Shown here: in pieces, positions 1-31,402 of the stretch | How the letters are laid out: each line of letters opens with the position of its first letter | How positions within the stretch are numbered: the stretch's first letter is position 1 | Source of the DNA: a virus | Reading direction: 5' to 3' (one strand) | Virus record (IMG/VR): IMGVR_UViG_3300042505_000227 | Coordinates: 1-31,402 of that record | DNA: 31,402 nucleotides | Notes under the pieces: generated by a model | Told to the model about the DNA's origin: nothing | Databases searched by the model: none | Seen by the model: the letters and a program-made list of their open reading frames with translations, nothing else | Translations under genes and position numbers: made by a program

Positions 1-2
1 TG

Positions 3-266
3 GGTGTCGCAAGGGAAAACAAACGAACCGACGGGAAAGTCATCGGTGTGACGTGGACGAAGGGAACAAGCACCGCTGGTTCAGCTGACATTTCAGCGAC
101 TATTCGTGGACGTTCAGTCAAGATTGAAGTCAAGGTGGGGAAAGACCGTCAAAGCGACGCGCAAAAGCGATACCAAGAATCAATCGAACGCGCTGGTGGT
201 GTGTACATGATTGCGCGTGACTTTGACACCTTCGTGGAATGGTTCGATGAATTCGTGAAGCAATGA
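3..266 (+). CDS. VRR-NUC-type nuclease, 3' part (continues from 31099)
   Basis: This is the C-terminal part of a gene that starts at 31099 and crosses the genome join; joined, it encodes 150 residues. The nuclease core lies here: GSAD (joined residues 89-92, D92), then IEVK with E105 and K107, then Q113 of DRQSDAQ. Together these form the D-ExK-Q pattern of VRR-NUC / PD-(D/E)XK enzymes, which cut branched or flapped DNA and are common in phages. An ATG at 48 is internal and is not the start. The stop overlaps the ATG of the next gene at 263 (ATGA), indicating translational coupling. In a phage with ERF recombination, a role in resolving recombination or replication junctions is likely; a role in host DNA degradation is an alternative. 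Confidence 0.85.
   Translation, partial: GVARENKRTDGKVIGVTWTKGTSTAGSADISATIRGRSVKIEVKVGKDRQSDAQKRYQESIERAGGVYMIARDFDTFVEWFDEFVKQ
9..117. repeat. Terminal direct repeat, left copy
   Basis: These 109 bases are identical to bases 31294-31402 at the other end of the window. Bases 1-8 correspond to 31286-31293 but differ at positions 5-8. Both copies lie inside one reading frame, the nuclease gene that crosses the join. The simplest reading is an assembly overlap of a circular or terminally redundant phage genome of about 31,285 bases. A packaged direct terminal repeat of about this length cannot be excluded from sequence alone. Confidence 0.95.
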
Positions 267-736
267 TTGAATTCACAATAACAAAACAGCAAATCGTTCG
301 TGCGGAAATGCTGTACAAATTTAATTGCCTGAACAATTCAATTCGTAAAGGTGAAGGGAATTTAATCGGTGCGCTTGGTGAAATCGTGGTATTTGATTAT
401 TACACAAACATCGGTCGGAACGTTGTTCATGCTCAAGATTTCGATTTCGATTTGTTGATTGAAGGATTCAAGATTGAAGTCAAGACACAAGAAAACCGTT
501 CGATTCCTTCACCAGTTTACACGTGTCACGTTCCTGACTACAATTCAACGCAAGAATGTGAATTTTATTGCTTTGTCTTCATTCATCCAGACATGACAAA
601 AGGTTGGCTTGCTGGTCACATTTCAAGAAGTAAATTTCATCAAATCAAACAACTGAAGAAAGAAGGTGAAATCGGATTCAGCAAACCGTTCAAATGTGAC
701 ACTTGGATTGTTCAAGTTAAAAATTTAACACTTTAA
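263..736 (+). CDS. Putative PD-(D/E)XK-fold nuclease
   Basis: The 157-residue product has the layout of a minimal restriction-endonuclease-like fold. An N-terminal helix carries GALGE (E40), followed by DFDFDLL (D63) and then IEVK (E72, K74), matching the E...D...ExK catalytic arrangement. The C-terminal half (residues 95-157) is mixed strand/helix with no recognisable DNA-recognition domain. I recognise the fold pattern but not a named family. It overlaps the upstream nuclease by four bases (ATGA) and is the last gene of the operon holding the adenine methyltransferase and the VRR-NUC protein. It could be a restriction-type endonuclease, a host-DNA-degrading enzyme or a recombination nuclease. 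Confidence 0.7.
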   Translation: MIEFTITKQQIVRAEMLYKFNCLNNSIRKGEGNLIGALGEIVVFDYYTNIGRNVVHAQDFDFDLLIEGFKIEVKTQENRSIPSPVYTCHVPDYNSTQECEFYCFVFIHPDMTKGWLAGHISRSKFHQIKQLKKEGEIGFSKPFKCDTWIVQVKNLTL

Positions 737-738
737 TG

Positions 739-768
739 TTGCACGAATGAAAAATTTGTTTATCTTTG
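739..768 (+). promoter_or_regulatory. Bacteroidota-type promoter of the recombination operon
   Basis: A TTG at 739-741 is followed after 19 bases by TATCTTTG at 761-768, a perfect TAnnTTTG -7 element. Transcription should start near 773-776, leaving a short leader before the ERF gene at 791. The first 14 bases, TTGCACGAATGAAA, are repeated exactly at 25592-25605 upstream of the early small-gene cluster, so this is probably a shared, co-regulated early promoter. Confidence 0.75.
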
Positions 769-790
769 GTGAAATTTAATACTTATAATT

Positions 791-1330
791 ATGGCGACAA
801 CAAGAAAAACGACCGACGAGGTCACACAAGAACAACCGAAGGGATTATTTCACAAGCTTCATTCGGCGAAGCAACACATCGGAAAGGTAGCGAAGAACGC
901 AACGAATCCACATTTCAAAAAAAGTTACGCGGACATCAACGCGTTGCTTGAAACGGTTGAACCGATATTGCTGGCGAATGGATTGATTCTTTTGCAACCA
1001 GTCAAAGCGAATCTTGTCTTCACGCAAATCATTGACATCGATTCTGGTGATTCGGTTGAATCATGCATGGAAATTCCGATGAACATAATTGATCCACAAA
1101 AAATGCTTGGATGCGTGACGTATCTTCGACGCGGAACCCTTCAATCATTGTTGTCACTTCAGGCAATCGACGACGACGGGAACGAAGCTTCACGTCCTGC
1201 AGGAAAACCGACAATTGACGAAGAACGATTCAAGAACGCTTTGAAGGCAATCGCTGACGGAAAGTTCACGGTTGATAAATTAAAAGCGACTTATTCGTTG
1301 ACACCTGAACAAATCAATCAACTGAAATGA
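791..1330 (+). CDS. erf: ERF-family single-strand annealing protein
   Basis: This 179-residue protein matches the ERF recombinase family of phage P22. The signature NPHFKKSYADINALLE at residues 39-54 is the conserved N-terminal segment. TYLRRGTLQSLLSL at 110-123, followed by DDDGNEA, is the family's second conserved block (usually TYARRYAL...LGI...DDDGN). ERF proteins form rings on single-stranded DNA and anneal complementary strands, supporting genome circularisation and recombination-dependent replication. It is the first gene after the promoter at 739-768 and lies two genes before its expected partner exonuclease at 1527. The C-terminal 40 residues are a separate helical segment, as is usual for ERF. 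An ATG at 766 belongs to another frame and is not used. Confidence 0.93.
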   Translation: MATTRKTTDEVTQEQPKGLFHKLHSAKQHIGKVAKNATNPHFKKSYADINALLETVEPILLANGLILLQPVKANLVFTQIIDIDSGDSVESCMEIPMNIIDPQKMLGCVTYLRRGTLQSLLSLQAIDDDGNEASRPAGKPTIDEERFKNALKAIADGKFTVDKLKATYSLTPEQINQLK

Positions 1331-1530
1331 AAGAAATGAATGCGGAACAACGCGCAAAGTATTTGTTTGACTTGTTTGATTTCATCGAATACGATTCAAA
1401 GGTGAAGACATTCATGGCACGCAAATCATGCGCGTTGATTCTGGTTCAAGAATTAATGAAGGACGTTGACATCAAATCGCGTGACTTCATTTATTGGTCA
1501 AATGTTAAACTTAACTTATTAGAATTATGA
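1327..1530 (+). CDS. Small conserved phage protein of unknown function
   Basis: This 67-residue helical protein is sandwiched between ERF and the exonuclease, overlapping both by four bases, so translation is coupled along the operon. It has no signal peptide, membrane segment or metal site; the C-terminal YWSNVKLNLLEL could form a short amphipathic helix. The second methionine, at 1336, is an alternative start. Its position suggests an accessory role in the recombination module, but no function can be read from the sequence. Confidence 0.75.
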   Translation: MKEMNAEQRAKYLFDLFDFIEYDSKVKTFMARKSCALILVQELMKDVDIKSRDFIYWSNVKLNLLEL

Positions 1531-2147
1531 AATGGCGTGCTTCACAAATGGGAAAACTAATGACAACGTCCCGGTCGAAAACCGACGTGTTGTCACAAAC
1601 GGCGAAGTCGTATATCGACCAGCTTGCAAAAGAAGATTTCTTCGGTTACACTTCACCGCTGGTGAATCGTTATCTTGACAAAGGAATCAATCAGGAACTT
1701 GAATCAATTCAGCTATTGAACGCGGTGTGTTTCGACAACTACCAAAAGAACACACAACGTGTTGAAAACGATTTTATGACTGGCGAATGTGATATAATTA
1801 CGAATGAAAAAATAATTGACATCAAGACAAGCTGGTCACTTGACACGTTCCCGGAATTGCCTGAAGACATCGACGCGAAAGATTATGAATGGCAGGGACG
1901 CGCTTACATGCTTTTGTACAACCGATTTGAATTCGAACTGGTTTATTGCATGGTTTCGACTTGGGACGAATTCTTGACGCAATACGATGACAAAACGCTT
2001 CACAAGGTTGACCACATTGATCCACGAAAGCGAATCACGTCAATCACATTTGAACGCGACCTTGAACTTGAAAGACAAATGATTGAACGTTGTCAGGTCG
2101 CAACGGAATACTACATTGAAAGAATAAATAAATTGAATAACAAATGA
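1527..2147 (+). CDS. YqaJ/lambda-exonuclease-like recombinase exonuclease
   Basis: The 206-residue product carries the YqaJ/lambda-exo PD-(D/E)XK pattern. It opens with KWRASQMGKLM, continues with KGINQELESIQLL at 52-64 (acidic residue near E57), then GECDIIT with D89, then IDIK with D98 and K100, and finally YEWQGRAYM at 120-128, the conserved Q helix of this family. Such enzymes resect double-stranded ends 5' to 3' to give the single strands on which annealing proteins act. Lying in one operon with ERF, it forms a classical two-component phage recombination system. The start overlaps the previous stop (ATGA). The length is typical of the family. Confidence 0.88.
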   Translation: MKWRASQMGKLMTTSRSKTDVLSQTAKSYIDQLAKEDFFGYTSPLVNRYLDKGINQELESIQLLNAVCFDNYQKNTQRVENDFMTGECDIITNEKIIDIKTSWSLDTFPELPEDIDAKDYEWQGRAYMLLYNRFEFELVYCMVSTWDEFLTQYDDKTLHKVDHIDPRKRITSITFERDLELERQMIERCQVATEYYIERINKLNNK

Positions 2148-2180
2148 AGCCAAAACTAAATTAAAATAACACATTTGGCT
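2148..2180 (+). terminator. Inverted repeat after the exonuclease gene
   Basis: AGCCAAA at 2148-2154 is the exact reverse complement of TTTGGCT at 2174-2180, with a 19-base AT-rich loop. No T-run follows, so it is a weak terminator at best; it could instead be a regulator site upstream of the gene at 2201. Confidence 0.3.
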
Positions 2181-2200
2181 AATTATAAATTAAACAACAA

Positions 2201-2407
2201 ATGAAACAAACCGCAACGAACTATCTAATCGAACAGCTTGAATTGAAAGTCATGGCTCAACATTTACCATGGGTTGCCGAAATTCTTGACAAGGCGCGTG
2301 AAATGGAACAAGAACAAATCATTGAAGCTTTCGACCATGTCGATTCAAATCTTGACGACGGATTACATTACTACGAACAAACCTTTGAAGATGAAAGCAA
2401 CACTTGA
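2201..2407 (+). CDS. Small conserved Bacteroidota-phage protein
   Basis: This 68-residue acidic helical protein has the pattern of a recurrent small protein of Bacteroidota phages: a start like NYLIEQLELK, a middle AREMEQEQIIEAFD, and an end containing YYEQTFED. It has no catalytic motif. It starts after a short intergenic gap containing an inverted repeat and overlaps the following gene by 17 bases. The name is by resemblance only; its role is unknown. Confidence 0.75.
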   Translation: MKQTATNYLIEQLELKVMAQHLPWVAEILDKAREMEQEQIIEAFDHVDSNLDDGLHYYEQTFEDESNT

Positions 2408-2612
2408 ATTCAACCTACCAGACGACGACGCGGAATTTTATTGCGCAACCAAAGGAACGGCGATGTTGAACGCGTTGTGGGAAATTCAAGCCGAACTTCG
2501 AACGCTTTGGAAATACGAGGAACTGACCGACGAAGAATTCAAAATCGTTGAACGAATCCGTGAAAAATTCTTCGACATCCTTCGCGACAATGACATCAAT
2601 CTGGACAAATGA
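2391..2612 (+). CDS. Small conserved phage protein, MKATLEFNLP type
   Basis: I place the start at the ATG at 2391 rather than the further-upstream ATG of the open frame at 2274, because MKATLEFNLPDDDAEF is the recognisable beginning of a family of small phage proteins that starts with a beta strand and continues as helices. That gives 73 residues. It overlaps the gene before by 17 bases and the one after by four (ATGA). The family occurs in many Bacteroidota phages near recombination and SSB genes. Its biochemical function is not established to my knowledge. Confidence 0.78.
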   Translation: MKATLEFNLPDDDAEFYCATKGTAMLNALWEIQAELRTLWKYEELTDEEFKIVERIREKFFDILRDNDINLDK

Positions 2613-2857
2613 AATACGCAATCATTTTCGCGTCCGCGGTTGTCTTGGAAATATGTTCGACATTTTACATTCGATTTGTCGCGGACAAGAATACCTTCGG
2701 AATGATTGTGTTCGCTTTCATCGCGCCATTCTTGTCGTTGGCTTTTGCTGGCTACATGGTTGAAAGCAAACAATGGAATGAACGAATCAAAATGGCTTTT
2801 TCGCTGGCGTTCGGTTACGTCGTCGGCGCTTTAATAGTAATAAATTTAATACAATAA
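2609..2857 (+). CDS. Small membrane protein
   Basis: This 82-residue protein has two to three hydrophobic segments, about residues 2-20, 30-50 and 62-81, separated by short charged loops (one around VESKQWNERIK). It has no lipobox. Similar small membrane proteins (EICSTFYI...ADKNTFGM pattern) are typical of Bacteroidota phages in the same place between small early genes and SSB. It could alter the host membrane or exclude other phages, but this is inference. Start codon overlap (ATGA) with the upstream gene supports the chosen start. Confidence 0.8.
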   Translation: MKYAIIFASAVVLEICSTFYIRFVADKNTFGMIVFAFIAPFLSLAFAGYMVESKQWNERIKMAFSLAFGYVVGALIVINLIQ

Positions 2858-2859
2858 AC

Positions 2860-3198
2860 ATGAACAAAGAAAAAGGAACGGTTGTCAACGTGACGCCATT
2901 ACAAACAATCTCGGACAAGTTCCGAAAACAAGATTTAACAATCAAAACGTTTGATGAAAACTATCCACAATTCTTGACCTTTCAAGTCGTCAATGACAAA
3001 TGTGACCTTGTCGCTAACTTGAACGCTGGCGATGTGGTCGAAGTCAGTTACAACCTTCGTGGTCGTGAATGGAAATCACCTGAAGGTGTGACGAAGTATT
3101 TCAACACCGTCGAAGCTTGGTCAATTAATCTTTCAGGCGAACCAGTACAAACAACACCAACACCAGCAAATGAAAACGATGACGATTTACCTTTCTAA
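2860..3198 (+). CDS. Single-strand DNA-binding protein, DUF3127 type
   Basis: The 112 residues fit the DUF3127 family, an OB-fold group found in Bacteroidota and their phages: a G-V strand at the N-terminus, FTFQVV-like and KCDLV strands, then LNAGDVVEVSYNLRGREW at residues 55-72, the most characteristic block, and a strand ending in VEAWSINL. The C-terminus, NENDDDLPF, imitates the acidic tip of bacterial SSB that docks repair and replication enzymes. With ERF and the exonuclease upstream, it would coat single-stranded DNA during replication and recombination. The start is preceded by an A/T-rich leader rather than a Shine-Dalgarno site. Confidence 0.88.
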   Translation: MNKEKGTVVNVTPLQTISDKFRKQDLTIKTFDENYPQFLTFQVVNDKCDLVANLNAGDVVEVSYNLRGREWKSPEGVTKYFNTVEAWSINLSGEPVQTTPTPANENDDDLPF

Positions 3199-3379
3199 TG
3201 ACAACAACGTCGTTGACTGGATGCGAATCATGACAACTTCGAAACTGAACAAGCGTTACAATATGAAACACTTGTCCGAAGACATGAAGGTCAATTACTC
3301 GATGTTATATCGCTTCATGAAGGGAAAACCAGTCGGTCAAGAATTTTTTGTCGCTTGGTTTAATTATTTTGTAATTTAG
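3170..3379 (+). CDS. Small putative helix-turn-helix protein
   Basis: The frame encodes up to 69 residues; in-frame alternative starts are at 3179 and 3221, and I cannot decide between them. The segment KHLSEDMKVNYSMLYRFMKGKPVGQEFFVAWFNYF resembles the recognition helix pair of Xre-type regulators (A-x4-S-x2-LYRFLKGKP-like). It overlaps the end of the SSB gene by 29 bases and ends just before the promoter of the sigma-like gene, so a regulatory role is plausible. It has no dimerisation or protease domain, so it is not an obvious lysogeny repressor. Confidence 0.6.
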   Translation: MKTMTIYLSNDNNVVDWMRIMTTSKLNKRYNMKHLSEDMKVNYSMLYRFMKGKPVGQEFFVAWFNYFVI

Positions 3380-3386
3380 TCACATG
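3347..3386 (+). promoter_or_regulatory. Promoter abutting the start codon of the sigma-like gene
   Basis: TTTG at 3347-3350 is followed after 21 bases by TAATTTAG at 3372-3379, one mismatch from TAnnTTTG. The ATG at 3384 begins four bases later (TCAC between). Since Bacteroidota transcripts start only a few bases after the -7 element, the mRNA is predicted to begin at or next to the A of the start codon. It would thus be leaderless. Confidence 0.7.
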
Positions 3387-3857
3387 GAATTTTGGAAAGA
3401 TGAAGCATATAAAATCACTCGAAAAATTACTTCGAACCACGAACTTCATGCGGATTTGGTTGGTCATGTTTTTATTCTCATGCACCGCTTTGACTTTCAT
3501 CTTTCCGACATTCCAGCTGTTTTCGCTCGCTTCGCTTATAATCAATGGAACTGGCAAAGGTCGGAATTCTGGCGACTGTACCGAAGCGACGGCGAAGCAA
3601 TCAACGACGTAATTGATTCACATGATTCACCTTCGAACAATGAATTCAGCGAAATGCTTGACGCTTATCTTCACTCGAATCATGGCGATCCATTCATCAA
3701 GGAAATTACAAAAATGCACCTTTGCGGAATGACCTTCAGGGACATCAAGGAACTGACTGGAATTTCACTTGACACGATTCACAAAACAATAAAACAATTC
3801 AAAAATGATTTACACGATTATAGCGGTGGCGATTGCAAGGGCGTTAATGTCCTTTGA
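3384..3857 (+). CDS. Sigma-factor-like transcription regulator
   Basis: This 157-residue protein has the two-part layout of a small phage sigma-like factor. The N-terminal half contains a helical block (HELHADLVGHVFILM at 19-33 and the following ARFAYNQWNWQ) reminiscent of region 2. The C-terminal half, residues 108-142, is a helix-turn-helix of region 4 type: MTFRDIKELTGISLDTIHKTIKQFK. Such proteins recruit host RNA polymerase to phage promoters. It has its own promoter and lies upstream of the terminase and structural genes, which carry a distinctive 19-base promoter motif, so it is the natural candidate late activator. A plain helix-turn-helix regulator is the alternative. Confidence 0.75.
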   Translation: MEFWKDEAYKITRKITSNHELHADLVGHVFILMHRFDFHLSDIPAVFARFAYNQWNWQRSEFWRLYRSDGEAINDVIDSHDSPSNNEFSEMLDAYLHSNHGDPFIKEITKMHLCGMTFRDIKELTGISLDTIHKTIKQFKNDLHDYSGGDCKGVNVL

Positions 3858-4008
3858 TTTACCGAACACCAAACCATTCAATTGTCAGTCATGCTTGTCC
3901 TTCTGGACGGCGCTGGCTATTTATCTTTGCACCGATTGGTCAATGATTCCATTCGCCTTCGTTGCCTATCTTATTTCCGATTTAATTTTGATATATGAAT
4001 ATAAGTAA
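3805..4008 (+). CDS. Small membrane protein with PFNCQSCLSFW motif
   Basis: This 67-residue product has two hydrophobic segments (about 1-14 and 30-62). Between them, NTKPFNCQSCLSFWTA contains a CxxC pair next to the membrane. Proteins with this PF-x-C-x2-CLSFW pattern recur in Bacteroidota phages. The start at 3805 gives a 53-base overlap with the sigma-like gene; a shorter start at 3847 is possible but would lose the first helix. Its function is unknown; the cysteine pair could bind metal or form a disulphide. Confidence 0.7.
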   Translation: MIYTIIAVAIARALMSFDLPNTKPFNCQSCLSFWTALAIYLCTDWSMIPFAFVAYLISDLILIYEYK

Positions 4009-4378
4009 CGCACTTCGACACCAGCTTGAAAACTTCGGTCGTCACCGATATGCGAATCTTGATGACACCTTGAAAGATGAACTTTCCGTTCATTACAAAG
4101 CGCTTGGATTCGGTAAACTGAACAAAGCTTGCGCAACGTGTGTACGAATCGCAATGGACAAGCTGAACCAAGACAAGGACAAGATTCGTCCAGTTGTCCG
4201 AGAACAAAACAATGAACCGCACATGAAGGAAGAACCGCCGAAGCTTCACTTTGTCGGAACGAAACAAAAGACGTTCGGCGAACTTCGACGCGAAGCGATT
4301 GAACTTGGATTCAAAGCAACACGAACAACAACACGACAAGACATTGAACAATGGTTGACATCCACGAAACAGCTGTAA
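3995..4378 (+). CDS. Conserved phage protein with C-terminal SAP/Rho-N-like helices
   Basis: This 127-residue basic protein has two parts. The N-terminal region holds KLNKACATCVRIAMDKLN with a CxxC, similar to a recurrent Bacteroidota-phage hypothetical. A flexible linker rich in E, P and K follows. The C-terminal segment, FGELRREAIELGFKATR...DIEQWL (93-122), resembles the helix-extended-loop-helix of SAP, LEM or Rho-N domains, which bind nucleic acids. It overlaps its neighbours at both ends. I infer nucleic acid binding but cannot name a role. Confidence 0.65.
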   Translation: MNISNALRHQLENFGRHRYANLDDTLKDELSVHYKALGFGKLNKACATCVRIAMDKLNQDKDKIRPVVREQNNEPHMKEEPPKLHFVGTKQKTFGELRREAIELGFKATRTTTRQDIEQWLTSTKQL

Positions 4379-4833
4379 TTTATCCGGGCGTCACGCTTGG
4401 TCACAACGTCACAATCGGTGCGTTTTGCATAATCGGCGCACCAGCGGAAACAAAGAAACACGACGGTCAAAACGGATTCGGTGTTGTTATCGGAAACAAC
4501 GTCACGATTCATGGTCATGCAACAATTGACGCTGGATCGCAACGACCGACAATCATTGACGACGGCGCGTATATCATGAAGACCGTTCACATCGGTCACG
4601 ATTCAATCATTCACAAGGACGTCACGATTTCACCGCACGTGGTCATCGGTGGGTTCGTGGAAATACACGAACAAACAAACATCGGAATGAACGCAACGAT
4701 TCACCAGCGCGTCACGATACCTTCAAAATGTATGGTCGGAATGTCCGCGGTCATCACAAAGAAAACACCGCTTGAACCGAACACCGTTCTTGTCGGCAAT
4801 CCTGCACGAATAACACGAAACAACAACCGATGA
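4351..4833 (+). CDS. Hexapeptide-repeat (LpxA-like) acyltransferase
   Basis: The 160-residue protein is built almost entirely of left-handed beta-helix hexapeptides: IHETAVIYPGVTLGHNVTIG at 4-23, IGNNVTIHGHATIDAG in the middle, then VTISPHVVIGGFVEIHEQTNIGMNATIHQRVTI and a closing VLVGNPARI, which is the typical C-terminal cap of sugar O- or N-acyltransferases. Members move acetyl or longer acyl groups from CoA or ACP to a sugar. HGHATIDAG has histidines where the catalytic His usually lies. It overlaps the previous gene by 28 bases and is followed by a glycosyltransferase (ATGA overlap), so the two may act on one glycan. The length is near that of small acetyltransferases, shorter than LpxA. 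Confidence 0.85.
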   Translation: MVDIHETAVIYPGVTLGHNVTIGAFCIIGAPAETKKHDGQNGFGVVIGNNVTIHGHATIDAGSQRPTIIDDGAYIMKTVHIGHDSIIHKDVTISPHVVIGGFVEIHEQTNIGMNATIHQRVTIPSKCMVGMSAVITKKTPLEPNTVLVGNPARITRNNNR

Positions 4834-5459
4834 AAATAATCACCGTCACCGCAATGCATGGACGACATGACACCGTTCAGGAATGTATTAATCGAATGCC
4901 GTTCATCGACAAGGTATTCATTTACTCAAACGACGAAGACGGCGCGTTCCTTGAAGGTCAAGACATTTTCGCAATGGCGAAATATCAAAACAATCCGCTT
5001 TCCTACAAATGGAACATGGCGATTCGAACGCTGGAACAAATCGATTTCGATGCGGTTATTCTTTTGGGTTCGGACGACTACATTGACGAAGCTTTCATGA
5101 ACTACGTTGAACGAACAATTCCTGACTTCGACATGATTGGATTCAAAGACATTTACTTTCAAAACGAAGGCGCACTTCATTATTGGTCAGGTTACAACAA
5201 CAACCGACGCGGTGAACCGTGTGGTGCTGGCAAAGTGTATTCACGAAAATTCCTTGAATGCTTGAAATGGAATCTTTTCGACGTGGCAAGGGATCGCGGT
5301 CTTGACAAGATTTCATGGGAACGTGTCAAACAAGCGAAAGGAAAAGTTCACATAACTTCGCTCAAACAAAACGGTCTTTTGTTGGTTGACATCAAAGACG
5401 GGAAAGGAATGACACCTTTCAATAAATTTAAGGGACTGGAACGAATTCCGAACAAGTAA
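4830..5459 (+). CDS. Glycosyltransferase-like protein (family 2-type fold)
   Basis: This 209-residue product begins with KIITVTAMHGRHDTVQECI, matching the first Rossmann strand and helix of GT-A enzymes. It next has NNPLSYKWNMAIR (54-66), like the N-G-x-A-x-N motif, and VILLGSDDYIDEAFM at 76-90, where SDD stands at the DxD nucleotide-sugar/metal site. The C-terminal half is shorter than in processive GT2 enzymes and lacks membrane helices, suggesting a soluble, one-step transferase. Paired with the hexapeptide acyltransferase, it could modify virion proteins, phage DNA or host surface sugars. The gene ends inside the 19-base late motif at 5449-5467. Confidence 0.8.
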   Translation: MKIITVTAMHGRHDTVQECINRMPFIDKVFIYSNDEDGAFLEGQDIFAMAKYQNNPLSYKWNMAIRTLEQIDFDAVILLGSDDYIDEAFMNYVERTIPDFDMIGFKDIYFQNEGALHYWSGYNNNRRGEPCGAGKVYSRKFLECLKWNLFDVARDRGLDKISWERVKQAKGKVHITSLKQNGLLLVDIKDGKGMTPFNKFKGLERIPNK

Positions 5460-5467
5460 ACATAATA
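5449..5467 (+). promoter_or_regulatory. Putative late promoter motif, copy 1 (terminase)
   Basis: The 19-base sequence CGAACAAGTAAACATAATA ends 19 bases before the start of the small terminase gene and includes the stop codon of the glycosyltransferase. It differs at one base from the copy at 16987-17005 and at four bases from the copy at 16050-16068. All three lie directly before late genes. It does not match the host-like TAnnTTTG promoter, suggesting recognition by a phage factor. Confidence 0.6.
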
Positions 5468-5486
5468 AAAGGGAACCTATATTCTT

Positions 5487-5894
5487 ATGGCAAACAAACA
5501 CCGCAACATCGACAAAGATGAATTGCTTCAAATGGCTTATAATTATTGCGACTATTGTATCGCTTCGACAAAGGAAATCGCGACGAATTCAGGCGTGAAG
5601 CAAGTGAAGGAACGTCACATTCCGACCGTGTCTTATTTCTTGTTACACTACCTTCGACGTGAACACTTTGACTTTTATAAACGGGACAACTGGTATCATG
5701 CGATGAAGGACGAAACACATCCATTGTCCGACACTATAAAAGCAATTGACAACGACTTCAATGCTTTGGCGCGTGACATTGTTGCCAACGAAGGCAAGGG
5801 AATTTTCTACGCAAAGAACAAACTGGGAATGCACGACCGACAACAAGTCGAAACGCGCACCGTGGACAAGTTCGATTTCGATGTCAACGATTAA
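5487..5894 (+). CDS. terS: Terminase small subunit
   Basis: The 135-residue protein precedes and overlaps the large terminase gene. The N-terminal helices contain a possible helix-turn-helix (STKEIATNSGVKQVKERHI). The C-terminal part, GIFYAKNKLGMHDRQQVETR...DKFDF, matches small terminases of many phages, where an F-x-LKNK-G-xxD-xQ-xE stretch precedes the C-terminus. It binds the packaging site and regulates the large subunit. The start is the first ATG after late motif copy 1. Confidence 0.85.
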   Translation: MANKHRNIDKDELLQMAYNYCDYCIASTKEIATNSGVKQVKERHIPTVSYFLLHYLRREHFDFYKRDNWYHAMKDETHPLSDTIKAIDNDFNALARDIVANEGKGIFYAKNKLGMHDRQQVETRTVDKFDFDVND

Positions 5895-7083
5895 AGGTTA
5901 TCGACCGCACAAACACCAGCTTGAAATTCATCAAGCAATCAACCAAGGTAACGAAAAGTATTTCGCTTTGAACATCGGACGTCAGTTCGGAAAAACAATG
6001 CTTGGAATCAATCAACTTCTTTGGTGGGCAATTAATGACCGCGGTTGCACGATTGCATGGGTGACACCAGTTTACAAGCAAGGAAAGAAGGTGTTCGCTG
6101 AACTTGAACGCGCCGTGGCGAAGTCAGGTTTCTTTGAGTTCAACAAATCCGATTTGAGAATCACCGGGTTCGGTTCATCGATTGAATTCTTTTCAGGTGA
6201 ACGACCAGACAACATTCGTGGAAATACATTCGATTACATGGTCGTTGATGAATTCGCGTTCACACGTCCTGAACTATGGGACGAAGTATTGTCGGCGACG
6301 GTCTTGGTCAAAGGAAAGAAGGTCATCTTTATTTCAACACCGAAGGGAAAGAATCATTTTCACCGGGTGTGTCTTCAACAAAATTACGACGACCGATACC
6401 GTTACTTTCATTTCACCAGCTTCGACAATCCTATGATTGATCCAAAGGAACTTGAAGAACGAAAGCGGTCATTGCCTGACCATGTGTTTCGACAAGAATA
6501 CCTTGCGGAATTCCTTGACAACGCTGGTGGCTTGTTCAAGGGTGTGTCGTCGTGTATCGGTCAAGGTGAACGCACATCGCGAATGTATGGTGGTCTTGAC
6601 ATCGGTCGTGCTGACGACTACACGGTGTTGACTATCCTGAACGAACATGGTCACATGGTTCACGTTGAACGCTGGCGACACGATGACTGGTCACGAATCA
6701 TTGACAAGGTGGCGAACTTGATTCGTCAGTTCAACGCAATCACCACGGTCGAAGTAAACAATCAAGGTGACGTCTTTTACGAAATGCTTCACAACACATT
6801 GCGGAACAAGGTCGTTCCATTCGTGACGACATCCAAGTCAAAACCGATATTGATTGAAGACCTTGCGCTTTCGTTCGAACAACAAGCGATTCGTGTCAAC
6901 GATGTGAAATGGTTGCTTGACGAACTTGAATCTTTTACTTATATTTACAATCCGAAAACAAGGAACGTTCAATATAGCGCACCGACTGGACTACACGACG
7001 ACGGCGTGATGTCACTGGCGCTTGCGTGGAATTCCATGAAGAACAACAAGTCAAAAGGGAAATACAACACATTGAGAATATGA
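5881..7083 (+). CDS. terL: Terminase large subunit
   Basis: The start is placed at 5881 (MSTIKGYRPHKHQ), overlapping the small subunit by 14 bases; the open frame runs further upstream but that part is antiparallel noise. The 400-residue protein shows the ATPase domain, with Walker A GRQFGKT at 33-39, Walker B YMVVDE at 119-124 and coupling motif STPKG at about 152-156. It also shows the RNase H-like nuclease, with GLDIGRADDYT at about 238-248, VEVNNQGD near 290 and HDDGVMSLALA near 371. It drives ATP-dependent DNA packaging and cuts concatemers. All catalytic motifs are intact. It is compact but complete. Confidence 0.97.
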   Translation: MSTIKGYRPHKHQLEIHQAINQGNEKYFALNIGRQFGKTMLGINQLLWWAINDRGCTIAWVTPVYKQGKKVFAELERAVAKSGFFEFNKSDLRITGFGSSIEFFSGERPDNIRGNTFDYMVVDEFAFTRPELWDEVLSATVLVKGKKVIFISTPKGKNHFHRVCLQQNYDDRYRYFHFTSFDNPMIDPKELEERKRSLPDHVFRQEYLAEFLDNAGGLFKGVSSCIGQGERTSRMYGGLDIGRADDYTVLTILNEHGHMVHVERWRHDDWSRIIDKVANLIRQFNAITTVEVNNQGDVFYEMLHNTLRNKVVPFVTTSKSKPILIEDLALSFEQQAIRVNDVKWLLDELESFTYIYNPKTRNVQYSAPTGLHDDGVMSLALAWNSMKNNKSKGKYNTLRI

Positions 7084-7784
7084 AAATTAAACTACCAGCG
7101 TCCATTCACGAATGCAAACCTGACCAGCTTGTCAAATGGTTGATGCTTGCTGAAGTCATCAAGGAAAAGCAAAACGATGAATTCTTTCAAATGCTTGACT
7201 TTCAATGTCAATTGATTTCAATCTTTTCAGGAATGAAGGTGAACAAGGTCAAGCAACTTGCAATCGAAGACGTTCAAAGATTGTCTGGTCACTTGACGCG
7301 AATGATTGCTAACTACAATTACGCTGAACCGCTTGGTGAAGTAACGGTGAACGGTCAACGATACGTCTTTGAAAAAGATTTCCGTTTGATTTCAACCGGG
7401 CAAATCATTGACTTGAAATTGATTGAAGACCTTGTCAGTGATCCGGTGCAAGCGCTTGCGATTTGCTATGTCGAAGAAGGAATGGAGTATTGTCAAGAAG
7501 ATGACCGTGGTCGTGTGTTGAATCCTAACGACAAACGTTACAAGGCTTTCAAGGAACAATTCGACGGCGCTGAATTCATGAACTTCTTCGGTTTTTTTTT
7601 GCGCGAATCAGTGAAGCGGAACGACGCTATATTAGCAATCCAGACGATACGGACGATGACGAATCAACGGAACGCGATGGCGAATCTAAAGACACCGAAT
7701 GGTTCACATGGACAAGAATCCTTCAGCGACTTGGACAAGAACTTGGAACGAGCATTGACGCAATCACTAAACAACCTTACGTGA
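7080..7784 (+). CDS. Tail assembly chaperone-like protein, zero-frame form
   Basis: The start at 7080 overlaps the terminase stop (ATGA); the frame's upstream ATG at 7026 is discarded. The 234-residue zero-frame product has a helical N-terminus with short strands (GEVTVNGQRYVFEKDFRL) and resembles the first component of G/GT-type tail chaperones. A T9 tract at 7592-7600 lies in codons 171-174. After it, the zero frame uses codons unlike the rest of the genome (ATA, CGG, CTA), whereas the -1 frame is open for 87 codons with typical codons. The zero-frame tail of 61 residues may thus be the minor or spurious end. Confidence 0.75.
   Translation: MKIKLPASIHECKPDQLVKWLMLAEVIKEKQNDEFFQMLDFQCQLISIFSGMKVNKVKQLAIEDVQRLSGHLTRMIANYNYAEPLGEVTVNGQRYVFEKDFRLISTGQIIDLKLIEDLVSDPVQALAICYVEEGMEYCQEDDRGRVLNPNDKRYKAFKEQFDGAEFMNFFGFFLRESVKRNDAILAIQTIRTMTNQRNAMANLKTPNGSHGQESFSDLDKNLERALTQSLNNLT
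7592..7601 (+). promoter_or_regulatory. Probable -1 ribosomal frameshift site (T9 then G)
   Basis: The zero frame reads GGT TTT TTT TTG, so the ribosome meets a perfect U UUU UUU slippery heptamer and, one codon later, U UUU UUG. A -1 slip opens a frame that stays open to 7861, while the +1 frame stops within five codons. The -1 frame has no suitable start codon of its own near the tract, so frameshifting (or an uncorrected homopolymer length error) is needed to express it. Confidence 0.72.
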
Positions 7785-7861
7785 AAACTTTGTTCTGGAT
7801 GAACTATCTTAAATTGAAAGACGAACAAGATTACATACTAAGTAAACAACGCAATGGCTGA
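7598..7861 (+). CDS. Frameshift extension of the tail assembly chaperone
   Basis: This -1-frame segment encodes 87 residues that would be fused to the first 173 of the gene at 7080, giving a product of about 260 residues. It begins ARISEAERRYISNP, then an acidic linker rich in D and E. It ends in a well-formed helical domain containing DTEWFTWTRILQRLGQELG, KQPYVKTLFWMNYLK and KDEQDYILSK. Codon choice (GAA, GAC, CGA, CTT) is that of the genome. Its stop overlaps the ATG of the next gene at 7854 by eight bases, as real neighbours do here. This matches the G/GT arrangement of siphovirus tail chaperones. Confidence 0.72.
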   Translation, partial: FARISEAERRYISNPDDTDDDESTERDGESKDTEWFTWTRILQRLGQELGTSIDAITKQPYVKTLFWMNYLKLKDEQDYILSKQRNG

Positions 7862-8375
7862 TTTTGATTTCCTTGAAGATTTCGGGGTGTCGGTTGCCGA
7901 AGCTGAACAACCACAAAGCGTTTACGAAAAGTTTATCCTAAACGTCGGGAACAAAGTCACCGCCGACCTTCGTGAATACATTCAAAACAACGCGATGAAC
8001 ACGGGCGCCCTTGCGCAATCGGTTGTCTACTTTCCGACGGGTGCGTTGTCGTTTGAAATTCAAGCTGACGATTATTATAAGTTCGTTGACGAAGGTGTGA
8101 ACGGAATCGCGGTCAATCATGCGAGTCAGTATTCGTTCCAATATCCGGGGGTGTCTTATAACATGGCGAAGGCAATTCAGGAATGGAAAGGAATGGACAT
8201 GTCACACGCCTACGCAATCGCCACGAACATCAAACAACGTGGACTTCGACCGAAGAATATCACCGACAATGTCATCAACGACGACGTTCTTGAAATGATT
8301 GCGAATGACTTGACGGAAATAACTGGATTGACGTTTGAAATAAAATTTGAAAAGGCAACACAAACATGGCAGTAA
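7854..8375 (+). CDS. Tail completion / neck-type protein
   Basis: The 173-residue protein resembles gp10-like neck or tail-completion proteins. An acidic N-terminus leads to helices (SVYEKFILNVGNKVTADLREYI), the conserved stretch YYKFVDEGVNGIAVNHASQY with the D-E-G-V-x-G turn, and a C-terminal MAKAIQEW...AYAIATNIKQRGLRP pattern. Such proteins join the tail to the connector or cap the tail tube. It lies between the chaperone and the tail/baseplate genes. The exact assignment (neck versus tail terminator) cannot be settled by eye. Confidence 0.65.
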   Translation: MADFDFLEDFGVSVAEAEQPQSVYEKFILNVGNKVTADLREYIQNNAMNTGALAQSVVYFPTGALSFEIQADDYYKFVDEGVNGIAVNHASQYSFQYPGVSYNMAKAIQEWKGMDMSHAYAIATNIKQRGLRPKNITDNVINDDVLEMIANDLTEITGLTFEIKFEKATQTWQ

Positions 8376-9589
8376 CAATAACACAACAACCGCAACTATT
8401 TCAACCAGCTTGCAATCCTTACGTGTGGGTATTTGAAAGCGACCAAACAACACAACCGAACTTCAGCTTCATTGTTGAACTTTACGTCAACTTTGTTCTG
8501 GTGTCGACACATCAAGTATTCAACGAATCCGCTAACTATGCGAAGTTCGACGCAAGCGGTGAATTGCGTGCTTTACTCACAAGCGAAATGGTAACGACTG
8601 GCGCATTGCTTACGTTTTACGATACGGCGATTGCGTTCGTGAATATCAAGATTTACGAAAAATACGGAACACCACCAGTCATCTCGACATCAAGTATTTC
8701 GGCAACCGTTAGTCGTGCTTGGAATTCTTCACTTCGACATCCTGACTTCATTAATTTCGATTACAATGATTACGCCATTTCAAGATTGAATCCGAATTCA
8801 GGGAACGTTCTATTCTTGACTGACTTTCCAAGAACACGAAAGTATTTCGTCGGACTTTACGAATCCGCGTTCCTTGCTTTTTTGAATCGTGGTGGTTCAG
8901 CGAACACCGACATTGAAGTGAATCTTTACGACATCACAAACACGTTGATTGCGACGGACACCGTTACGGTCACGCTGGCGCTCAACATCGGTGTGATTGA
9001 TTGCGCACCGCAAAACTTAATTGCGAACACCACGGTGACGCTGGTTGATTTCCAGTCAAGCGCTTACTATACAATCCGCGCGAAAGCTGGACCTGAATTG
9101 TTCGGAATCTTTTCAGGGTATTCGGAATTGTTCACATTCCACATCGACACGGAATGTCACCGATACGACACACACCGACTACATTGGTTGAACAAGCTTG
9201 GTGGCTGGGACTCGTTTACCTTCACGCTTGTGTCAACGAATTCAACGAAGGTGAAGACATCCGAATATCAAAGGGAACGCGGTGAATGGGATAACACTGG
9301 AACGGTTTGGCAATATACACGATACCACGGTGAACAAATGGCGTTCAACAAATACGCAACCGACACGACCGTTTTGAATTCCGACTGGATTCCAGAAAGC
9401 GTTCAGCAATGGTTGGTTCGTGATTTGTACGAATCACCGAAAGTTTACCTTGAAGCGACACCGGGCGTGTTCGAACCAGTGAAGGTGACGAATGAAGATT
9501 ACACCTTGAAGCAACGACGCGTTGACGGGTTGATTCGTGAAGTCGTGAACCTTGAAAGAACGTACACCTACAATTCACAATTGACATAA
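8366..9589 (+). CDS. Tail tip / baseplate structural protein 1
   Basis: This 407-residue beta-rich protein is full of alternating strands and low in charge. The conserved-looking block CHRYDTHRLHWLNKLGGWDSFTF (about 270-292) is typical of large tail proteins in Bacteroidota siphoviruses. The N-terminus, TITQQPQLFQPACNPYVWVF, is likewise like that group. I infer a distal tail or baseplate component because it lies between neck and tail-fibre genes and overlaps both neighbours by a few bases. It has no enzymatic motif. Confidence 0.7.
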   Translation: MAVTITQQPQLFQPACNPYVWVFESDQTTQPNFSFIVELYVNFVLVSTHQVFNESANYAKFDASGELRALLTSEMVTTGALLTFYDTAIAFVNIKIYEKYGTPPVISTSSISATVSRAWNSSLRHPDFINFDYNDYAISRLNPNSGNVLFLTDFPRTRKYFVGLYESAFLAFLNRGGSANTDIEVNLYDITNTLIATDTVTVTLALNIGVIDCAPQNLIANTTVTLVDFQSSAYYTIRAKAGPELFGIFSGYSELFTFHIDTECHRYDTHRLHWLNKLGGWDSFTFTLVSTNSTKVKTSEYQRERGEWDNTGTVWQYTRYHGEQMAFNKYATDTTVLNSDWIPESVQQWLVRDLYESPKVYLEATPGVFEPVKVTNEDYTLKQRRVDGLIREVVNLERTYTYNSQLT

Positions 9590-11904
9590 TGGCTGGCGAA
9601 TTATATATTAACAACCGATTGATTGACATCGACCAATCGTTGCCATTCCCGTTGACGTTCAACATTGCTGACATCCGCGATGTGTCCGCAAGGAAAGGAA
9701 ATAAGTCGAAGACAATCACCGTTCCCGGCACGAATGCGAACAGTGCAATCTTTCGTTCTATTTTCTTGTTGACTTACAGCGACGAAAGGACAACAACGAA
9801 TTCGGTGATTCTTGACTTCGATCCGTCAATCAAAGCAACGGCACGATATTATAACAATGGAATTCTTGAATTCAATGGAATCGCACAACTTCAGGAATGT
9901 AAACTGAAGGACGGAACATGGTCATTCGATTTGACATTGGTGTCCGATACGATTGATTACATTTCACGAATGAACAAGGTCAAGATAAACGAACTTGACT
10001 TCACGGAATTCAATCACGCATTGACTAAGGCGAACCAGTTCGAAACATGGAACGGATTCAATCAAATCAACGGCGCTTCGACATCAATCAAAACGGGAAC
10101 TGATTGGGACGGCGTCGGTTATTATTACGGCTTGATTGATTACGGTTATCCACGAACGGCTTCGGACAAGTTCGATTGCGACCAGATTCCACCACAAGTA
10201 TTCGTGTACACTATCTTGAAGAAGTTATTTGAATACGCTGGAATCACTTGGTCGTCAAATTTCCTTGAAAGTCAAAGATTCAAAAAATTATTAATGGCTT
10301 ATTTCGGGGGTAACTTTCCGACAATAACACCAGCGCAACAAACAAACGATTCCGTTTTTTCAACCGAAATAAACAACGCTTCAGGATTCATCGTGAACGG
10401 TTCAAATCAAGCGAATGACTTAACTGGTGGTGGCTTGGTATCTTTTACCGACGCGAACATTTCCGACGTGGTTGATGTCACGGTGATAAGTGATCCGATT
10501 TCGCAAACCGTCACAAGCACGCCGTTTCTTATCAACGCTGGAACGACTGGAATGTACACGGTTGAATACAAAGGCAATCACCAGCTTGAAGTCAAGTTCG
10601 ACCAAACGACAACAAACACCTTTCGAGTTCGCTTGAACTTTTTTATATTCAAGAACGGAACAATCATTGGAACGGATGTGATTTATCAAGATAGCATTGT
10701 TTCGGTGATTGGTGATTATTCAAACACATTTACATTCAACTACACACGTCAAATCAATTGCGCAATCAACGATCAAATTCGCTTCGGTGTAACGTTGGTT
10801 GTCGAAGCTGGTCTTTCGTTTGGTGCTAACAACTTAACACGAACGATTGAACTTACTTCGTCGGGAACGGTAGTGAATTTCCTGAAGACGATTCAAGAAC
10901 TTGTTCCCGGTGGCACGGTGGCAATCGGTTCTTTTTTACCTGACATGACTGGTGACGTTTTCCTGAAGGGCTTGATTACGATGTTTAATTTAATGGTCAA
11001 ACCAGCGACCGACAATCCAAGCGTTTTGGAAATCGAACCTTTGTCGGAATTTTACACTTCGTCACAAGACGCGCTTGACTGGACACAACTGGTTGACTAC
11101 TCACAAGAACTTAACGTTCAACCGACAATCAACTATGCGTCGAAAGAATACAACTTCGATTTCAAACAAGACGCTGACTACTGGAATACTAAATATCAAA
11201 ATGAATTCCTTGACAATTATGGTGAATTTCAAATCTTGTCGCAATCACAATACGCGACGCAAGTCACGAAAATGGCTTTGCCGTTCAGTCAAAAACCACT
11301 GGTCGAAATTCATACGTCCTTGATTGTTCCAGCTTCTTATCAAGTTAACTTTGATGCGAACGCAAATGGTCAAGTCGTTCCTAAAAAAGGTAGCGCGTTC
11401 ATTGTGTACGTTGGTGAAATGCGAAGCGCATCATGGAAATATCACGACGAATTCAACCACCAAAACAACTTAACTGAATATCCGTACGTCGGTCACCTTG
11501 ATGACATCGACAATCCGACAAGCGACTTGAACTTCGGTGTTCCGCAAACGGTGTACTATCCAGCGACCGTCTATACGAATAACAACTTGATTCAATATCA
11601 CAACACGTTCATTCAGGAACTTGTGTCACGTTACGGAAAATTACTAACGTGTTACGCCAAAATTGACACGTCAATAATCAACACGCTTGATTTCCGCAAT
11701 CTAATCAACATCAATGGCGTTGTGTATCGTTTACAAAAGATAAGCGATTACGATTCAACAAAAGAACGCACAACACAAATCGAATTGTTGCGATTGATCC
11801 AAGGCGAAGGAACACCGCGAGAAGATGAATTCGTCGAAGAAGGTTCAACACCTTCGCCAATTATAACCGAAGTAGAAAATAACACAATAATAAGAGAACA
11901 ATAA
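9589..11904 (+). CDS. Large tail / baseplate structural protein 2
   Basis: The 771-residue protein shares its first base with the last base of the preceding stop (TAATG). The N-terminus, ELYINNRLIDIDQSLPFPLTF followed by KGNKSKTITVPGTNANSAIF, is the start of a recognisable large tail protein of Bacteroidota phages, in which a PGT-x-N loop recurs. The rest is beta-rich with many aromatic and Asn/Thr residues, as in baseplate hub or tail-tip proteins. The C-terminus has a short proline-rich linker (EGSTPSPIITE). Position and size suggest the hub that contacts the fibre encoded next. Confidence 0.72.
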   Translation: MAGELYINNRLIDIDQSLPFPLTFNIADIRDVSARKGNKSKTITVPGTNANSAIFRSIFLLTYSDERTTTNSVILDFDPSIKATARYYNNGILEFNGIAQLQECKLKDGTWSFDLTLVSDTIDYISRMNKVKINELDFTEFNHALTKANQFETWNGFNQINGASTSIKTGTDWDGVGYYYGLIDYGYPRTASDKFDCDQIPPQVFVYTILKKLFEYAGITWSSNFLESQRFKKLLMAYFGGNFPTITPAQQTNDSVFSTEINNASGFIVNGSNQANDLTGGGLVSFTDANISDVVDVTVISDPISQTVTSTPFLINAGTTGMYTVEYKGNHQLEVKFDQTTTNTFRVRLNFFIFKNGTIIGTDVIYQDSIVSVIGDYSNTFTFNYTRQINCAINDQIRFGVTLVVEAGLSFGANNLTRTIELTSSGTVVNFLKTIQELVPGGTVAIGSFLPDMTGDVFLKGLITMFNLMVKPATDNPSVLEIEPLSEFYTSSQDALDWTQLVDYSQELNVQPTINYASKEYNFDFKQDADYWNTKYQNEFLDNYGEFQILSQSQYATQVTKMALPFSQKPLVEIHTSLIVPASYQVNFDANANGQVVPKKGSAFIVYVGEMRSASWKYHDEFNHQNNLTEYPYVGHLDDIDNPTSDLNFGVPQTVYYPATVYTNNNLIQYHNTFIQELVSRYGKLLTCYAKIDTSIINTLDFRNLININGVVYRLQKISDYDSTKERTTQIELLRLIQGEGTPREDEFVEEGSTPSPIITEVENNTIIREQ

Positions 11905-11906
11905 AA

Positions 11907-12524
11907 ATGGGACAAATTAAGATAAGCCAATTAACACCGAAGGACGCGCCGTTGTCGGACACCGATTTGTTAATGATTGCCGAAGAAACACCAGACGGAT
12001 TCGAATCGAAATCGATCACGGGCGCAAATATATTTGAAGCGATTCCGAGACCTGAAACGAATCCAACATTGTTGGCGTTCAGCGGAACAACTGGAACGCA
12101 AACAAGCGGAACCACAATAACCGTTTGTCACTCGGTCTTGATTCCAGCGAACACCTTTACAAACAACAACATTCTTCAGGTTGTGTTCAGGATGCTTCGT
12201 CAATCCGGGAATCTTGGTCAAATGTATGGACGTATATATTTTAACACGGCAAACACTTTGACGGGTGCGACGTTGTTCAACACTAACTTTACAATGAATG
12301 GGGGTGGTTCCAATTTCCTTGGATTGGTTGAACGCAACTTCAGTTACGACGGAACGAATTTGACCAGCTATTCAAATTCAGCGTTTTCGGAATATACCAC
12401 GGGCGCGGTGGTAAACGTTGCTTTCGATGCGACGGTTGACAATTATGTGTTGTTGACAATGCAATGCCAAAACGCGGCTGATGTCGCTAACATTAATCTT
12501 TTCAAAATTTTTACCTATGCTTAA
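11907..12524 (+). CDS. Probable tail fibre / receptor-binding protein
   Basis: The 205-residue protein has a modular look. The N-terminal anchor GQIKISQLTPKDAPLSDTDLLMIAEE resembles attachment modules of phage fibres (KISQL...L-x-D-x-D-x2-x2). The remainder is a Thr/Asn/Gly-rich beta domain with no charge clusters (TGTQTSGTTITV, YGRIYFNTANTLTG), typical of receptor-binding heads. It is short for a full fibre, so host recognition is likely shared with its neighbours. It follows the baseplate gene after two bases. Confidence 0.65.
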   Translation: MGQIKISQLTPKDAPLSDTDLLMIAEETPDGFESKSITGANIFEAIPRPETNPTLLAFSGTTGTQTSGTTITVCHSVLIPANTFTNNNILQVVFRMLRQSGNLGQMYGRIYFNTANTLTGATLFNTNFTMNGGGSNFLGLVERNFSYDGTNLTSYSNSAFSEYTTGAVVNVAFDATVDNYVLLTMQCQNAADVANINLFKIFTYA

Positions 12525-12720
12525 TTTGACAACAATCGAAAACGGATTCGTAATGCGCGAACTTGAATACCATTTCGACGGCGAAGCGGAAATTCTTGAC
12601 GAAACACAAGCGCACGTTCCGACGGATCGAGGCGTGATATTTATGGACACGACCATGACAATCGACAACGAATCATTCAACAACATCAACGACTTTTTAA
12701 CAACGCTTTATGGCAAATAA
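12517..12720 (+). CDS. Small protein between fibre and tape measure
   Basis: I choose the ATG at 12517, which overlaps the fibre stop by eight bases, giving 67 residues (LNLTTIENGFVMRELEYHFDG...). An upstream ATG at 12481 would overlap the fibre gene by 44 bases. The product is acidic, beta-strand rich at first and helical at the end. It overlaps the tape measure start by 11 bases. It may be a small tail component or chaperone; no family is recognised. Confidence 0.7.
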   Translation: MLNLTTIENGFVMRELEYHFDGEAEILDETQAHVPTDRGVIFMDTTMTIDNESFNNINDFLTTLYGK

Positions 12721-15418
12721 AGAAGCGGTATTCACCGTCAAGGTCAACACTGGAAATTCAGTTCAAGACCTTCAAAACGCGGACAAGGCGGTCAATCAAC
12801 TTAACAAAGATTTGCAGACCACACAAACGACCGCGAAGGATTCCAGCGGAACGGACGCATTGACGCAACGGCTTGCTGACCTTGACGCGAAGCTTGAAGC
12901 TGGTGGGCTTTCCATGCGTGAAATGACGCAAACGATGAAAGAATATCAAACGATTGCTATTCAAGCTGGCGTAACTTCACCAATTGGTGCGCAAGCGTTA
13001 CAAAATGCGGCTGGATTGAAGGACGAAATCGGTGATTTGAAAGCGCAAACAACGGCGTTGTCGTCGGACTTCAAAGGTCTTGACACCGCAATGTCAGGAA
13101 TCGAAGTCGGTGCAGCTGCATTTCAAGGCGTTCAATCGGCAATGGCTTTGGCTGGTGTTGAAAATGAAAAGTTGATGCAAACAATGGTCAAGCTTCAAGC
13201 GGTTCAAGGCTTGGTGAATTCAGTCACGACCATTGCGAACAAATTGAATTCCGATTCAATTCTTGGAATCCAGATTCGAACGGCTTGGGAAAAATTAAAG
13301 AATTCATCGTTCGTTCAAGGCACGGTTGCAACCACCGCACAAACAACCGCAACGGTTGCACAAACAACCGCGACCGTGGCAAGTTCAACGGCAACGGCAA
13401 CGGCGGTGACTGGCATGAAATTGTTTCGGCTTGCGTTGATTTCAACGGGAATCGGTGCGCTTGTGATTGGGCTTGGTTTGTTGATTGCCAACTTCGACAA
13501 GGTGTCCGCTTTTGTTTTGAAGGCGCGTGAAGAATTTGAAAAACTTGGTCCGGGTGTGAAGATTGCAATCGGAATCGCGGTGCTTGCGTTCGCGCCATTA
13601 ATCGGGGTTATTTACGGCGTTGTCAAAGCGCTTGAATACTTCGGCGTTGTGGACGATGTTCAAACGGCGAAGGCAAAGAAGAACGCGCAATCACACACCG
13701 AAGCGGTCATCAAAGCAAGTGACAAGCGAGCGAAGGCAATCAAGAAAGAACAAGATGCAACCGACGCAAAGTACACGCATGAAATCAACATGGCGAAAGC
13801 GTCTGGAAAGGACACATACGAAATGGAATTAATGAAGGCGAAAGCGCACTTGTCAAGCGGTCGTGTTTATTTAGAACTTCAAAAGGCAAAGATGAAAGCA
13901 ATTCAAGCGGAAATGGAATTGTTGCTTGAAAATGAAGACGTAGATTCGGATCGTTACAAAGCGTTGAAAAAACGTCTTGAATCCGCGAAGAAAATTATTT
14001 CCGATTCTTACAAAGACAATGTCGCAACGAAGAACGCAATTGAAGTAATGGTTGCGGAACACAACCACGAAGTTCAAAAGAAGGCGGACGACAACGCAAA
14101 GAAGGCGTTCGACGTGGCGCAAAAGAATCGTGAAAAAATTCAAGAGGCTGAAGCGAAAGCGAACGAGAAAACCAAAGAAGATTTAAGAAAACACAATCTT
14201 CAAATGATTGCTGAAGAAGAAGCGCGTGACGAAGCAATTCGGCGTTCGAAAATGTCCGCGCTTGATTTGGAATTGTCCGACATTCAAGATGAGTATTTCC
14301 AGAAAAAAGAACAAGCAAAACTTTTGGGTGAAGAAGGTGCGCAACTGGTCGCACAATTGGAAGCTGAAGAAGCAACGAAAAAAGCTGAAGTCCGAAAGAA
14401 ATACGCGGACGCACAATTGAAGATTGACGCGGAAAATGAAACGAAGCGACGTGACCGACAAAAAATGCTGAACGACATTCTTTTGGACGACCAAGAAAAG
14501 GCGTTGTTCGATTTGAACCAGACAACCGAAGACGCGAAAAAAGAATTGCTTCGTCGATTGAATTCCACGGACGAAAACGAACGAATCACGAAAGAACAAC
14601 ACGACCTTGCGTTGATTGCTTTGGAACAAAAGAAAATTGACAAGATTGAAGAAATAAACAAAACAGCTTCGGACAAAGCGAAAGAAGAAGCAATCAAAGA
14701 ACGTGAAGAAGCGTTGAAAGCGGTGACGGAATTCCTTGAAGACTCGCAAATGGTGCTTGACCATGTGAAGACCGTTGACGCGTTAATGGACGAAATCGAC
14801 CAAGCACGACTGAACAAGATTGAAGGACGACGCGACGAAGACCTTGCAAACCTTGACGCAAAGATGCAAGCTGAATTGAGCGCTGAAGGATTGACCGCGC
14901 AACAAAAAACGGACATTGAAGAAAAGTTCGCACAACAAAAATACGCCGTTCAACTTCAAGCATATAACGCCGAAGAAAAAATAAAGAAGGCGCAATTCAA
15001 CCGCGACAAAGCAATCAAACTTGGTCAGGTTGCAATCGACACGGCGTCCGCAATCGTGAAGGCAATCGCACAATTCGGGCCACCACCGTCACCAATGGGA
15101 ATCGCTGGAATCGCGTCGGCTGGTGTCATCGGTGTGACGCAAGCGCTCGCAATCGCGAATCAACAATACAAAGCTGGTTCAGCACCAAGCGCACCTAATT
15201 TTTCAACCGCTGGTGGTGGTGGTGGTGGTGGTGGAATGGCTGGCGCTGGCGCTTCGTCCTTCACGGCTTCGAACACACAAACGTCAACCGCTGGATTGCT
15301 TGGTGAACAAGGTGCAACGACAAGTAACATTCCTTCGTCACAAGTATTCGTTCTTGAAAGCGACATTTCAGCGACGCAAAACAAAGTTAAACTTCAGGAA
15401 TCCAAAACAAGTTTTTAA
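12710..15418 (+). CDS. Tape measure protein
   Basis: At 902 residues this is the longest gene. It has long coiled-coil stretches rich in A, K, E and Q (about 310-760), two hydrophobic segments (about 241-262 and 285-306), and a glycine-rich C-terminus (GGGGGGGG at about 835-842). Tape measure proteins fill the tail tube, set its length and help DNA cross the host membrane; at about 0.15 nm per residue this predicts a tail of roughly 135 nm. A tandem 21-base repeat at 13337-13378 encodes AQTTATV twice. It lies downstream of the baseplate genes, not directly after the tail chaperone. Confidence 0.92.
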   Translation: MANKEAVFTVKVNTGNSVQDLQNADKAVNQLNKDLQTTQTTAKDSSGTDALTQRLADLDAKLEAGGLSMREMTQTMKEYQTIAIQAGVTSPIGAQALQNAAGLKDEIGDLKAQTTALSSDFKGLDTAMSGIEVGAAAFQGVQSAMALAGVENEKLMQTMVKLQAVQGLVNSVTTIANKLNSDSILGIQIRTAWEKLKNSSFVQGTVATTAQTTATVAQTTATVASSTATATAVTGMKLFRLALISTGIGALVIGLGLLIANFDKVSAFVLKAREEFEKLGPGVKIAIGIAVLAFAPLIGVIYGVVKALEYFGVVDDVQTAKAKKNAQSHTEAVIKASDKRAKAIKKEQDATDAKYTHEINMAKASGKDTYEMELMKAKAHLSSGRVYLELQKAKMKAIQAEMELLLENEDVDSDRYKALKKRLESAKKIISDSYKDNVATKNAIEVMVAEHNHEVQKKADDNAKKAFDVAQKNREKIQEAEAKANEKTKEDLRKHNLQMIAEEEARDEAIRRSKMSALDLELSDIQDEYFQKKEQAKLLGEEGAQLVAQLEAEEATKKAEVRKKYADAQLKIDAENETKRRDRQKMLNDILLDDQEKALFDLNQTTEDAKKELLRRLNSTDENERITKEQHDLALIALEQKKIDKIEEINKTASDKAKEEAIKEREEALKAVTEFLEDSQMVLDHVKTVDALMDEIDQARLNKIEGRRDEDLANLDAKMQAELSAEGLTAQQKTDIEEKFAQQKYAVQLQAYNAEEKIKKAQFNRDKAIKLGQVAIDTASAIVKAIAQFGPPPSPMGIAGIASAGVIGVTQALAIANQQYKAGSAPSAPNFSTAGGGGGGGGMAGAGASSFTASNTQTSTAGLLGEQGATTSNIPSSQVFVLESDISATQNKVKLQESKTSF
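13337..13378 (+). repeat. 21-base tandem repeat inside the tape measure gene
   Basis: GCACAAACAACCGC occurs at 13337-13350 and again at 13358-13371, 21 bases apart, each followed by a similar G/C-T-G stretch. It encodes two copies of AQTTATV. In a tape measure gene, in-frame gain or loss of units would change tail length in small steps. Confidence 0.7.
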
Positions 15419-16049
15419 GCCATGAACGACCGCGCGTTGTTAGGAATGAATCGGACGTGGAAAAGCAACCATAAGTTCGAAGCAATTCTTCAGCTTTTGG
15501 AATGTTGTCTTTTGCAAGCTTGACGTTGTCACCTTTGCGAATCAATTCAGGTGAATTCATGTTAAGGTAAATTGATTTGATGAAATGGTTGTATCGTTGC
15601 CATTCGATTAGTTCAAAGATTTCAAGCAACTTGTCCGAATCCATTAACACTGGCGAATGTGTTTCGAAATTCCACAACGGGCGGTCATAATACTTTAAAA
15701 ATTCAATCGTGTTGAACATGGCTTCACGATAGTGCGAAGGGTGTCGTGGATTCAATTCGAATTCACCAACATGAATGGGAATGTCGGCGCGAAGTTTTGG
15801 CGTGATATAAAAGTCGTCGTTCATGTAGATGAATGAACCACCACGTTCACGGGCAAACGTCAACATTTTATTCGTCACGTCCGAACCACGAATGTTGTTC
15901 AATTGTGGACATGGAATGTTGTCAATGGTTGCGACCTTGTCACCAACGGTAACGATGTTGGCTTCAGGGAACGACATCCGAATGAATCGGATTGATTGTT
16001 GAATGTCGAAGTCATCGCGACTTCGTCGGTAGGGGAATACAAATGTCAT
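15387..16049 (-). CDS. Stealth-like glycosyltransferase, the only minus-strand gene
   Basis: The 220-residue product starts FVFPYRRSRDDFDIQQSIRF and contains GGSFIYMNDDFYI at 71-83. The NDDF motif at 77-80 after a hydrophobic strand is like the Stealth family of sugar-phosphate transferases and related GT-A enzymes. Basic and aromatic residues dominate the C-terminal half. It is convergent with, and overlaps by 32 bases, the tape measure gene, and diverges from the protease gene 26 bases away. On its strand, TAATTTTG lies four bases before the ATG, a perfect -7 box, so it has its own promoter. This independent unit is moron-like and may modify host surface or virion glycans. Confidence 0.72.
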   Translation of the reverse strand: MTFVFPYRRSRDDFDIQQSIRFIRMSFPEANIVTVGDKVATIDNIPCPQLNNIRGSDVTNKMLTFARERGGSFIYMNDDFYITPKLRADIPIHVGEFELNPRHPSHYREAMFNTIEFLKYYDRPLWNFETHSPVLMDSDKLLEIFELIEWQRYNHFIKSIYLNMNSPELIRKGDNVKLAKDNIPKAEELLRTYGCFSTSDSFLTTRGRSWLKNLFWIPEV

Positions 16050-16068
16050 CGAACAAAATTACATAATA
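16050..16068 (+). promoter_or_regulatory. Putative late promoter motif, copy 2 (protease)
   Basis: CGAACAAAATTACATAATA matches the other two late-motif copies at 15 of 19 positions, keeping CGAACAA and ACATAATA. It fills most of the 26-base gap between divergent genes and contains the reverse complement of the minus-strand -7 box, so the two promoters physically overlap. Confidence 0.55.
16054..16061 (-). promoter_or_regulatory. -7 box of the minus-strand glycosyltransferase gene
   Basis: Read on the minus strand this is TAATTTTG, a perfect TAnnTTTG element. The four bases TTCG follow and then the ATG whose first base is at 16049. The transcript should therefore begin at or next to the start codon. 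Only a T-run is seen at the expected -33 position. Confidence 0.6.
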
Positions 16069-16078
16069 TAGTAACATG
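16064..16078 (+). promoter_or_regulatory. Promoter-like box abutting the protease start codon
   Basis: TAATATAG at 16064-16071 is followed by TAAC and the ATG at 16076, the same four-base spacing seen before the genes at 3384 and 19388. It overlaps the 3' end of late motif copy 2. No clear -33 TTTG is present, so recognition may rely on the upstream CGAACAA half. Confidence 0.5.
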
Positions 16079-16981
16079 AAAAAAGATTTACCAGTTTACG
16101 AAATCATGATTGATTTGAACGATCCAGAAACAACGGTGTCGTTCAATTCGTTGGTCGAATTTCCAGCGCATGAAAAGAACTTCGAAATGTTCGGAAAGAA
16201 GGTCAAGTACGAATTCAACGAAGAACAACAAGTCATCACCGGGATTGCGATTTCAGCGGACACACCGATTTATCGTTACGACGAAGAAGCGAAAGAAGAA
16301 TACTACGTTGTTTTTACGAAGGACGCCATTCGAAACATCGTGTTCGATTACGCGCGTCGAAACAATTTTAACAACGTGAATCTTGACCACAATCCGCACA
16401 AGGTCGTTGACGGGGTGTTCATGATTATGAGTTACCAGATTGACAATGAACGTGGATTCACCGCGCCTGAACGATTCAAGGACGCGAACGACGGTTCATG
16501 GTTGGTGTCTTATAAAGTTACTGACAAGGCGTTGTTTGAAAAAGCGAAGAACGGTGAATTCAATGGCTTCAGTATTGAAGGTGTTTTTACGTTGCTTGAA
16601 ACGGACAAGACCAAGGAATCGGAATTCGAAGCAATCTTGAAAGAGGTTCAATTGTGGCGACGCAACATCGAACGAATCCGAATGTTCAATGACTATCCTG
16701 AAGCGGTATCGAATAACGCGAAACGTGGAATCGAATTGAATGAAAAGAACGGGAACAAATGTGCAACGCGTGTCGGTCGTTTACGCGCAACGACCTTAGC
16801 GAATCGTGACACCGTATCGGTTGCCATAATCAAAAGAATGTATTCGTACTTGTCACGCGCTGAAGCTTATTACAACGAAAGCGACACGTCGGCTTGTGGA
16901 ACGATTTCATTCTTGTTGTGGGGTGGCAAAGCTGGACTTCGTTGGTCGGAATCTAAATTGAAAGAACTTGGTGAAATCTAA
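16076..16981 (+). CDS. Prohead protease (XkdF/S78-like) with C-terminal extra domain
   Basis: Residues 1-175 match XkdF-type head maturation proteases: VSFNSLVEFPAHEKNF, then ITGIAISADTPIYR, NLDHN with the catalytic His105, and GEFNGFSIEG with the nucleophile Ser166. These proteases cut scaffold and capsid N-termini after assembly. Residues about 205-300 form a second domain, AKRGIELNEKNGNKCATRVG, then TLANRDTVSVAIIKRMYSYLSR and LLWGGKAGLRW. It resembles a small domain found attached to various phage head proteins (VG-x2-RA-x2-LA, then LLWGG-x-AG-x-W). The gene is followed by the scaffold-like and capsid genes. Confidence 0.85.
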   Translation: MKKDLPVYEIMIDLNDPETTVSFNSLVEFPAHEKNFEMFGKKVKYEFNEEQQVITGIAISADTPIYRYDEEAKEEYYVVFTKDAIRNIVFDYARRNNFNNVNLDHNPHKVVDGVFMIMSYQIDNERGFTAPERFKDANDGSWLVSYKVTDKALFEKAKNGEFNGFSIEGVFTLLETDKTKESEFEAILKEVQLWRRNIERIRMFNDYPEAVSNNAKRGIELNEKNGNKCATRVGRLRATTLANRDTVSVAIIKRMYSYLSRAEAYYNESDTSACGTISFLLWGGKAGLRWSESKLKELGEI

Positions 16982-16986
16982 ATTTT

Positions 16987-17005
16987 CGAACAAGAAAACA
17001 TAATA
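16987..17005 (+). promoter_or_regulatory. Putative late promoter motif, copy 3 (scaffold/capsid)
   Basis: CGAACAAGAAAACATAATA lies in the short gap after the protease gene, ending 13 bases before the ATG of the scaffold-like gene. It is 18 of 19 identical to copy 1 at 5449-5467. The gap is otherwise A-rich. Confidence 0.65.
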
Positions 17006-17018
17006 TAAAAAACACTAC

Positions 17019-17759
17019 ATGAACGCATACGAAAAAGTAATGAAGGAACTTGGGAAAATCAAATCCATGTTCGAAACGGCAACCGAACAAACGTTCGAGA
17101 CGGCAACTTTATTAGACGGTGAAACGACCATTGAATTTGATTCACTTGAAGCTGGTCAACAAGTTTTCATCGTAACCGACGAAGGTCGAATTCCTGCACC
17201 TGAAGGAACACACGCACTTGGTGGCGATTACACTGGTGTAACAATCACCGTGGACGCTGACGGATTCATTTCCGAAGTTACTGACGAACGTGGAAATGAA
17301 GAAGTAACAACCGAAGAAACCAGCGCGGAATTTGAAGCGGTGTCCGCTGACATTTTACCAGCTGTACTTGAAGGGGTAACGGAAATAATCGCGAGCGAAC
17401 TTGGTCTTGAAATGGGACAAGCTTACGACGTTGCAAGCGCCGTGATAACAAAGATAAACGAAATGACTTCAAGCGAAGAAACTGAAGCGGTCGAGGAATC
17501 AATGTCCGCTGAAGCAATTGAAGGAATAATCAATGGAAAACTTTCAACCTTGACAACTACTTTCGAAGCGGTTGTTGAAAGCTTGAAAAGTATTTCCGAC
17601 GACAACGCGTCACTTCGAAATGAAATTGCGTCTTTGAAAGCTGACTTCGAAAGCTTCAAGGCGATGCCGTCGAACGAAACAAAAGAAAACGAGAAATTTT
17701 CAAGAGCTGGCAACTTGACTGCCAAACAACAATTTTTGAAACAATATAAAAACCTATAA
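17019..17759 (+). CDS. Scaffold-like capsid assembly protein
   Basis: The 246-residue protein is strongly acidic (many E and D, few R). It has an N-terminal beta module (TATLLDGETTIEFDSLEAGQ...VFIVTDEGRIPAPEGTH) similar to one found before capsid genes in Bacteroidota phages. An acidic linker follows, and then a coiled coil (VESLKSISDDNASLRNEIAS, about 185-205) ending in a basic tail, KQQFLKQYKNL. Coiled coil plus basic tail between protease and capsid genes is the classic scaffold layout; the protease encoded upstream would remove it. Confidence 0.75.
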   Translation: MNAYEKVMKELGKIKSMFETATEQTFETATLLDGETTIEFDSLEAGQQVFIVTDEGRIPAPEGTHALGGDYTGVTITVDADGFISEVTDERGNEEVTTEETSAEFEAVSADILPAVLEGVTEIIASELGLEMGQAYDVASAVITKINEMTSSEETEAVEESMSAEAIEGIINGKLSTLTTTFEAVVESLKSISDDNASLRNEIASLKADFESFKAMPSNETKENEKFSRAGNLTAKQQFLKQYKNL

Positions 17760-17761
17760 AA

Positions 17762-18721
17762 ATGTCTATTAAAAAGTACGTAAAATCAAACTTCGACTAT
17801 AATGTCGCTGGTCTACAACCATACGTTGACGAACAACGTGAAGACCTTATTCATCGTTCCGTAACTGAAGCTCAAACCCTTCAGTATATCGCGATTCAAC
17901 AAGGAATCAAAGGAAGCGAAGAATTAAAATTGCTTAACGATTCAATCGTTTACCAAACTGGTGATTGTTCAATGTCACCTTCAGGCGACACAATCTTCAC
18001 GGATCGTGCGATTGCTGTTGAAACAATCGGTTACTTAAAAAGATTTTGTCAAAAAGACCTTGCAGGGTTCTGGACGCAACTTGCGCTTCGTCCGGGTGCA
18101 ATGGCTGAAGACAAGACGTTGCCATTCGAGCAAATCTTAATTAACTATCTTTTAGAGTTACACGCGTTCGAATTAGAAAAATTAATTTGGCAAGGTAACA
18201 AAGCTTCAGGTTCAGGCAACTTGGCTTTCATGAATGGATTCAATCAATTCTTAACCGTTGCGAATGGTTGTGTTGACTTGAATACTTCAGGTGCTACGTC
18301 AATCGATGCAACCAACGCTTTTGATATTTTCTACGAAGCGTTTACCAACACACCGTCGAACATCGCTGAAGGTGCTGATTTCATTTGTTTCACTGGTCGC
18401 GAGAATTTCAACTTCTTATTAAAGAACTTGGTTGACTTGAACTTGTACAACTACAATCCAACACAAATCGCGACTTTGAGCGAATTGCTTTTACCGGGAA
18501 CAAACATGCGTGTTGTTAAGGTAAACGGATTGAACGGAACGACTAAAATATATACTGGTCGCGCTTCACATTTCTTCTTCGGAACTGACTTGTCAAGTGA
18601 CTTCGAATCATACGACTTGTGGTATTCTTTCGATGACGATGTGATTTATTTACGTTCTAAATTCCGCGCTGGTGTTCAAGTACCTTTCTTGAATCAAGTC
18701 GGAACATACGAAGGACTATAA
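17762..18721 (+). CDS. Major capsid protein
   Basis: This 319-residue protein lies directly after the protease and scaffold genes. Features consistent with a HK97-fold capsid protein are the helical N-terminal arm (SVTEAQTLQYIAIQQGIKGS), the long central helix region (LPFEQILINYLLELHAFELEKLIWQG), and the late beta block NMRVVKVNGLNG...HFFFGTDLSSDFESYDLWYSFDDDVIYLRSKFRAGVQVPF. That C-terminal pattern, with a tag-like strand and a charged FRAGVQV end, is usual for Bacteroidota-phage capsid proteins. Codons are the most regular in the genome, fitting high expression. A hairpin follows at 18736. Confidence 0.88.
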   Translation: MSIKKYVKSNFDYNVAGLQPYVDEQREDLIHRSVTEAQTLQYIAIQQGIKGSEELKLLNDSIVYQTGDCSMSPSGDTIFTDRAIAVETIGYLKRFCQKDLAGFWTQLALRPGAMAEDKTLPFEQILINYLLELHAFELEKLIWQGNKASGSGNLAFMNGFNQFLTVANGCVDLNTSGATSIDATNAFDIFYEAFTNTPSNIAEGADFICFTGRENFNFLLKNLVDLNLYNYNPTQIATLSELLLPGTNMRVVKVNGLNGTTKIYTGRASHFFFGTDLSSDFESYDLWYSFDDDVIYLRSKFRAGVQVPFLNQVGTYEGL

Positions 18722-18735
18722 TCAACAAAATTAAC

Positions 18736-18760
18736 GGCGCATTTCGGTGCGCCATTTGTT
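18736..18760 (+). terminator. Hairpin after the capsid gene
   Basis: GGCGCA at 18736-18741 pairs perfectly with TGCGCC at 18748-18753 around a TTTCGG loop, then ATTTGTT follows. The stem is strong but the T-tract is short, so it may be a partial terminator or a 3'-end stabiliser that sets capsid mRNA above downstream genes. Confidence 0.6.
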
Positions 18761-18782
18761 AAACTTAAAAAAATAAAAAATT

Positions 18783-19319
18783 ATGTCTTGTAATATGACA
18801 ACCGGGTACAACGACAGAACGTGTACCAACGGGAAAGGCGGAATCAAATCGGTGTTGTTGTTCCCTTTGGGTGCGGTTTCAGGTGCGATTGTTTCGCCAT
18901 TAACAAATGAATTGACTTCGATCACCGTAACTGGTGAAACATTCCTTTACAAATTAAAGTCAAATTTATCAAGTTACACCGCACCAGTTCGCGTTGACAA
19001 AAACAACGGAACACTTTGGTATGAACATGAACTTTCAATGATCCTTGCAAGCGATTCAAAAGAACTTCGCGCGGAAATTCACTTACTTGCACAAAACGAA
19101 TGTGTTTGTTTGGTTGAAAACGCTGACGGAACAATTGTTGCGCTTGGTCTTGGTGAAGGTCTTCAGGTTGCCGACGCGAATGAATACAGTTCAGGCGTGT
19201 TGAAAAGCGACCGAAAAGGTCACGTGATTGTAATGCGCGGAATGGAAAACGATGAAGTTCCTGACGTTGCTACAAACGTTTATACTTCATTGTTAGCACA
19301 ACAATCACCTTCAATCTAA
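18783..19319 (+). CDS. Probable major tail tube protein
   Basis: The 178-residue product begins SCNMTTGYNDRTCTNGKGGI, with cysteines and a GG turn, and continues as alternating strands: TVTGETFLYKLKSNLSSYTA, GTLWYEHELSMILASDSKEL, CVCLVENADGTIVALGLGEG, ending SDRKGHVIVMRGME. This single beta domain and its size suit a tail tube or head decoration protein. Its position right after the capsid gene and before a strong terminator indicates an abundant virion protein. I prefer tail tube because no other candidate exists in the tail module. Confidence 0.6.
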   Translation: MSCNMTTGYNDRTCTNGKGGIKSVLLFPLGAVSGAIVSPLTNELTSITVTGETFLYKLKSNLSSYTAPVRVDKNNGTLWYEHELSMILASDSKELRAEIHLLAQNECVCLVENADGTIVALGLGEGLQVADANEYSSGVLKSDRKGHVIVMRGMENDEVPDVATNVYTSLLAQQSPSI

Positions 19320-19342
19320 TTTTAACTACCACAATTTTAAGG

Positions 19343-19372
19343 GGGATGGGCGTTGTCCCGTCCCTTTTTTTT
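19343..19372 (+). terminator. Rho-independent terminator after the tail tube gene
   Basis: GGGATGGG at 19343-19350 pairs with CCCGTCCC at 19357-19364 (one G-U pair) around a CGTTGT loop, followed by eight T at 19365-19372. This is a textbook intrinsic terminator ending the protease-capsid-tail tube operon. Confidence 0.92.
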
Positions 19373-19390
19373 GTTTAATTTAGTCGCATG
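19353..19390 (+). promoter_or_regulatory. Promoter abutting the start codon at 19388
   Basis: TTG at 19353-19355, inside the terminator loop, is followed after 20 bases by TAATTTAG at 19376-19383. TCGC and then ATG at 19388 come next. The -7 box and its four-base distance to ATG match the promoter at 3372 nearly base for base (TCGC versus TCAC). It restarts transcription right after the terminator and predicts a leaderless message. Confidence 0.7.
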
Positions 19391-19630
19391 GAAATAAAAA
19401 AAGAATTTATCGGTTGCAAATGTTGGTCACCAACGCTTGAACGATACGTCAAAATTGAAGCTGACAAAGGTGAAATGTATTTGTCGCTTGGAATTTTAGA
19501 CATTTACGAATTTGAAAAACCGAACCTTGTAAAAAAAGAGAATGTTAAAAATACAAAGAAACGGAACAACACCGCTGGTGGTGACGGTGACGGAACTGAC
19601 AACAATTCCGAATCCGAATTACTTATTTGA
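19388..19630 (+). CDS. Small hypothetical protein before the portal module
   Basis: This 80-residue protein has a structured N-terminus (IKKEFIGCKCWSPTLERYVKI, KGEMYLSLGILDIYEF) and a disordered, basic then acidic tail (KKRNNTAGGDGDGTDNNSES). It has a predicted leaderless promoter and overlaps the next gene by 89 bases. The N-terminal pattern looks like a small structural protein found near connector genes in related phages, but I cannot name it. Confidence 0.7.
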   Translation: MEIKKEFIGCKCWSPTLERYVKIEADKGEMYLSLGILDIYEFEKPNLVKKENVKNTKKRNNTAGGDGDGTDNNSESELLI

Positions 19631-19910
19631 ATTCATTCATGAACAATCGTTCAACACGCAAACGTGTGTCTTGAACAACATTTCACAAGGAATTCCAAGA
19701 TACGATGAATTCGTGTTGATTGACGGCGTTGATGTTACTTTCATTTACGACGGCTTTTACATTTACAACATTTATCAACAATCTTCACCAGCGAATCTTG
19801 ATCCAGCGCAATCACAAGGATTGGTTGAAACTGGACGCGCTCACGTGATTGAAGCGGATTCACCAAGTTACGAATACGATTCACCGATTTATTTCAATAT
19901 ATATGAATAA
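19542..19910 (+). CDS. Conserved virion-associated protein, unnamed
   Basis: The 122-residue beta-rich protein starts LKIQRNGTTPLVVTVTELTT and ends with FYIYNIYQQSSPANLDP...LVETGRAHVIE. The pattern Y-x-IY-x-Q-x-S-x2-NLDP and the LVE-x-GR step recur in a conserved group from Bacteroidota phages located beside the portal gene. The 89-base overlap with the upstream gene is unusual for this genome but falls in that gene's disordered tail. A connector or tail-attachment role is an inference from position. Confidence 0.72.
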   Translation: MLKIQRNGTTPLVVTVTELTTIPNPNYLFEFIHEQSFNTQTCVLNNISQGIPRYDEFVLIDGVDVTFIYDGFYIYNIYQQSSPANLDPAQSQGLVETGRAHVIEADSPSYEYDSPIYFNIYE

Positions 19911-21669
19911 CAAAATTACTTCTTTGTCTTTTCGAAAGGAATTTATCAAACCTGAAGAAGAAAAAGACCGTTCACTCGGATTTACGAAATGGGGTAAAAA
20001 GAACGACTATCCGTTTTTCTTGGTTGACCTTTACAATGGTTCAGCTTATCACCAAGGAATCCTGAAAAACAAAACTTTTTACATTGCTGGCGGTGGTCTT
20101 GAAATCGTTTCTGGAATGGTTCAACCATTCATCGACAACAAATGGTCCGACTTCGACATGAATGAAATCGCTGAACGACTGGCGTTCGACCAAGAATTGT
20201 TCGGCGGAATGGCGGTCAAAGGAACTTGGAACAAGGAACAAACGAAGGTTGTAATGTGGGAACACATTCCGATTGACATGATTCGCGCGTCGGTTGATGA
20301 AAGAACCTATTTTATTTCCGACGACTGGTTGGCATTGAATCAATCACCTGAAAAAACAAACCTTCGAATTTTACCAGCTTACGACAAGGACAACCGAACT
20401 GGTTCATTCATTCTTTACTACAAAGAACCGCACCTTCGCGGTCGAAAAGAATTAGGTGTATATCCTAAACCGTCTTATTATGGCGGAATCACCGCGATTC
20501 AAACCGACGTGGACATTTCAAAATTTCACATGTACGAATTGCAAAACGGATTCAAGTCCGGGACGCTTATCAACTTTCCTTCAGGTTATCCAGAAACAAC
20601 CGAAGAATTGAATCGACTGAAGGACAATGTCAAAGGTCGGTCACAATCGGTCGAAGACGCTGGTGAAATCATTTTGACATTCTCGAATGGTCAAGACGAA
20701 GCGCCGACGGTCATGTCTTTGAATGGTAACAACCTTGACCAAAGATATTTAGCGACTGAAAAAAGCGTGCAACAAAACATCCTTGTGGCGCACGCGATTA
20801 CTTCACCGCAATTATTCGGTGTACGTCTTGAAGGTTCATTCAATTCAGCTGAAAGCGGTGATTTATTCAACATTTTCAAAGCGACTTACGTCAACACAAA
20901 GCAAAGACGAATTGAATGGATGCTGAATTTAATGCTTGAACTTGGTGGTTATATTGGTCAAGTTAAACTTCGTGACGTTGATCCATTGCCGAAGGACGTT
21001 CCGACACCAGCAATCACAACACCGACACCGATTGTTCAGTCATGTCACAACAACAACTTCAGCAACGACGAAATAAAGGTGTTCGAACAATTCGGTGAAT
21101 CAAATGACAAGTTCATCGTGATTCATTCCGAAGCGATTGAATGGGACACACCAAGCGAACAAGTATTTTCACGAAGTAAACAACTATTTGACAAGGTTGG
21201 CGAAATTTCAGCGACGTTGACTGGCGCCGACAAGGACGTTTTGAAATTACTTTCCGACGGTGAATCAAGCGAATCAATCGCGAAGGCGTTGAACACTTCA
21301 GTCGAAGACATTGCCAAAAGAATTGCGACGCTTCGTGAACTTGAAATACTTACCAAGGGGGGTGACGTCAACACGCTGGGAAAGTCAGTAATTGAAAACC
21401 TTGACATTCCGATTTCAAGGTTCGAAGTTCGTTACACTTATCGAACACGTCCGAATGTTCCTGATCCGATTACGCAATCACGCGCGTTTTGCGTGAAGCT
21501 TATCGAATTGAATCGAAGTTATTCCCGTCAAGACATTGACAACATTTCCGTTCGGGTTGACCGCGATGTGTGGCGTTACCGTGGTGGCTGGTATACAAAT
21601 CCAGACACGGGCGCGACGACACCGTTTTGCCGTCACGAATGGATTCAACAACTTGTAATTGCACAATAA
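19903..21669 (+). CDS. Portal protein with C-terminal HTH-like and MuF-like extensions
   Basis: The start is set at 19903 (MNNKITSLSFRKEF), overlapping the previous gene by eight bases; an in-frame ATG at 19849 is discarded. The 588-residue protein has a portal core at about 1-390, with GFTKWGKKNDYPFFLVDLY, AYHQGILKNKTFYIAGGG and HAITSPQLFGVRLEGSFNSA. Residues about 430-500 hold a winged-helix-like stretch (DVLKLLSDGESSESIAKALN...IATLRELEIL). The last 85 residues, SRAFCVKLIELNRSYSRQDI...GGWY...FCRHEWIQQLV, recall MuF/gp7-type tails. The portal forms the ring through which DNA enters and leaves the head. Confidence 0.83.
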   Translation: MNNKITSLSFRKEFIKPEEEKDRSLGFTKWGKKNDYPFFLVDLYNGSAYHQGILKNKTFYIAGGGLEIVSGMVQPFIDNKWSDFDMNEIAERLAFDQELFGGMAVKGTWNKEQTKVVMWEHIPIDMIRASVDERTYFISDDWLALNQSPEKTNLRILPAYDKDNRTGSFILYYKEPHLRGRKELGVYPKPSYYGGITAIQTDVDISKFHMYELQNGFKSGTLINFPSGYPETTEELNRLKDNVKGRSQSVEDAGEIILTFSNGQDEAPTVMSLNGNNLDQRYLATEKSVQQNILVAHAITSPQLFGVRLEGSFNSAESGDLFNIFKATYVNTKQRRIEWMLNLMLELGGYIGQVKLRDVDPLPKDVPTPAITTPTPIVQSCHNNNFSNDEIKVFEQFGESNDKFIVIHSEAIEWDTPSEQVFSRSKQLFDKVGEISATLTGADKDVLKLLSDGESSESIAKALNTSVEDIAKRIATLRELEILTKGGDVNTLGKSVIENLDIPISRFEVRYTYRTRPNVPDPITQSRAFCVKLIELNRSYSRQDIDNISVRVDRDVWRYRGGWYTNPDTGATTPFCRHEWIQQLVIAQ

Positions 21670-21671
21670 AT

Positions 21672-22190
21672 ATGAACTACCTACTTTCCGTCGAGAATCT
21701 TAAAAAACTTGGATTGATTCACCAAAACACCGACACGAAAATTCTCGCGGTTGCGATTCGTCGAAGTCAAGACATCCACGTTCAACCAGCGCTCGGAACA
21801 CCGCTTTACAAAGCGTTATTGTTGCGCGTTCAAAACAACACATGGTCACCGACTTATCTGACATTGATGAATGATTACGTCGTTCCTTGTTTGGTCGCTT
21901 ATGTGGACTACCGTTGCGCGTTACTATTGAATGAAAAGCTGACGAACAAAACGGTCGGACGTGTGAACGACGAAAACATTTCAGCAAACAACACACCAGA
22001 TACTTACGTTTTGCGTGACCAACTTTTGAAGGATGCACAATTTTACAAAGAACGTTTAATCGGTTTTCTTATGGACGACAACGGCGACAATTATCCTGAA
22101 TACATTGATTGTTGTGGATCACCTTCGATGTGTCATGAAAAAGTAACGAAAGACAACACTGGTTATTCGCCGTTAAATTGGATCGTATGA
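21672..22190 (+). CDS. Head-tail connector protein (DUF6712-like)
   Basis: I start at 21672 (MNYLLSVENLKKLG), two bases after the portal stop. The 172-residue helical protein shows the pattern of head-tail adaptors: IRRSQDIHVQPALGTPLYKALLLRVQ, then a middle helix region LMNDYVVPCLVAYVDYRCALLL, and a C-terminal CCGSPSMCHEK. The Q-P-x-LG-x-PLY block is typical. It would bind under the portal ring. The stop overlaps the small gene at 22187. Confidence 0.72.
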   Translation: MNYLLSVENLKKLGLIHQNTDTKILAVAIRRSQDIHVQPALGTPLYKALLLRVQNNTWSPTYLTLMNDYVVPCLVAYVDYRCALLLNEKLTNKTVGRVNDENISANNTPDTYVLRDQLLKDAQFYKERLIGFLMDDNGDNYPEYIDCCGSPSMCHEKVTKDNTGYSPLNWIV

Positions 22191-22342
22191 ATAAACGCTT
22201 TACACCAAGCAAAAAAGACATTGAAAAACTGAACAAATACCTGAAGAATGGAAAGAACGTTAAACCAGTTAATGAAGGAATTCGAAATAATTGCGACCGA
22301 ACATCGACAAATCAACAGCTTCTTTCAAGGCGACTATCTTGA
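22187..22342 (+). CDS. Small basic protein overlapping two structural genes
   Basis: This 51-residue open frame starts in an ATGA overlap with the connector gene and overlaps the next gene by 95 bases. The first 32 residues (NKRFTPSKKDIEKLNKYLKN, GKNVKPVNEGI) are basic, helical and use typical codons, while the remainder is shaped by the overlapping frame. The translational coupling and the sequence pattern support it as real; no function is known. Confidence 0.55.
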   Translation: MNKRFTPSKKDIEKLNKYLKNGKNVKPVNEGIRNNCDRTSTNQQLLSRRLS

Positions 22343-22712
22343 TGCGGTGTCACGCGACGCGATTGACTATCCTTTAATGGTTGTCACCTTACAACCGGGA
22401 CAAATTAACGACTTCGGTGTTCAGGTCAACGCAATCATTTCGATTGCTGACAAATACAACATTCAAGAATATCGTCAAATAAACGAAATTCATTCCGATT
22501 GTTTGTCCATTTGCAAAGATATTCACGTCATTTTGAAGCAATGGCGCTTCGAAGATTTCCTTGATGTCACTGGAACAATGGCGACGCAACCATTCATCAA
22601 CCGTTCACACGACGTCACGGCTGGCTGGACAATGAACATCGCGATGAACGTTTACGACAACGAAGATTGGTGTCAAATTCCTATGGACAATTATTCATTC
22701 GGCAATGATTAA
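22248..22712 (+). CDS. Tail terminator / head-tail joining-type protein
   Basis: The 154-residue protein begins with a helix (ERTLNQLMKEFEIIATEHRQI) followed by FFQGDYLDAVSRDAIDYPLM and beta strands alternating with short helices (VNAIISIADKYN, SDCLSICKDIHVILKQW). It ends with HDVTAGWTMNIAMNVYDNEDWCQIP. The D-x2-AGW-x-M-x-I block and terminal C-x-IP are a recurrent signature in Bacteroidota siphoviruses. Location after the connector suggests tail terminator or joining function. Confidence 0.65.
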   Translation: MERTLNQLMKEFEIIATEHRQINSFFQGDYLDAVSRDAIDYPLMVVTLQPGQINDFGVQVNAIISIADKYNIQEYRQINEIHSDCLSICKDIHVILKQWRFEDFLDVTGTMATQPFINRSHDVTAGWTMNIAMNVYDNEDWCQIPMDNYSFGND

Positions 22713-22890
22713 TCAAGACCACATTCGATTCATTGGAATTGCTTACTATGTTGCAAGCTTCGCAACCGCTTTGTCGTTGTGGTATAGTGATTCATTTTCC
22801 ATGATCATGTTCGGCTGGACGTTGTTTCTTTTTAATTTATATCAAATCTTTAGTGAATTACATGACAATCAAATGAACAATGAAAACTAA
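22705..22890 (+). CDS. Small membrane protein before the holin
   Basis: The 61-residue protein has two hydrophobic segments (about 8-25 and 31-48) with a short polar loop and a charged tail (ELHDNQMNNEN). It overlaps the joining protein by eight bases and the holin by 11. As a second small membrane protein next to the holin it may be an antiholin or pinholin-like partner, but this is inferred from position only. Confidence 0.65.
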   Translation: MINQDHIRFIGIAYYVASFATALSLWYSDSFSMIMFGWTLFLFNLYQIFSELHDNQMNNEN

Positions 22891-23299
22891 CTTGACTTTA
22901 CTTGGCGTTTCTTTTTTATCAATTCTCGCACCAGTGAAAGGAATGGTTGCAATAACTATTTTTTTTATCTGGCTTGACCTTGCGGTCGGTGTTTGGCGAA
23001 GTAAAAAATTGAAATATCCATTGCGGTCAACTGGATTCAAACGAACCGTGTCGAAAACATTGCTTTACGCTGGCGCCATTGTGTCCGTTTTTTTCCTTGA
23101 AATGTATGTTCTTGCCGACTTGATTGGCTTGTTTATTTCGGTTGACCTTGTGTTGACCAAGGCGTTCACATTCTTTTGCGTGTTCGTTGAATTAAAATCA
23201 ATTAATGAATCTTATTTCGATGTAACAAAGAAGGACGTATTGAAATCATTCAAAGAATTCTTAACAGCAAAACACAAAGAATGGGACGAATTCAAGTAA
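22880..23299 (+). CDS. Holin
   Basis: The 139-residue protein has three hydrophobic stretches: about 7-36, 58-78 and 81-102. Charged loops (VWRSKKLKYPLRSTGFKRT) lie between them, and the C-terminus is basic (FKEFLTAKHKEWDEFK). This matches Bacteroidota-phage holins of the phage_holin_4/toxin-secretion type, with the typical WLDLAVGVWRSKK motif (LD-x3-G-x4-K). It overlaps the amidase gene by 19 bases, the expected holin-endolysin arrangement. Confidence 0.82.
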   Translation: MKTNLTLLGVSFLSILAPVKGMVAITIFFIWLDLAVGVWRSKKLKYPLRSTGFKRTVSKTLLYAGAIVSVFFLEMYVLADLIGLFISVDLVLTKAFTFFCVFVELKSINESYFDVTKKDVLKSFKEFLTAKHKEWDEFK

Positions 23300-23937
23300 A
23301 CGATTTGAATTTAATTCAAGAACGATTGTCACCGGGACAATTCATAGCTGAAGAACATCCAAAAACACAAGTATATCTTCATCACACCGCTGGTGGTGGT
23401 GACGCTCGAAGCGTTTCAAGATTCTGGAATTCAAATTCTTCGAAGATTGCGACCGCGTTCGTGGTTGGTGAACGTGGCGAAATCGTTCAATGCTTTTCTT
23501 CGAAACACTGGGCGTGGCACTTGGGTGTTGGTTCGGAAATCTTCAGGTTAAATAAATTACGTTTTCTTGACCTGAACAAGACATCAATCGGAATAGAATT
23601 GACAAACTGGGGACCTTTGAAACAAGTGAACGGTAAATTTTACAACTACGTCAACCGCGTTGTTCCTTCGTCAATGGTGACTGAACTGGAACGACCATTC
23701 AAAGGTCACAAGTTCTGGTTCAAATACACCGACGAACAAATCGAATCGACACGAAAGGTTGTGACCTACCTTTGCGAAACATACGACATTCCTATGGATT
23801 ACAACGAATCCATTTGGGACATTGATTTGTTCGCGCTGAAGAATGAAAAAGGAATTTACACACACAATTCGGTTCGTCGTGACAAGTCGGATGTTTATCC
23901 GTGTCCACGTTTAATCGAAATGCTGAAGAACTTATGA
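23281..23937 (+). CDS. Endolysin, N-acetylmuramoyl-L-alanine amidase
   Basis: The 218-residue protein has the Amidase_2 (type 2) fold motifs: VYLHHTAGGG at 31-40 with zinc-binding histidine 34 or 35, KHWAWHLGV at 75-83, TSIGIELTNWG at 101-111 with the catalytic-area Glu106, and IYTHNSVRRDKSDVYPCP at 192-209 with His195 and Asp204. It cleaves the bond between muramic acid and L-alanine of peptidoglycan. There is no signal peptide, so it depends on the holin. The C-terminal part shows no obvious cell-wall-binding repeat. Confidence 0.93.
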   Translation: MGRIQVNDLNLIQERLSPGQFIAEEHPKTQVYLHHTAGGGDARSVSRFWNSNSSKIATAFVVGERGEIVQCFSSKHWAWHLGVGSEIFRLNKLRFLDLNKTSIGIELTNWGPLKQVNGKFYNYVNRVVPSSMVTELERPFKGHKFWFKYTDEQIESTRKVVTYLCETYDIPMDYNESIWDIDLFALKNEKGIYTHNSVRRDKSDVYPCPRLIEMLKNL

Positions 23938-24392
23938 AAATAATTTACGCCATTTTAATCACCTTAGCCGTCGTTTCGTGTTCATCGGAAAGGAAAGCGC
24001 AATATCACGTGAAAAAAGCTCTTAAACATGGCGCAAAATTGATTCAAGACACCGACACGATTCGAATCACAACGCTTGATTCATTTCCAGTGATCCAAAA
24101 TGATACGATTGTTTGGGAAAAGTTTATCACCACGAAAGACACGGTTATCAATTTTCGAAATGTTTACGTTCCAAAGACCAGATTCCAGACACGAATCGAA
24201 TATAAGGAACGCGTGAAGACACTTCGAATCGAAGGAAAAACACAATGGAAAACAGCGAAGGCGACACAAGTCGTGAAATACCGCACGAACTGGTGGGTTG
24301 TCTTGATTGCTTTCGTGGTTGGTTTCATTCTTCGAATTGTTTTGAATAGCACGTTCCTTGCGCGCGTTCAATTATTCTTCAAATATATATGA
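23934..24392 (+). CDS. Candidate unimolecular spanin
   Basis: The start at 23934 overlaps the amidase stop (ATGA); an upstream ATG at 23901 is discarded. The 152-residue product starts with a lipoprotein signal, KIIYAILITLAVVSCSS, with lipobox cysteine at 16. A periplasmic stretch of about 100 residues, rich in beta strands and charge, follows. One transmembrane helix near the C-terminus (about 120-139, WVVLIAFVVGFILRIVL) precedes a short basic tail. An outer-membrane lipid anchor joined to an inner-membrane helix is the u-spanin layout (phage T1 gp11), used to fuse the two membranes in the last lysis step. The lysis-cassette position supports this. Confidence 0.75.
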   Translation: MKIIYAILITLAVVSCSSERKAQYHVKKALKHGAKLIQDTDTIRITTLDSFPVIQNDTIVWEKFITTKDTVINFRNVYVPKTRFQTRIEYKERVKTLRIEGKTQWKTAKATQVVKYRTNWWVVLIAFVVGFILRIVLNSTFLARVQLFFKYI

Positions 24393-25423
24393 TAAGATTT
24401 CGACCAAGGTTGACCACAGATGAATACGAGGTGGTTCAACAATATCGCGCCATTCGAAATGAATGCGATGAACAAGATATTGACTTGAAGACCGTAAAAC
24501 ACGGTTGGTTGAAATCAAAGAACACCAGCTTGTTTTTCAAGAATCCTGACTTCGAAAACCAAGAATCTAAGAAACTGGAAAACCTGAAGGTTGACATTCT
24601 CAAATCGATTCAAGAACATTCACCAGTTTATCCAGAAATCAAACGAACACAATCAACCGAAGGTCATTTGCTTGTCATTGATCCAGCTGACATTCACATC
24701 GGAAAGCTGGCGACATCCTTTGAAACGGGCGAAGATTACAATCAACAAATCGCGGTTAAACGCGTTCATGAAGGTGTTCAAGGAATTCTTGACAAGTCAA
24801 GCGGATTCCAGATTGAAAAGATTCTTTTTATTGGTGGCAATGACATCCTTCACATCGACACACCGAAAAGACAAACGACCGCTGGAACACCACAAGACAC
24901 CGACGGAATGTGGTACGAAAATTTTCTAAACGCGAAACGGCTTTACGTTGACATCCTTGAAAAGCTGGTGACGATTGCGGACGTACATTTCACTTTTAAT
25001 CCTTCGAACCACGACTACACAAACGGCTTTTTCCTTGCGGACGTGATTCAATCATGGTTCAGGAATTGTCCGAACATTACATTCGATTGTTCAATTTCAC
25101 ATCGCAAAGCGTTTCACTACGGGACAAGTTTAATCGGAACAACACACGGCGACGGCGCGAAGCTTCAGGACCTACCTTTGTTAATGGCACAAGAATTCCC
25201 GGTTGAATGGTCGCAAACGAAACACCGTTACGTCTACACACATCACGTTCATCACAAAATTGCAAAAGATTTCATCGGTGTCACGGTTGAATCTTTGCGT
25301 TCACCTTCAGGAACGGATTCATGGCATCACCGAAATGGCTACCAACACGCGCCGAAGGCGATTGAAGGTTTCATTCATCACAAAGAACACGGTCAAATCG
25401 CTCGATTGACACATTTGTTTTAA
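24389..25423 (+). CDS. Calcineurin-like metallophosphoesterase
   Basis: The 344-residue protein carries the five-part metallophosphoesterase signature: DIHIGK near 101 (D101, H103), GGND near 149, NPSNHDY near 204 standing for GNHD, GTTHGDG near 250 and THHVHH near 284. The first 95 residues are a helical domain of unknown function. Members include SbcD/Mre11 nucleases and phosphatases; this one lacks the long SbcD C-terminus. It is the last gene of the rightward structural/lysis block and overlaps the spanin by four bases. Substrates (DNA ends, nucleotides or capsid) cannot be told from sequence. Confidence 0.85.
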   Translation: MIRFRPRLTTDEYEVVQQYRAIRNECDEQDIDLKTVKHGWLKSKNTSLFFKNPDFENQESKKLENLKVDILKSIQEHSPVYPEIKRTQSTEGHLLVIDPADIHIGKLATSFETGEDYNQQIAVKRVHEGVQGILDKSSGFQIEKILFIGGNDILHIDTPKRQTTAGTPQDTDGMWYENFLNAKRLYVDILEKLVTIADVHFTFNPSNHDYTNGFFLADVIQSWFRNCPNITFDCSISHRKAFHYGTSLIGTTHGDGAKLQDLPLLMAQEFPVEWSQTKHRYVYTHHVHHKIAKDFIGVTVESLRSPSGTDSWHHRNGYQHAPKAIEGFIHHKEHGQIARLTHLF

Positions 25424-25470
25424 GTTTATCACCTTATTTTTGCGGAATTTATTTCAGCTTATGTGCTTAA

Positions 25471-25557
25471 TTAAGTGATTTTCACCCTTAAAAAGTACAA
25501 TTCACCACACTTTTAGGAGTTTAATTACCACTTATCTTATTTAGAATCATTCTAAAT
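25471..25557. promoter_or_regulatory. Operator-like dyads in the early control region
   Basis: The 225-base gap between the phosphoesterase and the first early gene is AT-rich and noncoding. It holds a near-palindrome at 25471-25491 (TTAAGTG opposite CACCCTTAA) and a perfect one at 25539-25557, ATTTAGAATCATTCTAAAT, with nine-base arms. Both lie upstream of the promoter at 25592 and look like binding sites for a dimeric regulator, phage- or host-encoded. Confidence 0.55.
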
Positions 25558-25590
25558 TTGTGCATAATTAAAAAAAAATGTGTCAAAAGT

Positions 25591-25620
25591 TTTGCACGAA
25601 TGAAACATTTTGTAATTTCA
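25591..25620 (+). promoter_or_regulatory. Early promoter with shared 14-base element
   Basis: TTTG at 25591-25594 begins TTGCACGAATGAAA (25592-25605), identical to 739-752. A degenerate -7 region, TAATTTCA, lies at 25613-25620 after 18 bases; it keeps TAnnTT but not the terminal TG. The first early gene starts at 25649. Confidence 0.6.
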
Positions 25621-25648
25621 CCACGTTAAACAATTAAAAAAACACAAA

Positions 25649-25810
25649 ATGAAAAAATTTAGAATTGAATTTCAAGACAACGACCAGAACGAATTGTTCA
25701 CGAAAGTGGATGAATTCGTAAACATCGAAAGCGCTGAAGTTTACGCGCAACTTTACATTGCGACCAGCAACATCAACGACTTATCAACTTATCAAATAAC
25801 TGAATTATGA
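25649..25810 (+). CDS. Early small protein 1
   Basis: This is a 53-residue acidic protein (KKFRIEFQDNDQNELFTKV...), with strand-helix-strand spacing and no membrane segment. It is the first gene after the early promoter and overlaps the next start by four bases (ATGA). Start choice is supported by an A-rich leader. Function is unknown; first-position early phage proteins often target host functions. Confidence 0.7.
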   Translation: MKKFRIEFQDNDQNELFTKVDEFVNIESAEVYAQLYIATSNINDLSTYQITEL

Positions 25811-25980
25811 ACAAAGAACAAATGATTGAAATCATTCTTCGTGAAGAACGTGAACTTCGTGAAGAAATGAATGAAATGGTTGACGCCTTCGGTCGTCAAG
25901 ACGAAGGAACAAAACGAACAATCGCACAATGGTGTGTGATTAGCAACTTGATTGATAAACTACAAATCGAAGAACAATGA
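25807..25980 (+). CDS. Early small protein 2
   Basis: This 57-residue, highly charged helical protein (NKEQMIEIILREERELREEM, then NEMVDAFGRQDEG, ending in WCVISNLIDKLQIEEQ) probably forms a coiled coil. It overlaps both neighbours by four bases. No family is recognised. Confidence 0.7.
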   Translation: MNKEQMIEIILREERELREEMNEMVDAFGRQDEGTKRTIAQWCVISNLIDKLQIEEQ

Positions 25981-26096
25981 AAAATTTAGATCCTGAAGCA
26001 CAAGAATTCCTGAAGCAACTTGGTGAATTCGTAAAGTTTAGCGCCTTAATGACGATTTTTGCAATTTTATCACTTTATTTAATTTATCTCTTATGA
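25977..26096 (+). CDS. Early small membrane peptide
   Basis: This 39-residue frame has a polar N-terminus (KNLDPEAQEFLKQLGEFVKF) and one hydrophobic C-terminal segment, LMTIFAILSLYLIYLL, long enough to span a membrane. It overlaps neighbours on both sides by four bases (ATGA), which argues strongly for translation. Such peptides in early clusters may be membrane-acting or antidefence factors. Confidence 0.62.
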   Translation: MKNLDPEAQEFLKQLGEFVKFSALMTIFAILSLYLIYLL

Positions 26097-26443
26097 AAGT
26101 AACATTCGACAACAACCATTCTTCATTCACATTTGAATTCGATTTCGACAAGTTCGGTGAAGGTTCGTTCAGCTTCGTTGACGTGAAATGTCTTGACCAT
26201 GACATCGTTGACGTGACCATTCAATTCGAAGACGTGTGGACGACACAACACATCGGTGAAATCGAAATCGATTACATCCTGACCGAACAAGAATGGAAAG
26301 AACTGGAACACGAAGTCAAACGACAAATTCTTGAAGACACCTTCGCATTCGACGCACATGAATTCATGTCGGACGAAGAACGCTGGAAATGGCACGCTTG
26401 GGAACAACAACAAATTCAACAATCAAATGAAGACAAATTCTAA
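26093..26443 (+). CDS. Early hypothetical protein, acidic
   Basis: The 116-residue protein has a beta-rich first half (KVTFDNNHSSFTFEFDF..., FVDVKCLDHDIVDVTIQFED) and a helical second half rich in W, E and Q (ERWKWHAWEQQQIQQ). It is strongly acidic, a trait of DNA-mimic and inhibitor proteins, but no family match is evident. It overlaps neighbours by four and 17 bases. Confidence 0.72.
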   Translation: MKVTFDNNHSSFTFEFDFDKFGEGSFSFVDVKCLDHDIVDVTIQFEDVWTTQHIGEIEIDYILTEQEWKELEHEVKRQILEDTFAFDAHEFMSDEERWKWHAWEQQQIQQSNEDKF

Positions 26444-26585
26444 ACAAAAACCAAAACAACAAATGACATTGCCGACAATGGTTCGGTGGTGGTCGCGTCA
26501 AAGCTTCACGAACGACAAAGGTGGTTCGTTCGACGTCCAGCTTTACTTGAAAATATGTGAAATTAAACTATTAAGAAATGTATAA
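26427..26585 (+). CDS. Early small basic protein
   Basis: I use the ATG at 26427, not the earlier in-frame ATG at 26331 that lies inside the previous gene. The 52-residue product is basic at the start (KTNSKQKPKQQ), followed by MTLPTMVRWWSRQSFTNDKG and a helical end. It overlaps the previous gene by 17 bases and the next by eight. Function is unknown. Confidence 0.62.
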   Translation: MKTNSKQKPKQQMTLPTMVRWWSRQSFTNDKGGSFDVQLYLKICEIKLLRNV

Positions 26586-26721
26586 ACTACTTTATTTTTA
26601 TGAATCCCGGCTTGCCGAATCTTATGAATTCCCAACGAAAGCGCTTTGTCGCTGGAAAATGAACGAATTCAATAAACTGGGAACGCACATTTATGGTCAC
26701 TTTGTAATTCAAAAGATATGA
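26578..26721 (+). CDS. Early small protein 6
   Basis: This 47-residue protein (YKLLYFYESRLAESYEFP, then KALCRWKMNEFNKLGTHIYG) is rich in Tyr and Phe and may be a single small alpha/beta domain. It overlaps both neighbours, by eight and four bases. It would be missed by any 60-residue cut-off. No family recognised. Confidence 0.62.
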   Translation: MYKLLYFYESRLAESYEFPTKALCRWKMNEFNKLGTHIYGHFVIQKI

Positions 26722-26972
26722 AAATACCACAATTGAAACGATGTTACATTATTGTTGAATTGTTGAATGATTTGAAGATTCATTCCGGAAAACAAATTCA
26801 GCGAAAAGTCAACGAAAGAATGGGAACAAATTATTGTAAAAGTCAAATCGAAAAAGACCTTAGCTGGATCAAATGGAATCTTGACATGGACGATTACTAT
26901 TCTTCAGGACAAGGAATAAAATTGTATGAACCGCTTGACTTTTGGAAAGCATTAAAAAACTACTTAGAATGA
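26718..26972 (+). CDS. Putative winged-helix protein
   Basis: The 84-residue basic protein has helix IIVELLNDLKIHSGKQIQRK, then VNERMGTNYCKSQIEKDLSWIKWNL, which fits a helix-turn-helix with the second helix for recognition, and a short C-terminal wing/helix. It lies immediately upstream of the DnaA-like gene (four-base overlap). It could be a repressor of the early operon or an origin-binding accessory protein; neither can be decided here. Confidence 0.62.
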   Translation: MKIPQLKRCYIIVELLNDLKIHSGKQIQRKVNERMGTNYCKSQIEKDLSWIKWNLDMDDYYSSGQGIKLYEPLDFWKALKNYLE

Positions 26973-27379
26973 ACGAAGACATCAAAGAACTAATTTCCGA
27001 ATTCAAGTTAAATAAACCATGTCGAAAACGCGAAACAGTTTACAAGCGTTACTATCTCATGAACATCCTTCATTGTCGTTCACGGTTGTGCTTGCGTGAA
27101 ATTGGTGAACTATTTAACCGGGATCATTCCAGCGTGATTCATGCATTGAAAGAACACAAACGGTGGTGGTCACAACTTGACGAAGAATACCTTCGAGCAA
27201 TTCACCCATTGCCCGAACTGGTGACCGATGAAGGACGGATTCCAAAGAATCAATTCTTCGATTGCGAATCGACTGAAGATTCAATCACGATTCGTGGTAA
27301 GTTCAGTAAACAAGTATTGAAAGAATTTGAAAGACCATTGACAAAGACGGACATTTCACTCATATTCGCACATTCATAA
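26969..27379 (+). CDS. DnaA domain-IV-like protein, putative replication initiator
   Basis: I start at 26969 (MNEDIKELISEF), in a four-base overlap; an ATG at 26942 is discarded. The 136-residue product contains KPCRKRETVYKRYYLMNILH, then LCLREIGELFNRDHSSVIHALKEH at 40-63. The RDHSSVIHA element at 51-59 is the signature loop of DnaA domain IV (RDHSTVIHA), which reads DnaA boxes. The DnaA ATPase domain is absent. The C-terminal half is unrecognised. It ends just before the gene-free, repeat-rich region and the primase-helicase gene, so it is likely the origin-binding initiator or a DnaA competitor. Confidence 0.75.
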   Translation: MNEDIKELISEFKLNKPCRKRETVYKRYYLMNILHCRSRLCLREIGELFNRDHSSVIHALKEHKRWWSQLDEEYLRAIHPLPELVTDEGRIPKNQFFDCESTEDSITIRGKFSKQVLKEFERPLTKTDISLIFAHS

Positions 27380-27410
27380 TTCATTAAAAATTCATGCAAA
27401 ATTGGTTAAG

Positions 27411-27436
27411 AAGCGCTTGGAAACTGGCGCTTTTTT
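27411..27436 (+). terminator. Rho-independent terminator after the DnaA-like gene
   Basis: AAGCGC at 27411-27416 pairs with GCGCTT at 27427-27432 around a ten-base loop, and the T-run reaches 27436. It ends the early small-gene operon. Confidence 0.75.
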
Positions 27437-27613
27437 GCGTTACAGCGCGACAAAGTTACAATTCTCTTATATACCCTGCCAGAAAAAAAAGCGGTATTTT
27501 TTAAGGGGGGGGGGTAAAAACTTTTGTAATTTTGTCGCGCTATGGGTGAAACGTAGTGTTGGCGTGGTTTATAGGCGTTACAAAACGCGTTACAAAAAAA
27601 TAATTTTGTCGCG
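27437..27613. other. Candidate replication origin with iterons
   Basis: This lies in the one gene-free stretch longer than 300 bases. GCGTTACA occurs three times, at 27437-27444, 27575-27582 and 27587-27594, with a fourth GTTACA at 27455-27460. TTTGTCGCG occurs at 27531-27539 and 27605-27613, and GCGCGACAAA at 27445-27454 is its inverted copy. A-runs and the G10 tract at 27505-27514 lie between. TAATTTTG boxes at 27527-27534 and 27601-27608 overlap the TTTGTCGCG copies. The gene before encodes a DnaA-like DNA-binding protein and the gene after the primase-helicase, so origin function is likely. Confidence 0.6.
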
Positions 27614-27639
27614 TTGTGATTATGTGTGAAATTTTTGTT

Positions 27640-27654
27640 TAGTTTTGTGACATG
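27640..27654 (+). promoter_or_regulatory. Promoter abutting a 19-codon frame
   Basis: TAGTTTTG at 27640-27647 is a perfect TAnnTTTG -7 element. TGAC and then ATG at 27652 follow with the same four-base spacing as at 3384 and 19388. A TTG lies at about 27614-27616, 23 bases upstream, a slightly long spacing. Confidence 0.6.
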
Positions 27655-27711
27655 GCGCAAACGAAAGAATTTATTAATGGGATTGACCGAGTAAGCACGC
27701 GCCATTGCTGA
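27652..27711 (+). CDS. Possible 19-residue leader peptide
   Basis: The ATG at 27652 follows a -7 box by four bases, as in the other predicted leaderless genes. It opens a 19-codon frame (MAQTKEFINGIDRVSTRHC) whose codons enter the 5' arm of the terminator hairpin at 27676-27725. It may be a leader peptide regulating read-through into the primase-helicase gene, or merely the start of a short untranslated RNA. It is low confidence as a protein. Confidence 0.35.
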   Translation: MAQTKEFINGIDRVSTRHC

Positions 27712-27729
27712 AAGGTCGTCCCATTTTTT
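27676..27729 (+). terminator. Long-loop terminator before the primase-helicase gene
   Basis: AATGGGA at 27676-27682 and GACC at 27685-27688 pair with GGTC at 27714-27717 and TCCCATT at 27719-27725, with a T-run to 27729. The 25-base loop contains a small inner stem, AGCA with TGCT. It lies only 14 bases before the primase-helicase start, so it acts as an attenuator or ends a short RNA of about 78 bases. Confidence 0.6.
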
Positions 27730-27742
27730 ATGTGATATTAGA

Positions 27743-30130
27743 ATGATTCCAAATATATCGGTCTTCAGGTCGTTATTCAATGCAAAAGAAACACCGTTCA
27801 CGATGAACGTGGTCGAAGTTTACAATCGAATCAAGAACGGTTATCCTGAACTTGTTTCGAAAATCAACCGACTTCGTGAAATGGACGAATCAACCGAAGC
27901 TTATCGGTCATTAAAGAATTCATTGCTTGCGATTATGTTCAACGGAACATTCAACCAGCGAACCGACAACGGACTTGTTGAACATTCCGGGTTGTGTATC
28001 TTGGACTTCGACGACTATCCTGACCAAGAAACAATGAATCAAGACAAGCAACGCTTCAAATCATTGCCGTTCGTGTTCATGGTCTTCACTTCACCTTCGA
28101 ATAAAGGACTGAAGGTTGTGGTCAAGATACCACAATCAACCAAAGAAGAACACAAGCGAAGATTCAAAGCGCTTGAACTTGAATTGAATTCCGATTACTT
28201 CGACACGTCCAGTCAAAACGTTTCAAGGGTGTGTTTCGAAAGCTACGATCCCGACGCTTATTTGAACGAATTTTGTGACGAATTCACAACGATTGATGAA
28301 GAACGTGGACACATTTTCCTTGAACGTCCACCGGTATGTCGATTAGTGGACGAATCAAAAATAATTGAACGAATCATGAAGTTCGATTTCGGTGGTGAAT
28401 TCAATTCAGGGAATCGGAACAACTATATTTTCAAACTTTCCGCTTGTCTTTGTGAATACGGAATAACGCGCGACGTTGCCGAATATCACCTTGAACAATT
28501 CGTGTCAAGTGATTTCACAAAAGCGGAACTGGTGAACACAATCAAAAGCGCTTATCGAACCGCTGACTTCAAATCGAAGTATTTCGAAGACAACGAAAAG
28601 CTAACAAAAGCGAAGATAAAAATTCGTCAAGGAATTGCGACCAAGGACATAACCGAAGCGCTTGGACTTGACCAAGAACAAATCGAAGAAATCAAATCGG
28701 ACGTTGAAAACAACCAAGACGTTTTCTGGACAATCACACAATTGAAAACGGGTGAAAAGATTTCAATCGAACCTAACAATTACAGCGCTTTTCTTTCAAA
28801 GCATGGATTCGGGAAATACTATCCAGAAAGGGCGTTGTCACCGACATTTGTTGTGGTCAATGAAAACAAGGTTCGTTTGTCTTCGGTGGAACAAATCAAA
28901 GATTTCGTGTTAAAATATCTCGAATCGCGATGTGAAATATCGGTGTGGAACTATTGTTCCAGATCAACTTATTTGTTCAGCGAAAATTTCTTGAACATGA
29001 TTGATTCGATTGATGTCAAAATGCTTCAGGACAACAAGACCGAATCTTTCATTCCATTCAAGAACGGCGTTGTCACGATCACGAAGAAGGATGTCACCTT
29101 GAAAAGTTACATTGACGTAAACGGTTACATTTGGGAAAATCAAATCTTGAACCGGGACTTCGTTCAGCTGGACAACCACAAGAACGATTTCCAAGATTTC
29201 ATCTATAAGGTGTCGAACCAAGACAAGACACGAAGCGAAGCGCTTGAAACAACGCTTGGTTATTTAATGCATACTTACAAAGACAAGACCGAACAAAAAG
29301 CAATCATTTTCAACGACCAAGAAATCGACGACAACGCGAATGGCGGTTCAGGAAAGTCCCTAATGTTAACGGCAATAAACTATTTTAGGAATCTTGTCAC
29401 CGTGGACGGAAAGCAATTCAATTCAATGAAGAATGACTTCGTTTATCAACGGGTGAACCTTGACACGCAAATTCTCGCGTTCGACGACGTGAAAAAGAAC
29501 TTCGACTTTGAGCAATTGTTCAGCGTGGTATCTCAAGGAATCACCGTGAACCGCAAAAACAAGGACGAAATATACATTCCTTTCGAACGTTCACCGAAAA
29601 TTGTAATTACAACGAATTATGTGATTGCTGGCGCTGGATCCAGTCACGACCGAAGACGTCACGAACTTGAATTTTTTCAGTATTTCAACGCGCAACATTC
29701 GCCATTGAAAGAATACGGTCGTTTGTTGTTTGATTCTTGGTCACACGATGACTGGTCAAAATTTGACAACTACATGATTGCTAACGTTCAAAAATACCTG
29801 AACGAAGGCTTGACCGCAACGACATCAATCAACGCCGACACGAAGCGTTTCATTCAATCGACTTGCAAGGACTTCTTTGAATTCGTGCGTGAAGGCAATC
29901 TTGAACTTGACATTTATCACTACAATCAATCGAAGCTTCAGGAATTCCAAACCGAAACGAATTCATTCAAGGACCTTTCAACGCAAAAGTTTAAAAAGTG
30001 GGTGAAGGAATACGCGAATCACAAAGGGTACAAATACACCGAAGGACACAACCATTCCGGTCGTTATTTTATCTTGACTGAAGGTTCACCAGCGAATGAA
30101 TTCACACCGAAAAACGATTGTCCATTTTAA
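27743..30130 (+). CDS. Primase-helicase replication protein (VirE_N/BT4734 primase plus SF3 helicase)
   Basis: This 795-residue protein has three parts. Residues about 1-190 are the BT4734/VirE N-terminal primase-like domain, with CILDFDDY at about 85-92 and SPSNKGLKVVVKI near 115-127. Residues about 200-280 form a helical PriCT-like region (RNNYIFKLSACLCEYGI). The C-terminal half is an SF3 helicase, with Walker A NGGSGKS near 533, Walker B ILAFDDV near 577 and motif C KIVITTNYV near 619, followed by SHDRRRHELEF. It would prime and unwind at the origin; the phage has no DNA polymerase gene and so relies on the host's. The start codon lies within a half-conserved palindrome. Confidence 0.92.
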   Translation: MIPNISVFRSLFNAKETPFTMNVVEVYNRIKNGYPELVSKINRLREMDESTEAYRSLKNSLLAIMFNGTFNQRTDNGLVEHSGLCILDFDDYPDQETMNQDKQRFKSLPFVFMVFTSPSNKGLKVVVKIPQSTKEEHKRRFKALELELNSDYFDTSSQNVSRVCFESYDPDAYLNEFCDEFTTIDEERGHIFLERPPVCRLVDESKIIERIMKFDFGGEFNSGNRNNYIFKLSACLCEYGITRDVAEYHLEQFVSSDFTKAELVNTIKSAYRTADFKSKYFEDNEKLTKAKIKIRQGIATKDITEALGLDQEQIEEIKSDVENNQDVFWTITQLKTGEKISIEPNNYSAFLSKHGFGKYYPERALSPTFVVVNENKVRLSSVEQIKDFVLKYLESRCEISVWNYCSRSTYLFSENFLNMIDSIDVKMLQDNKTESFIPFKNGVVTITKKDVTLKSYIDVNGYIWENQILNRDFVQLDNHKNDFQDFIYKVSNQDKTRSEALETTLGYLMHTYKDKTEQKAIIFNDQEIDDNANGGSGKSLMLTAINYFRNLVTVDGKQFNSMKNDFVYQRVNLDTQILAFDDVKKNFDFEQLFSVVSQGITVNRKNKDEIYIPFERSPKIVITTNYVIAGAGSSHDRRRHELEFFQYFNAQHSPLKEYGRLLFDSWSHDDWSKFDNYMIANVQKYLNEGLTATTSINADTKRFIQSTCKDFFEFVREGNLELDIYHYNQSKLQEFQTETNSFKDLSTQKFKKWVKEYANHKGYKYTEGHNHSGRYFILTEGSPANEFTPKNDCPF

Positions 30131-30141
30131 TTTTATAGCTT

Positions 30142-30288
30142 ATGAATTACTTACTTATGTTAATGCTTATCTTGACCATTGTTATTTGGTGGGTTGCAAT
30201 TTATTTATTCGGCTGGTGGGGTGCGCTTGGGTGTCTTGTCATCGGAATCGCTGGAACATTGTGGATTGAAATCAAAGGATTGCCATGA
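30142..30288 (+). CDS. Small membrane protein
   Basis: The 48-residue product has two hydrophobic segments, NYLLMLMLILTIVIWWVAIY and WWGALGCLVIGIAGTLWIEI, with no lipobox and a very short tail. It follows the primase-helicase after 11 bases and overlaps the next gene's start by four (ATGA), supporting translation. Its function is unknown. Confidence 0.7.
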   Translation: MNYLLMLMLILTIVIWWVAIYLFGWWGALGCLVIGIAGTLWIEIKGLP

Positions 30289-30479
30289 ACCAGCACAAAA
30301 TTTATCGAGTATTAAAATTGATTCAATTACTTGAAATCAAACCGCGAACCGTGAATGGAATGTCAAGGTATCTTGGAATCAGTGAACGAAGCGTTTACCG
30401 ATATTTGAAGCTATTCGAAAAGCTTGATTATGATTTGAAGCGTGACGATTATTGCAAATACTATATTGAAAAAAAATGA
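30285..30479 (+). CDS. Helix-turn-helix DNA-binding protein
   Basis: The 64-residue basic protein is almost all one winged-helix unit. KIYRVLKLIQLLEI comes first, then VNGMSRYLGISERSVYRYLKLFEKLDYDL, with the turn at LGIS and a recognition helix ERSVYRYLKL of HTH_11/DeoR type, and a final wing. It overlaps its neighbours by four bases on each side. It could regulate the early operons or bind the operator palindromes at 25539 and 27738. Confidence 0.78.
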   Translation: MNQHKIYRVLKLIQLLEIKPRTVNGMSRYLGISERSVYRYLKLFEKLDYDLKRDDYCKYYIEKK

Positions 30480-31099
30480 ACATAACGAACGAAGACAACA
30501 TGGAATTGATGTCAAGGTATCCTGACAAATACTTTGACTTAGCGATTGTTGATCCGCCGTATGGTATTGGCGCAAATAAAATGACACTTGGAAATGGTAA
30601 AAAGAAAATATATCGAGGTCAAAATGATTGGGACAATTCAATTCCTTCAAAAGAATACTTTGAAGAATTGTTTCGTGTTTCAAAAAATCAAATAATTTGG
30701 GGGGGAAATTATATGACTGAATTCTTAAAGCCAACTTCTTCTTGGTTATTTTGGGACAAAGGAACGGGAGAAAATGACTTTGCTGACGGCGAACTTGCTT
30801 GGTCAAGTTTTGGTGGAGCTTTGAGAAAATTAACAAAAAGCTGGGTTGGAGCAAATGCAAAAGATGAATGTGAAAGATTGCACCCTACTCAAAAACCTAT
30901 TTATCTTTACAAATGGATTCTTGACAAATATGCGAAAGAAGGTGACAAGATTCTTGACACACACCTTGGTTCTGGTTCAATTGCGATTGCGTGTCACGAT
31001 TATGGCTTCGACTTAACAGCGTGCGAACTTGACAAGGAATACTTCGACAAAGCAATGCAACGAATCAACGACCACAAATCACAAACAAAACTATTCTAA
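30476..31099 (+). CDS. Adenine-specific DNA methyltransferase
   Basis: The 207-residue enzyme shows the beta-class amino-methyltransferase order: catalytic motif IV VDPPYGIG at 25-32 first, then HPTQKP at 136-141, and the SAM-binding motif I KILDTHLGSGS near 158-168. It methylates the exocyclic amine of adenine (or cytosine) in DNA. The target-recognition part between motifs is short. Codons between about 30560 and 30930 are markedly poorer in GCG, ACG, TCG and CGA than the neighbours, suggesting recent acquisition or recombination. Its stop (TAATG) overlaps the nuclease gene by one base, so the two are cotranslated. Confidence 0.92.
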   Translation: MNITNEDNMELMSRYPDKYFDLAIVDPPYGIGANKMTLGNGKKKIYRGQNDWDNSIPSKEYFEELFRVSKNQIIWGGNYMTEFLKPTSSWLFWDKGTGENDFADGELAWSSFGGALRKLTKSWVGANAKDECERLHPTQKPIYLYKWILDKYAKEGDKILDTHLGSGSIAIACHDYGFDLTACELDKEYFDKAMQRINDHKSQTKLF

Positions 31100-31402
31100 T
31101 GAACAAGGAAAACAAACAACGACTTGAAGCGCTGAAGCTGGCGAATGACATCGAAAGACATCCGTCTTTCCCTGAAGCTTACTTCGTCAAGAAAAAATGG
31201 GACGACAAGACCGCGAACGGATTGACCAAGGCAATCACATCGTTCATCCAGTTCAACGGATTCCAAGCGGAACGAATCAACACAATGGGAACGGCAAGGG
31301 AAAACAAACGAACCGACGGGAAAGTCATCGGTGTGACGTGGACGAAGGGAACAAGCACCGCTGGTTCAGCTGACATTTCAGCGACTATTCGTGGACGTTC
31401 AG
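31099..31402 (+). CDS. VRR-NUC-type nuclease, 5' part (continues at 3-266)
   Basis: This holds the start and first 101 codons of the nuclease that crosses the genome join; the rest is described at 3-266. The start is the ATG in TAATG, sharing one base with the methyltransferase stop. The N-terminal 65 residues (KENKQRLEALKLANDIERHP, KKKWDDKTANGLTKAITSFI) are a helical domain, after which the nuclease core begins. The gene is complete once the ends are joined: 150 residues, within the range of phage VRR-NUC proteins. Confidence 0.85.
   Translation, partial: MNKENKQRLEALKLANDIERHPSFPEAYFVKKKWDDKTANGLTKAITSFIQFNGFQAERINTMGTARENKRTDGKVIGVTWTKGTSTAGSADISATIRGRS
31294..31402. repeat. Terminal direct repeat, right copy
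   Basis: This is identical to bases 9-117. The eight bases before it differ from bases 1-8 at four positions, all within two codons of the same reading frame (Gly-Thr here, Gly-Val at the left end). That is compatible with strain variation or an assembly end error. Confidence 0.95.

Follow-up and report, generated by a model that had tools for sequence, protein, structure and literature searches.

A run of nine or more T's kept where two reading frames meet in a late gene of two related phage families: a possible tail-chaperone pair made through slippage by RNA polymerase

In the viral record IMGVR_UViG_3300042505_000227, analysed over a stretch of 31,402 bases that we refer to as the window, a gene that directly follows the gene for the large terminase subunit (TerL) contains a run of nine T's (7592-7600), read in its own frame as GGT TTT TTT TTG, behind which a second long reading frame lies open in the -1 register. 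The locus raises the question of whether two proteins with a common N-terminus are made from one gene here and, if they are, whether the change of frame is made by the ribosome, as in the tail chaperones of phage lambda, or by RNA polymerase.

The junction in the window

The features that bear on this question are the following, in coordinates of the window.

7080..7784, + strand: unshifted (G-like) product, ATG start, 234 aa, zero-frame stop at 7782-7784
7080..~7591, + strand: shared N-terminal (G) domain, 54-100% identity within the window's family, with hhalign and BFVD fold matches
7592..7600, + strand: T9 frame-change site, GGT TTT TTT TTG, without variation across the window's family (177 distinct junctions) and T9 or T10 in 124 distinct junctions of a second family
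7601..7784, + strand: zero-frame extension, 60 codons and stop, the first 20-30 codons dual-coded, with the motif FFLxxSxxRxxAILxIQxxR
7601..7861, + strand: T domain in the -1 frame, with a conserved helix, an acidic linker and a helical domain with terminal QPYVKTLFWMNYLKLKDEQ, stop at 7859-7861
7854..8375, + strand: next gene, a homologue of P12024S_42, overlapping the T-domain stop by 8 bases

The -1 frame contains no stop between those at 7571-7573 and 7859-7861, and 89 of its codons extend from the run to 7858, for a predicted fusion of 260 aa (171 + 89), while the +1 frame closes within a few codons (...FFCANQ*) and the ATG of the next gene stands at 7854. The original prediction, made from the letters of the window, had pointed to the in-frame T9, the open -1 frame with its acidic linker and helical domain, the eight-base overlap with the next gene and the immediate closure of the +1 frame, and all of these are borne out, with 89 codons counted from the run where 87 had been given. 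Its remark that the zero-frame codons past the tract are atypical was misleading, as it hints at non-coding sequence and yet the zero frame proves to be conserved there. Runs of at least nine T's or A's are depleted in the window, with two observed as compared to 11.1 +/- 4.4 expected from shuffles, the other one being intergenic (at 25570). The longest homopolymer of the window is a run of ten G's (27505-27514) upstream of a primase-like gene at 27743.

Conservation of the run and of both frames in two families

With the N-terminal domain and the T domain each used as a query against IMG/VR, we collected 369 loci that contain both, all of which carry T9 at the junction and 368 of which show the same -1 relation. 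The exception, L343, is ruled out as a true departure, having a deletion in its G domain, upstream of the junction, and the same applies to L060, which carries an in-contig deletion (at 1798-1937 of that locus) that takes out most of the T domain and leaves both frames open behind T9. Among the 177 distinct junctions of this family the length of the run and its phase, beginning at codon position 3, are identical, L343 excepted. Across the first 123 distinct junctions the run starts within a GGT, GCT or AGT codon, always one that ends in T, and both Phe codons are invariably TTT, whereas neighbouring Gly and Phe codons vary freely; G, A and C all occur immediately 3' of the run. A start codon for the second frame, sought in 119 relatives, is absent from the first 40 codons of T in 118 and, as an ATG further upstream in the open -1 stretch, from all 119.

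A second family came to light through protein structure prediction. When the zero-frame product as modelled by AlphaFold2 was compared with BFVD, 32 viral proteins of predicted structure matched at E <= 0.001, including P12024S_38 of the cultured Nonlabens phage P12024S, whose gene also stands directly after TerL, contains T9 and is followed by a T-like domain in the -1 frame. That locus (L378, JQ823122, 23136-23830) is currently annotated as two hypothetical proteins, P12024S_38 and a separate 55-aa ORF, P12024S_39, and corresponds to PHROG_32199 and PHROG_38404, which are listed as unrelated; P12024S_38 and _39 most likely represent one T9 frameshift gene read in two frames. Relatives of P12024S_38 in IMG/VR (25-99% identity) provide 124 distinct junctions, with T9 in 122 and T10 in 2, and the long -1 frame is found wherever the contig extends far enough. 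Both T10 cases arose by base substitution, one on the 5' and one on the 3' side, and leave the frame unchanged. Unlike in the window's family, the run begins at codon position 2. Profile comparison by hhalign indicates that the G domains of the two families are homologous (probability 97.4, E 1.5e-11) and that the T domains probably are (a weaker match, probability 29, E 5.9e-4, colinear over 44 residues). A fold match to Flavobacterium phage 6H was set aside as weak (TM 0.28) and as lying in a gene that lacks a T run, and a search for cultured Bacteroidota phages with the window's TerL produced matches of about 30% identity or less, in phages of other hosts. Runs of A8 and A9 are far commoner in other genes of the second family (L380-L523) than in the window's family. 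The run of at least nine T's is common to hundreds of environmental phages and to the cultured Nonlabens phages P12024S and P12024L.

Past the run, the zero frame as well as the -1 frame shows signs of selection in both families. Wherever the two are open together, four-fold sites of the -1 frame change about 2-5 times less than those of G. In the window's family the observed-to-expected ratios over the first 30 codons past the run, where the effect is strongest, are 0.42, 0.61 and 0.41. Set positions of the zero frame retain R, A, I/M, L, I, Q and R while the -1 residues there vary, even among sequences whose synonymous sites are near saturation, and the zero-frame stop has the same position in 107 of 118 members, by way of Val/Ile codons (GTG, GTA, ATA) that are otherwise not the rule. 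The second family bears the same signature, with ratios of 0.32 and 0.30 over the first 20 codons. Since RNAalifold shows no conserved structure, the constraint is best read as coding, and the possibility that the zero frame past the run is mere read-out is ruled out by the four-fold constraint, the zero-frame motif and the conserved stop. A simulation of synonymous codons, in which the zero frame stayed open for a mean of 32 codons as compared to the 60.5 observed (median p 0.1), is suggestive only. In the AlphaFold2 model of the zero-frame product (mean pLDDT 76) a single helix, residues 163-203, crosses the T tract, with low confidence past residue 180. By these comparative measures some 20-30 codons are dual-coded in both families, and in the window's family the predicted unshifted protein has a conserved C-terminus of its own, as does the predicted fusion.

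Two explanations that would deprive the junction of its meaning can be weighed against this conservation. Metagenomic contigs are prone to error in homopolymers, and the annotation of P12024S_39 as a distinct ORF might suggest separate internal initiation; T9 at every junction, the same in a cultured phage as in hundreds of contigs, together with the lack of a start for T, excludes sequencing or assembly error, a broken gene and internal initiation, and dual coding speaks against them as well, such that we regard this group of explanations as scarcely credible. Very improbable, too, is phase variation, in which slippage by DNA polymerase would alter the length of the run in the genome and toggle the fusion. 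Homopolymer runs are indeed mutable, but an on/off switch would leave both states behind it, and among several hundred assembled genomes there is neither a T8 nor a T10 made by insertion; moreover, conservation extends to both frames at once. We are almost certain that the frame change is programmed, and a programmed -1 change that fuses the N-terminal domain to the second domain, as first proposed from the window, is strongly supported by comparison with the relatives, in hundreds of which the T tract and the paired frames recur and 119 of which were also searched for the separate start that would have spoken against it. The two products with a common N-terminus are predictions from a frame relation kept in two families. 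That relation and its conservation, the dual coding, the lack of a separate start for T and the keeping of run length across a change of phase all emerge from sequence comparison.

Gene neighbourhood and probable function

The genes around the junction that bear on its function are the following.

5890..7083, + strand: terminase large subunit (TerL), directly upstream (PHROG_2, E 1.9e-46; Terminase_6N, E 1e-16)
12710..15418, + strand: tape-measure-like protein of 902 aa, sixth gene downstream, recognized by its length and its coiled-coil and hydrophobic composition
18783..19319, + strand: possible major tail protein, a homologue of P12024S_03 (PHROG_19091), tentatively assigned by position and a candidate partner of the T domain

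Where a locus includes enough sequence to tell, TerL precedes the frame-change gene in 117 of 117 cases in the window's family and in 94 of 112 in the second. The gene and the tape-measure-like gene belong to one gene run, a late structural operon, the latter being several genes downstream as the original prediction had it; its product has no family match in Pfam or PHROGs and corresponds by position, with no match in sequence, to the product of the long gene P12024S_49. The downstream genes look tail-like and have a similar order in P12024S, and head genes (protease, capsid, portal) common to the window and P12024S form a separate block. Just 5' of the terminase genes (4351-5459) are hexapeptide-repeat acyltransferase-like (Pfam Hexapep, E 6.9e-23) and glycosyltransferase-like genes, and between the tape-measure-like gene and the protease a minus-strand ORF of 220 aa (15387-16049) runs opposite to the late genes.

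Because of its place after TerL in a late operon, the tape-measure-like gene downstream, the architecture of a shared domain with a -1 extension, and the acidic linker and helical T domain, the gene is best read as working like the G/GT tail-chaperone pair (PMC5009743). As in lambda, a late structural region would encode a shared domain and a -1 T domain in two products with a common N-terminus. The likeness does not extend to detectable homology: no convincing match to a known chaperone was obtained in Pfam, PHROGs, NCBIfam or PDB sequences, hhalign found none to lambda G or lambda T, and Foldseek gave no usable match for the G model in the PDB or for the T model in BFVD. Matches to PDB repeat proteins (profile A5) were set aside, as they consist of short repeats with no stretch significant by itself. 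The position differs as well, since lambda G-T lies between the tail-tube gene V and the tape-measure gene H, whereas here the gene follows TerL and the possible tail-tube gene is far downstream. The annotated T of lambda overlaps the end of G by fewer than 20 bases, in contrast to the 60 conserved codons through which the zero frame continues in the window, and the T9 homopolymer at the frame-change site is unlike the lambda site. The tail chaperones of P2-like (E / E+E') and HK97-like phages also undergo a -1 shift; no sequence match to them was found for the window's gene, and neither a long conserved zero-frame tail nor a kept T9 length is described for them in the literature that we surveyed.

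The earlier identification as a tail chaperone stands as a fair deduction from architecture and context, with homology and fold searches adding nothing to it. The frame change could be real and the pair could instead serve in assembly of the head or neck, or in packaging, beside the terminase, an idea compatible with slippage by either agent and consistent with the absence of homology to known chaperones and with the location immediately after TerL, several genes away from the tape-measure-like gene. We consider it unlikely, as G/GT pairs are marked out by just this combination of a two-product -1 gene, an acidic linker and a helical extension within the late operon of a siphovirus, and the tail-like downstream genes, in an order similar to that of P12024S, point the same way.

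Slippage by RNA polymerase or by the ribosome

The proposed scheme is one in which two proteins that share a 171-aa N-terminus would come from one gene. The majority of transcripts would carry nine U's and yield the 234-aa zero-frame G-like protein with its own conserved C-terminal helix; on T9, RNA polymerase would slip and produce some transcripts with one more U, or with a number giving the same frame, from which ordinary translation would make the 260-aa GT-like fusion, the acidic linker and helical T domain replacing the zero-frame tail. By analogy with lambda-type pairs, in which G binds the tape measure, T binds the tail-tube protein and neither enters the virion, G would coat the tape-measure protein and the rarer GT would recruit tail-tube subunits. 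Here we infer the slipping agent, the product ratio and the chaperone role alike.

The run is at least nine T's long (T9 or T10) in 301 distinct junctions, which are related by descent and hence represent fewer than 301 independent events, and it begins at codon position 3 in one homologous family and 2 in the other. Such lengths lie in the n>8 range given for T runs that undergo programmed transcriptional realignment (PMC3711429). Run length rather than codon phase is what has been kept, which hints at slippage by RNA polymerase. RNAalifold found no conserved downstream structure or pairs in either family (not every -1 site needs one), and neither family shows extra constraint just upstream of the site, where classic -1 stimulators or a Shine-Dalgarno-like element would lie. 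Among 1130 other genes of these phages there are no runs of T9 or more, and avoidance of T7 runs holds for each of the three phases, the in-frame one no more than the others, with 18 in-frame U_UUU_UUU heptamers tolerated.

A slippery heptamer of the X_XXY_YYZ type, U_UUU_UUU, is in register at all junctions, although by itself it decides nothing, because any T9 run includes one in frame. A ribosomal -1 shift at this heptamer (or at U_UUU_UUR), as in lambda G/GT and P2 E/E+E', would be the slip at a lambda-type slippery site that the original prediction envisaged, and it is a possibility that we take seriously without favouring it. It is the accepted mechanism for lambda-type tail chaperones (PMC5009743), and a frequency of 6-7% has been measured for an HK97-like cluster (PMC3711429). 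Each T beyond the heptamer can be explained by the amino acids of one frame or the other, a point that counts against the polymerase and fits a ribosomal slip as well. In P2 the E/E+E' site is itself T-rich (T_TTT_TTG). A ribosomal slip leaves unexplained, however, that the run is never 7 or 8, and it must also accommodate the absence of RNA structure and upstream constraint in both families and the presence of in-frame U_UUU_UUU in other genes. Because length is kept at nine or more while the phase differs, in the n>8 range, with neither RNA structure nor upstream constraint and with T7 avoided in every phase, we lean slightly towards transcriptional slippage by RNA polymerase on T9 as the source of the pair; the equation with lambda in the original prediction is made doubtful by a homopolymer of at least nine in two codon phases. 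On the fuller proposition, that both families, one of them including cultured phages of Nonlabens (Bacteroidota), make a tail-chaperone pair by programmed polymerase slippage at T9 or longer, with both C-termini dual-coded and having a function, rather than by the lambda-type ribosomal frameshift, we are evenly divided.

The nearest parallels are Thermus dnaX (A9), Shigella mxiE/spa13 (T/A runs) and IS elements, in which a homopolymer of about nine near the junction likewise gives products of two lengths (PMC3711429, PMC5009743); these are cellular genes or IS elements, whereas the window's is a phage gene. Our search of the literature found no report of programmed transcriptional realignment in a phage tail gene, and tail chaperones and transcriptional slippage appeared together only in reviews of a general kind and in prediction tools. 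Candidate tail chaperones that are now listed as hypothetical proteins may be recognized by a simple marker, a T run of nine or more near the end of a post-TerL gene with a -1 ORF, and P12024S is a cultured phage that would allow a direct test. Textbooks present the G/GT frameshift as an example of ribosomal recoding, and if the reading preferred here is true, what selection keeps would be the ratio of the two proteins and not the route to it, with that ratio being set in these phages by RNA polymerase.
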